Origin: an uncultured Methylophaga sp.
GTDB lineage: Bacteria; Pseudomonadota; Gammaproteobacteria; Nitrosococcales; Methylophagaceae
NCBI GenBank assembly: GCA_913055695.1
Contig: CAJXKF010000003.1
Span: 269,247-333,246 of the forward strand
Direction of reading: 5' to 3'
Length of the DNA: 64,000 bases
Shown here in pieces: positions 1-64,000 of this stretch (within the stretch, counting starts at the first letter, position 1; each line of letters begins with the position of its first letter). Under the pieces are notes generated by a model. That model had not been told where the DNA came from. It was given only the letters and a program-made list of their open reading frames with translations, and did no database searches. Made by a program: the position numbers and the translations under genes.

Positions 1-3000
1 ATCTGCAGCGCCTGAAAGTGGCTGAAGATGATGAAACCGGTCCGACCATCGAAGGCGACGAATACGACACCTACGAAAAACTGTTCAACATCACCTTTGA
101 AGAGCGGGATCAGGTGATCCGCGTGCTGGGTGAAGCCGGACAGGAAGCGGTCGGTTCCATGGGTGACGACACGCCGTTCCCGGTGATGTCGAGCCAGATC
201 CGTTCGCTGTATGACTATTTCCGTCAGCAGTTTGCGCAGGTCACTAATCCGCCTATCGACCCGCTGCGTGAAAACATCGTGATGTCATTGGAAACCTGTT
301 TCGGTGAAGAACGCAATATGTTCGAGGAAGGTGAAGACCATGCCCAGCGCGTGGTGGTTGATTCACCGGTCCTGTCTGAAAGCCAGTTCCGTCAACTGCT
401 GGCGATGGGCGAACATAACGAGGAATACCAGTCAGTCACCCTGTCACTGAACTACGATCCGGCTATCGGCCTGGAAGCGGCGGTTGATGCTTTATGTGAC
501 AAAGCCGAGAAAGCGGTCGCTAATGGCACCGTTGTAATCGTGCTGTCTGACCGTGATATCAAGAAAAATAAACTGCCGATTCATGCCTTGTTGGCAACCG
601 GTGCTGTGCATCATCGTCTGATCAAAGCCGGTCTGCGTTGCGACGCCAACCTGATTGTGGAAACCGCCACCGCGCGTGATCCGCATCACTTCGGTGTGCT
701 GCTGGGTTACGGTGCGACGGGTATCTATCCGTATCTCGCCTACGCCTGCCTCAACGACATGATTCACACCGGTGAAATTAAAGAGCTTGAGCGGGCCGAG
801 CTGTGCCGTCGCTACCGCAAAGGTATTAACAAGGGTCTGTTCAAGATCACCTCGAAAATGGGGATTTCGACCATTGCCAGCTACCGTGGTGCGCAACTGT
901 TCGAAATCGTCGGTCTGCATGATGATGTGGTCAACAAATGCTTTACTTCGACCACCAGCCGTATCAGCGGTACCGGCTTTGCCGAACTGCAGGCGGATGA
1001 TGAAAAACTGGCGAAACTGGCCTGGAACCAGCGTAAGAAACGCGGTCAGGGTGGTTTGCTGAAATTCATCCACGGCGGTGAATATCACGCCTATAATCCG
1101 GATGTGATTGCGACCCTGCAAAAAGCGGTACAGGGCGGCAGCTATGACGATTACAAAGCTTATGCCTCACTGGTTAATGAGCGTGACCCGATGGTGCTGC
1201 GGGACCTGATGAAGGTCAAACTGGCCGACAAGCCACTGGCGATGGAGCAAGTGGAAGATGTCAGTGCCATTCTGCAGCGTTTCGACAGCGCCGGTATGTC
1301 TCTGGGCGCACTGTCACCGGAAGCGCACGAAGCCCTGGCGATTGCAATGAACCGTCTGGGTGGTCGCTCCAACTCGGGTGAGGGCGGTGAAGATCCGGAT
1401 CGTTTCGGTAATGAGCGCGTCTCCAAAATCAAACAGATCGCCTCCGGCCGTTTCGGTGTTACCCCGCATTATCTGGTCAATGCCGAAGTGCTGCAGATCA
1501 AGATCGCCCAAGGCGCAAAACCGGGCGAAGGTGGTCAGCTGCCAGGCAAGAAAGTCAATCAGATGATTGCCAGCCTGCGTCACTCAGTGCCGGGCGTGAC
1601 CTTGATTTCTCCGCCGCCACATCACGATATCTATTCGATTGAAGATCTGGCGCAGCTGATTTTCGACCTGAAACAGGTCAATCCGCAGGCGCTGGTCTCC
1701 GTCAAACTGGTATCACAGGCCGGTGTGGGTACCGTTGCAGCCGGTGTGGCCAAGGCTTATGCCGATTTGATTACCATTTCCGGTTACGACGGTGGTACCG
1801 GTGCCAGCCCACTGACTTCGGTCAAATATGCCGGTGGTCCTTGGGAGCTGGGTCTGTCAGAAGCACACCAGACGCTGCGAGCCAATGACTTGCGTGACAA
1901 AGTCCGTCTGCAGACAGACGGTGGTCTCAAAACCGGTCTGGACGTGGTTAAAGCCGCGATTCTGGGTGCGGAAAGCTTCGGCTTCGGTACCGGTCCTATG
2001 GTGGCGCTGGGTTGTAAATACCTGCGGATCTGTCACCTGAACAACTGTGCAACCGGTGTCGCCACTCAGAACGAAAAACTGCGTACCCAGCACTTTATCG
2101 GGCTGCCGCAAATGGTCATGAACTACTTCCAGTTCGTGGCCCGCGAAACGCAGGAATGGCTGGCCGCACTGGGCGTCTCCAGTCTGCAGGACCTGATTGG
2201 TCGTACTGACCTCCTGGAACTGCTGCCGGGTGAAACCAGCAAGCAGCAGAAACTGGATTTGTCGCCGCTGCTGTCGGATGCCGGCGTGCCGGCTGATAAG
2301 CCCAAGTTCTGCCTGGAGCCGAAGAACGAGCCTTACGACAAAGGTGAACTGGCCGAGCAGATGGTAGTGGATATTAAAGACACCATTGTCAATAAAACCG
2401 GCGGTGAATTCAGCTATGTGGTTCGTAACGTCAACCGCTCCATCGGTGCCCGTTTGTCCGGTGAGATCGCCAGAGTTCATGGCAACTACGGCATGGCCGA
2501 CAAGCCGATTCGTCTGCGCCTGACAGGGTCAGCCGGTCAAAGCTTTGGTGTATTCAACGCCGGTGGCCTGGAAATGTACCTGGAAGGCGATGCCAACGAC
2601 TATGTCGGTAAGAGCATGGCGGACGGCAAACTGGTGATTTATCCGTCACCGGAAAGTGAGTATCAGAGCCACGAAGCCAGCATTATCGGTAACACCTGTC
2701 TGTATGGTGCCACCGGTGGTGCCCTGTTCGCAGCCGGTCGAGCCGGTGAGCGTTTCGCGGTGCGTAACTCCGGGGCTTCCGCAGTGGTTGAAGGTATTGG
2801 TGACCACGGTTGCGAATACATGACCGGCGGTGTCGTCACCGTGCTGGGTGAGACCGGCCTTAACTTCGGTGCCGGTATGACAGGTGGTTTGGCCTTTGTT
2901 CTCGACAGTGATAACAGCTTTGCTGAGCGCTATAACGACGAACTGGTTGAACTGGTCCGAATTGATACCGCTGAGATGTCCGAGCTGGCGCTGTTCCTCA

Positions 3001-3155
3001 AAGGCATGATTGAAGATCATGTCCGTGAAACCGGCAGTGTCTGGGGCCATCAGATTCTGGACGCGTTTGAACAACGCCTGAAAGAATTCTGGATGGTCAA
3101 ACCCAAAGCCGCTGCGATGGATGGTCTGCTCAAACTGGCAACCAAAGCAGCTTAA
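1..3155 (+). CDS. gltB: Glutamate synthase large subunit, C-terminal part (5' truncated by window edge)
   Basis: Open frame continues to the left edge ([11 protein letters not shown]...); FMN/GXGXG-type C-terminal domains ([40 protein letters not shown]); followed by gltD. Confidence 0.97.
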
Positions 3156-3172
3156 GGACTCAGCGTAGATAA

Positions 3173-4585
<1,413 letters not shown>

Positions 4586-4608
4586 ACTTAAGCTTTAAGC
4601 AGGCTACT

Positions 4609-4659
4609 AAAGGCTTGTTCATACCGGGATGTTCAATCCTGTATGATCAAGCCTTTTTT
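4609..4659 (+). terminator. Rho-independent terminator after gltBD
   Basis: AAGGCTTG(T)TCATAC...GTATGA(T)CAAGCCTT stem followed by a T-run. Confidence 0.75.
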
Positions 4660-4690
4660 GTATCTGTAGCCTTAACTCCGGGAATAAAAC

Positions 4691-5761
4691 GTGGCGGAAC
4701 TGAAAAACGATCGTTATCTGCGAGCCCTGATGAAACAAGCTGTGGACCGGACCCCGGTCTGGGTCATGCGCCAGGCGGGTCGCTATCTGCCGGAATACCG
4801 AGAAGTCAGGCAAAAAGCCGGTGACTTTATGACCCTCTGCAGTACACCGGAAATGGCCTGTGAAGTGACGCTGCAGCCGCTGCGCCGTTATGATCTCGAT
4901 GCCGCCATTATCTTTTCCGATATTCTGACCGTACCTGATGCGATGGGGCTGGGCCTGCATTTTGTCAGTGGGGAAGGTCCGAAATTTTCCCGCACCATTC
5001 AATCAGCTGCCGATATTAAAAACCTGGCTGTACCGGATATGGAAGACAGTCTGGGCTATGTGATGGATGCTATCCGTCTGACCCGCCGCGAGATTGATGG
5101 CAAGGTGCCCCTGATTGGTTTCAGTGGCAGTCCCTGGACTCTGGCCTGTTACATGGTCGAAGGCGGTGGCAGTAAAGATTTTGCCAAGGTCAAAGGCATG
5201 CTGTTTGATGCCCCACAGCAGATGCACGCTTTACTGAACATTCTGGCTGACTCGGTCATTGCTTATCTGAATGCCCAGATCAATGCCGGTGCCCAGGCTA
5301 TTATGCTGTTTGATACCTGGGGCGGGACTTTGAGTCCAGCCGTGTATAGAGAGTTCTCGCTCAATTACATGCAGAAGATTGTTTCCGGCTTGCAACGCGA
5401 AGCAGAAGGCCGCGAAGTGCCCGTGACAATGTTCACCAAAGGCGGTGGCCAGTGGCTGGAATGGATGGCTGAAACCGGTGTCAATGGTGTGGGCCTGGAC
5501 TGGACCACGGATATCGGTGATGCGCGTCGTCGGGTGGGCGATAAAGTCACCCTGCAGGGCAATATGGACCCCTGCGTCTTATATGCATCACCGGACCGGG
5601 TCGAGCAGGAAGTGGCGACGATACTTGCAACCTATGGCAAAGGTAACACCGGCCATGTATTCAATCTGGGGCATGGCATTCATCCCACGGTCGATCCAGA
5701 AAACATGGCGAGACTGGTGGAGTCGGTTCACCGTCTCAGTGCCCCTTATCACGCAGAATAA
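4691..5761 (+). CDS. hemE: Uroporphyrinogen decarboxylase
   Basis: [16 protein letters not shown] signature; GTG start; 356 aa. Confidence 0.97.
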
Positions 5762-5780
5762 ATGCAGCAGACATAAAAAA

Positions 5781-5808
5781 GAGGGACAGGCCGAAACCTG
5801 TCCCCCTT
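5781..5808. terminator. Bidirectional terminator between convergent hemE and amt
   Basis: GGGACAGG-ccgaaa-CCTGTCCC hairpin between convergent genes. Confidence 0.7.
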
Positions 5809-5827
5809 CTTCTGAGTATGTAATTTT

Positions 5828-7066
5828 TTACTTACCGGAGTTGGTGAATTCAGGGTATGCTTCCATACCGCATTCAACATAATCAACACCTTCATACTCT
5901 TCTTCCTCGGTGACACGGATACCCATGACCACTTTGAGGATAGACCAGACGATGAAGCTGGCAACAAACACCCAGACAAAGATGGTAGCGGCACCGATCA
6001 GCTGACCGGAGAAGCTGACACCATCATTAGTCAGAGGCACTGCTAACAGACCCCAAAGACCGACAGTACCGTGGACTGAGATCGCACCGACCGGATCATC
6101 AATTTTGATTTTATCCAGCAGGACGATTGAGAACACCACGATCACACCACCTATGGCACCGATGATGGTCGCCATCAGCGGAGTCGGGGTGTCAGGACCG
6201 GCTGTAATAGCCACCAGACCAGCCAGCGCACCGTTCAGAATCATGGTGAGGTCAGCTTTACCAAACATCAGCTTGGCAACAATCAGGGCAGCAATCACAC
6301 CACCTGCCGCAGCAGCATTGGTGTTCATGAAGACCACGGCAACGGCATTGGCACTTTCGACAGAGGCTGTCGCCAGCACCGAACCACCGTTGAAGCCGAA
6401 CCAACCCAGCCACAGGATAAAGGTACCCAGAGTCGCCATTGGCAGGTTAGCACCTGGAATCGGGTGAATTTCACCATTAGGACCGTATTTACCTTTACGG
6501 GCACCCAGCAGAATCACACCAGCCAGGGCTGCAGCAGCACCTGCCATGTGAACGATACCGGAACCGGCAAAGTCAGCGAAGCCAAGGTCACCCAGGGTAT
6601 AAAGACCAAACACAGCGTTGCCGCCCCAGGTCCAGGAGCCTTCCAGCGGGTAAATAAAGGCAGTCATGACCACAGCAAAGGCCGCAAAAGCCCACAGCTT
6701 CATACGCTCAGCGACCGCACCCGAGACGATAGACATGGCGGTTGCCACGAAAACGACCTGGAAGAAGAAGTCAGCAGAAGGTGCATAAGTGGCTGGTTCA
6801 GCAGCACCGGTGACACCGTCACCGACAATACCGTCCAGGAACAGTCCACCGCCATACATGATGTCATAACCAACAACGAGATAAGCAGTACACGCGATCG
6901 CAAACAGCATCACGTTCTTGGTTAAGATTTCAGTCGTGTTTTTGGAACGCACCAGACCGGCTTCCAGCATCGCGAAGCCGGCGGCCATCCACATAACAAA
7001 GGCACCACTAATCAGGAAGTAGAAGGTGTCCAATGCATATTGGAGTTGGAAGATTTCGTTTTCCAT
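5828..7066 (-). CDS. amt: Ammonium transporter (Amt/Mep/Rh family)
   Basis: Polytopic membrane protein with Amt motifs (FLISGAFVMWMAAGFAMLEAGLVRSKN, GFNGGS); next to a PII gene. Confidence 0.96.
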   Translation of the reverse strand: MENEIFQLQYALDTFYFLISGAFVMWMAAGFAMLEAGLVRSKNTTEILTKNVMLFAIACTAYLVVGYDIMYGGGLFLDGIVGDGVTGAAEPATYAPSADFFFQVVFVATAMSIVSGAVAERMKLWAFAAFAVVMTAFIYPLEGSWTWGGNAVFGLYTLGDLGFADFAGSGIVHMAGAAAALAGVILLGARKGKYGPNGEIHPIPGANLPMATLGTFILWLGWFGFNGGSVLATASVESANAVAVVFMNTNAAAAGGVIAALIVAKLMFGKADLTMILNGALAGLVAITAGPDTPTPLMATIIGAIGGVIVVFSIVLLDKIKIDDPVGAISVHGTVGLWGLLAVPLTNDGVSFSGQLIGAATIFVWVFVASFIVWSILKVVMGIRVTEEEEYEGVDYVECGMEAYPEFTNSGK

Positions 7067-7084
7067 ATTATCTACTCCTCAAGC

Positions 7085-7426
<342 letters not shown>

Positions 7427-7448
7427 CTAGTTTCCTTCTGTAGAAAAG

Positions 7449-7475
7449 AAGACCCGTTCAGCATCGAACGGGCCT
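7449..7475 (-). terminator. Hairpin between porin and glnK (possible attenuator/partial terminator)
   Basis: CCCGTTC-agcatc-GAACGGG followed on the minus strand by a U-rich stretch (tcttcttttct). Confidence 0.5.
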
Positions 7476-7486
7476 TCAGAGAAGCG

Positions 7487-8197
7487 TTAGAATGATTTAG
7501 AAACTGAGAACAGGAAGGTTTCTTCAGCTCTGTCACCGTAGATATCTTCAGCATCGCTTTCGGTGTCCTGATAGGACAAATCAAAAGTGAAACCGGCCAG
7601 ATCTTTAGATACACCCACCCAGTAGTGCGAATAGTCATCAATGCCGTCGGCAAAGGTGTTTTCATCAGCATCGTAGAGACCCACACCGCCATACAGATTC
7701 AGGCCCATAGGCAGGTCATAAGCCGCATCCAGCGAGTAGTAATAGCCATCTTCATCGGAGCCCAGGGTGTCACTTGAGTAAGCAACGCCCAGGTTGAAGA
7801 TGCTGTAGCTCAGAGAGCCGTATACTTCGTTCCAGTTATAGTCTTCACCTGGGAACATATAACGCAGGACACCGACGTCATAACCGATACCAGACTCACC
7901 GAACGCACCAGAGAAACCGGCATAAACGTCAATTTCCGAGCTGGCTTCATCATCGAAGTCATAACTTGAAGCCCAGGTTCCTGCATAGAAACCACTGCTG
8001 TGGGCATAATCGAAGCTGCCTGAGATAGCAGGATCGCCATCTGTTTGTGAAATACCACGCCAGATGTATTCAGAAGAAAGGGCGACGCTGGCACTGGTTG
8101 AGTGTTGGCCGTCTTCGCTTTCCCAGGCCATTGCTGATGAAGCAGCGAACAGTGTGGTAGCTGCAAGGCAAAGTGCTGAAATCTTACTCAGTTTCAT
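7487..8197 (-). CDS. TorF family putative porin (Gcw_chp-like outer-membrane protein)
   Basis: Signal peptide; WxxSxDGQHSTSASVALSSEYIWRGISQTDGDPAISGSFDYAHSSGFYAGTWAS pattern; C-terminal Phe; beside glnK-amt. Confidence 0.85.
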   Translation of the reverse strand: MKLSKISALCLAATTLFAASSAMAWESEDGQHSTSASVALSSEYIWRGISQTDGDPAISGSFDYAHSSGFYAGTWASSYDFDDEASSEIDVYAGFSGAFGESGIGYDVGVLRYMFPGEDYNWNEVYGSLSYSIFNLGVAYSSDTLGSDEDGYYYSLDAAYDLPMGLNLYGGVGLYDADENTFADGIDDYSHYWVGVSKDLAGFTFDLSYQDTESDAEDIYGDRAEETFLFSVSKSF

Positions 8198-8291
8198 GGT
8201 TTAACTCCTCGGTTTAACATTTTATTGTTTAGTCGTTTGAATCCCGGCGTTGAATTTTTGCAACACTGTGTATTCAGACTGCAACAGTTTG

Positions 8292-8307
8292 AGCAGATAG
8301 CATGCCA
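8292..8307 (-). promoter_or_regulatory. Candidate sigma-54 (-24/-12) promoter for porin-glnK-amt
   Basis: Reverse strand TGGCATGCTATCTGCT, close to TGGCACG-N4-TTGCW, with GG-N10-GC spacing; about 95-110 nt upstream of the porin start. Confidence 0.55.
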
Positions 8308-8495
8308 AGTTTGTAAACCATTGAAAAAACAGTGAACTATTGCACATTTGCTTTATTCTGGTTCAGCTTACAGGATCATTTTGGTGCAGGCTATATCGGC
8401 CTCGTTCCAAACTGGTGCGGAAACGGGCCTTATTGTCTTAGATTTGCCTTCTTATAGTTGCTAAGATAGCGGCACATTCATTCAGAGAGATTGGC

Positions 8496-9269
8496 ATGAC
8501 CTACCCAGAAATCGACCCGGTGGCACTCAGTCTGGGACCTTTAGCAATACACTGGTATGGACTGATGTACCTGCTGGGTTTCGCGTTTGTCTGGTTGCTG
8601 GGCCGTTACCGGGCAGCACGTCACGACTGGCAGCACGGCCAACTGGAAGACCTGCTGTTTTACGGCGCGCTGGGCGTCATTCTGGGCGGGCGTCTGGGTT
8701 ATGCTTTGTTTTATGACTTGGCAGCTAATCTCGACAATCCGCTCAACCTGTTGAAGATCTGGCAGGGTGGCATGTCTTTCCATGGCGGTCTTATCGGTGT
8801 GTTAATCGCCTTCTGGTATTTCGGTCGTAAAACGGGAAAGGGCTTTTTTGAAATCAGTGACTTTATCGCACCGATGGTGCCGATTGGTCTGATGCTGGGC
8901 CGGATTGGCAACTTTATCAACGGTGAACTCTGGGGCCGGGTCAGTGATGTGCCCTGGGCGACGGTATTCCCGGGTGCCGGGCCGCTGCCAAGACATCCCT
9001 CACAGCTCTACCAGGCGGCGCTGGAAGGACTGTTACTGTTTATTATTCTCTGGGTTTATTCCGCCAAACCGAGACCGCGGGCCGCTGTTTCCGGTCTGTT
9101 CCTGCTTGGCTATGGTGTGTTCCGCTTTATTGTGGAGTTCGTCCGCATTCCCGATCCGCAGTACGGTTACATTGCATTTGGCTGGCTGACCATGGGACAG
9201 ATTTTGTGTCTGCCTATGATTATCGGTGGCGCAGCGATGATGATCTGGGCCTACCGCCGACAGGCTTAA
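8496..9269 (+). CDS. lgt: Prolipoprotein diacylglyceryl transferase
   Basis: Lgt motifs ([32 protein letters not shown]). Confidence 0.97.
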
Positions 9270-9622
9270 GCCAGCAGAATAGTCAGCCAGGTCGCGGTGG
9301 CAATCAGGATCGTCATCAACACCGCGAAAGAGCCATAATCCTTGGCGCGGCCTGACAGCTTGTGCAGATCAGTACTGACGCGGTCCACAGTGGTTTCAAT
9401 CGCTGAATTCAATATTTCCACCACCATCACCAGCATGACGGTGCTTATCATCAGCAGACGTTCCATTGCAGTGACATCAAGATAAAAACTCAATGCGGTG
9501 AGGGCTACAAAGCCGATAAATTCCTGACGGAAGGCTTCTTCATGTTTGAGAGCTGATCTCAGACCCTGCCAAGAATAAATCAAAGCAAAAAACAGACGTT
9601 TGAGGCCGCGGTTCTTTTCCAT
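9266..9622 (-). CDS. dgkA: Diacylglycerol kinase
   Basis: 118 aa with [13 protein letters not shown] motif and three predicted TM segments. Confidence 0.95.
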
Positions 9623-9723
9623 ATTGTTCCTGAAACAGTGATTTAAATGTTTGAATATTAGGCAAACATTATTAACTGCATGTTAAAATTAGCATCTTTA
9701 TTTTCAAGTTTGTTTGGTGCGCT

Positions 9724-11607
9724 ATGAGTTACCAGGACCATTATGATGTCATTGTTGTCGGTGGCGGTCACGCCGGGACCGAGGCCGCGCTGGCTTCTGC
9801 CCGTCAGGGCGTCAAAACCCTGCTGCTGACCCAGAATATCGAAACCCTGGGACAGATGAGCTGTAACCCGGCCATCGGCGGTATCGGTAAAGGCCACCTG
9901 GTCAAGGAAATTGATGCGTTGGGCGGTATTATGGCGCAGGCCGCTGATCGGGGCGGTATTCAGTTCCGTACCCTGAACTCGAGCAAAGGTCCCGCCGTGC
10001 GGGCGACCCGTGCGCAGGCGGACCGGGTTCGTTATAAAGCGGCGGTGCGTGCCTATCTTGAAAACCAGCCTAACTTGTATATCTTCCAGCAGGCAGTTGA
10101 TGACCTGGTGGTGGAAAATGATCGCGTCGTTGGCGTGGTGACGCAGGTCGGTCTGCGTTTCTCTGCCAAAGCGGTGGTTCTGACGGTAGGAACCTTTCTC
10201 GGCGGCCTGATTCATATCGGCCTGCAGAATCATCAGGGCGGGCGTGCCGGTGATCCTGCTTCTATAGCTTTGTCACAGCGATTGCGTGCTTTGCCGTTCC
10301 GGGTGGATCGGCTTAAAACCGGTACACCGCCGCGGATTGCCACCAATAGTATCGACTTTTCCCAGCTGACTGAGCAGCCCGGTGATGATCCGACGCCGGT
10401 GTTTTCCTTCCTGGGTAAGCGTGAGCATCATCCGGCGCAGATTTCCTGTTACATCACGCACACCAATGAACAGACGCATGATGTGATTCGTAATAACCTG
10501 GATCGCTCACCCATGTACAGCGGCGAGATTGAAGGCATCGGCCCGCGTTACTGTCCGTCGATTGAAGACAAGGTCGTGCGCTTTGCCGATCGCGCCTCAC
10601 ATCAGATCTTTCTGGAGCCGGAAGGCCTCGAATGCGGTGAAGTCTACCCTAACGGTATTTCCACCAGTCTGCCTTTCGATGTGCAGTATCAGATCGTGCG
10701 CTCCATGAAAGGCCTGGAAAACGCCCACATCACCCGGCCGGGTTATGCCATTGAATATGACTTCTTTGATCCACGCGATCTGAAACCGACACTGGAAACC
10801 AAGCATATGGACGGCCTGTATTTTGCGGGTCAAATCAACGGCACCACCGGTTACGAAGAAGCCGGTGCTCAGGGCCTGATTGCCGGTCTGAATGCCGGGC
10901 TGCAGGCGCGCGGTCTGGAAGGCTGGTATCCACGTCGTGATGAAGCCTATATCGGTGTGCTGATTGATGATTTGATTACCGCCGGTACCCGCGAGCCTTA
11001 TCGCATGTTCACCAGCCGCGCCGAATACCGTCTGATGCTGCGGGAAGATAACGCTGATATGCGCCTGACACCGATTGGTCGCCAATTGGGCATTGTCGAT
11101 GATGAACGCTGGGCCGTGTTCAATGCCAAGCTGGAAGCGGTGGAAAAAGAAAATGCCCACCTCGACAGCTTTAAGTTTGTGCCGGAAAAAATGGATCAGG
11201 CCAAAGCCGAAGCCATCCTGGGTGAAAAACTGACCAAGGTCACCACCGCCAAAGATCTGCTGCGTCGCCCCAAAGTCGATTATGCGGCGCTACTGGAACT
11301 GATGCAGCGTGAGCAGGATGTGTCTGATGAAGTCGCCGAACAGGTCGTTATTCAGGCCAAGTATTCCGGTTATATCAATCGTCAGCAGAACGAAATCGAC
11401 CGCGTACAGCGTAATGAAAACACCGCCTTGCCGGTTGATATGGATTATAAAAACGTCCGTGGCCTCTCTAACGAAGTTCGTGAAAAACTGGAAAACGCCC
11501 GTCCGGCCAATCTCGGCCAGGCTGCCCGCATTTCCGGTGTCACACCAGCGGCTGTCTCCCTGCTGCTGGTGCATCTGAAACGCAGCGGTCTGAGTGAAGC
11601 CAGTTAA
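9724..11607 (+). CDS. mnmG: tRNA uridine-5-carboxymethylaminomethyl(34) synthesis enzyme MnmG
   Basis: [52 protein letters not shown]. Confidence 0.98.
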
Positions 11608-12239
11608 TGGCTTCGGATTTAAAGGCGCAGCTCGACAGGGGCTGCGCTGCATTGTCGCTCGAACTCAATGAAACGCAAAAACAGCAACTGCTGGACTATG
11701 TCGCGCTGCTGGTGAAATGGAACAAGGTTTATAACCTGACCTCGGTACGGGAGCCGGCCCAGATGCTGTCCCGCCATATTCTCGATAGTCTCTCTGTATT
11801 ACCTTATCTTGATGCCCCGAGTCTGCTTGATGTCGGTACCGGCGGTGGCCTGCCCGGCATTCCGGCAGCCATCGTCCGGCCTGATTGCGCGGTCACCCTG
11901 CTCGACAGCAATTCCAAAAAGACCCGTTTCCTGCAACAGGTCAAGGCCGAACTGGGCCTGCACAATGTCACGGTTGTGCATGGTCGAGTGGAACAGGTAT
12001 CTTTACCCAAATTTGCTATTATCACTGCTCGCGCCTTTGCCACGATTGACGATATTATCAAGCTGGCAGGCCAGCACTGTGAGCAAAACGGCCGGCTGGT
12101 GCTGATGAAAGGCGTCTACCCGAACGAGGAATTGCAGTTTGATTCCGATGTGTTCCGGCTACAGGATGTAGTGTCGCTTGATGTGCCGGAGTGTGAAGGC
12201 GAGCGACATTTGGTGAGACTAATCAAAAACGAAGGTTGA
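11607..12239 (+). CDS. rsmG: 16S rRNA (guanine(527)-N(7))-methyltransferase
   Basis: LLDVGTGGGLPGIPAAI, LTSVREPAQMLSRHILDSL; follows mnmG. Confidence 0.97.
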   Translation: MASDLKAQLDRGCAALSLELNETQKQQLLDYVALLVKWNKVYNLTSVREPAQMLSRHILDSLSVLPYLDAPSLLDVGTGGGLPGIPAAIVRPDCAVTLLDSNSKKTRFLQQVKAELGLHNVTVVHGRVEQVSLPKFAIITARAFATIDDIIKLAGQHCEQNGRLVLMKGVYPNEELQFDSDVFRLQDVVSLDVPECEGERHLVRLIKNEG

Positions 12240-12241
12240 GA

Positions 12242-13030
12242 ATGGGAAACATATTCGCAGTGACCAACCAGAAGGGCGGGGTTGGCAAAACCACCACCAC
12301 GGTGAATTTGGCAGCGTCACTGGCCGAGTATGGCAAGAAAGTCCTGATGATCGATCTCGACCCTCAGGGTAACGCCACCACCGGTTGCGGCCTCGATAAG
12401 AATGACATCAATAACAGCAGTTACGAAGTTATCATGGCGGAAGCCCGGGCAGCTGACACCATTATCAGTCCGGAAGGGCTGGGTTTTGATGTAATGCCCA
12501 CCAATTCCGATCTGACGGCGGCCGAAGTGGAACTGCTGGAAATCAAACTGCGCGAGCATCGCCTGCGGATCGCGCTGGAATCGACCCGCGAGAAATACGA
12601 TTACATTCTGATTGACTGCCCGCCTTCATTGAGTATGCTAACGGTAAACGCGCTGGTCGCATCACAGGGGATCCTGATCCCGATCCAATGCGAATACTAC
12701 GCGCTGGAAGGCCTGTCATCACTGCTGCGAACGATTGAAAGGGTCAAGCAACGTGCCAATCCGCAACTGGAGATTACCGGGCTGCTGCGTACCATGTTTG
12801 ATGCCCGTAACAATCTGGCCAACCAGGTCTCGCGTCAGTTGATCAATCACTTCCGCGACAAAGTATTTCATTCGATTATTCCGCGTAATGTCAGACTGGC
12901 AGAAGCGCCCAGCCACGGCATGCCGGTGCTGGCTTATGATCGAGGTTCGCGTGGCTCGATAGCCTATATGGCACTGGCCAGCGAGTTTATGCGACGAGAG
13001 AAAAAAGCAAATAGCGGATTAACAGGGTAA
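12242..13030 (+). CDS. parA: ParA/Soj family chromosome partitioning ATPase
   Basis: Deviant Walker A KGGVGKTTTTVNLAASLA; ATG at 12242 preferred over the ORF-track TTG at 12236. Confidence 0.96.
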   Translation: MGNIFAVTNQKGGVGKTTTTVNLAASLAEYGKKVLMIDLDPQGNATTGCGLDKNDINNSSYEVIMAEARAADTIISPEGLGFDVMPTNSDLTAAEVELLEIKLREHRLRIALESTREKYDYILIDCPPSLSMLTVNALVASQGILIPIQCEYYALEGLSSLLRTIERVKQRANPQLEITGLLRTMFDARNNLANQVSRQLINHFRDKVFHSIIPRNVRLAEAPSHGMPVLAYDRGSRGSIAYMALASEFMRREKKANSGLTG

Positions 13031-13034
13031 AGGC

Positions 13035-13895
13035 ATGGCGACGAAGAAACGAGGACTGGGCAGAGGGCTGGATGCGCTGCTGGCAGATGTAAACCAGGAA
13101 GAAAAAACAAACCTGGACGACAGTCTGCAGCATTTTCCTCTGGACATGATCCAGCCCGGTAAATATCAGCCCCGTGTCGACATGTCACAGGAGTCGCTGG
13201 AAGAACTGGCTGACTCCATCCGTGCCCAGGGGCTGGTGCAGCCTATCGTAGTGCGCCCTATTGCCGAGGATCGTTACGAAATCGTCGCCGGCGAGCGTCG
13301 CTGGCGTGCTTCACGTATGGCCGGTCTGGTCGAAGTTCCGGTACTGGTGCGTGATGTGTCTGATCGCAGTGCCATCGCGATGGCGCTGATTGAAAACATC
13401 CAGCGTGAGAATCTGAACCCGATGGAAGAAGCCAATGCTTTATTCCGTCTGCGTGAAGAATTCGAGATGACCCATCAGCAGGCCGCAGAAGCGGTGGGCA
13501 AGTCACGCACCGCAGTCACCAACCTGTTACGGCTGCGTAACCTGAATGACGATGTCAAAAAACTGGTAGAGAATTGCGATCTGGAAATGGGACATGCCCG
13601 GGCCTTGCTGGCACTGGAAGCCGAATTACAGAGTGAGGTTGCTGGACAGATCGTCGAAAAAGGCCTGTCGGTCAGAGAGGCGGAGCAGTTGATTCGCCGG
13701 GTGCAGAACCCGAAAAAACCGGCGCAAAAACAATCACAAGACGACCTGGAAGAAATTCAGCAACTGGAACAGAGCATCAAGCAGAAGCTGGATTCCGCTT
13801 TCAGCATCAAGCACAACGCCAGCGGCAAAGGCAGACTGGTCATCAACTATCGCAACGTCGATGAATTGAAAAAACTCATCAAACGCATCAAGTAA
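13035..13895 (+). CDS. parB: ParB/Spo0J family chromosome partitioning protein
   Basis: MATKKRGLGRGLDALL, GERRWRASRMAGL, ALIENIQRENLNPMEEA. Confidence 0.97.
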   Translation: MATKKRGLGRGLDALLADVNQEEKTNLDDSLQHFPLDMIQPGKYQPRVDMSQESLEELADSIRAQGLVQPIVVRPIAEDRYEIVAGERRWRASRMAGLVEVPVLVRDVSDRSAIAMALIENIQRENLNPMEEANALFRLREEFEMTHQQAAEAVGKSRTAVTNLLRLRNLNDDVKKLVENCDLEMGHARALLALEAELQSEVAGQIVEKGLSVREAEQLIRRVQNPKKPAQKQSQDDLEEIQQLEQSIKQKLDSAFSIKHNASGKGRLVINYRNVDELKKLIKRIK

Positions 13896-13981
13896 AGACG
13901 AGAATTTCATTGACCGCTTCCGCGCGGTGTCTTTATAATGCCCTGATTTGCTTAAGGCAAATTCCACTTCCACAGGTAAAA

Positions 13982-15261
<1,280 letters not shown>

Positions 15262-15307
15262 TGTTTGTTGGGTTTTAAATTTTATTTTTAGTCTTTACTT
15301 TTTGTAG

Positions 15308-15550
<243 letters not shown>

Positions 15551-15592
15551 TAATATTCCGTCCCCCATTGCGGTAAACATAGAGGTACAGGC

Positions 15593-16063
15593 ATGAATAT
15601 CAATGCAACCATCATAGGCCAGATTATCGCTTTCGCGGTTTTCGTCGCCTTCTGCATGAAATATGTATGGCCACCTATCATGCAAGCGCTGGAAGAGCGC
15701 AAAAAGAAAATTGCCGATGGTCTGGCTGCTGCAGAGCGTGGTCGTCACGAGCAGGAACTGGCGGAAAAACGTGCACAGCAAGTGATTCACGAAGCCAAAG
15801 AGCAAGCGAGTGAAATCGTTTCTCAGGCGCAAAAACGTGGTAACGAAATTGTGGACGAGTCCAAGAGCAATGCCCGTGTTGAAGGTGAGCGAATCCTGAA
15901 TTCTGCCAAGGCAGAAATCGAACAGGAAGCAAACCGTGCCCGCGACGAGCTGAAAACTCAGGTCGGCGGTATAGCACTGGCTGGTGCCAGCAAAATTCTT
16001 GGCCGTGAAATTGATGAAAAGGCCCATACCGATTTGCTCGACGAATTGGTTAGCCGAATCTAG
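15593..16063 (+). CDS. atpF: F0F1 ATP synthase subunit B
   Basis: [29 protein letters not shown]; operon position. Confidence 0.97.
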
Positions 16064-16074
16064 AGGAATTTAGG

Positions 16075-16608
16075 ATGGCAGAAGCAATAACCATCGCTCG
16101 TCCCTATGCCAACGCGGTCTTTGCGATCGCGCAGGAAAAAGGCGAGTTGAAGGCGTGGTCTGACCTGCTTGCGGTTCTGGCGCAATGCGTTGCCGAACCA
16201 GAAATGCAATCCATAATCACTAGCCCGGCAGTAAGTGACGAGCAGGCTGTTCAGGTGCTGGCGGACATCGCCGGCGACCAGATGACAGCCGATGCCAAAA
16301 ACTTCCTGTTGTTGCTGGCAGAAAACAACCGTCTGTTGCTTTTGACAGACATTACCGTTCTCTTCGAAGCACTGCGTGCAGAAGCAGAAAAATCGATGAC
16401 CGCCGATGTGATTTCGGCGCGTGAGCTGACTCAGGCACAGGCAGACAAAATTTCTGCCGCGCTGAAGCAGCGTCTGGGTCGTGATGTCACGCTCAATACC
16501 AGCATCGATGAAAGCCTGCTCGGCGGTGCAATCATTCGTGCAGGAGACCTGGTAATCGATGGTTCTGCCTTGGGTAAACTGAACAGACTGGCCAACGCTA
16601 TTAACTAA
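16075..16608 (+). CDS. atpH: F0F1 ATP synthase subunit delta
   Basis: [19 protein letters not shown]...; operon position. Confidence 0.96.
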
Positions 16609-16633
16609 GCGGCCCGTTATAGAGGAAACAGAG

Positions 16634-18175
16634 ATGCAACTGAATTCAGCAGAAATCAGTGACCTGATCAAAAAGCGTATCGAAAGCTTTGACGGGGCCA
16701 CTGAAGCGCGCACAGAAGGTACCGTAGTCGGAGTCACCGACGGTATCGTTCGTATTCACGGCTTAGCCGATGTCATGTCAGGGGAAATGCTGGAGTTCCC
16801 TGGTAATACTTTCGGTATGGCTCTTAACCTGGAACGCGACTCTGTCGGTGCGGTTATTCTGGGTGACTACCAACACATTACAGAAGGCGACAAGGTTAAA
16901 TGTACCGGTCGTATCCTGGAAGTCCCGACTGGCGAAGCCATGCTGGGTCGTGTTGTTAACTCACTGGGTGCCCCAATCGACGGTAAAGGCGACATCAAAG
17001 CCGAAAGCAATTCGCCAATCGAGAAAGTCGCACCTGGCGTTATCGCCCGTCAGTCAGTCGACCAGCCAATCCAGACCGGTCTGAAATCTATCGATGCGAT
17101 GATTCCAGTAGGTCGTGGCCAGCGTGAGCTGATCATCGGTGACCGTCAGACCGGTAAAACCGCGATTGCGATCGACGCCATCATCAACCAGAAGAATACC
17201 GGCGTTAAATGTATTTACGTCGCGATTGGCCAGAAAGCCTCTTCTATCGCGAACGTGGTTCGCAAGCTGGAAGAGCACGGTGCCCTGGATCACACCATCA
17301 TCGTTGCGGCTTCTGCTTCTGATTCTGCTGCTCTGCAGTACATCGCACCTTATGCCGGTTGCGCCATGGGCGAATACTTCCGTGACAAAGGTGAAGACGC
17401 TCTCATCATCTATGATGACCTGACCAAACAAGCCTGGGCTTACCGTCAGGTATCACTGCTGCTGCGTCGTCCACCAGGTCGTGAAGCTTATCCTGGTGAC
17501 GTTTTCTACCTCCACTCTCGTCTGCTGGAACGTGCGGCCCGTGTTAACGCCGACTACGTTGAGAAAATCACCAACGGTGAAGTGAAAGGCAAAACCGGTT
17601 CTCTGACTGCACTGCCTATCATCGAAACCCAGGCGGGTGACGTATCTGCATTCGTACCGACCAACGTAATCTCGATTACTGACGGTCAGATCTTCCTCGA
17701 AACTGACCTGTTCAACTCAGGTATCCGTCCTGCGATTAACGCAGGTCTGTCGGTATCTCGTGTCGGTGGTTCAGCGCAGACCAAGATCATCAAGAAACTC
17801 GGTGGCGGTATTCGTCTTGACCTGGCTCAGTACCGTGAACTGGCAGCCTTTGCTCAGTTTGCTTCTGACCTGGATGAAGCCACACGTGCCCAGATCAACC
17901 GTGGCCAACGTGTTACCGAGCTGATGAAGCAGAAGCAATATCAACCTCTGTCAGTAGCTGAAATGGCGATTTCTCTGTTCGCAGCGAATGAAGGTTTCAT
18001 TGATGATGTTGAAGTCGACAAAGTCGGTTCTTTCGAAGCGGCCCTGTTGTCCAACATGAAATCAAACCACGCTGACCTGATGGCGAAAATTAACGACACC
18101 GGTGACTTTAATGACGACATTGCTGGCCAGATGCGCACAGCAATCGAGAGCTTTAAAAAAACCGGTAGCTGGTAA
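16634..18175 (+). CDS. atpA: F0F1 ATP synthase subunit alpha
   Basis: [18 protein letters not shown]; 513 aa. Confidence 0.99.
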
Positions 18176-18189
18176 TCGGAGCATAAGTC

Positions 18190-19056
18190 ATGGCTAGCGG
18201 TAAAGAGATACGGACTCAAATCGGCAGCATCAAAAACACGCAGAAGATCACCTCTGCGATGGAGATGGTTGCCGCGAGTAAAATGCGTAAGGCTCAAGAT
18301 CGCATGGCAGCGACACGTCCTTATTCAGACAAGATTTATAACGTGATCCAGCATCTGGCCTTCGCGCATCCTGAGTACAAACATCCGTACCTGCAGGATC
18401 GCGAAGAAACCAAACGCGTGGGCTACATTATCATCTCATCTGATCGCGGACTGTGTGGCGGTCTGAACAACAACCTGTTCAAATCCGTTCTGAAAGACAT
18501 CAGAGCGAAATCGGACAAGGGAATGGAAGTGGATGTCTGCACTATCGGACAGAAAGCTTCCAGCTTCTTCAAAAGACTGCCGGTCAACCTGGTCAGCCAA
18601 ACCGCCCAGCTTGGTGATGCGCCCCGCGCTCACGATCTGGTCGGCACGGTCAAGGTCATGCTGGATGCGTACAACGAAGGACGCATTGACAGTCTGTACC
18701 TGGTATACAACGAATTCGTGAATACCATGACTCAGGAAGACAAAATCCTGCGTTTGCTGCCTGCCAAGCCTGAAAAGCCGAGCGAAGAGCTGTCTCATCA
18801 CTGGGACTACATTTACGAACCGGATGCCAAAGAAGTACTGGACAACCTGCTGGTCCGTTACATCGAGTCACTGGTTTACCAGGGCGTGGTCGAGAATATT
18901 GCCTGTGAACAGGCTTCTCGAATGATCGCGATGAAAAACGCGACCGACAACGCCGGTGACCTTATCGATGACTTGCAACTGGTTTACAACAAAGCTCGAC
19001 AAGCTGCGATTACGCAAGAGATCTCCGAGATTGTTGCAGGTGCCGCTGCGGTATAA
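18190..19056 (+). CDS. atpG: F0F1 ATP synthase subunit gamma
   Basis: [31 protein letters not shown]. Confidence 0.98.
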
Positions 19057-19064
19057 CTGAATAG

Positions 19065-20459
<1,395 letters not shown>

Positions 20460-20477
20460 TCCCCTGGGAGGTAAAGC

Positions 20478-20903
20478 ATGGCCATGACTATTCATGTCGA
20501 CATCGTAAGCGCTGAACAGGAGATCTTCTCAGGTCTGGCGGCAGCAGTTTTTGCCTCGGCAGCGGAAGGTGAAGTCGGTATTTACCCACGTCACACTCCC
20601 ATGCTGACCAAGCTCAAGCCGGGCGAAGTCCGTGTGTTGAAAGACAACGGTGAAGAAGAGCAGTTTTATGTCTCAAGCGGCATGCTGGAAGTTCAGCCAC
20701 ACGTTGTGACTGTACTGGCTGATACTGCGCTGCGTGCAGCGGATGTCGATGAAGCGGCTGCCCTGCAGGCAAAACAGGAAGCAGAAAGAGCGCTCAGCGA
20801 CAAAACTGATAAACGTGACTTTGCCGAAGCTCAACGCGAGCTGGTTGAAGCCATGGCGCAGTTACGTGCAATTGAGCGTGCCAGAAAAGGCAAGGGACGT
20901 TAA
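20478..20903 (+). CDS. atpC: F0F1 ATP synthase subunit epsilon
   Basis: VDIVSAEQEIFSGLA, EGEVGIYPRHTPMLTKLKPGE. Confidence 0.97.
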   Translation: MAMTIHVDIVSAEQEIFSGLAAAVFASAAEGEVGIYPRHTPMLTKLKPGEVRVLKDNGEEEQFYVSSGMLEVQPHVVTVLADTALRAADVDEAAALQAKQEAERALSDKTDKRDFAEAQRELVEAMAQLRAIERARKGKGR

Positions 20904-20924
20904 TCCCAAGCCGCACCAAACAAA

Positions 20925-20953
20925 AAAGGCTGTCTTCGGACGGCCTTTTTTTT
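20925..20953 (+). terminator. Rho-independent terminator of the atp operon
   Basis: AAGGCTGTC-TTCG-GACGGCCTT then T-run. Confidence 0.9.
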
Positions 20954-20968
20954 GCCATTAGATTCAGT

Positions 20969-21144
20969 AACCACAGAGGCACAGAGGGCACAGAGAAAAA
21001 TAAAACCCTTTGTCAGACATTTAGCTTCATTGAGATTAGTGACGACGAAGCAATCTCTCCAGCTTAATCAGCGAGGCGAGTCTCTTTGATAACATCAACT
21101 CACTAACACCTGTCCAACTCTGTGTGCTCTGTGCCTCTGTGGTT
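20969..21144. repeat. MITE-like element with 27-bp terminal inverted repeats
   Basis: Left arm 20969-20995 aaccacagaggcacagagggcacagag; right arm 21118-21144 is its reverse complement with 2 mismatches; interior carries a cattgagattagtgacgacgaagcaatctctccag segment. Confidence 0.8.
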
Positions 21145-21206
21145 CAATTAATACCTTATAGTCCAATCTGCTAAAATGCCTTTTTTGAATTAACAGTCAA
21201 TCACCT

Positions 21207-22571
21207 ATGTCACTATCCATCATCATTCTCGCTGCCGGTAAAGGCACCCGCATGAAATCCAGCAAACCCAAGGTTATGCATACCCTGGGTGGCAAAGCTT
21301 TACTCCAACACGTGGTCGACACCGCCAAACTGCTTAACCCGACCGAACTGGCTGTCGTCTGTGGCAATGGTGCTGATGAAGTGGTGCCTTATCTGGAAGC
21401 GCAGGGCGTTAATACCGCGATGCAGCATGAACAGAAAGGCACCGGTCATGCGGTCGAACAGGCCAAAGCCTTTTTCCAGAAATCCGATCAGGTGCTGGTG
21501 CTTTACGGTGATGTGCCGATGATTGAAGTCGAGACGCTGGAAGCGCTGATCCATGAAGGCGATAAAAACAGCCTTAAAGTCCTGACCGCGCTGCTGGATA
21601 ACCCGACCGGCTATGGCCGTATCGTGCGTGACTTCGATGACAAAATGCTGCGGATCACCGAAGAAAAAGATGCCGATGAAGAAACTAAACTCATCAATGA
21701 AGTAAACACCGGCATCATGTGCATTCCGGCCAAATGGCTGGATGAAGCGCTGTCTAAGCTCGATAACAACAATGCCCAGGGCGAATATTACCTGACCGAT
21801 CTGATTGCCCAGGCGGTGGAGCAGGGCATCGAGATTGATTCGGTAATCTGTGAAGATGAAATGGAAGTCGCCGGCGTCAATAACCGCGTGCAGTTAGCCG
21901 AGCTGGAAAGCTACTATCAACAGAAACGGGCCACGGATCTGATGATGTCGGGTGTCACTTTCCGCGATCCGGCCCGTGTGGATATCCGTGGCGAGCTCAA
22001 TGCCGGGCAGGATATTACCATCGATATCAACGTGATCTTCGAAGGCAGCAACACCATCGCCGATAACGTCAGTATCGGTGCCAACTGCATCATTATTAAC
22101 AGCGTGATTCACGAAGGCTCTGAAATCCTGCCCAACAGCATGATTGAAAATGCCGAAGTCGGTTCAGGCTGTGCCGTTGGTCCTTATGCCCGCCTGCGTC
22201 CGGGTTCTGTACTGGCAGCCAAAGCCAAGATCGGTAACTTTGTTGAAGTGAAAAATGCCAATATCGGTCTGGGTTCGAAGGTGAATCACCTGAGTTATAT
22301 CGGTGATACCGATATGGGTGCGGATGTGAATATCGGGGCCGGCACCATTACCTGTAACTATGATGGCGCCAATAAGCACCGGACGATTATTGGTGATAGG
22401 GTGTTTGTGGGGTCGGATACGCAGCTTGTTGCGCCTGTTACGGTTGAAGATGGGGCTACTATTGGGGCTGGGTCTACGATTCGTAAGACCGCGCCGGGTG
22501 AAGCGCTGACTTTGACTGTGTCTAAGCAGAAGACGGTTGAGGGGTGGAAGAGGCCGGTAAAGAAGAAGTGA
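21207..22571 (+). CDS. glmU: Bifunctional UDP-N-acetylglucosamine pyrophosphorylase / glucosamine-1-phosphate N-acetyltransferase
   Basis: LAAGKGTRMKSSKPKVMHTLGGK; left-handed beta-helix hexapeptide repeats; follows atp operon. Confidence 0.97.
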   Translation: MSLSIIILAAGKGTRMKSSKPKVMHTLGGKALLQHVVDTAKLLNPTELAVVCGNGADEVVPYLEAQGVNTAMQHEQKGTGHAVEQAKAFFQKSDQVLVLYGDVPMIEVETLEALIHEGDKNSLKVLTALLDNPTGYGRIVRDFDDKMLRITEEKDADEETKLINEVNTGIMCIPAKWLDEALSKLDNNNAQGEYYLTDLIAQAVEQGIEIDSVICEDEMEVAGVNNRVQLAELESYYQQKRATDLMMSGVTFRDPARVDIRGELNAGQDITIDINVIFEGSNTIADNVSIGANCIIINSVIHEGSEILPNSMIENAEVGSGCAVGPYARLRPGSVLAAKAKIGNFVEVKNANIGLGSKVNHLSYIGDTDMGADVNIGAGTITCNYDGANKHRTIIGDRVFVGSDTQLVAPVTVEDGATIGAGSTIRKTAPGEALTLTVSKQKTVEGWKRPVKKK

Positions 22572-22617
22572 GCACCTACAGCTAAAATAGTAAGTTGCCC
22601 CGCTATGGAGACTGGGT

Positions 22618-23316
22618 ATGGCACTTTCACATACTCTGAGCATTTATGAAGTGAGAGACTTCTCACTTCCACTGACTAGAGTGATGAGTTTCTCTAAGTT
22701 CAATGATCTTATAGAGAGTCAGTCTCTCTACTTTTCTCCGGCGTCACATTTTGATGACAAACTTGAGGGGAACTACACTAACCGTGATCACAAAAAGTCT
22801 GAAGAGCAATTAATCTCTTGCGGATTTAATGCTTCTGCACTTCAGATGTCAGCAAATGCGAAAATGTTGATAGCTGATCACAATCAACAAGCTGTAGTAA
22901 TTAGTTGCTGGACAATGGCTAGCGAACTTTCTATCAGGATGTGGGATACCTACACTTCATCTGAAGACTCCCTTGCGATCCAGACTACTGTTGAAAAACT
23001 CAAAGACGCCCTAGGCAGTGATTTCTTGTTTATACCTGTCAGGTATCTAGATTTTGATAGAGATGAAATCCCACAAACTCACTCGTTGGAGCCATTCTTT
23101 TTTAAGCAGCAAACATACTCTTGGGAAAAAGAACTTCGAATAGTTGCCGAAATGGAAGCTGGAAAAAGAATAGGCTCTCCCAGAAAAGCTAGGGTTTCAC
23201 TTGAATACTTCATTACGGGAATAAAATTTCACCCAAAAGCTTCTACAGACTTTATTACGAATGTAAAAAATTTAGTCAAAGACAAAATACCAACTGCCGA
23301 TATAATTTCGGACTAA
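22618..23316 (+). CDS. DUF2971-like protein of unknown function
   Basis: 232 aa, pattern ...LYFSPASHFDDKLEGNY...SCWTMASELSIRMWDTY...EKELRIVAEME...; visibly AT-richer than neighbours. Confidence 0.65.
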   Translation: MALSHTLSIYEVRDFSLPLTRVMSFSKFNDLIESQSLYFSPASHFDDKLEGNYTNRDHKKSEEQLISCGFNASALQMSANAKMLIADHNQQAVVISCWTMASELSIRMWDTYTSSEDSLAIQTTVEKLKDALGSDFLFIPVRYLDFDRDEIPQTHSLEPFFFKQQTYSWEKELRIVAEMEAGKRIGSPRKARVSLEYFITGIKFHPKASTDFITNVKNLVKDKIPTADIISD

Positions 23317-23481
23317 AGCCCGAGTTCATTTATTTTTCTTGCCAAAAATAAACGAACCAAACAAAAGGGCAGCCCACAGCTTGCCCTATCGGGTTCCCTG
23401 CGCTTCTCGATGTGACTGGGCACTCGCGAACTCGCTACGGTCAAACATGCGCTCGCGCTGATCCAGTCACCTCTGCGATGT

Positions 23482-23552
23482 TGATTCGCGACGTCCCTGT
23501 CGCTCACCCTTTGGGCGTCTCCGACGTCCAAATTTGTTCCTGACAAATTTGT
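23482..23552. repeat. Dispersed intergenic repeat, copy 1 (71 bp, hairpin core)
   Basis: tgattcgcgacgtccctgtcgctcacc...caaatttgttcctgacaaatttgt; 62/71 by eye to copy 2; palindromic core CAAATTTGT-tcctg-ACAAATTTG. Confidence 0.85.
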
Positions 23553-23587
23553 CGGCTGCGCAAAGGGCGGCTTCACCCTCACCCCAA

Positions 23588-23610
23588 CCCTCTCCCATCA
23601 AGGGAGAGGG
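23588..23610. repeat. Short inverted repeat CCCTCTCCC-atcaa-GGGAGAGGG
   Basis: Perfect 9-bp stem preceded by ccctcaccccaa, resembling widespread bacterial REP-like hairpins. Confidence 0.75.
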
Positions 23611-23704
23611 GGCAAAACCACCTCAGCTTTGAGGCTCAGCCCATTATTCCCCGTTTGTGCTGACGAGTAGCGCAGGTTTGTTTGGATAACGGCTGGTTAG
23701 TGTC

Positions 23705-23775
23705 TGATTCGTGACATCCATGTCACTCACCCTTCGGGCGCCTCTGGCGTCCAAATTTGTTCCAGACAAATTTGT
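23705..23775. repeat. Dispersed intergenic repeat, copy 2 (71 bp, hairpin core)
   Basis: Direct-orientation copy of 23482-23552; same palindromic CAAATTTGT...ACAAATTTG core. Confidence 0.85.
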
Positions 23776-23994
23776 GAGCGCAGCGTATTTTAACCAGACG
23801 CCAGACAAAGCGAGCAACGCAGTGAAGCCGCAGGCCAGCACATTGGGGTGCCCTAGGGTTGTTAGGGAAATGGGCACGCATTTCCCTGACTCGCCCACAA
23901 GGCGAAATCAAAACGCAAAACAGCAACAGGGCTGAGCGAGTTAATCAAGCCTGAGCTAAAATATCCACCTTCCAAACTAAAACAGCAAACATCA

Positions 23995-24333
23995 ATGAGC
24001 GATCTCCCCAACTGCCCCGCCTGTGGTTCTGAATATACCTATCAGGATCAGGCGATACTGATCTGCCCCGAGTGTGCCCATGAATGGCATGCAGGGGAGA
24101 CTATAGCTGAAGACTCAGAAGACGTAGTACTCGATTCCAACGGTAATGTGTTGGAAGACGGCGACACCGTGACAGTGATTAAGGACCTGAAAGTAAAGGG
24201 CTCATCGGCGGTGGTGAAAGTCGGCACCAAGGTCAAAAATATCCGCCTGGTGGGCGGCGATCATGATATCGATTGCAAGATTGATGGTATCGGCGCTATG
24301 AAGTTGAAATCAGAGTTCGTAAAGAAAGCCTGA
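23995..24333 (+). CDS. yjdM: Zinc-ribbon protein YjdM/PhnA family
   Basis: [31 protein letters not shown]; 112 aa. Confidence 0.92.
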
Positions 24334-24349
24334 TAAGGGCTGGATATAT

Positions 24350-24433
24350 GTAGGTTGGGCTGAGCGTGCGAAGCCCAACATTTCAATACTGGCCCGGGTT
24401 TTGTTGGGCTTCATTGCATTCAGCCCAACCTAC
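24350..24433. repeat. Palindromic interspersed repeat, copy 1
   Basis: gtaggttgggctgagcgtgcgaagcccaaca ... tgttgggcttcattgcattcagcccaacctac imperfect ~32-bp inverted repeat. Confidence 0.85.
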
Positions 24434-24558
24434 GAGCAGATGCTAAGAGAAGAAATGCGAGTGCTTTGACTCAGAGTCACTGTCGGGCAAATTTCCCGTT
24501 TAATTTTGTGTGCTGCTTGTTATGGTAGATGACTGGTTAATCTGCAACGGAGCAGTCG

Positions 24559-24819
24559 ATGTCTGCCACCCATAAGCACACTCGCCGTCGCTCGGCTTTG
24601 TTTATCACGCTGATTCTGGCGACAACCTTCCTGACGACATTTCCCCCGGTATTTTTATGGGCCAATACCATTGATCCCCGCTGGCTGGGGCTGCCATTTG
24701 CAATGGTCTGGCATATTGGTCTTGCCTTGCTGGCTTCAGTCTTTTTTGCTGCCTGGTATCTGCTGGAAAGTCGCAGCGGGCTGCTGGATCTGCAGGTTGA
24801 GGTGGAGGCAGAGCGATGA
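24559..24819 (+). CDS. DUF3311-like small membrane protein
   Basis: 86 aa, two TM segments, PPVFLWAN...WLGLPFAMVWHIGLALLASVFFAAWYLLE; ATGA overlap with downstream SSS symporter. Confidence 0.75.
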   Translation: MSATHKHTRRRSALFITLILATTFLTTFPPVFLWANTIDPRWLGLPFAMVWHIGLALLASVFFAAWYLLESRSGLLDLQVEVEAER

Positions 24820-26300
24820 TTCCTGTTCTCTCCTTGCTGGCCTTTCTGGGGCTGATTCTCTTTATCAATCGTCGCCAACTGGGCGTGTCGACCATGGCCG
24901 ACTATGCCACGGCCAATCACAGCATCGGTGTGCTGGGGATAACCTTCGGTTTTCTGGCGACCTGGTATGTGGGGGCAGGTTATACCGTGTTCTCCGGCTT
25001 TGCCGTCAGTTTCGGCATGATTGGCATGTATGTGATCCCTTACGGCATTGTCACCTTGCTGGTGATGTATCTGGTGGCCGAAAAAACCTTTATCTGGGGG
25101 AAGAAATATCAGCTGCGCACGCAATCTGAATTACTGGGTCTGCGGTATCGCAGTGATTTCATCCGGGTGCTGACCGGTTTTGCCGGTGTGGCGCTGTCGG
25201 TGCCGTGGCTGCTGATGGAGTGGTACACGATTGGGTATGTGTTCAACTATGCGACAGAAGGCTATATCAGCCCGCTGCTGGGCATGATTATCGGTATTTT
25301 TGTCGTGGTGTTTTATGTCGCGATGGGGGGTATGCGTAGCGTGGTCACCGCGAACATCGTACAGGGCCTGTATATGATGGTCGTCGGCTCAGCGGTACTC
25401 ATCTATGTGCTTTTCAGTGAACTGGGGGGCCTGTCGGCAGCGATGGACAGGTTGTTTTATGAGGCGCCCAAGGCGATGACCTTCCCCGGTCCGGGCTGGG
25501 ATGTCTCACCCAATTACTGGACGGCGATTATTATCACCAGTGGTCTCGGCGGTTTTATGTGGCCGTGGGTTTATAACAAACTGTTTGCGGCTGACAGTAT
25601 CCGCACCATCAAGCAGTCGGTGCTGTTTGCGCCGGTGTTGGGCATTCTGTCATTTGCTTTGCTGTTTATCGTCTCGATGGCCTTGCATCCTTTACCCTTC
25701 GCACAGGAAAACCCGGAAGAGGCTTTGTTCTGGGCCCATGCTGAGGCCGGTGTCTGGCCGCTGGCTTTGTTTGCCGTGCTGGTAATGGCAGCCAGTCTCG
25801 GTACCGTCAGCGGTATTCTGAATGCGATGTCGACCGCCATTTCCGGTGATATCGCCCAGGTCATCAATCGCAAGATTAATGAGAAAACCGCCTTGCTGAT
25901 TGCCCGCTGGTCGGTGGTGGTGATGAGCGTCGGCGCTTTGGTCGGAGCTTACCTGAAAGAAGGTCAATTGGTTTTTCTGGCACTGATGACTTATCAGGGC
26001 ATGATCGTCTTGTCGCCGGTCGTGCTTCTGGGCCTGTACTGGCGACGCGCCAACAAATTCGGCGCCGTGGCCGGGTTCCTGCTGGGCATGGCGGTGTCGT
26101 TCGGGCTGACTTTAAGCGAGCCGGCATTTATCCAGGCCTATGGCTGGACGCCCGGTGTGTATGGCTTTTTAACCACGCTTGTCATTATGCTGGTGGCGGG
26201 TTATTTGCGTCCGGTGGAGAGTCATGTGGAACGACTCTGGGATGATATTGCTGATGCCAGGGGGCAGGCAGGAGAGACCGCTGTAGTGAGAGCAAGCTAG
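24816..26300 (+). CDS. Sodium:solute symporter family protein
   Basis: 494 aa, about 13 TM, SSS-like motifs (TMADYATANHSIG...TFLATWYVGAGYTVFSG). Confidence 0.85.
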   Translation: MIPVLSLLAFLGLILFINRRQLGVSTMADYATANHSIGVLGITFGFLATWYVGAGYTVFSGFAVSFGMIGMYVIPYGIVTLLVMYLVAEKTFIWGKKYQLRTQSELLGLRYRSDFIRVLTGFAGVALSVPWLLMEWYTIGYVFNYATEGYISPLLGMIIGIFVVVFYVAMGGMRSVVTANIVQGLYMMVVGSAVLIYVLFSELGGLSAAMDRLFYEAPKAMTFPGPGWDVSPNYWTAIIITSGLGGFMWPWVYNKLFAADSIRTIKQSVLFAPVLGILSFALLFIVSMALHPLPFAQENPEEALFWAHAEAGVWPLALFAVLVMAASLGTVSGILNAMSTAISGDIAQVINRKINEKTALLIARWSVVVMSVGALVGAYLKEGQLVFLALMTYQGMIVLSPVVLLGLYWRRANKFGAVAGFLLGMAVSFGLTLSEPAFIQAYGWTPGVYGFLTTLVIMLVAGYLRPVESHVERLWDDIADARGQAGETAVVRAS

Positions 26301-26345
26301 GGTTATTGCCTGCCATTGCTGTCGCAGCAATGCAATCCAGTGTCC

Positions 26346-26490
26346 GGCTCAGAAGAGAAGGGCAGATTGCCACGCGGGCAGAGCCGACTCGAGATGACGA
26401 AAAAGATAGGGATGTTGCGATATCAGCTCATTGTGAGCGGAGCGACGCAATCTATTCTAAGCTCAGAAGAGAGGCCGACTCGAGATGATG
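26346..26490. repeat. Degenerate repeat cluster with internal direct repeat
   Basis: gctcagaagaga...gccgactcgagatgacg (26347-26399) recurs shortened as gctcagaagagaggccgactcgagatgatg (26461-26490); between them a cattgtgagcggagcgacgcaatct motif. Confidence 0.65.
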
Positions 26491-26498
26491 TGAAAAAT

Positions 26499-26583
26499 GT
26501 CGCTTGGACTGAGCTTGCGAAGCCCAACATTTCAGGATCAAAAGTCGGGATTGTTGGGCTTCATTGCATTCAGCCCAAGCTAC
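26499..26583. repeat. Palindromic interspersed repeat, copy 2
   Basis: gtcgcttggactgagcttgcgaagcccaacatttca ... ttgttgggcttcattgcattcagcccaagctac; same orientation as 24350-24433. Confidence 0.85.
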
Positions 26584-26591
26584 AATGAAAA

Positions 26592-27071
26592 TTAAGCCTC
26601 AGCCAGCGTCATTGCCTGCAGGTAGTTTTCCAGCCCCATTTTTTTAATCAGCCCCAGTTGCTGCTCCAGCCAGTGGGTGTGATCCAGCTCGGTGTCCTCC
26701 AGTTGTTTTAGCAGCAACTGGCGGGTGTCATAGTCGCCTTCCTGTTCGCACAGGGCGATGCCGTCGCGCAGGTTTTTAACCACAGCGTATTCCAGGTCGA
26801 GGTCGTTCTGCAGCATCTCGATCACGGTGTGACCGACATTGAGTGGCTCGCGATGTGCCAGGTTGGGCATGCCTTCCAGAAACAGGATACGTTTGATCAT
26901 CTGGTCGGCGTGGTCGGTCTCGTCCTGCATTTCATGAGCGATGCGGTTGTAGAGGCGGGTAAGGCCCCAGTCTTCATACATTCTAGAGTGAATGAAATAC
27001 TGGTCCATTGCAGTCAGTTCTCCCGCGAGCAGCTTGTTGAGCAAATCAATAACTTTCTGACTACCTTTCAT
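26592..27071 (-). CDS. bfr: Bacterioferritin
   Basis: [37 protein letters not shown]. Confidence 0.95.
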
Positions 27072-27263
27072 CGGAATACCCTGTTTGTTTCGTTGAAGAG
27101 ATGAATACCGCTGCGTCTCAAACGACGCTCAGCTTAGCCTGCATTATCGCACTGGTCTTGTCAGCTGGCTAATATAAACGCCACTTCCGGAGTATTTACA
27201 GGGTCTGGACAGGGCTCTAAGCTAGGGCGGTAAAACTCAAACGCTAACCAGCAGGATGCAGAC

Positions 27264-27860
27264 ATGTTCTCGATTTCCCAGTGGCGCATTACCGGACTTG
27301 TGCTGATAGTCCTTGGCCTGATGTCAGCCAGCAGCTTTGTCTGGCTTGGTTTTAGTGAAGAAGCGATTCGCGCCATGGTCAGAGGGACGGCCCGGACTTC
27401 GATTTTCCTGTTCGTGCTGGCCTTTACCGCATCCAGTCTGTACCGGCTGCTTAAATCCGGCTGGGCAAGATACCTGTTGGATAACCGCCGTTATATCGGG
27501 CTGTCGTTTGCCCTGTCGCATTTTGTGCATCTGCTGTTTCTGATCCTGCTGATGACCCACTACCCGCAGGACTCACTGGCGAAGTTGAATCAGTTCGAGA
27601 TTGTGGGGGCCAGCCTGACCTATGTGTTTATCCTGGCGATGACGATCACGTCTTTTGAGCCGCCACGGCGCTGGATCGGTCCCAAAAACTGGCATCGTCT
27701 GCATACCACCGGTATGTACCTGGTCTGGCTTATCTTTCTGGAAACCTACGGTAAGGGCACACTGCAAAACGGGCATTATCTGCCCCTGGTGTTACTGCTG
27801 CTGGTGGCGATGGGACTAAGACTGGCAGCCAGTGTCAAAACCGCGCGCTCGGTTCACTAG
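27264..27860 (+). CDS. Ferric-reductase-like transmembrane protein
   Basis: 198 aa, six TM; FALSHFVHLLF and WHRLHTTGMYLVWLIF heme-ligand-like His pattern. Confidence 0.65.
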   Translation: MFSISQWRITGLVLIVLGLMSASSFVWLGFSEEAIRAMVRGTARTSIFLFVLAFTASSLYRLLKSGWARYLLDNRRYIGLSFALSHFVHLLFLILLMTHYPQDSLAKLNQFEIVGASLTYVFILAMTITSFEPPRRWIGPKNWHRLHTTGMYLVWLIFLETYGKGTLQNGHYLPLVLLLLVAMGLRLAASVKTARSVH

Positions 27861-28186
27861 CTTTTATTGATGGGGGTATAAACCGGGCCGGGGAAAGTCG
27901 CGACCTTGCCATCAAATTCACTTATCTTTGCCTGACCTTTCTTGGTGACGGCATCGATCCGCAGCACCGCATGCATCGGGATATAGGTGCGATTCACATC
28001 GGCGAATTCATCTTTGAGCTTTTCATGAGTTGGGTCAACCACGACACTGGTATGTGTATCCCAGACAAAGTCGCCGATTTCGATAAAGCCGAACAGACTG
28101 CCCTGGCTAAGCTCACGGGCATAAAGCTCATAGCGCTGACCACCCTGGATAAATTCGATGCGATATAACAATGCTTTTTTAGTCAT
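27857..28186 (-). CDS. DUF1820 family protein
   Basis: 109 aa, ALLYRIEFIQGGQRYELYARELSQGSLFGFIEIGDFVWD. Confidence 0.8.
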   Translation of the reverse strand: MTKKALLYRIEFIQGGQRYELYARELSQGSLFGFIEIGDFVWDTHTSVVVDPTHEKLKDEFADVNRTYIPMHAVLRIDAVTKKGQAKISEFDGKVATFPGPVYTPINKS

Positions 28187-28343
28187 AATTAATCTGTCAC
28201 AGCGTTTGTCAGCTGAGTAGTTTGTTTGGTTGCGCTCAAAATGGGGGCAGAGAAGCGAAATTCAATGTTAATGCAGATATAAAACTTCGGCTATCTGACA
28301 CAACATTCAACAGCTAAAAACCGGCCTGCTCACTGTAGATGCG

Positions 28344-29534
28344 CTACCACCAGGAATAAATCAGTAAACCGAGCGGGGTACCCACGATATAACCGGCGAC
28401 CCCAACCAGAATACCGGGCGTGACAAGCGTACCCCAGCCGCGGGCGACAGCGAGGGCCGGTGCCGTGGTGGCACCGAGTACGGCGGCGTTCGAAGCAATA
28501 ATGAGTTCCGGTAATGACAGTTTGAGTGCCTGCTTTTTCAGCAGGCGGTTCAATAGCAGGCCCCCGATAAACACCACCAGCCAGTGCACCAGCAGTACGA
28601 TAAACACAAACACCAGCAGGATCGGCGCATGGGCCAGTAAGGTCGCGACATTGGCTCCGGCGGCGATAGTGGCGAAGAAGACCAGGGCTAAAACAAAGCC
28701 CATGCTCTGACCACCGTTGAGCTTTTTCATCTGAACTGGCATCAGTGTGGCCGGAATAATCGAATACAAAGTGATAAACAGATAGCGTAGCAGGCTGAAG
28801 TCGATGCCAAGCGCTAATAGGTTGAGCAGATAGACGGTCAGATCCGACACAGCCACCACCAGCATGGCAAAGGTCAGGGCGGCAGCCAGAGACAAACCGC
28901 CGACCTGGTTCTCACCCTGTTCCAGGCTTTGTTCCTGGTCGGAGAAATAATTCCGTTGCACATAGCGTTGCATGAAAAAGCGTGATGCCGGCATCAGAAT
29001 AATCACGACCAGAAACAGAATACCGAGTAGGTTATCGACGGCTGTCGCTGCGGCAATCATGCTGCTGTTATCAAATCCGGTGGATTGCATCACAGCAGCA
29101 AAATTAGCCGAGCCGCCGGTATAAGTGGCGGTGAACATACCAGCCAATATCGATTCAAACTCGCCCAGGTCGAGCAGGCTCGCACCGACTAAAACCCCCA
29201 TGACTGTGCCGAAACAGGCGAGAATAAACCCCAAGCCGACCCGGCCGCTCTCTGCCAGTATTCGTCGCACATCGGCATGAATCAGAAACAGCGGCAGCAG
29301 CATCGGCACAAAATAACTGAAGACCACATCATAGGCGGGCGAAGATTGCGGCATGATGCCTAGGTTCGACAGCAGAATAGAAAGCAGAATCGCCCAGATT
29401 GCCCCGGTCAGGGTTTTACCCCAGGGTTTGCTTTCGGCCCAGAAGCCGAACCAGGCAATGGCAAACAAGGCAGCAAATACCGCCAGAATCTGGTCGGCTG
29501 GGATAAGCGAATTCATACCTGTATCCTGTTTCAA
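28344..29534 (-). CDS. DUF819 family membrane protein
   Basis: 396 aa polytopic; LLPLFLIHADVRRILAESGR, GGSANFAAVMQSTGFDNSSMIAAATAVDN. Confidence 0.85.
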   Translation of the reverse strand: MKQDTGMNSLIPADQILAVFAALFAIAWFGFWAESKPWGKTLTGAIWAILLSILLSNLGIMPQSSPAYDVVFSYFVPMLLPLFLIHADVRRILAESGRVGLGFILACFGTVMGVLVGASLLDLGEFESILAGMFTATYTGGSANFAAVMQSTGFDNSSMIAAATAVDNLLGILFLVVIILMPASRFFMQRYVQRNYFSDQEQSLEQGENQVGGLSLAAALTFAMLVVAVSDLTVYLLNLLALGIDFSLLRYLFITLYSIIPATLMPVQMKKLNGGQSMGFVLALVFFATIAAGANVATLLAHAPILLVFVFIVLLVHWLVVFIGGLLLNRLLKKQALKLSLPELIIASNAAVLGATTAPALAVARGWGTLVTPGILVGVAGYIVGTPLGLLIYSWW

Positions 29535-29598
29535 TCTGTCAGCGTCACTAGAAGGCAGGATACCCCGAATAGGACCGCAATCAAAAACGAGGCTTGAT

Positions 29599-30594
29599 AT
29601 GTATAGCGACGACGATCTGGAACAGGCAGTCGATAAAGAGATTTTCAGCCGTGCTGCGGTGACCCGCTTCCGGGATTATATTGCCGAGCGCGATAATACC
29701 CGGGCCGTGGATGAAGAAGACTTTCGTCTTATCACCAGCTTCAACGACATTTTCGTGGTCATTGCCTGTCTGTTGCTACTGTTGTCGGCTGGCTGGGTGA
29801 TTCAGGGGACAAGTACGGCATTGTCAGCCGCCGTTGTCGCCGCTTTATCCTGGGGACTGGCTGAATTTTTTGTGCTTAAACGCAAAATGGCCCTGCCGGC
29901 GATTGTGCTTTTAGTGACGTTTGTGGGCAATGTGTTCGCTGCGATAGTGCTTATCTTCGGTTTTCCGGATGAAAAAGCCTTTATGCTGGCCGGTCTCGGG
30001 GCGACTTTCGCTGCCTGGCTGCACTGGACCCGTTTCCATGTCCCCGTCACGGTGGCTGCCGGGGCTGCCACCGCAGTCGCGTTTGTGCTGGCCGCACTGA
30101 TTTATATGATGCCGTCCCTGCGTGATTATCTGAACAGTCTGATGTTTGCCGGGGGGATTGCGATATTCCTGCTGGCCATGCGCTGGGACATGGCGGATCT
30201 GAAACGGGTCACCGGTCACTCGGATGTCGCTTTCTGGCTGCACCTGACGGCAGCACCTTTGATCGTGCATCCGGTGTTCAGCAATCTCGGCATTTTCGAG
30301 GGCACTCAGACCACATTGGATCTGGCCATCGTCTTGTTGTTGTATCTGGTGCTGACGGTGATTTCGCTGGTTATAGACCGGCGCGCCTTCATGGTCTCGT
30401 CATTGATTTATGTGCTGGCGGCGCTGACCGAACTGCTTGATACCTATGGCCTGGCCGGTGACAGCTTTGCTTATGTCGGCGTGGTGATTGGTTTCTCTTT
30501 ACTGTTGCTTTCAGGCTTCTGGCACAAGGCCCGTCGCCTGTTGGTTCAGAACCTGCCCGCTGCCTGGCAGGGGCGGCTACCGGAAGTTGCTTAG
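29599..30594 (+). CDS. Polytopic membrane protein of unknown function
   Basis: MYSDDDLEQAVDKEIFSRAAVTRF... soluble N-terminus then ~10 TM; ATG at 29599 chosen because the ORF-track start (29353) runs antisense into the DUF819 gene. Confidence 0.75.
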   Translation: MYSDDDLEQAVDKEIFSRAAVTRFRDYIAERDNTRAVDEEDFRLITSFNDIFVVIACLLLLLSAGWVIQGTSTALSAAVVAALSWGLAEFFVLKRKMALPAIVLLVTFVGNVFAAIVLIFGFPDEKAFMLAGLGATFAAWLHWTRFHVPVTVAAGAATAVAFVLAALIYMMPSLRDYLNSLMFAGGIAIFLLAMRWDMADLKRVTGHSDVAFWLHLTAAPLIVHPVFSNLGIFEGTQTTLDLAIVLLLYLVLTVISLVIDRRAFMVSSLIYVLAALTELLDTYGLAGDSFAYVGVVIGFSLLLLSGFWHKARRLLVQNLPAAWQGRLPEVA

Positions 30595-30645
30595 CACGCT
30601 TCAAAATCAGCTAAACTGAGATCATGCTCCAATTCTGGGAGGGGC

Positions 30646-31281
30646 TTGATGAGACAAATCCTGTCCGATCTCTGGGAAACCGCCGTGGAAAGCCCATTTC
30701 CCGGCCTCACCACGCATGCTTACCTGTGGACGCGTGATGATGGCAATGTGTTGTTCTATAACACCAGCCAGCAGCAGGATATCCGGCAAATGGCTGACTT
30801 GGGCGGGGTTGCCTGTCAGCTACTCAGTCATCGAGATGAAGTGGGTCAGTCCCTTATTCAAATTCGTGATTTATATGCAGCCAGACTGGGTGTTCATCAG
30901 GCAGAACTGGAACATTTGGCCGAGGTTTGTCAGCCGGATATCATTTTTCAACACAGGCAATGCTTATTTGACGATCTGGAAGTGGTTCCGACACCCGGAC
31001 ATACGCCCGGCAGCTGCTGTTTTCTGGCAAGCCTGGCTGAAGGGCTCACAGCGCTTTTCAGTGGTGATACCCTGTACTGGAGTGACGCCGGTCTGAGGCC
31101 GGGTCTATTGCCTTTCAGTGATCGAGACCAGCTGATTGAAAGCCTGACCCTGCTGGAAAAAGTTTCACCTGATCTGGTCTGTTCGAGTGCCTTTTCCGGT
31201 GAATCCGGTTTCAAGGAAGTCAAAGCTGACTGGTCAGAACAGCTCGCTATTGCCAGATGGTTGCTGCAACAACAAAGTTAG
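30646..31281 (+). CDS. MBL-fold metallohydrolase-like protein
   Basis: PTPGHTPGSCCFLA and LFSGDTLYWSDAG motifs. Confidence 0.75.
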   Translation: MMRQILSDLWETAVESPFPGLTTHAYLWTRDDGNVLFYNTSQQQDIRQMADLGGVACQLLSHRDEVGQSLIQIRDLYAARLGVHQAELEHLAEVCQPDIIFQHRQCLFDDLEVVPTPGHTPGSCCFLASLAEGLTALFSGDTLYWSDAGLRPGLLPFSDRDQLIESLTLLEKVSPDLVCSSAFSGESGFKEVKADWSEQLAIARWLLQQQS

Positions 31282-31307
31282 GATGACATCCCTGTCACCC
31301 TGCCTGC

Positions 31308-31652
31308 CTACCGGTAATAACCATGATGGCGATAATCCCGATCATAGTGACGATCATGATGACGGTATGAATGCCGGTCATGACTGCGGTAATACCTGTC
31401 GTGATGTTTCCAGTGTTTTTTGTGGTGCTTCCAGTGCTTGTGGCCATGATAGTGATGACGGTGGCGATCATAGTCACGGTAGTGAATCACATAGCTATCG
31501 GGGTAATAGCTGTTGTGATAACCCGGATAGCCCAGATTGAAGCCAATACCGATACTGAGATCACCGGCCTTGGCCGGGCTCGTGGCGACGGCCAGCATCA
31601 TGCCTGAAAACAGACTGATGGCTAAAAGTGTTGATTTGTTGAGATGTCGCAT
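31308..31652 (-). CDS. Exported His/Tyr/Arg-rich protein
   Basis: Signal peptide (LLAISLFSGMMLAVATSPAKAGD), then HRHHYHGHKHWKHHKKHWKHHDRYYRSHDRHSYRHHDRHYDRDYRHHGYYR. Confidence 0.75.
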   Translation of the reverse strand: MRHLNKSTLLAISLFSGMMLAVATSPAKAGDLSIGIGFNLGYPGYHNSYYPDSYVIHYRDYDRHRHHYHGHKHWKHHKKHWKHHDRYYRSHDRHSYRHHDRHYDRDYRHHGYYR

Positions 31653-31845
31653 CGCGTTTACCTCGCTCTACACAAAAGGACACGCTTAATACATTAATCG
31701 CCTGCTCGGAAAGTTTGTGTTAAGCAATGTAAAAGTTTGTAAAACATGAAAAAACTGTCGATTAGTGCACAGGAAACAGTGCATTTCAGAGGCCAGCAGA
31801 CGTGCTAAAGTGAAACCGTTAATTCAGCAATTGCATGGGACAGTG

Positions 31846-32418
31846 ATGGAGACTTTGATTCAATTCGAACTGCCGAAATGGCTGCTGCGCTATCAGCAGT
31901 CTTATCAGACAAGCACAGACATTGAGGCGCAGATGGATTTTCTGATCGATGTGTCCCGTCTCAACATTCAATATGACACAGGCGGTCCCTTTGCTGCCGC
32001 GGTATTTGAAGTCGACAGTGGCAGGCTGGTGGCCCTGGGCTTGAACCTGGTGACCTCAAAAAATCTGTCGATTCTGCATGCTGAAATGGTGGCGCTGTCG
32101 CTGGCCCAGCAAAGCCGGCGTCATTATGATTTGGGTGCAACAAAGCCGGATTTATCTCTGGTCACCACCTGTGAACCCTGTGCCATGTGTTTCGGTGCCA
32201 TACCCTGGTCCGGGGTACGGCAGGTAGTGTCCGGTGCCACCGATGCCGATGCCAGAGCCATCGGTTTTGATGAGGGCCCGAAGCCGGATGACTGGCAAAA
32301 AGCGCTGGAAGAAAGACAGATAAAAGTCATCAGCGGGGTTAACCGGGATAAAGCTGCGGCCGTGCTGCGGGCCTATGTGAATCAGGGGGGTATGCTCTAT
32401 AACTCACGACAGGGATAG
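31846..32418 (+). CDS. Nucleoside/guanine deaminase-like protein
   Basis: HAEMVALSLAQ and TCEPCAMCFGAIPWSGV zinc motifs (CDA superfamily); ATG 31846 preferred. Confidence 0.85.
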   Translation: METLIQFELPKWLLRYQQSYQTSTDIEAQMDFLIDVSRLNIQYDTGGPFAAAVFEVDSGRLVALGLNLVTSKNLSILHAEMVALSLAQQSRRHYDLGATKPDLSLVTTCEPCAMCFGAIPWSGVRQVVSGATDADARAIGFDEGPKPDDWQKALEERQIKVISGVNRDKAAAVLRAYVNQGGMLYNSRQG

Positions 32419-32424
32419 ACGCAG

Positions 32425-32828
32425 ATGAAAGCTAAAATCAGCATGATTACGCTTGGGGTCGAGGATTTGAAAGCGGCTACAGCTTTTTACCGTGATGGAC
32501 TCGAACTGCCTCAGTTTCACTTCGCCAGTGAAGGGGTGAGCTTTTTTGAGCTGGCTGGCGCCTGGCTGGGTCTGTATCCCAGAAACGCGTTGGCAGAGGA
32601 TATCGCTATTCCCATGGCTGAGTTGACGGCGCCCGGCAGCTTTACACTGGCACATATGTCAGCAGCCCGGAGGCGGTTGATGCCCTGCTGGAGCAGGCAG
32701 TCAATGCCGGTGCCAGGTTAATCAAACCCGGTCAGCCCGCTTTCTGGGGTGGCTATTCCGGTTACTTTCAGGATCCCGAAGGCTATTACTGGGAAGTCGC
32801 TTTCAACCCATTTATCGACCTCACCTGA
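32425..32828 (+). pseudogene. VOC/glyoxalase family protein, interrupted by a -1 frameshift near 32655
   Basis: First frame to ...APGSFTLAH; second frame continues SPEAVDALLEQAVNAGARLIKPGQPAFWGGYSGYFQDPEGYYWEVAFNPFIDLT*; one missing A (cacat[a]atgtc) restores one ORF. Confidence 0.8.
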
Positions 32829-32842
32829 CCTGAGACACAAAC

Positions 32843-32873
32843 GCCCCTGTCCGCCATGCAAGCGGACAGGGGC
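32843..32873. terminator. Bidirectional terminator
   Basis: GCCCCTGTCCGC-catgcaa-GCGGACAGGGGC between convergent genes. Confidence 0.8.
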
Positions 32874-32883
32874 ACAATAGTCA

Positions 32884-33666
32884 TCAGCCGCTGTTACTGA
32901 CCAGATCCCGGTAGGCATGCCAGGTGGCATGGCCCAGTAACGGGAAAATCACGATCATGCCAATCATGAAAGTAGCGATGCCGACAGCAGTAAACAACGC
33001 CAGTAAGCCAGTCCACAGCAGCATGGTCAGTATATTGTTGAGCACCACGCGAACGCTGATAAAGCCGGCGTCCAGCGCTTTGATATTACTGTCGATAATC
33101 GCCGGTACGGCGACCACCGACAAGGTAAAAACAATCACTGCCAGCACACCGCCGACAATGAGGTAAAGCGCAGTTTGCAGTGGTGATGCAAAGGCAAAGA
33201 AATCCCCCCACATCGTTCTGTCCAGTGGCGGTGCCACCTCACCTACGGCGACCATCAAAACCAGACCGGAAATCACAAACCAGAGCAGACTGAAGCCCAC
33301 CAGAAATCCGGCAAAACGGAACAGGGCTGATTGATTACGGCTGAGACCACTTAAGGACTGATCAAAACTGACCGGCTGTCTGGTCTCAAGCCGGCGGGAT
33401 ATTTCACACAGTCCCGCAGCCATGACCGGCCCAATCAGCATAAACCCGGAGACCACCGCTGCCAACGCATAAACATGCATGCTCGTAACCAGCAGGGCAA
33501 TCCAGAATGCGCCGGCGACGATAAGGCCATGCGCCAGGCTGACTTTCGGGTACTTACCCAGATCACGTCCACCTTTGATCAGCCAGCTGAATGGTCGCAC
33601 AAAGGCCGTGTGCTTGATGGAAAATTGAGCAGGAATTGTATAGTGACTATGACTTTCTACACTCAT
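32884..33666 (-). CDS. DUF2189 family membrane protein
   Basis: MSVESHSHYTIPAQFSIKHTAFVRPFSWLIKGGRDL...GFMLIGPVMAAGLCEISRRLE. Confidence 0.85.
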   Translation of the reverse strand: MSVESHSHYTIPAQFSIKHTAFVRPFSWLIKGGRDLGKYPKVSLAHGLIVAGAFWIALLVTSMHVYALAAVVSGFMLIGPVMAAGLCEISRRLETRQPVSFDQSLSGLSRNQSALFRFAGFLVGFSLLWFVISGLVLMVAVGEVAPPLDRTMWGDFFAFASPLQTALYLIVGGVLAVIVFTLSVVAVPAIIDSNIKALDAGFISVRVVLNNILTMLLWTGLLALFTAVGIATFMIGMIVIFPLLGHATWHAYRDLVSNSG

Positions 33667-33880
33667 TTTCTCCTCCCTTTATCGCTGTGGAAGTGAAAGC
33701 CAGTGTTGTTATGTTTCATTTCCAGTCTAACAGCCAGCGGCTCTCGGTCCTACACCATATATGACAACAGCGTTCGTCTAATGTTTACAACCTGAAGCTT
33801 GGAATTAATCCTCTCTTTCCATCTCCTGCCGATGACGGCTCATCTTGACAATGCTGACTTGCATACATAAGATCACGAAC

Positions 33881-33899
33881 GCAAATCATTATCATTAAG
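33881..33899 (+). promoter_or_regulatory. Candidate Fur box upstream of TonB-dependent receptor
   Basis: gcaaatcattatcattaag, NATWAT-like hexamers, ~20 bp before the start codon. Confidence 0.65.
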
Positions 33900-33919
33900 T
33901 TATATGTAAAGGGAAAGCA

Positions 33920-36043
33920 ATGCCATTATCCATCCAGCCGGCCAAAAATCTGACGCCGGCTTTTCGTCTGGCTTTGCTGCCATTGATGCTGCTTAGTAGT
34001 CTCAATGTGCAGGCCCAAACCGAGGCTGAACAGAAAGCGGTAGAACTGCCAAAAGTGGAAGTCACCACCGGTGAAATCGACAGGAACGGTTATATTGAAC
34101 TGGAAAAGCAGCCACAAGTCGGCAAGCTGAATGTGCCGGTGCAGGATACGCCTTACTCCATTGAAATTATTGATAAGGACTTCATCAGAGACACTGGTGC
34201 CAAGACTATTCAGGATGCATTGCTTTACTCTTCAGGTGTTTACGCCGGTGCGTTTGGGCTTGATACCCGCGGAGACTCCGCCAAGATTCGAGGTATTGAT
34301 CCTTCCCAATATGTAGATGGCCTGCGTCAACTGTATGGCTTCTACAATACGGTTCGTCCTAATGTCTATGCGCTGGAAAGCATTGAGGTACTGAAAGGGC
34401 CTTCTTCGGTATTGTATGGTCAGGGTGAGCTGGGTGGTATTGTGAACTCTGTGTCCAAGTTGCCTAAAGAACAGCAACAGGGGGAAATCTGGGCGCAGTA
34501 TGGTTCTTTCCACCGCAAGCAACTGGCGTTTGATGTGACCGGCCCCGCGACGGAAGATGGTAAATTGCTCTACCGGGTTGTCGGTCTTCAACGCGACAGC
34601 CAGACCCAAGTTGATTATGTCGATGATGACGGCTTTTTTATCGCGCCATCTTTGACTTGGAGACCGACTGACGATACCAGCTTTACCGTGCTGTTTAATC
34701 GTCAGATGAATAAAGGCCAGGTGTCTGCGCAGTTCCTGCCACAGGCCGGAACACTTGACCGTGGCCCGCTGGGTTATGTCGGATCAGAGACCTTTGTTGG
34801 TGAGCCGGGTTGGGATAAATATGACCGTGAGAAAACCGAAGTGACGCTGATGTTTGATCACAGCTTCACGGATAATTGGTCTTTCTCCACTACGGCCCGT
34901 TATACCGAGTCCAGCACCTACACCAGAGAGCATTACACCACAGCCTATGCCCAGGTGGAGCCACAAGCAAATGGTGATATGAACCGTGTTATCACCACAG
35001 CCGATCGTCATACCCGAATTTTTAATCTGGATGCACGTCTGCAGGGTCAGTTTGACCTGGGCGTGACCAGCCACACGGTAGCAATTGGTGTTGATCGCCA
35101 GGACGCAGTGTGGGAAACAGAGAATTCCGGCTTTGCCGCCAGCACGCCGCTGAACCTGTATAACCCGGTCTATGGCAACTTTGATCCCAGTGTGCTGAAC
35201 CCGACCAACCCCGATGATAATCAGATCAGGCAGGTTGGCTTCTATGTTGCTGATCATATGGAAATCGGTCCGGTAGTGATCTCTGCGGCATTGCGCCGTG
35301 ATTGGGCCAAAAACACCTTGCTGGCTGAACTGGGCGATAACGTGACCAGTGACGAAAATGAAACAACCGGACGTATTGGTGTGATGTACCGCTTTGATAA
35401 TGGTTTCTCACCTTATGCGAGTTATGCTGAAGCGTTCACCATGAACCTGGGCACCAGTGAAGCCAGTACTCTGAAGCCAACCACGGGTAAACAGCGTGAA
35501 TATGGTTTCAAATATCTGTCAGATGACAACAGTCTGGCAATTACGGCGGCCTATTTCGATATCCTGCAGACCAACCGCGTTCAGGCCGGGAATATCCCGG
35601 ATGGTGTCGAGCAGACCGGCGCCACCATTGATGGTTGGGAGCTTCAGGTCAACAAACGCTGGAAGCAGTTTGAAACCCAGTTCAGTTATACCGATCTGAA
35701 TGCCGACAATGGTGAAACCGGTGAACGTTTGCCCTATGTGTCCGAGAAAGTCGCCTCCTGGTGGAATAAGTACTACCTGAACAGTAACTGGCGTATCGGT
35801 GCCGGTATTCGTTACATCGGTAACAGTGTGGGTTCAGATTATGGCAATGGTGCAGGACCCAAAGTACCTTCAGAGACGCTCTATGATGCAATGATCGGTT
35901 ACAGTTATAAAAACTGGGACTTCACTGTTGATGCCAAGAACCTGACCGATGAGGAGTACGTCTCATGGTGTCGAGGGACAGGACGTGATTGTGGCTTTGG
36001 TGAAAGACGCAATGTCACCGCTAATGCCTACTACCACTTCTAA
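33920..36043 (+). CDS. TonB-dependent siderophore receptor
   Basis: Plug motifs (QDTPYSIEIIDKDFIRDTGAKTIQDAL, VLKGPSSVLYGQGELGGIVNSVSK), C-terminal YYHF. Confidence 0.93.
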   Translation: MPLSIQPAKNLTPAFRLALLPLMLLSSLNVQAQTEAEQKAVELPKVEVTTGEIDRNGYIELEKQPQVGKLNVPVQDTPYSIEIIDKDFIRDTGAKTIQDALLYSSGVYAGAFGLDTRGDSAKIRGIDPSQYVDGLRQLYGFYNTVRPNVYALESIEVLKGPSSVLYGQGELGGIVNSVSKLPKEQQQGEIWAQYGSFHRKQLAFDVTGPATEDGKLLYRVVGLQRDSQTQVDYVDDDGFFIAPSLTWRPTDDTSFTVLFNRQMNKGQVSAQFLPQAGTLDRGPLGYVGSETFVGEPGWDKYDREKTEVTLMFDHSFTDNWSFSTTARYTESSTYTREHYTTAYAQVEPQANGDMNRVITTADRHTRIFNLDARLQGQFDLGVTSHTVAIGVDRQDAVWETENSGFAASTPLNLYNPVYGNFDPSVLNPTNPDDNQIRQVGFYVADHMEIGPVVISAALRRDWAKNTLLAELGDNVTSDENETTGRIGVMYRFDNGFSPYASYAEAFTMNLGTSEASTLKPTTGKQREYGFKYLSDDNSLAITAAYFDILQTNRVQAGNIPDGVEQTGATIDGWELQVNKRWKQFETQFSYTDLNADNGETGERLPYVSEKVASWWNKYYLNSNWRIGAGIRYIGNSVGSDYGNGAGPKVPSETLYDAMIGYSYKNWDFTVDAKNLTDEEYVSWCRGTGRDCGFGERRNVTANAYYHF

Positions 36044-36050
36044 ACTTTCT

Positions 36051-36075
36051 AAGGCCCCGTTTCCGGGGCCTTTTC
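36051..36075 (+). terminator. Rho-independent terminator
   Basis: AAGGCCCCG-tttc-CGGGGCCTT then TTCTCTTC. Confidence 0.85.
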
Positions 36076-36159
36076 TCTTCTGAAAGCTTCATTTCGAAAT
36101 AGACATGCGCCGTCTGAACACTTAGGCTAGCCAGAACAATTTTTTACAAGGAATCTACC

Positions 36160-37077
36160 ATGGCAAGTGCAGGCCTGCTGGCATTACTGGATGATATTGC
36201 GACGCTGCTGGATGATGTGTCGCTGATGACCAAAGTCGCAGCAAAGAAAACCGCCGGTGTGCTGGGTGATGATCTGGCACTGAACGCGCAGCAGGTGAGC
36301 GGCGTCAAGCCGAACCGGGAACTGCCGGTGGTATGGGCAGTGGCCAAGGGGTCGTTTATTAACAAATTGATCCTGGTGCCGCTGGCATTGTTAATCAGCG
36401 CCACCATGCCGATGCTGGTGACGGTGCTGTTGATGCTGGGCGGGCTCTATCTTTGCTATGAAGGGACTGAAAAGCTGGCGCATAAATGGCTTCACACCAA
36501 ACCTGAGGACCAGGCACATCATCAGGAACTGGTGGAGGCGGTCAAAGATCCAGCCATTGATATCAAGGCTTTTGAAAAAGAAAAAATCAAAGGCGCCGTC
36601 CGCACAGACTTTATTCTGTCTGCTGAAATCATTGTGATTGCTTTGGGCGTGGCTCAGGCAACGGATATCAAAACTCAGGTGATGGTGGTTTCATTGATTG
36701 CACTGGCTATGACCATCGGGGTTTACGGCCTGGTGGCGGCGATTGTGAAATTCGATGATGCCGGACTGGCCCTGCTCAACAATGCCGGTAGTAATGCCTT
36801 TGAACGTTTCAAGCAGTCCTTGGGCCGGACGATTCTGTTTATTGCGCCGCGCTTTATGTCATTGCTTTCAGTGCTGGGCATGCTGGCGATGTTTCTTGTC
36901 GGTGGCGGCATTCTGGTTCATGGTCTGCCGTTTCTGCATCATTTGCTGGAGCCCCTGCTGCATGACTTCGGGACAATCATGCTTGTGCTGTTACCGATGT
37001 TGTTCAATGCCCTGGTGGGGCTCGTGGCGGGCAGCATCGTGCTTGCTGCAGTGACAGGCTTCAGAAAAGTTTTCTGA
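36160..37077 (+). CDS. DUF808 family membrane protein (YedI-like)
   Basis: MASAGLLALLDDIATLLDDVSLMTKVAAKKTAGVLGDDLALNAQQV. Confidence 0.9.
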   Translation: MASAGLLALLDDIATLLDDVSLMTKVAAKKTAGVLGDDLALNAQQVSGVKPNRELPVVWAVAKGSFINKLILVPLALLISATMPMLVTVLLMLGGLYLCYEGTEKLAHKWLHTKPEDQAHHQELVEAVKDPAIDIKAFEKEKIKGAVRTDFILSAEIIVIALGVAQATDIKTQVMVVSLIALAMTIGVYGLVAAIVKFDDAGLALLNNAGSNAFERFKQSLGRTILFIAPRFMSLLSVLGMLAMFLVGGGILVHGLPFLHHLLEPLLHDFGTIMLVLLPMLFNALVGLVAGSIVLAAVTGFRKVF

Positions 37078-37085
37078 AGCCTGTC
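37053..37085. terminator. 33-nt perfect palindrome overlapping the DUF808 stop codon; probable terminator
   Basis: GACAGGCTTCAGAAAA-g-TTTTCTGAAGCCTGTC. Confidence 0.6.
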
Positions 37086-37106
37086 CTGTAGACTATCGGT
37101 TCAATC

Positions 37107-38588
<1,482 letters not shown>

Positions 38589-38617
38589 TTAACTTTATTG
38601 GTTCACAGGAGAGCCTT

Positions 38618-39208
38618 ATGTTCCCGATTCGCTGTGCCGGATTGTTAGTAGCACTGTTTTTATCGCCTGCTGCGCAAGCTTTTTATTGTTTCGAACCTTC
38701 GCCGACCTATCTGCAAATGGGGGAGTCCTATTTCACCGACACCAGCAGTCGAATTGTGGTTCAGGGTGATGAGCCGGCTCTCGACATTATGGAAAACCTG
38801 CAGGGAGAGTGGGAAGGCTTTTTATCCGAGATAATCTGTGAAGGTGATAAAGAAGCACCCGAGCCGATTTACCGGGAAGCGGAAGTCGAAGCGGATGTAA
38901 AAGATTCCAATACCGCGCTGTTTCTGATCTCCATGAGTAAAACCTACCGCGATAGCTTTGTCGAAAGTGAGTCTGTCTACCTGATGAATAAAGCGAGTAT
39001 GTACTCACTCAGAATCAATGACAGCTTCATCAGTGCCAGTGAAAGGGAAAGAAGGAATTTGCAGGGCAAACAGACCGGCAATCGCTATGTCGAAGTGTTC
39101 TCGCAGATAGAAATTGAAAATGACGATCAGATCGTCGTCGATTGGCAGTTGTTCTCAAATGGGGTTTTTGTCTACAGCCAGCGGCTGACGCTGGACAGGG
39201 ACTTGTAA
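38618..39208 (+). CDS. Exported protein of unknown function
   Basis: MFPIRCAGLLVALFLSPAAQAFYCFEPSPTYLQMGES signal peptide; ATG 38618 within longer ORF 38471. Confidence 0.65.
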   Translation: MFPIRCAGLLVALFLSPAAQAFYCFEPSPTYLQMGESYFTDTSSRIVVQGDEPALDIMENLQGEWEGFLSEIICEGDKEAPEPIYREAEVEADVKDSNTALFLISMSKTYRDSFVESESVYLMNKASMYSLRINDSFISASERERRNLQGKQTGNRYVEVFSQIEIENDDQIVVDWQLFSNGVFVYSQRLTLDRDL

Positions 39209-39211
39209 AAA

Positions 39212-39241
39212 ACACCACACTGCCTGATGACAGTGTGGTGT
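39212..39241. terminator. Bidirectional terminator
   Basis: ACACCACACTG-cctgatga-CAGTGTGGTGT between convergent genes. Confidence 0.75.
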
Positions 39242-39249
39242 CTGGTTCT

Positions 39250-40626
39250 TTACTTCAGCAACAGGAACATGGCCTGACGGCCGCGGACAATGTTAAGCAG
39301 CAGCTGATTGGCATTTTGAACCATGGGTTTGAACGCTTCCAGGTTCTCAACTGGCTGTCGATTGACCGAGGTGATCAGGTCTTCGGCACGAAGGCCGGCA
39401 TTCCAGGCCGGGCTACCGCGTTTGACTGAGTAGATCACAACCCCCTGAGCCCGCCCATAGTAGGGTGAGCTCTCTTCAATATCGCCGAAGGTGGCACCGG
39501 AGAGTTTGGGGTGAACTGTGCCGTTGGCTTCGGTCTGGCGGGTTTGTTTAACCTCGGCAGTCAGCGTTTGTTTATCACCGTCTCGAATAATCGACAGTTC
39601 AACTTTCTGACCCACGACCATCAGGCCAATGGTATTGCGCAAGCTGTCGGCATTGGCCAGACGGGCACCATCAACAGCAGTGATTATGTCACCAACCTGT
39701 AATCCGGCTTCATCGGCCGCAGAATTGGGAACGACATGGGTCACCACGGTACCTTCCTGCACATCGATTCCGAACGCATTGGCCAGTTCCGGTGTGATGT
39801 CCTGCATTTGCACGCCGAGATAGGCGCGGCGGACTTCACCGAATTCCAGCAATTGATCGCTGATCTGCTTAACCAGATTGCTGGGAATGGCAAAGCCGAT
39901 ACCGACATTGCCCGGGTTCTGACCCGGTGAAAAGATGGCGGTATTAATGCCGACCAGCTCACCGCGCAGATTGACCAGTGCGCCACCTGAGTTACCGGGG
40001 TTAATCGAAGCATCGGTTTGAATGAAGTTTTCATAGCCCTCAATACCGAGACCGCTTCGACCCAGAGCACTGACTATGCCGGAGGTGACGGTCTGGCCGA
40101 GACCGAAGGGGTTACCGATGGCTACTACAAAGTCACCTACCCGCAGAGATTCCGAGTCTGCCAGCGGCAGTGCTGACAGGTTTTCCGACGGAATTTTGAT
40201 CAAGGCCACATCGGTGGCGGGATCGGTACCGACGATTTCGGCTTTGAAATCACGACCATCATTCAAAGACACTGTGATTTCATCAGCGCCCCGAATCACA
40301 TGGTTATTGGTGATAACCAGGCCTTCTCTGGCGTCAATGATGACACCGGAGCCCAGACTTTGCCGTGGTCTGACTCGGGGCTGATCCGGCAGATTGAAAA
40401 AATGGCGGAAGAACGGGTCATTGAGCAGGGGATTATCCTGCACCCGCACGTGGCTTCGAGTGAATATGTTAACCACCGCCGGTTTGGTGCTATCCAGCAT
40501 CGGTGCCAGTGTTGGCATTTTGCCTTCACTGGCAAACCAGTCCAGTGGCAGTGCGGCGCTGGCAACCTGCGCTATCAGCGTCAGGCCCGCCAGCCAGACT
40601 AAAAGGGATTTGAAATGTTTGGTCAT
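39250..40626 (-). CDS. Do/DegQ-family serine endoprotease with PDZ domains
   Basis: NNHVIRGADEITV, TDVALIKI, QTDASINPGNSGGALVNL catalytic triad context; two PDZ-like segments. Confidence 0.95.
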   Translation of the reverse strand: MTKHFKSLLVWLAGLTLIAQVASAALPLDWFASEGKMPTLAPMLDSTKPAVVNIFTRSHVRVQDNPLLNDPFFRHFFNLPDQPRVRPRQSLGSGVIIDAREGLVITNNHVIRGADEITVSLNDGRDFKAEIVGTDPATDVALIKIPSENLSALPLADSESLRVGDFVVAIGNPFGLGQTVTSGIVSALGRSGLGIEGYENFIQTDASINPGNSGGALVNLRGELVGINTAIFSPGQNPGNVGIGFAIPSNLVKQISDQLLEFGEVRRAYLGVQMQDITPELANAFGIDVQEGTVVTHVVPNSAADEAGLQVGDIITAVDGARLANADSLRNTIGLMVVGQKVELSIIRDGDKQTLTAEVKQTRQTEANGTVHPKLSGATFGDIEESSPYYGRAQGVVIYSVKRGSPAWNAGLRAEDLITSVNRQPVENLEAFKPMVQNANQLLLNIVRGRQAMFLLLK

Positions 40627-40639
40627 CTAAACCTCCTTA

Positions 40640-41542
<903 letters not shown>

Positions 41543-41693
41543 AAACGGACTTATACACCTGAAATTGATTTAGATCAGTAAGTGGGGTTTTCAGCACTGG
41601 ATTTCAACATTTCCGGGAATTTTCCTGATGCCCGACCCTGGCAGGTATGAGAAAATTCCCGCCATTAAAAATCAATAACAAGAGAGATAAGCC

Positions 41694-43736
41694 ATGTTTA
41701 AAAGAAGAACGATGTCATTGATGGTAGCCCTTGCGCTGGGCGCAGGTGCACAGACCGTCGTGGCTGAAGACAATCTGGCACTGGATGAACTGGTCGTGAC
41801 CGGTACCCGTTCTGAAACGCCGTTGCTGGAGCAGGCGGGTAATACCGGCAAGATTTCCGAAGACGAAATCGATCTGGTGCGCCCGGACCACATAAGCGAA
41901 ATTGCCAACCGGGTCAGTGGCGTCAATATTCAGCATGGTAATGGTCAGGAACATCTGACCTCGATTCGCTCCCCAGTGCTGACCGGTGGTGCCGGCGCCG
42001 GTTCATTCCTGTTCCTGGAAGACGGTATTCCGCTGCGTGCCGCCGGTTTCGCCAATGTGAACGGCCTGTTTGAGGTCAACTACGAACAGGCGGGCGGCAT
42101 TGAAATCGTACGTGGTCCCGGTAGTGCCTTTTATGGTTCCAATGCCGTACATGGCCTGGTGAACGTGCTGTCACGGGCGCCGTCACTGGATCTGGAGCGC
42201 GAAATCGACTTATCGATTGGTCCCCATGATCTCTACACCGCCAAGGCGACCGTCAGTGATACCGTTGGCAATCATGGCTACCGGGTGAATGTGCTGGGTA
42301 CTTCTGATGGGGGGTATGTCAGTGACTCCGGTTACGATCAGCAGAAAGTGACTTTGCGTCATGACTATTTTGGTGAGGTTGATAGTTTCAAAACCCTGTT
42401 CAGCTACACCAATCTGAATCAGGAAACGGCCGGTTATATTGTCGGTTATCAGGCTTATGAAGATGAAAGTCTGTCTCGCACCAATCCGAATCCGGAAGCT
42501 TATCGTGATGCGAAATCCTACCGGCTTTCCACAGAATGGATTCACGAGCTCACTGACAGCTCGCGTTTCACATTAACGCCCTATTTGCGCCACACAGAGA
42601 TGGAGTTTCTGATGCATTTCCTGCCGGGCAAGCCGGTGGAGAATAATAAACACAGCAGTGTTGGGCTGCTGTCGTCTTATACCAAGGATCTCGAAGGCGG
42701 TCATAAAGTGATTGTAGGCACCGATTTTGAATATACTGAAGGCGAGTTATCTGAAGTTCAGAATAATCCGGACCCGTTTGGTAGCGGTCGTTTTATTCCC
42801 GGTGTTCACTATGACTATGAAGTAGATGCCACTGTCATTGCGCCATATATACACAGTGAATGGCAGGTGCTGGAAAAAACCCGTGTAACAGCCGGGTTGC
42901 GCTATGAATACACGCGTTATGATTACACCAACAATACTAACAGTCGTACTTTCGGCACCCGCTTCCTGAGACCAGACAGTGATGTCGATACATTCAGCAA
43001 TCTGAGTCCCAAGCTGGGTCTGGTTCAGCAACTGACCGACGACACGGCAGCCTTTGTCAATTACTCACGAGGTAATCGTGCTCCTCAGACTACCGATTTG
43101 TACCGTGCTCAGATTGAGCCATCGCAAACCGGCACCGCCGACTCAGAAACCATCGACAGCATTGAGGTGGGCCTGCGTAAAGTGGGTGAAGGTCTGCAAT
43201 ATGAAATTGCCGCCTATCATATGAAAAAGCGGGATTATTTCTTCACCGACAGCAGTGATCAGAATGTGCCGGATGGTAAAACCGAGCATACCGGGCTGGA
43301 ATTGGGCGTGTTCTATCCATTCAATTCATCATTCGATATCGCAGCCAATGTGGCTTTTGCCAAGCATGAGTATGACTTCGATAAGCCCAGCGCTAATATT
43401 GAAGATGGTGACTATCTGGTTACTGCGCCCAAACGCATTGGCAATGTGCGGCTGGGCTGGAACGTCAATCCGCAGACCCGGGCAGAACTGGAATGGGAGC
43501 ATATCAGCGAGTATTACCTGAACGACGCCAATACCTTCAAATATGAAGGGCATGATGTCTTCAACCTCTACGCTTCGCATGATGTCACCACAAACTTTAC
43601 GGTTTATGGCCGTATCAAAAACCTGTTCAACACCGAGTATGCCGAGCGGGCTGACTATAACGCCAATATCCCCGATTATCGTTACTTTGTCGGTGAAAAA
43701 CGCTACCTTCATGTGGGTGCCAGTTACCGTTTTTAG
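41694..43736 (+). CDS. TonB-dependent outer-membrane receptor, substrate unknown
   Basis: Signal peptide; LDELVVTGTRSETPLLEQAGN; IEIVRGPGSAFYGSNAVHGLVNVLSR; C-terminal YRF. Confidence 0.9.
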   Translation: MFKRRTMSLMVALALGAGAQTVVAEDNLALDELVVTGTRSETPLLEQAGNTGKISEDEIDLVRPDHISEIANRVSGVNIQHGNGQEHLTSIRSPVLTGGAGAGSFLFLEDGIPLRAAGFANVNGLFEVNYEQAGGIEIVRGPGSAFYGSNAVHGLVNVLSRAPSLDLEREIDLSIGPHDLYTAKATVSDTVGNHGYRVNVLGTSDGGYVSDSGYDQQKVTLRHDYFGEVDSFKTLFSYTNLNQETAGYIVGYQAYEDESLSRTNPNPEAYRDAKSYRLSTEWIHELTDSSRFTLTPYLRHTEMEFLMHFLPGKPVENNKHSSVGLLSSYTKDLEGGHKVIVGTDFEYTEGELSEVQNNPDPFGSGRFIPGVHYDYEVDATVIAPYIHSEWQVLEKTRVTAGLRYEYTRYDYTNNTNSRTFGTRFLRPDSDVDTFSNLSPKLGLVQQLTDDTAAFVNYSRGNRAPQTTDLYRAQIEPSQTGTADSETIDSIEVGLRKVGEGLQYEIAAYHMKKRDYFFTDSSDQNVPDGKTEHTGLELGVFYPFNSSFDIAANVAFAKHEYDFDKPSANIEDGDYLVTAPKRIGNVRLGWNVNPQTRAELEWEHISEYYLNDANTFKYEGHDVFNLYASHDVTTNFTVYGRIKNLFNTEYAERADYNANIPDYRYFVGEKRYLHVGASYRF

Positions 43737-43744
43737 TCGAAACG

Positions 43745-43770
43745 AAAAAAGGGGCCGCGGCCCCTTTTTT
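43745..43770. terminator. Bidirectional terminator
   Basis: aaaaaaGGGGCCGCGGCCCCtttttt. Confidence 0.85.
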
Positions 43771-43787
43771 GTTAGAGATAAACTCCC

Positions 43788-45266
43788 TCAGCGACTGGCT
43801 GACTTTCTCTCCTCCAGCCGGCGCAGAAACTCACGCATGATATCGTCATACAGCGCCATACCAAGATAGGCATCCTCCACGCCGCTGTCGATACTGGGGT
43901 TGTCATTAATCTCGATAATCACAATGCGGTTGCCGCTCTGTTTAATATCGATGCCGTATAAACCATCACCAATCAGTCGCGCTGCCTTGGTGGCAATGCG
44001 AATGACTTTTTCCGGTACTTCGCTGACCGGAATTGCCGCGGATTTACCGCTGTCGGTGCCTTTTTTGGTGTTGTGATTATAAATCTGCCAGTGACCTTTA
44101 CTCATAAAGTACTGGCAGGCGTATATCGGTTTGTTGTTAAAGACGCCAATCCGCCAGTCATAGTCGGTGTACATATATTCCTGCAGCAGAATAATCGCAG
44201 ACTGCTGGAAGAAGGCTGGTGCTTCACGGCGCAGTTCGTCGGCATTGTTGACCTTGATCACACCGCGGGAAAAGGCGCCGTCAGGGATTTTCATCACCAG
44301 CGGGAAAGTCGCGGTTTCACAGAGTGCATCCAGGCCTGCATTATCATTGCGATACAAAAGATGCGATTCCGGCATCGGCAGATCATTGGCGGCTAGCAGT
44401 TCCTTCAGATAGATCTTGTTGGTGCAGCGGATGATCGACGTCGGATCATCTATCACCACCAAACCTTCGCTTTCCGCGCGGCGGGCGAATTTATAGGTGT
44501 GGTTGTGGGTGGCTGTAGTCTCGCGGATAAACAGCGCGTCATATTCAGCCAGACGAATATATTCGCGCGGTGTAATCAGATCGACATCAATGCCGATGCG
44601 ACGGCCACTGCTGATGAATTTTTTCAGCGCGGCCATATTGCTCGGCGGCATTTCTTCCTTGGGATTGTGCAAAATCGCCATATCATAGCGGTACTGACGA
44701 CGTTTGGACGGCTTGCGCCACAGGCGGTGACTGAAGTTGTCCAGTGCTTCGGCAAAGAAATCCTGTTCCTGCTCAGTCAGTTTATTGATCGCACTGGCCT
44801 TGATGCGGGTAATGGTCCAGTGACCGTTAAAACTGAACTCGACATCGAGAATCGGGCAGGGGAATTGTTCGAAAATCTGCCGCGCCAGTTTCTGCAGTGA
44901 CGTGACCGGCGTCTGGCCGAAATAGATCTTCAGTACAAAGCGCTCTGACTGGTCGGTAGAGGCCAGCTGCTTGTCCAGTTGCGCCGACAGATCGGACAAG
45001 TCATAGGCATAGAGGCTTTTACGCGAGAGATCATTAATGGTACGCAGCCCCGGCAGCACACGGTGGCCGCGCGCTTCGGCCACCATAGAGCAATAATAAC
45101 CGCGGCTCAGGTACTCAAGACTGCGACAGAGGTTGAGGATCTGCGCGCGACTGTCGCTGCGCGGCGGTGCCGATTGCAGGTAATCATCAACGGCGATGAC
45201 CTGCTCACTGGGGAAATAGGGACTCCAGTCATCAATATTTTCGACTATTATCAAATGCTTAGTCAT
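43788..45266 (-). CDS. RimK-like ATP-grasp ligase with extended N-terminal region
   Basis: 492 aa; ATP-grasp features (FPLVMKIPDGAFSRGVIKV, YDWRIGVFNNKPIYACQYFMSKGHW, GLYGIDIKQSGNRIVIIEINDNPSIDSGVED). Confidence 0.88.
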   Translation of the reverse strand: MTKHLIIVENIDDWSPYFPSEQVIAVDDYLQSAPPRSDSRAQILNLCRSLEYLSRGYYCSMVAEARGHRVLPGLRTINDLSRKSLYAYDLSDLSAQLDKQLASTDQSERFVLKIYFGQTPVTSLQKLARQIFEQFPCPILDVEFSFNGHWTITRIKASAINKLTEQEQDFFAEALDNFSHRLWRKPSKRRQYRYDMAILHNPKEEMPPSNMAALKKFISSGRRIGIDVDLITPREYIRLAEYDALFIRETTATHNHTYKFARRAESEGLVVIDDPTSIIRCTNKIYLKELLAANDLPMPESHLLYRNDNAGLDALCETATFPLVMKIPDGAFSRGVIKVNNADELRREAPAFFQQSAIILLQEYMYTDYDWRIGVFNNKPIYACQYFMSKGHWQIYNHNTKKGTDSGKSAAIPVSEVPEKVIRIATKAARLIGDGLYGIDIKQSGNRIVIIEINDNPSIDSGVEDAYLGMALYDDIMREFLRRLEERKSASR

Positions 45267-45433
45267 AGTGTGCTGTTGCTTCCTCCTGCGCCAGCGTGAT
45301 GTTTAAAAATGAATGATAAAGTCAATTCAATCTGCATGTGTTAAAAATTTTTACGTGAGATTTTATTTGCTGGTCAAATTGAGCAAACTCACATATCCTT
45401 CGCGAAAAAATTATGCACAGGAGGCCCGTTGCC

Positions 45434-46510
45434 ATGTATGCAGATGCCGTTTTGAGTGTTTTTTCCCAGCGTTATGCGGGAGCTCGCGACAAATTCATCA
45501 GCCATGTCGAAACCAGTTCCATTGTGGAAAAGCTGTCCAATTTGCCGCACCCTCTTAAGGGGCCTAAAAACGAAAAGCTGTTCTGCGACATCGCCTGGGC
45601 CGGTAACCTCAAAGCCGACAAAGTGCTGGTATTGGTCTCCGGCATCCACGGTGTTGAAGGTGGCGTGGGCTCGGCTATCCAGTCTGATTTCGTCTCCCGT
45701 CACCGTCGTCTGCCTTCCGATGTCTGTGTGGTGCTGGTGCATGCTTTAAACCCCTGGGGTTTTGCCTGGGCCAGTCGTAATGACGAGCAGGGCATTGATG
45801 TCAATCGCAACTTTGTTGACTTTAACAGCACCCTGCCAGTTTCTGAAGCGACCGATATCTGGGCTGAATTACAGCAGGGCAAAACAGACATTGCGACGAT
45901 TGCCGAGAACCGCCAGCAATTTGACCTGTTATCCCAGGGTCAGTATGAAAAGCCGGATATGCCCTATTATGGCGGCAAAGAAGCCAGCTGGTCACGTCAA
46001 GTGGTGGAACAGCTTGTTGCGCAGCTTAAACCGACCAACCGCAAGCAAATTATTGTCATTGATATCCACAGTGGTCTCGGCCCTTATGGTTATGGTGAGC
46101 TGATCTGCGATCACCCGGTCGACAGTAAAGCCCATGATTATGCCGTCGATCTGTTTGGTGCTACGGTGACAGAACCTTCCTTGGGCAATTCCAGCTCCGG
46201 TACCAAGCTGGGTCTGCATGATTATTTCTGGCACAGTCAGGGGGAACATGTCTGCTACCTGACCCTCGAGTTCGGTACCTTTGGTAATCAGCAGATGCTC
46301 AAGGTACTGTCAGATGATCAGAAGCTTCAACAGTCGGGCAAAATGGACTGGTCGGATGACAAAACCCTCGATGTCAAACATGCGATGCAGGACTTTTTCT
46401 GCCCCGATGAACAACAATGGCAGGAACTGGTGCTGTTCCGCGGCCGTCAGGTGATAGAGATGGCACTGGACGGATTAACTGAGAATGCAAACCACAACAA
46501 CGGACGCTGA
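45434..46510 (+). CDS. M14-like metallopeptidase, DUF2817 family
   Basis: VSGIHGVEGGVGSAIQ (HxxE-type), NPWGFAWASRNDEQGIDVNRNF, IDIHSGLGPYGYGEL; ATG 45434. Confidence 0.82.
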   Translation: MYADAVLSVFSQRYAGARDKFISHVETSSIVEKLSNLPHPLKGPKNEKLFCDIAWAGNLKADKVLVLVSGIHGVEGGVGSAIQSDFVSRHRRLPSDVCVVLVHALNPWGFAWASRNDEQGIDVNRNFVDFNSTLPVSEATDIWAELQQGKTDIATIAENRQQFDLLSQGQYEKPDMPYYGGKEASWSRQVVEQLVAQLKPTNRKQIIVIDIHSGLGPYGYGELICDHPVDSKAHDYAVDLFGATVTEPSLGNSSSGTKLGLHDYFWHSQGEHVCYLTLEFGTFGNQQMLKVLSDDQKLQQSGKMDWSDDKTLDVKHAMQDFFCPDEQQWQELVLFRGRQVIEMALDGLTENANHNNGR

Positions 46511-47615
46511 CATCGACATTCGCGAAGCCACGCTGGATGATGTCGATGCACTGAACAAGCTGGAAAACGCCTGTTTCGATAGCGACAGGATTTCTCGCCG
46601 CAGCTTTCGCTGGATGATTGAAAAAGGTCACAGCCTGTTGCTGGTGGCTTTTATCGACCAGCAACTGGTGGGTTACGTCTTGCTGCTGTATTCACAGGGC
46701 ACATCGCTGGGCCGGGTTTATTCGCTGGCGGTGGATGCCCGTTTCCGCAAGGCCGGTATCGCTGCCAGACTGATGCAGGAAGCCGAAACCCGGGCACTGG
46801 AAGAGGGGCGCAGTTTTCTGCGGCTGGAAGTGCGTCCTGATAATCATGGCGCTATCCGGCTCTATGAAAAGCTGGACTACCAGCCTTTCGATATTGTCAC
46901 TGATTTCTATGAGGATCATGCTGACGCCCTCAGAATGATGAAGGTGCTGCATCACCAGCCTGAAATCACCCATCCTGAAGTCGCGCACTATTCCCAGACC
47001 ACTGATTTCACCTGTGGCCCGGCCTGTCTGATGATGGCGATGAAAACCTATGACGCACCACTGGCCCTGGACCGTCGCCTGGAATTCCAGCTCTGGCGTG
47101 AAGCGACCACCATTTTTATGACTTCCGGTCATGGTGGTTGCAGTCCACAGGGGCTGGCGCTTGCTGCCTACCGACGCGGCCTGAATACCACACTGGTGAT
47201 TAACTCCGATTTGATCCCCTTTGTCGGCGGTGTCCGCAGTGAAGACAAAAAGGCGGTCATTGAATGTGTCCATCAGGACTTTGTCGAACAGATCAGCAGC
47301 TCAGAAATTAAACAGCAGCATAATACCGTCGACACTGCCTTACTTAAACACTACCTGGACCAGGGGGCGCTGGCGCTGGTGTTGATCAGCTCCTACCGGC
47401 TTAACCAGAGTAAATCACCGCACTGGGTGCTGGTGGTGTCGGTGTCAGATACCTTTGTTTATTTCCATGACCCGGATGTCGATCTGGACGACAATAAAAG
47501 TCTCACCGACAGCGGATATATTCCGGTAACCCACAAGGAGTTCAACCGCATGCTCGGTTACGGTAAGCCACGATATCAGGCAGCAGTGATTGTCTCGGAC
47601 AGGGTACTCAAGTGA
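46485..47615 (+). CDS. GNAT acetyltransferase fused to C39-like peptidase domain
   Basis: N-terminal RimI-like GNAT (VYSLAVDARFRKAGIAARLMQEAE...NHGAIRLYEKLDYQPF) followed by TTDFTCGPACLMMAMK...SPHWVLVVSVSDTFVYFHDPD. Confidence 0.85.
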   Translation: MQTTTTDADIDIREATLDDVDALNKLENACFDSDRISRRSFRWMIEKGHSLLLVAFIDQQLVGYVLLLYSQGTSLGRVYSLAVDARFRKAGIAARLMQEAETRALEEGRSFLRLEVRPDNHGAIRLYEKLDYQPFDIVTDFYEDHADALRMMKVLHHQPEITHPEVAHYSQTTDFTCGPACLMMAMKTYDAPLALDRRLEFQLWREATTIFMTSGHGGCSPQGLALAAYRRGLNTTLVINSDLIPFVGGVRSEDKKAVIECVHQDFVEQISSSEIKQQHNTVDTALLKHYLDQGALALVLISSYRLNQSKSPHWVLVVSVSDTFVYFHDPDVDLDDNKSLTDSGYIPVTHKEFNRMLGYGKPRYQAAVIVSDRVLK

Positions 47616-47628
47616 TCTTGCTTATCTG

Positions 47629-47650
47629 ATAATAATAATCCTTATCATTT
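47629..47650 (+). promoter_or_regulatory. Candidate Fur box
   Basis: ataataataatccttatcattt, 58 bp upstream of a TonB siderophore receptor. Confidence 0.55.
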
Positions 47651-47707
47651 GCATTAAGTGTTTATTTTGATAGTATCCATCTCCATTCACGCAGATGGAG
47701 CTAATCA

Positions 47708-49861
47708 ATGTCTTTCACTAAAACTGTTATTGCCACCTCACTAGGGCTGATCACGCTTCAGCCTGCTCTCGCCGATACTTCAACATCACAAGACAGCAAA
47801 ACAGCGGTCTCTCTACCCAAAATGGGTGTTTCTGCTGAATGGTATGGTGCGTCAGAGCACACCGGTGAATACCAGGTAAAACAGATGAACACGGCGACCC
47901 GTTTAGGCTTGTCGGCAAAAGAAACACCTCAGTCGGTGTCGGTAATTACCCGACAGATCATCGACGACTTTGAGCTGCAAACCATTACCGATGTGGTGAA
48001 ACTCGCGCCGGGTATTACAGCCAAGGAAAATGACAGTTCCCGCTTTAACTACTCTGCGCGGGGTTTTGATATCAACAACCTGCAGATCGACGGCGTGCCC
48101 ACAACCTGGGAAAGTGGTTATTCTGCAGGCGAAACGATGACCGATACCGTGTTGTATGACCGTGTGGAAATCGTGCGCGGGGCTACCGGGTTGATTACAG
48201 GGGCGGGAGAGCCCTCTGCTGCTATCAATCTGGTGCGCAAGCGGGCTGACAGTCGTGAGTTTATCGGGCAAGCGACGGTTTCGGCAGGCTCATGGGACGC
48301 CTATCAGGGCACCGTAGATGTTTCCACCCCATTAAATGACGCCGGTACGGTCCGTGGCAGATTGGTTGGCAGCTATCGTGAAGCTGATTCCTATGTAGAC
48401 TTGCTGGGTGATGAGCGCCAGGTTTTTCTGGGCACGTTGGCCGCTGATTTGACTGAACGCACGCTGTTGAATGTGGGGGTGAGTTACCAGGATCATAATC
48501 CAACTTCATCCACATGGGGCGGTTTACCGGTCTGGTTCAGCGATGGTTCCAGAACAGACTGGAACCGTTCCAAAACCACCGCTGCCGACTGGACCCGCTG
48601 GGGCTCCGAGGTTACGAACTATTACGCTAATCTTGAGCACACCTTCGATTCCGGTGCCATGATTTATGCGGCATTCAGCAAAAGCGTAAATGAGGGGGAT
48701 TTACGTCTGCTTTATCTCAGTGGATCGCCAGATCCGAGCACGGGTTTGGGAATGAACTCAAGCCCGTCCTGGTATGACAATGAACGGGAGCAGGATAATA
48801 TCGACATCTACGGCAATATTCCTTTTTCATTGTTCGGGCAAGAACATGAAATCACACTGGGATTGATGCACAGTGAGCAGGATTTTATTGCGAAACGTCG
48901 CCATGCTTTGAACACCCCTGCAGTAGGTAATTTTTTTGAATGGGATGGTAATTATCCTGAGCCAAACTGGGGAGCAAAACGCACTTACGTGACCCGCGAT
49001 ACCAAGCAGACAGGTCTCTATGCCGTTACACGCTTGACACTGGCCGAGCCGCTGAAGCTCATTCTGGGCAGTCGTGTTACAGACTGGGAAGTGGAGGGAA
49101 TGAACTGGGATGGCAGTTTCTACAAATTCGAGCATGACGACGAAGTCACGCCATACGCTGGCCTGATTTACGATTTGAACGATACCTATTCTGCCTATGC
49201 CAGTTACACCGAGATATTCCAACCCCAGAATTTGCAGGATAAAAATGGTGATTTTCTGGAGCCAATTGATGGGGATAGTTATGAAACAGGGCTCAAAGCG
49301 GCCTATCTTGGCGGTCGTCTGAACACCAGCTTGTCAGTTTTTCGTATTGAACAGGACAATCTTGGGCAGATAGATCCGAATAATCTGGTGCCTGGGTCCA
49401 CTAATCAGGCCTATGAGCCTGCTGAAGGTGCAACAAGCAAAGGCTTTGAAATTACAATCAACGGTGCAGTGACTGATAACTGGAACGTGCTGTTGGGCTG
49501 GTCCCAGTTCCGGGCCGAAGATGCTAACGGTGAAGCTGTAAATACAGAGCATCCCCGTCGCACAGCGACACTCTATACGACATACCGCCTGAATGATTTG
49601 ACAGTGGGCGGTGGCGTAAACTGGGAAAGCAGTAACTACACCATTGCCAATAATCCTCAGGGCAATCCTGAAAAACTCAAGCAGGATAGTTTTGCCATTG
49701 TTAATTTGATGGCCAGATACCGGCTTTCTCCGCAACTACAGGCTCAGCTCAACGTCAACAACGTATTCGATGAAGAGTATTACAGCCAGATTGGCTTTTA
49801 TAGCCAGCTTGCTTATGGTGCACCGCGTAATGTGACTGCCAGCCTGCGTTACGATTTCTGA
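47708..49861 (+). CDS. TonB-dependent siderophore receptor
   Basis: KETPQSVSVITRQIIDDFELQTITDVVKLAPGI, VEIVRGATGLITGAGEPSAAINLVRKR; ends YDF. Confidence 0.94.
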   Translation: MSFTKTVIATSLGLITLQPALADTSTSQDSKTAVSLPKMGVSAEWYGASEHTGEYQVKQMNTATRLGLSAKETPQSVSVITRQIIDDFELQTITDVVKLAPGITAKENDSSRFNYSARGFDINNLQIDGVPTTWESGYSAGETMTDTVLYDRVEIVRGATGLITGAGEPSAAINLVRKRADSREFIGQATVSAGSWDAYQGTVDVSTPLNDAGTVRGRLVGSYREADSYVDLLGDERQVFLGTLAADLTERTLLNVGVSYQDHNPTSSTWGGLPVWFSDGSRTDWNRSKTTAADWTRWGSEVTNYYANLEHTFDSGAMIYAAFSKSVNEGDLRLLYLSGSPDPSTGLGMNSSPSWYDNEREQDNIDIYGNIPFSLFGQEHEITLGLMHSEQDFIAKRRHALNTPAVGNFFEWDGNYPEPNWGAKRTYVTRDTKQTGLYAVTRLTLAEPLKLILGSRVTDWEVEGMNWDGSFYKFEHDDEVTPYAGLIYDLNDTYSAYASYTEIFQPQNLQDKNGDFLEPIDGDSYETGLKAAYLGGRLNTSLSVFRIEQDNLGQIDPNNLVPGSTNQAYEPAEGATSKGFEITINGAVTDNWNVLLGWSQFRAEDANGEAVNTEHPRRTATLYTTYRLNDLTVGGGVNWESSNYTIANNPQGNPEKLKQDSFAIVNLMARYRLSPQLQAQLNVNNVFDEEYYSQIGFYSQLAYGAPRNVTASLRYDF

Positions 49862-49915
49862 TCAATAGCGCCGGGTATAGGCAGCCAACCTTAATCACAG
49901 CATTGGCTTGGTTAA

Positions 49916-49945
49916 CTGGCCCGGATTGCTCCTGATCCGGGCCAG
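49916..49945 (+). terminator. Hairpin downstream of siderophore receptor
   Basis: CTGGCCCGGAT...ATCCGGGCCAG stem, weak T-tract. Confidence 0.5.
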
Positions 49946-50031
49946 CGATTATCTTTATCTGCTGGCGCTGCTCAGCGCCGCGAGTCAGAACTTTTTGTGT
50001 CCCGGGCGGTCGCTGATGAGTAGGAGTGAAT

Positions 50032-50487
50032 ATGATTGAAAAACTAAAACAGATGCTCGGCAATACCTTTGGTGATGACAGTCAGTCGCTGATGTCAGAT
50101 CAGGCACACACCAAGCTGCTGGCGGCCGTGGCGCTGATGATCGAAATTATTGCGGTCGATGATGAGCGGCATGATGCCGAAATAGCGATGCTCAAGCAGC
50201 TTGTCAGAGAACGCTTTGATTTATCCACAGATAAGGCGGAAGCCCTGATTGAGCAGGCTGAAGCGGCTTTGCAGCAGTCCACGGATTTTTATCGTTTTAC
50301 TTCAGCCATCAATCGTGAGTTCGATCATGATGAGAAAATCGAACTGATTGAATCTTTATGGCAACTCGCCTATGCCGATGAGCAGATTGATGCCATTGAG
50401 CAGCATGTTATCCGCAAGCTGGCCAGCCTGCTGCATGTCTCGCATAAAGATTTTATTGCGACTAAGCTGCGGGTGGTTGGCGAATAA
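50032..50487 (+). CDS. TerB-like protein
   Basis: All-helical ~150 aa; LLAAVALMIEIIAVDDERHDAEIAMLKQLV...LIESLWQLAYADEQIDAIEQHVIRKLASLLHV. Confidence 0.82.
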   Translation: MIEKLKQMLGNTFGDDSQSLMSDQAHTKLLAAVALMIEIIAVDDERHDAEIAMLKQLVRERFDLSTDKAEALIEQAEAALQQSTDFYRFTSAINREFDHDEKIELIESLWQLAYADEQIDAIEQHVIRKLASLLHVSHKDFIATKLRVVGE

Positions 50488-50492
50488 CAGAA

Positions 50493-51158
50493 TCAGGCTT
50501 TTTCGTCGCCTGACTGGACATAGCTCATCCATTCCTCGATCGGCATGGTGCCGCCGGACTCTTCAACTTTCTGGCGGTCTTTATCGTTCAGGACATCGTT
50601 GACTTCATCCACCCGTTTCCAGGCAGCGACAGGCGTCTCACAGTCTGCTTTGGGTACATAATGTGAGTCCTTCACTTTCTGATAGCGGTGGATATAACGC
50701 GGGCAGTTCTGCCACAGTTCACTGACTGTGACCCGGACCACCAGTTCCGCTTCTTTCCAGGTAGAGAGCAGGGGATCATCGGCAGATACGCTGGCCTTGC
50801 CCTGAACCCGAATGCGATGCGGCTTTTCAAAATCAATAAACAGCATGCCGACTTCAGCATGACCATCAATATTGCCCATCGAAAAATACATACCGTTGCC
50901 GTCAAAGCTGGGGAAGGCCAAAGTGTGTTCGTCTACTACCCGAACAAAAGCGCCGGCTTCACCACCTTTGTAAGAGACAGTCGGTCTGCCCTGGTGATCA
51001 ACGGTGGATAAAAAGAACATGTCCCGCTGTTCAATAAAGGCCGCTGCTTCTTCGCTGATTTCGGTAACGACAGCGAGTTCTTCGACCCGGTCGGCCATCT
51101 TTCTGCTGTCGAACTGATCCTGCCGTGCACGGTGTTGTTCGCCGTAGAGTCTGCTCAT
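50493..51158 (-). CDS. Pyridoxamine 5'-phosphate oxidase family (flavin-binding split-barrel) protein
   Basis: FIEQRDMFFLSTVDHQGRPTVSYKGG...MYFSMGNIDGHAEVGMLFIDFEKPHRIRVQGKA; start MSRLYGEQ. Confidence 0.82.
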   Translation of the reverse strand: MSRLYGEQHRARQDQFDSRKMADRVEELAVVTEISEEAAAFIEQRDMFFLSTVDHQGRPTVSYKGGEAGAFVRVVDEHTLAFPSFDGNGMYFSMGNIDGHAEVGMLFIDFEKPHRIRVQGKASVSADDPLLSTWKEAELVVRVTVSELWQNCPRYIHRYQKVKDSHYVPKADCETPVAAWKRVDEVNDVLNDKDRQKVEESGGTMPIEEWMSYVQSGDEKA

Positions 51159-51327
51159 AAAACTGCCTTCAAATTGATTTGCTGCAAAAATTAACATGCG
51201 GGCCCAGCACTGTACAGCGATGAGGGCTACAGCAGGAAATTTGCCCGAATCGGCACAAGCACTGCGGCAGCAGGTTCAATACAGGTAAATTTCTGATATG
51301 CAAATATTGCCAAAACGAAGCGTAAAC

Positions 51328-51346
51328 GATAATGTATCGCATTATT
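51328..51346. promoter_or_regulatory. Weak Fur-like palindrome
   Basis: gATAATGtatcgCATTATt between divergent genes. Confidence 0.35.
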
Positions 51347-51511
51347 AATGAGCTATTCTGTTGATACATTCTGTCGCAGTGTTCAGCGGCAGCGTTGAGA
51401 AAAATTTTCTGACAGGATGCCTTTCAAATCTGAATTATCGGCGGATTTCGATATGCAGTAACAAGCTGCAAGCAGAAAGGCCCAAAACCAGACTCTTACC
51501 ATGGTGACTGA

Positions 51512-51805
51512 ATGATTTCGCAAGCTGCTTTGCAGACGACTAACCGCGTTATTGCGGCAATACTGGGAGGCTATGCCTTCACCTGGGGCTTCAGCGTGCT
51601 GGGTATTGCCACTATGGTCGCTCTGGGCATTGATTTTCATGAGGCCGAAACCGCTATCTCACTTGTCGCCTTTCTGGTCTTTCTGGGGTTGTTTCTATGG
51701 ACATTTGCCGCCAACAGCATGATCCGTGTCTGGCTGGTGCTGGCTGGCGGTGCCGGTGTGATGATGTCGGTTGGCCTGATGTTACAAAACAGCCTGTTGA
51801 GTTAG
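51512..51805 (+). CDS. DUF3649-like small membrane protein
   Basis: 97 aa, three TM, first gene of a DUF3649-PepSY-DUF3325 arrangement. Confidence 0.75.
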   Translation: MISQAALQTTNRVIAAILGGYAFTWGFSVLGIATMVALGIDFHEAETAISLVAFLVFLGLFLWTFAANSMIRVWLVLAGGAGVMMSVGLMLQNSLLS

Positions 51806-51815
51806 GAGCGCACTG

Positions 51816-53513
51816 ATGTTGAATTCTTTACGCATGTCGATGGGCTGGGTCCACACCTGGATGGGGCTGGTGCTCGGCTTTGTACTGATGATCTGCTTTT
51901 TCTTCGGCGCGCTTTCCGTGTTTGACCGTGAAATCGATCGCTGGGCCATTCCTGATACCCGGTTTGAGCCCCAGCCGATGCCCTCCTTTGACAAGGTGCT
52001 CAAACCGGTTTTTGAGCAGCTTCAGCCGGACCCGGTGGATATGGCTGCCACCGAGCGGCGGGTAGTCGGCTCATTGCCAGATCCGGAAACGCTGAAACTG
52101 GAGTCGCTGTTTGCCTACAACACGCACCGGGATCCGGTGCTGCTGATTGGCGGTGAGTTTGCCATTCCCAATGAGCCCATCGACCCGGCTGATGATCACC
52201 AGCATGTGCATGGCCGGGCCACCGTCAACCCTGCCACCGGCGAGCTGCTGAACGACGATGCCCTCAAGATTGGCAGCGACTGGTTTTACCCGATGCATTT
52301 CAGCCTGAATCTTAATTGGATGATGCTGGGTTACTGGATTGTCGGTCTGGCTGCACTGGTGATGCTGGCAGGTCTGGTCAGCGGCGTCATCATTCACCGC
52401 AAAATTTTCCGCGAATTCTTTACCTTTCGACCCTGGAAAAATCTATTCCGCAGCAGTCTCGATTTGCACAATATGACCGGGGTGGTGGCGCTGCCATTTC
52501 ACTTTTTCTTTGCATTTACCGCGCTGGTCATTTTTGCCAGCAATATTTATCTGCCGGTGACCCATACCACGCTGAAGCCCTTACACGAGCATCATGAGAT
52601 GCTGGAGGCCGCACGAACCGGGCTACCTCATGAACCATCGGGTGTCGCGGCACCATTGGCCTCCGTCGATGCCATGGTCGCTGAAGCCAAGCGTCGCTGG
52701 GCTGAGCGTGATATGGCTGGTGACGTCGGGTTTTTGACCATCAACCATCTGGGCGACGAAAATGCTTATGTGAGTATTTACCGCGCCGGCAGTGACCGGG
52801 TGGCGCTGGTGGGCGAGGGCATACATTTCGACGCCAGTACCGGTGAAGTCATTCGTGAAGAACCGCCGCGGAGCGTCGTGTCATCGATTGATGAATTCCT
52901 GACCGGTCTGCATTTGCAACATTTTGAACACTGGATGCTGCGTTGGTTATATGTCTTTGGCGGTTTGCTGGGGGCAATCTGTATTGCCACGGGCTTTGTC
53001 TTGTTTGTTGAGAAACGCAAAGCCAGACATGCCAGAAATGGCAGCCAGGGCAGCCGTATCGTCGATGCTTTAGCCGTGACTACGGTGACCGGTATGGTGC
53101 TGGCAGCCGTCGGCATGCTGGTGGCAAATCGCCTGTTGCCCGCAGATCTCGCCGGCAAGGGGCAATGGGAGCAGACCGCCTTCTGGTCAGTCTGGGGTCT
53201 GGCCTTTTTACATGCTGCCTTGCGCAGTTCGCCAGTTGCCAAGGCCAGGCATAATCCGGCCTGGCGTGAACAGTCTCTGTTGGTGGGGCTGATGAGTCTC
53301 AGTGCGGTGGGGCTCAACTGGGTGACCACGGGGGATCATCTGATCAAGACAGTCTTTACTGACACTTACTGGGCGGTAGCAGGTGTGGATCTGAGCTTGA
53401 TAGTGACGGCCTTGGTCGCTTTTTATGCCGCCGCCAAACTGCGGGCGCCGGTCGCAGCACAGCAAAAAGAGCAAGCGGTGAGTCGTAATAAACAGGTGAA
53501 TGCCTATGACTGA
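51816..53513 (+). CDS. PepSY-associated TM helix domain protein
   Basis: MLNSLRMSMGWVHTWMGLVLGFVLMICFFFGALSVFDREID; LHNMTGVVALPFHFFFAFTALVIF; 565 aa. Confidence 0.88.
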   Translation: MLNSLRMSMGWVHTWMGLVLGFVLMICFFFGALSVFDREIDRWAIPDTRFEPQPMPSFDKVLKPVFEQLQPDPVDMAATERRVVGSLPDPETLKLESLFAYNTHRDPVLLIGGEFAIPNEPIDPADDHQHVHGRATVNPATGELLNDDALKIGSDWFYPMHFSLNLNWMMLGYWIVGLAALVMLAGLVSGVIIHRKIFREFFTFRPWKNLFRSSLDLHNMTGVVALPFHFFFAFTALVIFASNIYLPVTHTTLKPLHEHHEMLEAARTGLPHEPSGVAAPLASVDAMVAEAKRRWAERDMAGDVGFLTINHLGDENAYVSIYRAGSDRVALVGEGIHFDASTGEVIREEPPRSVVSSIDEFLTGLHLQHFEHWMLRWLYVFGGLLGAICIATGFVLFVEKRKARHARNGSQGSRIVDALAVTTVTGMVLAAVGMLVANRLLPADLAGKGQWEQTAFWSVWGLAFLHAALRSSPVAKARHNPAWREQSLLVGLMSLSAVGLNWVTTGDHLIKTVFTDTYWAVAGVDLSLIVTALVAFYAAAKLRAPVAAQQKEQAVSRNKQVNAYD

Positions 53514-53829
53514 AGCAATCTGGTTAGTCGCCGCTGCTATGGCTGCGGTGTTGAGCATGAGCTGGCTGGCACTGGCTTATGAAAATCACTGGCAACAGGT
53601 GTTTCCGCAAACAGGCACGCTACCCAACCGTAGTCGCCTGAAGCTGACCGGCTGGGCTTTCTTATTGCTGTCAGCGGTGTTCTGTCTTAATGCCGACCAT
53701 CCCTCGATGGCGGTATTGGTCTGGGTTATGCTGCTGACTGTCGCAGCTTTCAGTGTCGCAATGATGCTGAGTCACCGTCCGGGCTTACTGAAAATGATCT
53801 GTCCGCCGCTATTTGCAGCGAGAGCCTGA
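53506..53829 (+). CDS. DUF3325-like small membrane protein
   Basis: MTEAIWLVAAAMAAVLSMSWLALAYENHWQQVF; overlaps end of PepSY gene. Confidence 0.75.
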   Translation: MTEAIWLVAAAMAAVLSMSWLALAYENHWQQVFPQTGTLPNRSRLKLTGWAFLLLSAVFCLNADHPSMAVLVWVMLLTVAAFSVAMMLSHRPGLLKMICPPLFAARA

Positions 53830-53852
53830 GTTTATTTCAGGTCACAAATATA

Positions 53853-53887
53853 GGGGCTCGTGATCAATCTCATCAGCCCCTTTTTTA
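53853..53887. terminator. Bidirectional terminator
   Basis: GGGGCTcgTGA...TCAtcAGCCCC then T-run. Confidence 0.7.
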
Positions 53888-53894
53888 TTAAAAA

Positions 53895-54410
53895 TCAGGC
53901 AGGTGTAAGAAAGCCGGCTTTGATAATTTCGCACCAGTCATTCAGTCGCTGTTCGGTCAAACCCGGCTGGCAGTCTTCGTCCAAAGCCAGGCCGACAAAG
54001 TGCTGTTTGTCTTCAGTTAAAGCCTTGGACTCGTCAAATTCGTAACCTGCCACCGGCCAGTAGCCAATGAGGGTCGCCCCCCGTGCTTTGACCTTATCGT
54101 GCAGCATACCCATGGCGTCCTGGAACCACTCGGCGTAAGCGAACTGATCGCCCATACCCAGGAAGGCCACAGTTTTATCATTGAAATCGACTTCATCAAT
54201 GTCTTCCCAGACATCCTGCCAGTCTGTCTGCACCTCGCCATAATCCCAGGTGGGAATCGCAAAAATAATATTGTTGAAGTATTCCAGCGCGTCGAGACCG
54301 ACATCTTTCACATCAAACAGCTCGACCTGGTCCTCACCCAGAATAGCCTGAATTTTAAGCGCGGCATCCGAGGTATTACCGGTGGTGGAGCCGTAAATCA
54401 CTGCAATCAT
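53895..54410 (-). CDS. fldA: Flavodoxin
   Basis: MIAVIYGSTTGNTSDAALKIQ FMN motif; FAIPTWDYGEVQTDWQDVWED. Confidence 0.9.
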   Translation of the reverse strand: MIAVIYGSTTGNTSDAALKIQAILGEDQVELFDVKDVGLDALEYFNNIIFAIPTWDYGEVQTDWQDVWEDIDEVDFNDKTVAFLGMGDQFAYAEWFQDAMGMLHDKVKARGATLIGYWPVAGYEFDESKALTEDKQHFVGLALDEDCQPGLTEQRLNDWCEIIKAGFLTPA

Positions 54411-54438
54411 GCATTTGACCCTAATTAATCTTTAAAAC

Positions 54439-54457
54439 AATAATGATAATTATTATC
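54439..54457 (-). promoter_or_regulatory. Strong Fur box upstream of flavodoxin
   Basis: aaTAATGATAATtATTATC, 17/19 to GATAATGATAATCATTATC by eye. Confidence 0.8.
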
Positions 54458-54628
54458 AAATGAGATTTCAATAGATTTGCATCCGGTCACTTATGTGTTT
54501 AAAACTCCGTATTGAGGGTCAAGCCTGTATAGGAAACAGGTCAGTCAAGGTCAAACAAAAAATGGCACTGACATTTGAAGGTGTGGGCCCGAGCCGGAGC
54601 GGCCCGGGCCAGACACAGACTTTATCAC

Positions 54629-55063
54629 TCAGTCTGCACTGATACCGGCCTCTGCTTCTGCGTCGGCTCCGGCTTTGATATCTGTTTGCTGACCTTGTTT
54701 GACCGTTTCTCCGACGGTTTCTTCACCGTCTTTTATCGCTTCACGGGCTTTGTCCTGGTATTGCTGCTGCATTTCCTGACTGTGTTCCATACCCGCTTCG
54801 GCGTCTTCCCGGACATCAGTCTTTACCTCCTCACCGGTTGAGTATGCATTGTCGTTTTCCGGTTGCGCGCTTTTATCGGCTTGATTATTGTCATCAACAC
54901 CTAATGTCTGTTTGATGTTGTTCCAGGTCTTGCCAATAAAGCCAGTCTCAGCTTCAGCTTCGACCTCAGTCTTGGTTGCTGCCTGCGCTGAGGTGTCGTC
55001 TGCAAAAGCGGGGCCGGACACTGACAGCGCGAACAGAAACAGAATGGAAGAATGTGATTTCAT
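54629..55063 (-). CDS. Exported acidic Ala/Glu-rich protein of unknown function
   Basis: MKSHSSILFLFALSVSGPAFADDTSAQAATKTEVEAEAE signal peptide then acidic helical sequence; start at 55063. Confidence 0.6.
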   Translation of the reverse strand: MKSHSSILFLFALSVSGPAFADDTSAQAATKTEVEAEAETGFIGKTWNNIKQTLGVDDNNQADKSAQPENDNAYSTGEEVKTDVREDAEAGMEHSQEMQQQYQDKAREAIKDGEETVGETVKQGQQTDIKAGADAEAEAGISAD

Positions 55064-55199
55064 AGCTTGTCTCCTTAGTCTTAGCGGAGGGCAATTATGA
55101 CAAGCCTGGCCAATATGAAATGTGACCGGTTTCCCTGAATCGAGATGACAGAAAAACAGGGTGTGCAGGGCAGGCTGATGCGACCGGTTGAAAATAAAA

Positions 55200-55236
55200 A
55201 GCCGGATCAAGCTTTTGGCTTGCCCGGCTGTTTTTA
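55200..55236 (-). terminator. Hairpin terminator between the argH 3' end and the 54.6 kb gene
   Basis: AGCCGGatCAAGC...GCTTGcCCGGCT with flanking A/T runs. Confidence 0.6.
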
Positions 55237-55267
55237 CAATCATTATTCTGGCTTAAGTTATCTATAC

Positions 55268-56653
55268 TCAAGCACGGCCTGAACGCGCCCTTTTTATCGC
55301 TGCGCGTACCTGTTCCGGTGCGGTTCCGCCAAGGTGGTTACGGGAGGCGACCGAGCCTTCCAGGGTCAAGACATCAAACACATCAGCCTCAATGCGGTCG
55401 GAGAATTGCTGCAGCTCTTCAAGGCTCATCGCCGACAGATCTTTTTTGTGTTTGAGGCCATAAGCGACAGACAGACCCACCACCTCATGGGCGTCACGGA
55501 AAGGCGTGCCTTTACGCACCAGATAATCGGCCAGATCGGTGGCGGTGGCGTAACCACGTAAAGCCGATTCACGCATATTGTCTGCTTTGACGCTGATAGC
55601 AACCATCATATCGGCATAGACCCGCAGGGAACCCAGCAGTGTGTCGATGGTATCGAACAGCGGTTCCTTGTCTTCCTGATTATCCTTGTTATAGGCCAGC
55701 GGCTGATTTTTCATCAGGGTCAGCAGATTGAACATATTACCGTAGACGCGGCTGGTCTTTCCGCGGATGAGTTCCGGCACGTCCGGGTTTTTCTTCTGCG
55801 GCATGATGGAAGAACCGGTGCAGAAAGCATCCCCCAGATCGACATAATCAAACTGGGCCGAAGACCAGATAATCAGTTCTTCCGAGAAGCGTGACAGGTG
55901 CATCATCAGGATTGAGGCAAAACTGTTGAATTCGATGGCAAAGTCACGATCACTGACGGCATCCAGCGAATTCTGGCAAATGCGATCAAACCCAAGCAGA
56001 TTCGCCGTCATGTTTCGGTCAATCGGGAAAGTGGTGCCGGCCAGAGCGGCTGCGCCCAGTGGCATGGTATTAACGCGTTTTTCGCAGTCATCCAGACGTT
56101 CAGCGTCACGCACCAGCATTTCATACCAGGCCAGCATATGGTGGCCGAAAGTCACCGGCTGGGCGGTCTGCAGATGAGTAAAGCCGGGCATGATGGTGTC
56201 AGCTTCACGCTCGGCGACATCGAGCAGCGCGTCCTGCAGCCGGTTAAGCTCACTGCGGATGGGGTCAATCATATCGCGCAGATAAAGACGAACGTCGGTC
56301 GCCACCTGATCGTTACGGGAACGGCCGGTGTGCAGTTTCTTGCCGACTTCGCCAATCAACGCAATCAGGCGCGCTTCGATGTTCATGTGCACATCTTCCT
56401 GTGCAATTGACCATTCAAACTCGCCGTTTTCGATTTCCTGCTCAATCTGCTGCAGGCCCGCAATGATTTGGTCACGTTCCTCAGCCGACAAAACACCCAC
56501 TTCACTGAGCATGGTGGCATGCGCGATGGAGCCGCGAATGTCCTGACGGAACAGGCGCTGATCAAAGCTGACCGAAGCGGTGAATTCCTCGACAAATTTA
56601 TCGGTGGGCTGGGTCAGGCGTGCTGAGGAGAGTTTCTTGTTGGCTGTGCTCAT
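55268..56653 (-). CDS. argH: Argininosuccinate lyase
   Basis: [20 protein letters not shown] signature. Confidence 0.97.
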
Positions 56654-56775
56654 GATAAATCTTGATCGCGTTTGGGAAACAGGGCGACATTATAACGTGC
56701 TTATTCGGGCGGGATGATGTCAAAGTGCTAGAATCAGCAGTGATTTTGTATAGAAAAGCGTGAAAGACGAGATTA

Positions 56776-57705
56776 ATGACGAAAAGAACAGTAAGAATAG
56801 CGACCCGCAACAGTCCGCTTGCGGTCTGGCAGGCTGAACATGTCAAAGCCGAACTGATGGCGCTGAATCCCGAGTTGGAAGTGGAGCTGATCGGTATGAA
56901 AACCCAGGGCGATATTATTCTGGATACGCCGCTGGCCAAAGTGGGTGGCAAAGGCCTGTTTGTCAAAGAACTGGAACAGGGCATGCTCGATGGCCGTGCC
57001 GATATTGCCGTGCATTCGATGAAAGATGTGCCGGTGGATTTCCCCGAAGGATTGCACCTGCCAGTTATCTGCAAACGTGAAAATCCCTATGATGCGTTTG
57101 TTTCCAACCACTACGACAGCATCGACGAGCTGCCACAAGGCGCTCGACTGGGCACCTCCAGCCTGCGCCGCGAATGTCAGGCACGGACCCGGCGTCCTGA
57201 CCTTGAGGTGCTGCCACTGCGCGGTAACGTCAACACTCGTCTGCGTAAACTCGATGAAGGTCAGTTTGATGCCATTATTCTGGCGATGGCCGGTCTTGAG
57301 CGTCTCGGTTTCCATGACCGGATCCGCAATGCGATGACGCCGGAGCAGAGTCTGCCGGCCATCGGCCAGGGCGCTTTGGGCATCGAAACCCGAATTGATG
57401 ATGAAGAAATGAACGCACTGATTGCGCCGCTGCATGACAGGCTGACCGCGATTACCGTGACTGCCGAACGAGCCCTCAACCGCCGTCTTGCCGGCGGCTG
57501 TCAGGTGCCGATTGCCGGTTATGCGATGCTGGAAGGTGACGAAGTCTGGCTGCGCGGTCTGGTAGGCAGACCGGATGGTACCCGGACGCTTTATGCCGAA
57601 AAACGTGGTCCTGCTACGGAAGCCGATGCGATTGGTGTCGCTGTTGCAGAAATGCTGCTGGCGCAGGGCGCAGATAAGATTCTCAGCGACGTTTATGGTG
57701 ACTGA
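56776..57705 (+). CDS. hemC: Porphobilinogen deaminase
   Basis: [35 protein letters not shown] cofactor loop. Confidence 0.98.
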
Positions 57706-58456
57706 TAAGCCGCTGGCCGGCCAGAGAATTCTGGTGACACGGCCGCAAGCACAATCGGACAATCTGACAGACCTGATTCAAAAAGCAGGGGGCGAAGCGA
57801 TCAGTTTTCCCGTGATCAGCATTCAGCCTTTGCCAGCGGAAAGTTGGGGGCCGGTGAATCTGGAGCAAAACGACTGGCTGATTTTTGTCAGCCGTAATGC
57901 CGTTAATACATTTATTGATGGCTGGCAGCAAAAATTACCATCACAGCTGCAGCTGGCTGCCGTCGGTGACGGCACTGCCAGTGCGATGCGGGAAGCCGGT
58001 TTATCAGTAGATTGTCAGCCTGACATCTCAAATGGTAGTGAAGGTCTACTGCAAATGCCGGCCATGCAGGCGATGCAAGGCAAACGGGTACTGATAGCCA
58101 GAGGGGTTGGCGGTCGGGAACTGCTTGCTGATACCCTGACAGACAGAGGTGCTACTATTAGTTATGTGGAAGTTTATCGCAGAACGCTGGCACAACATGG
58201 GCGAGAAGCCTGCGTCACAGCCATGCATACAGACAAATTGGTGTGCACCAGCGTGGCCGGTGTAGATAACCTGTGTCGGATTCTGGCCGAGTTTCGTGCC
58301 GAGTTGTTCTGCAAGCCGCTGGTCGTAGTCAGCGAGCGGATCAGGGACCATGCCCGTACACTGGGTTTCAGATGGGTCGAAGTCAGTGCCGATGCCAGTG
58401 ATACGGCGGTGTTAAACACATTGATTGAAATGGATAAGCAGCATGGCAAACAATGA
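57695..58456 (+). CDS. hemD: Uroporphyrinogen-III synthase
   Basis: [37 protein letters not shown] 57695 overlapping end of hemC. Confidence 0.93.
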
Positions 58457-59468
58457 AAACAAGCAGCAAATCGACGACAACGTTCAGGATGCTGAACTGC
58501 TAACTGATAAAAAGACGGCGGCCAGCGTACTGAAACCGGTCTGGATAGCACTGGCCATTGTGCTGTTGATAGGGCTTGCCGCAGGCGGCTGGCTTTATCA
58601 GCAAATCAACAGTCAACAGCAACAACAGGCTCAGCACTTCAGCAGTATTGAAGATGAGCTGAGCGGCCTGCAATCGAACAGCAGTCAGCGGCAACGCCAG
58701 TTGCAGCAGCTGAAAGAGCAGTTACAGGCCCAGTCCGATAAGCTTGACGAATTTATTTCCCGTGAAACCCTGACCAGTGAAGAGCTGAAAAGAACCTGGG
58801 CATTACAGGAAATTGAATACCTGCTGAATGTGGCCAATCAGCGGGCCTTGCTGGCGCATGATGTTGAAGGTGCCATTCGCGCGCTGGAAATGGCCGACAA
58901 ACAGATTCAGGCTATGTCGGATTACCGCTTGCACCCACTGCGGGCCCTGATTGCCGAAGAGATCATGAAGCTCGAAGCACTGGCCGATATCGATACTGCC
59001 GGTATCGCCATAAAACTGCAGACCGCGGCTAATCACGTACAGACCCTGCGGGTGAAAAAAGGTCCGCAAGTGGAGTTTGATGAATCGCAGCCCATGCCCA
59101 CTGCTGCAGAGACAGAGGCAGCCTGGAAACAGGCTTTGGACGATATTTGGCAACAGCTGCGGTCACTGGTGGTGATTCGTCATGATCAAACCGGCGAAGC
59201 GGCAGTACTGGTGCCGGAACAGCGTTATTTCCTGTATCAGAATCTGCGTCTGCAACTCGAAAGTGCCAGACTGGCCTTGTTAAACGCAGACAATGAAAAC
59301 TATCAGCACAGTCTGCAGACCGCGATTGACTGGCTGCAGCAGTATTTCACCGGTAACCAGCGTGATGCGCTGCTCAACACCCTCAAAAAGCTGCAGGATG
59401 CACAAATCAATATCAGTATTCCGGATATTTCCGGTTCCCTGAATTGGCTTGAGGAGTACCAGCAATGA
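58443..59468 (+). CDS. hemX: HemX family protein (uroporphyrinogen-III C-methyltransferase-like)
   Basis: Single N-terminal TM, coiled coil, EIEYLLNVANQRALLAHDVEGAIRAL; between hemD and hemY. Confidence 0.92.
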   Translation: MANNENKQQIDDNVQDAELLTDKKTAASVLKPVWIALAIVLLIGLAAGGWLYQQINSQQQQQAQHFSSIEDELSGLQSNSSQRQRQLQQLKEQLQAQSDKLDEFISRETLTSEELKRTWALQEIEYLLNVANQRALLAHDVEGAIRALEMADKQIQAMSDYRLHPLRALIAEEIMKLEALADIDTAGIAIKLQTAANHVQTLRVKKGPQVEFDESQPMPTAAETEAAWKQALDDIWQQLRSLVVIRHDQTGEAAVLVPEQRYFLYQNLRLQLESARLALLNADNENYQHSLQTAIDWLQQYFTGNQRDALLNTLKKLQDAQINISIPDISGSLNWLEEYQQ

Positions 59469-60667
59469 AGATTCTGCTCGTCGTTGCCCTCGCGCTTGCC
59501 TTTGGTGCCGCCGTGATCTGGGCGGCGGATTTCGAGCCCGGCTTTGTATTGCTGCAGTATGGCAGCTGGAGTCTGGAAACTTCACTGGTCGTGTTCTCGG
59601 CAGCTTTCATCCTGCTGCTGGTGGCAGCTTACCTGTTGCTGCGCAGTCTGGTGCTGGTTAAACAGTCCCCCGGCAAGCTTGCCCACTGGAAAGAAAACCA
59701 GCGTCACAAACGGGCCAACCGGGCATTGACCCGCGGCCTGATTACGCTAGAAGAAGGCCGCTGGGCTGAAGCCGAGCGCATACTCATTCGTCATGCCGGT
59801 AACAGCGAAACGCCGCTGTTGCATTACCTGGCAGGCGCCCGCGCTGCGCAGAAACAGAATGCTGCCGACCGGCGTGATAATTACCTGCGGCTGGCGCATG
59901 AAACCACAGAAGGTGCCGATATTGCGGTTGGCGTGGTGCAGGCGGAACTGCAGATTTCAGCCGGTCAGAAAGAGCAGGCATTGGCCACATTGCAGCACTT
60001 AAGAGACATGGCACCAAAGCATCCTTATGTATTACAACTGCTGCAGTCGCTGTATCAGGATATGGATCAATGGCAGGACGTGCAGTCGGTTTTGCCCGAC
60101 TTACGCAAGCGTCATGTGCTGGAAAATAATGAAGTGCAGGCCCTGAGCCTGGATGCGGCGGTGGGACAACTGGAAGCCGCGCTGCAACGTCAGGACTGGC
60201 GCAAGATGGAAGACGTCTGGCACAAAGCGCCTGCTCGTCAGCGTCAGACGGAGGCCATGCTCAAGCTTTATGTAGAAGGTCTGGTCAGACAGGGTGAGAT
60301 TGAAGAAGCACTCAAGCTGATTGAGCAGTTTCTGCGTAAAGACTGGAGCGATGCGCTGGTCTATCAATATGGCCGGCTTGAACAGGGTGATTTGCTGAAA
60401 CGTCTGGCGCTGGCGGAAAAATGGCTCAAGCATCACCGTGATAATCCCTGGCTATTATTGACGCTGGGCCGGCTGGCAAAAGCCAATGCCTTGTGGACCA
60501 AGGCCGAGGAATACCTGGCCCAGAGCCTTCGCCATGGCCCGCGTGGTGAAACCTATCAGGTACTGGCCGAAGTGCAGACAGCCCAGGGCAAACCGGATAA
60601 CGCTGCTGAAACCTATAAAAGCGGCCTCGACCTGATGCTGGATCAGGCTGGCAGTACCATCCGATAG
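59465..60667 (+). CDS. hemY: HemY family TPR protein
   Basis: Two N-terminal TM then TPR; ALTRGLITLEEGRWAEAERIL. Confidence 0.92.
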   Translation: MKILLVVALALAFGAAVIWAADFEPGFVLLQYGSWSLETSLVVFSAAFILLLVAAYLLLRSLVLVKQSPGKLAHWKENQRHKRANRALTRGLITLEEGRWAEAERILIRHAGNSETPLLHYLAGARAAQKQNAADRRDNYLRLAHETTEGADIAVGVVQAELQISAGQKEQALATLQHLRDMAPKHPYVLQLLQSLYQDMDQWQDVQSVLPDLRKRHVLENNEVQALSLDAAVGQLEAALQRQDWRKMEDVWHKAPARQRQTEAMLKLYVEGLVRQGEIEEALKLIEQFLRKDWSDALVYQYGRLEQGDLLKRLALAEKWLKHHRDNPWLLLTLGRLAKANALWTKAEEYLAQSLRHGPRGETYQVLAEVQTAQGKPDNAAETYKSGLDLMLDQAGSTIR

Positions 60668-60679
60668 GAGCTCGGTCGA

Positions 60680-62416
60680 GTGCAAGAGGCAGGCGGACAT
60701 TATCTGATTGATATTCTGGCGCTGTTATTGGCGACAGTCGTCATTATCCCGTTTTTTCACAAAATCCGGCTCGGTGCGATACTGGGCTATCTGACCGCCG
60801 GCGTGGTACTGGGCCCATGGGGCTTCGGGGTGATTACCGAAGTTGAAGATATTCGCCACTTAGCCGAATTTGGCGTCATTTTCCTGCTTTTTCTACTGGG
60901 TATCGAGCTCAAACCCGACAAACTGTGGCAGATGCGCAAAATGGTCATCGGACTGGGACTGGGACAGGTACTCATCACGGCCGGTCTGATTTACGGCATT
61001 GCACTCTGGCTTGGTGTCTCCAATCAGAGCGCGATTATTATCGGTTTCGGCCTCGCTTTATCCTCCACTGCATTCTGCCTCAAACTGCTTTCTGAGCGTG
61101 GCGGGATTTCCACCGTGATGGGGCGAATGTCGTTCTCGGTGTTGCTGCTGCAGGATATTGCGGTGGTGCCGCTACTGGCGCTGGTGTCTTATTTTGCCGC
61201 AGGCGGCAGTACCGAGGTGATGGAGCCGAGCCTGAAGCCGCTCTATGCCGTGCTGGTGATTATTGCTTTGCTGTTTGCCGGCCGTTACCTGCTGAATCCG
61301 ATTCTGGAGCGGATTGTCGCCAGTCAGGATCCGGAAGTCTTTATCGCAGTAGCTGTGCTGCTGGTGCTCGGCGTAGCCTGGATCATGGAAGCTGTCGGCT
61401 TTTCGATGGCGCTGGGGGCTTTTCTCGCGGGTGTGATGCTGGCCGAGTCTCATTACCGACACCAGATCGAGGCAGATATTCTGCCGTTTCGCGGTATTTT
61501 GCTGGGACTGTTCTTTATGACCGTAGGCATGGGCATTGATTTCAGCCTGCTGTGGGAACAACTTGGCAATATTATTGCGATGACGGTGGGTCTGATGCTG
61601 TTGAAAGCTTCTGTGGTCTATCTGCTGTGCAGAATCTCCGGTGCCCGCCATGATATCTCCTTGCAGACCGGTACGCTGCTGTCGCAAAGCGGTGAGTTCG
61701 GTTTTGTGTTGTTTGGCTTTGCTGCCGTTTCCGGAGTACTGGAAAAAGCCATCGGCGATATCCTGACCCTGGTGATTGCGCTGACTATGGTGTTGACACC
61801 GTTTGTCGTCAAACTCACTAACAGTCTGTTAATCCGCTTTTACACACCGGCTCCCACTGAGGATGAAGACTATGCCGAGTTTGTCGAAGCCAGTGAAGAG
61901 CATGTGATTCTGGCCGGTTTCGGTCGTGTGGGCGCGCGGGTGGGTACCTTGCTGGGTGCCGCCGGGGTGCCTTATATCGCACTTGATATGAAGCAGCACC
62001 GGGTGAAAGATGCCCGTGCACAGGGCTTTCCGGTGTTTTTTGGCGATGCCAGTAAAGTCAAAGTCCTGCAAGCGGCCGGTGCCGATCATGCCAAGATGAT
62101 CGTGGTCACACTGGATGATCCGGGTCAGGTTGACCGCCTGGTCTCGCAGGTACGGCAGTTTTATCCGAATATGCCCATCCATGCCCGTGCCCGCGATCGC
62201 CGCCACTGTGCAGACTTGATTACGCTCGGTGCCAGCACGACCGTATCGGAAACACTGGAAACCAGTCTGCGGCTGACTGAGGAAGTGTTACTGGGTAGCG
62301 GCGTGGAGCAGGAGAAAGCGACCCACGTGATTAATGAGTTCCGTGATGACTACTACTCCAACGTGGTCAAGAAAGTCACAGAGAACAAAGTGGTACTGGG
62401 TGAGCTGAAACATTAA
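60680..62416 (+). CDS. CPA2 family monovalent cation:proton antiporter with RCK/TrkA-N domain (KefB/C-like)
   Basis: GVIFLLFLLGIELKPDKLWQMRK, GFSMALGAFLAGVMLAES, HVILAGFGRVGARVGTLLGAAGVPYIALD. Confidence 0.93.
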   Translation: MQEAGGHYLIDILALLLATVVIIPFFHKIRLGAILGYLTAGVVLGPWGFGVITEVEDIRHLAEFGVIFLLFLLGIELKPDKLWQMRKMVIGLGLGQVLITAGLIYGIALWLGVSNQSAIIIGFGLALSSTAFCLKLLSERGGISTVMGRMSFSVLLLQDIAVVPLLALVSYFAAGGSTEVMEPSLKPLYAVLVIIALLFAGRYLLNPILERIVASQDPEVFIAVAVLLVLGVAWIMEAVGFSMALGAFLAGVMLAESHYRHQIEADILPFRGILLGLFFMTVGMGIDFSLLWEQLGNIIAMTVGLMLLKASVVYLLCRISGARHDISLQTGTLLSQSGEFGFVLFGFAAVSGVLEKAIGDILTLVIALTMVLTPFVVKLTNSLLIRFYTPAPTEDEDYAEFVEASEEHVILAGFGRVGARVGTLLGAAGVPYIALDMKQHRVKDARAQGFPVFFGDASKVKVLQAAGADHAKMIVVTLDDPGQVDRLVSQVRQFYPNMPIHARARDRRHCADLITLGASTTVSETLETSLRLTEEVLLGSGVEQEKATHVINEFRDDYYSNVVKKVTENKVVLGELKH

Positions 62417-62691
62417 CCCCCGGTCAATGCCTGGAACACAAACAGGGTATCTTCTTCAGCAACATAATCCCTGAGCTGCTTTCGGTCGATAATGACCTTG
62501 TCATTGATGGCCATATGTACGTGTCTGCGAAGGGCGCCCTGTTCATCAATCAGGTAATCACTGAAGCCAGGTGCGATCTGGTTGACCGCAGCTACGACCT
62601 CAGCCACTGAACCGGCTGATACTGTGACCCTGCGGTTTTCCAATTGCGGGAAGAAGCGGTACAGGTGCCGTGTCATCTCAACAACGGCCAT
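62413..62691 (-). CDS. MoaD/ThiS-like ubiquitin-fold small protein
   Basis: 92 aa beta-grasp-like sequence ending in ...FVFQALTGG. Confidence 0.82.
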   Translation of the reverse strand: MAVVEMTRHLYRFFPQLENRRVTVSAGSVAEVVAAVNQIAPGFSDYLIDEQGALRRHVHMAINDKVIIDRKQLRDYVAEEDTLFVFQALTGG

Positions 62692-62693
62692 GG

Positions 62694-63878
62694 TCAGCCA
62701 AAGCGCACCGAATAAACCGGTGGCAGATTATTGGCCAGACATTGCCAGCTTTCACCGCGGTCTTCTGACAAATAAACATTCCCGGTGCTGCTGCCGAAAC
62801 ATAAGCAGTCATCAGCGATATCGAGACCATGGCGTAAAACCAGATCGTAGCAGTGTTCCTGTGGCAGTCCCTGACGGAAAGTCTGCCAGCTCTGGCCGCC
62901 ATCGCTGGTTCTGGCGACACAGAGACCAGTATCTAAAGCCATGCGTTCTGCATCGGCCCGGGTCGGAATGACCCAGGCAGACTGACCGTCACGATTATCC
63001 ACAGCAATGGGAAAGCCGAAATGTACACCGGCATCGGGCTGGCTGACTTTCTGCCAGTGCTGCGCCCCGTCATTACTATAGAACACCCCGCAATGGTTCT
63101 GCTGCCAGAGGTGCCCGGGCTGCGCCGGACAGAGAGCCACATAATGCGGATCATGGCCCCATTCAGCTTCGGCATCGGGGAGATAATCCATCAGCATGCC
63201 GCGATTGCGACCGACCCAGCTCTCACCGCCATCAACGCTCTCAAGCACACCGGCAGTTGAAACTGCCACATAGAGGTGATTGGCGTCATCTGGATCGACC
63301 ATGATGGAATGGATGCCGGGTTCGAAAATACCGTAATCAATGCTTGCCGGGGTACCGTTCCACAGGTACTGGCTGCTTGCGTCACCGGCAAACAGATCGC
63401 CGCCGCGGCTCTTATGATTCCACAGCGGCTGGTTGAGGAACCAGCTGTCACCGCCGTCATCGCTGACAAACAGACCGCCGGGTATGGTGCCGGCATAGAG
63501 CTTGCCGGGTTGATCGCTATGGCCGAAGGCGAGATACCAGATTTTGTAAACGATGGCATCGGCGTAGTTGAGCTCAGCAGCTGGTGCAAAGGGATCAAAA
63601 TCCGGTGTCGGCACCACACTGACGATGTGGCGGGCACCCGGGGGATATTTGAGGGAACTCAGATCTTCCCATGTCTTGCCGTCATCGCGTGAGCGTGACA
63701 GCTTGGGACCCCAGTGGCCGTGATCGAGTGAGGACCAGAGTGTGCCATCACGCGGATCCCGTGTGGCATAACAGACAGCAATGCCGGCATGGACAATAGG
63801 ACGGGGTCGCCAGCCGGATGGCTGGCGATCAAAAATGACAGTGCCTTTGCGTGTACCCAGCAATATCATACCAGCCAT
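62694..63878 (-). CDS. BNR/sialidase-like beta-propeller protein
   Basis: Repeated S.D.G.(S/T)W motifs (SRSRDDGKTWEDL, VSDDGGDSWFLN, SVDGGESWVGR, RTSDGGQSWQTF, SEDRGESWQCL). Confidence 0.85.
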   Translation of the reverse strand: MAGMILLGTRKGTVIFDRQPSGWRPRPIVHAGIAVCYATRDPRDGTLWSSLDHGHWGPKLSRSRDDGKTWEDLSSLKYPPGARHIVSVVPTPDFDPFAPAAELNYADAIVYKIWYLAFGHSDQPGKLYAGTIPGGLFVSDDGGDSWFLNQPLWNHKSRGGDLFAGDASSQYLWNGTPASIDYGIFEPGIHSIMVDPDDANHLYVAVSTAGVLESVDGGESWVGRNRGMLMDYLPDAEAEWGHDPHYVALCPAQPGHLWQQNHCGVFYSNDGAQHWQKVSQPDAGVHFGFPIAVDNRDGQSAWVIPTRADAERMALDTGLCVARTSDGGQSWQTFRQGLPQEHCYDLVLRHGLDIADDCLCFGSSTGNVYLSEDRGESWQCLANNLPPVYSVRFG

Positions 63879-64000
63879 ATGTTATGCCCCCCGAATGGTG
63901 ACATCATTACTGAGAAATAGAGCTGTACGGTTCAAATACATAGGTAACAGATCAATTCAACTACATGGGTTACACTCGAATAGTCCAGTAACTGATATTA

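Follow-up and report, generated by a model that had tools for sequence, protein, structure and literature searches.

An RLAN-RimK ligase and a GNAT-C39 fusion form a recurrent gene pair, accompanied by a DUF2817 hydrolase in an uncultured Methylophaga sp.

Introduction

In Pseudomonas, the RimK-RimB system poly-glutamylates RpsF and removes the modification again, and it is like the cassette described here in that an ATP-grasp ligase of the same fold is opposed by a peptidase. The cassette differs from it by an RLAN domain, a cysteine instead of an aspartic peptidase, a fused GNAT and a ligase sequence far under the RimK cut-offs. The RloABC locus of P. aeruginosa (PMC12239564) also unites an ATP-grasp enzyme with a peptidase and is stress-related; however, RloA is secreted, RloB is a membrane transglutaminase-like protein, and neither a GNAT nor RLAN is described for this locus. 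The ligase fold and the pairing of ligase with hydrolase are also common to LysX/ArgX and the LysK/ArgE-type hydrolases, but no LysW-like carrier was noticed with the cassette, and its scores lie far under the respective cut-offs. In the synthesis of N-acetylglutaminylglutamine amide (NAGGN), a GNAT/ATP-grasp protein (TIGR03103) and a peptidase make an N-acetylated dipeptide. This combination of GNAT, ATP-grasp and peptidase is shared by the cassette, although only its GNAT part weakly resembles TIGR03103 (25 bits, cut-off 569) and it lacks an amidotransferase.

The curated families RLAN (PF14401) and DUF3335 (PF11814) are exactly those of the cassette, and DUF3335-GNAT fusions like the one found here are recorded in PMC10318531, citing Iyer et al. 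2009. The claim of an earlier note on this DNA that the system had escaped recognition was therefore too strong: the cassette belongs to a recorded but uncharacterised kind, of which the families and parts of the linkage are already known. In the literature searched, DUF2817, DUF155 and a CpxR-like box are not mentioned alongside RLAN/DUF3335, and no enzymatic activity, assay or phenotype was found for ligase/GNAT-C39 members.

Results and Discussion

Layout of the locus

The window, i.e. the whole 64,000-nt stretch of DNA that was analysed, contains the following features:

43788..45266, minus strand: RLAN-RimK ligase, 492 aa; RLAN at aa 27-174, pre-ATP-grasp and RimK-type ATP-grasp at aa ~190-490
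45434..46510, plus strand: DUF2817 M14/AspA-like zinc hydrolase, 358 aa; the ORF could begin at 45413
46485..47615, plus strand: fusion of a GNAT (aa ~10-155) and a DUF3335 C39-like cysteine peptidase (aa 167-370), 376 aa
45267..45433, no strand: divergent promoter region between the ligase and DUF2817 genes, 167 bp
43744..43770, no strand: GGGGCCGCGGCCCC, a palindrome between A and T runs, read directly from the sequence

The arrangement read by the earlier note from the letters alone, with a 492-aa RimK-like ligase on the minus strand, an M14-like DUF2817 peptidase across a spacer of about 170 bp and a 26-bp overlap (46485-46510) with a gene joining a RimI-type GNAT to a C39-like domain, was recovered in full at these coordinates. 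The DUF2817 gene probably starts at ATG 45434, which follows a Shine-Dalgarno sequence AGGAGG by eight bases; this leaves 167 bp to the ligase gene, while ATG 45413 of the longest ORF would leave 146 bp. The palindrome GGGGCCGCGGCCCC, which is absent from the output of the hairpin scanner (smallest loop 3 bases), is likely a bidirectional terminator that parts the ligase gene from a TonB receptor gene. A functional tie to the flanking TonB receptors was rejected, since this likely terminator separates one of them and the other is preceded by a Fur-like box of its own. Nor was a TonB receptor noticed next to the cassette at the other three-gene loci.

Domains and catalytic residues

In the ligase, an RLAN domain (PF14401, 183 bits, cut-off 25) lies N-terminal to a RimK-type ATP-grasp domain (PF08443, 41 bits, cut-off 21), which places the protein in the RLAN-RimK family. 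Residues K284, K326, D440, E452 and N454 were invariant in an alignment with 16 relatives, and the Mg/ATP residues of the ATP-grasp fold are intact. C47 is an invariant residue as well. In the structure model (pLDDT 81.8), aa ~190-490 fit RimK and ArgX/LysX with TM(target) of about 0.75-0.85; the top folds include RimK in complex with RpsF and ArgX with LysW, and none of the matches of the model accounts for RLAN. The ligase stays below the RimK cut-offs (TIGR00768, 91 against 143 bits; PRK10446, 40 against 331 bits).

The fusion protein matched DUF3335 above its cut-off (PF11814, 280 bits) and GNAT (PF00583, 67 bits), and its model had a pLDDT of 87.9. By structure search, the GNAT part has the fold of the Ard1/RimI N-alpha-acetyltransferases (TM(target) about 0.85-0.90), which it also resembles in sequence, and its E115 aligns with the site altered in the Ard1 E127 mutants 6ag4/6ag5; the N-alpha-acetyltransferase fold and the catalytic glutamate are both present. 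The RimI equivalog cut-off was missed (76.0 against 86.4 bits). In the C39 domain, Q171, C177 and H313 were invariant and D329 nearly invariant among the aligned relatives, leaving the Cys-His-Asp triad intact; the motif TTDFTCGPACL, already pointed out earlier, spans residues 172-182 and contains the invariant Cys177.

The hydrolase matched DUF2817 (PF10994) above cut-off with 255 bits. Its H72, E75, R125 and H212 (numbering from the 45434 start) were invariant in 7 relatives and include the complete H-E-H set of zinc ligands, H72, E75 and H212. Degraded catalytic residues, which the earlier note had named as an argument against a common system, were found in none of the three proteins, all of which have intact and conserved sites.

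Partnership of the ligase and GNAT-C39 genes

In a sample of 299 Pseudomonadota genomes, 56 of which have RLAN, this domain was present in 46 of the 47 genomes bearing DUF3335 (Fisher p=4e-43); in a class-level sample the proportion was 27 of 28. Where the ligase and GNAT-C39 genes co-occur they are almost always adjacent. About one in six sampled Pseudomonadota (46/299) harbours both. Since the partnership was found again in hundreds of bacteria, it represents a real, still uncharacterised biochemical module. The survey proposed in the earlier note thus gave a co-occurrence far above chance, and its counter-proposal of separately conserved housekeeping loci does not apply to these two genes.

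The other parts are less constant. Most ligase/GNAT-C39 relatives lack DUF2817, which is a minority feature. The C39 domain was lost several times (in the Dyella/Rhodanobacter/Lysobacter group and in genomes G040, G170 and G176), and solitary ligases exist, for example in Alcanivorax and in P. aeruginosa, where the gene lies near ggt, an asparaginase gene and glutamate/aspartate uptake genes. Thus, no single four-enzyme pathway is universal, and C39 and DUF2817 are optional parts. In four loci (L065, L091, L113 and L184) the cassette adjoins a gene for DUF155, the RMND1 family, mitochondrial members of which support ribosomes.

The divergent three-gene layout of the window was also found in at least 10 other genomes (L058, L091, L105, L113, L159, L168, L176, L179, L181 and L182), many of them Methylococcales, and such DUF2817 cassettes recur on separate branches of the ligase tree. 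This repetition is far beyond chance. In L184 the order is changed to ligase, DUF2817 and GNAT-C39 on one strand, with the trio still together. At the genome level, co-occurrence of DUF2817 in the class sample was not significant (3/7, p=0.36), and the case for DUF2817 as a partner therefore comes from adjacency and repeated layout, not from genome-level association.

In a separate clade of the ligase, the GNAT is replaced by GCS2, a further amide ligase, and FGase, an amidohydrolase, and the genes stand in an operon-like row with a free-standing C39. The latter is homologous to the fused C39 (hhalign 96.9%, E=1.5e-10), and thus the pairing of ligase and C39 is common to both clades. This looks like a small-molecule-type toolkit in which a ligase and a second transfer enzyme are complemented by a peptidase and a deacylase, with the same logic as in the window's cassette.

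Proposed function and alternatives

We propose, with a probability of roughly 0.48, that the cassette encodes a cytosolic module for amide bonds, in which a short peptide, probably an acidic one, is built and remodelled. The RLAN-RimK ligase would activate a carboxylate with ATP and couple it to the amine of an amino acid, the acceptor probably being held by the RLAN domain. Judging from its fold and catalytic glutamate, the GNAT domain would then acetylate the alpha-amine of the peptide, and the fused C39-like domain, with its Cys-His-Asp set, may cut or transfer the peptide at a defined bond and act as a trimmer or an eraser. In the lineage of the window, DUF2817, which is zinc deacylase/carboxypeptidase-like, could finally strip the acyl cap or a terminal residue, and the amino acids would be recycled. 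This reading is supported by the co-occurrence of ligase and GNAT-C39, the RimK/ArgX fold, the Mg/ATP residues, the match to N-alpha-acetyltransferases, the C39 triad, the GCS2/FGase toolkit of the second clade, the three-gene cassettes on separate branches of the ligase tree and the surroundings of the P. aeruginosa ligase. The earlier idea of four activities that make, cap and remove a modification may hold in its chemistry, for which the catalytic residues and the partnership speak, but not as an obligate set, given that DUF2817 and C39 are dispensable, some ligases are solitary and the GNAT is replaced in the second clade.

The main rival is a protein-tail modifier like RimK/RimB, an established ligase/protease pair (PMC12239564): the ligase would extend a protein, perhaps a ribosomal one, by residues at its C-terminus or on a side chain, C39 would remove them, and the GNAT would acetylate the same or a partner protein. 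RimK with RpsF, ArgX with LysW and Ard1/RimI, which provide the best folds, all act on proteins. Furthermore, canonical rimK accompanies the cassette at three loci, adjoining it in Marinobacterium rhizophilum (L177, where rimB is also visible) and in an Oceanospirillaceae genome (L180) and lying at most 6 kb away in G101/L065, and the four DUF155 neighbours point in the same direction. However, L177 and L180 belong to one clade, so that there are few independent cases of rimK linkage, and at most loci rimBK and DUF155 are both missing from the surroundings. The ligase also falls under the RimK equivalog/subfamily cut-offs and carries the extra RLAN domain, and GCS2 and FGase of the second clade look metabolic. 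We consider a protein target less likely than the peptide module.

It is unlikely that the system consists of ligase and GNAT-C39 only and that DUF2817, placed next to them at a common promoter region, has a different role. The lack of DUF2817 in most loci and of a significant genome-level co-occurrence would fit such a bystander, as would the hydrolase found next to GNAT-C39 elsewhere: in eight genomes this is ArgE, the sole close homologue in each, with ArgA beside it where checked, and thus probably a housekeeping enzyme. Nevertheless, DUF2817 sits between both genes, overlapping or abutting GNAT-C39, in the at least 10 other genomes with this layout, and the trio in L184 survived a rearrangement. 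The same ArgE neighbours, the ArgX/LysX folds among the closest to the ligase and a gene with an argG-like start near GNAT-C39 in L094 could be taken to indicate that amino acids are made on a carrier protein similar to LysW, the ligase taking the part of LysX/ArgX and the hydrolase that of LysK/ArgE. This is highly improbable: the ligase reaches 80 bits with LysX_arch, the cut-off of which is 276, the neighbours of the window's cassette include no gene that was noticed as LysW-like, and an ArgE that is the only close homologue of its genome is already explained by arginine synthesis, for which reason it was rejected as a dedicated partner. Least probable of all is RiPP/graspetide maturation or an anti-phage system. 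ATP-grasp and C39 enzymes generally occur in RiPP clusters (PMC8939145), but no precursor gene is evident in the cassette, the gaps of which are 167 bp and an overlap; no ORF of fitting size or conservation exists in 45267..45433, and no transporter accompanies the cassette. None of the three proteins matched PADLOC models, and anti-phage defence was rejected; the distribution is that of a chromosomal metabolic trait.

Divergent promoter region and CpxR-like box

Going beyond the proposed peptide module, one could speculate, at rather long odds, on a widespread, stress-linked cycle: the ligase would assemble a peptide or protein tail that is acidic and N-acetylated, C39 would cleave it, and zinc deacylases that can stand in for one another (DUF2817, or FGase in the second clade) would see to its recycling. 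This would be a second writer/cap/eraser system beside RimK-RimB, yielding a new metabolite or protein mark, with CpxR as its regulator in Pseudomonas and a connection to the membrane or the ribosome via DUF155. Should the product be an N-acetylated peptide or a protein mark that is new, it has escaped notice even in genera as well studied as Pseudomonas. Owing to the partner swaps, the CpxR-like box and the DUF155 neighbours, the question is testable in tractable strains.

The spacer in the window contains a weak CpxR-box-like element, ATAAA-N7-GTAAA, in the direction of the ligase; as it carries one mismatch, we do not claim that CpxR controls the cassette of the window. The published CpxR site of PA1345 is a motif-only site that lacks a DAP-seq peak, and the part of the listed expression changes covered here does not contain PA1345. 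Between the divergent genes in Pseudomonas, the box is conserved: it was found in 26 of 75 divergent loci, against 2.7 expected from single-base shuffles. Nearly all of the 26 are from this genus and closely related, so that they are not independent cases. The box in Pseudomonas thus offers a testable envelope-stress handle.

The cassette in the window

An earlier note on this DNA had described a minus-strand ligase, a divergent peptidase and a GNAT-C39 gene overlapping the latter by 26 bp, and every one of these features was found in the window:

Features of the cassette and its flank (window positions)
43744-43770, strand not applicable: GC-rich palindrome with A and T runs on its flanks, read from the sequence
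43788-45266, minus: RLAN-RimK ligase, 492 aa, RLAN domain (PF14401) plus RimK-type ATP-grasp domain
45434 (likely start) to 46510, plus: DUF2817 protein (PF10994)
46485-47615, plus: fusion of GNAT and C39-like DUF3335 (PF11814), sharing 26 bp with the 3' end of the DUF2817 gene

Translation of DUF2817 likely begins at ATG 45434, since AGGAGG is located eight bases ahead of it; counted from this ATG, the gap between the divergent genes is 167 bp. The palindrome stands between the ligase and the adjoining TonB receptor gene. By eye, we also noted GATAATAATAATCCTTATC (47628-47646; two mismatches to the Fur box GATAATGATAATCATTATC) 5' of another TonB receptor gene (47708), which is probably under iron control, apart from the cassette.

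Co-occurrence and variation of partners

RLAN was detected in 43 of 184 gammaproteobacterial genomes and strong DUF3335 in 28, of which 27 had both (Fisher p = 4e-20); in 299 Pseudomonadota genomes the numbers were 56, 47 and 46 (p = 4e-43), both p-values overstating independence because the surveyed genomes are related. The proposed association thus held in 27/28 and 46/47 DUF3335 genomes, respectively, and the adjacency of ligase and GNAT-C39 in distant families makes the point unaided by p-values. The divergent three-gene layout recurs in loci L058, L091, L105 (ligase 74% identical to that of the window), L113, L159, L168, L176, L179, L181 and L182, while in L184 the three genes are on one strand. 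RLAN and DUF3335 are already curated families, and Iyer et al. 2009 reportedly also linked RLAN-RimK to genes of the DUF3335-GNAT type; we therefore make no claim that the pairing is novel. DUF3335 is described as often fused with GNAT domains, with possible peptide ligase or acetylating roles (PMC10318531, citing Iyer et al. 2009).

In the gammaproteobacterial survey, the partner was GNAT-C39 in 26 loci, the window among them (in a further genome the pair was split between contigs), GNAT only in three and a free-standing C39 in 11, mostly with GCS2 and FGase; a few ligase copies were solo or broken. C39, ligase, GCS2 and an N-formylglutamate amidohydrolase-family gene stand in a row in L070, L072, L074, L078, L079, L081, L085, L087 and L092, and only C39 and ligase were visible in L084 and L090. 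Among named relatives, the Dyella/Rhodanobacter/Lysobacter group has GNAT alone beside the ligase, and Alcanivorax a solo ligase. In a maximum-likelihood tree of 85 ligases the free-C39 type forms one clade (support 100/100), GNAT-alone needs at least three changes and DUF2817 at least five. The free-standing and the fused C39 are homologous. Therefore, what stays constant is the ligase, usually accompanied by GNAT and C39, with DUF2817 as an optional extra.

The hydrolase is DUF2817 in the three-gene form, an M14 carboxypeptidase in L057, L065 and L075, and FGase in the free-C39 clade. Since all three are families of zinc hydrolases of acyl-amino-acid or peptide bonds, this suggests an exchangeable deacylase slot. 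An M20 neighbour in eight genomes was left out of this argument, because it is each genome's sole close ArgE homologue and is followed by ArgA in the loci checked.

Several further loci deserve mention. L106 (Bacteroidetes MAG) and L178 (Bacteriovoracaceae MAG), both assigned to other phyla, carry RLAN-RimK approximately 51-54% identical to the window ligase, by either horizontal transfer or contig misbinning. Genomes G234, G238 and G320, of one genus, have two paralogues each, one near DUF3335 and the other apart. In L097 (genome G151) the GNAT start is joined in frame to mid-RLAN, with more frame breaks downstream, which we read as a decayed, broken cassette. The control genome of Methanosarcina acetivorans harbours DUF3335 without RLAN, and thus DUF3335 has further contexts beyond Pseudomonadota.

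Genomic context in Pseudomonas

The P. aeruginosa ligase lies near ggt, asparaginase and glutamate/aspartate transport genes. Upstream of this solo gene (L185:7827) is the box GTAAAGCTTGCGTAA, which PMC12802237 gives for PA1345; judging from this sequence, we identify the ligase as PA1345. The published support for the PA1345 site is the motif only. A near-identical CpxR-like box, GTAAAAGTTGCGTAAC, is located between the divergent genes in most other Pseudomonas loci (among L107-L161), where it is among the best conserved blocks of the promoter; no convincing one was seen in the window. In the literature searched, links to DUF2817, DUF155 or a CpxR box were absent, save this motif-only entry in PMC12802237.

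Predicted structures and possible function

In the predicted ligase model (mean pLDDT 81.8), residues ~190-490 match the RimK-RpsF and ArgX-LysW complexes as well as LysX (target-normalised TM ~0.75-0.85), and the profile aligns with RimK throughout the ATP-grasp core; the RLAN region had no structural match of its own. In the GNAT-C39 model (pLDDT 87.9) the GNAT half matches Ard1, NatC and RimI, its E115 aligning with Ard1 E127, the position altered in mutants 6ag4 and 6ag5. Degraded catalytic residues, which would have spoken against a functional system, were not found: ligase K284, K326, D440, E452 and N454 do not vary among 16 relatives, Q171, C177 and H313 of the C39 half are kept without exception (D329 nearly always), and DUF2817 keeps H72, E75 and H212. 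Since no signal peptide was seen by eye in the three sequences, all three proteins are taken as cytosolic.

These parts fit a module in which the ATP-grasp ligase would form an amide bond, the GNAT would cap an amine, and the cysteine peptidase and zinc hydrolase would cut the product. Tentatively, with a probability of about 0.48, we favour a small peptide as the product, since GCS2 and FGase occur as partners and the P. aeruginosa ligase lies near amino-acid transport genes. Action on a protein tail, favoured by the likeness to RimK and Ard1 and by the DUF155 neighbours, we consider less likely. DUF155, of the RMND1 family, adjoins the cassette in L065, L091, L113 and L184 and is no more than a few kb from it in L078, L079 and L081; RLAN is present in 15 of 28 DUF155 genomes versus 43 of 184 overall (p = 1.5e-4). 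L177 and L180 have canonical rimK next to the cassette and L065 has it at most 6 kb away; by eye, each rimK of L177 is preceded by a RimB-like sequence. In this last locus (L177:1974-8461, Marinobacterium rhizophilum), two RimB-like/RimK pairs alternate with a partial and a complete GNAT-C39 gene, followed by RLAN-RimK, an arrangement suggestive of tandem duplication and decay.
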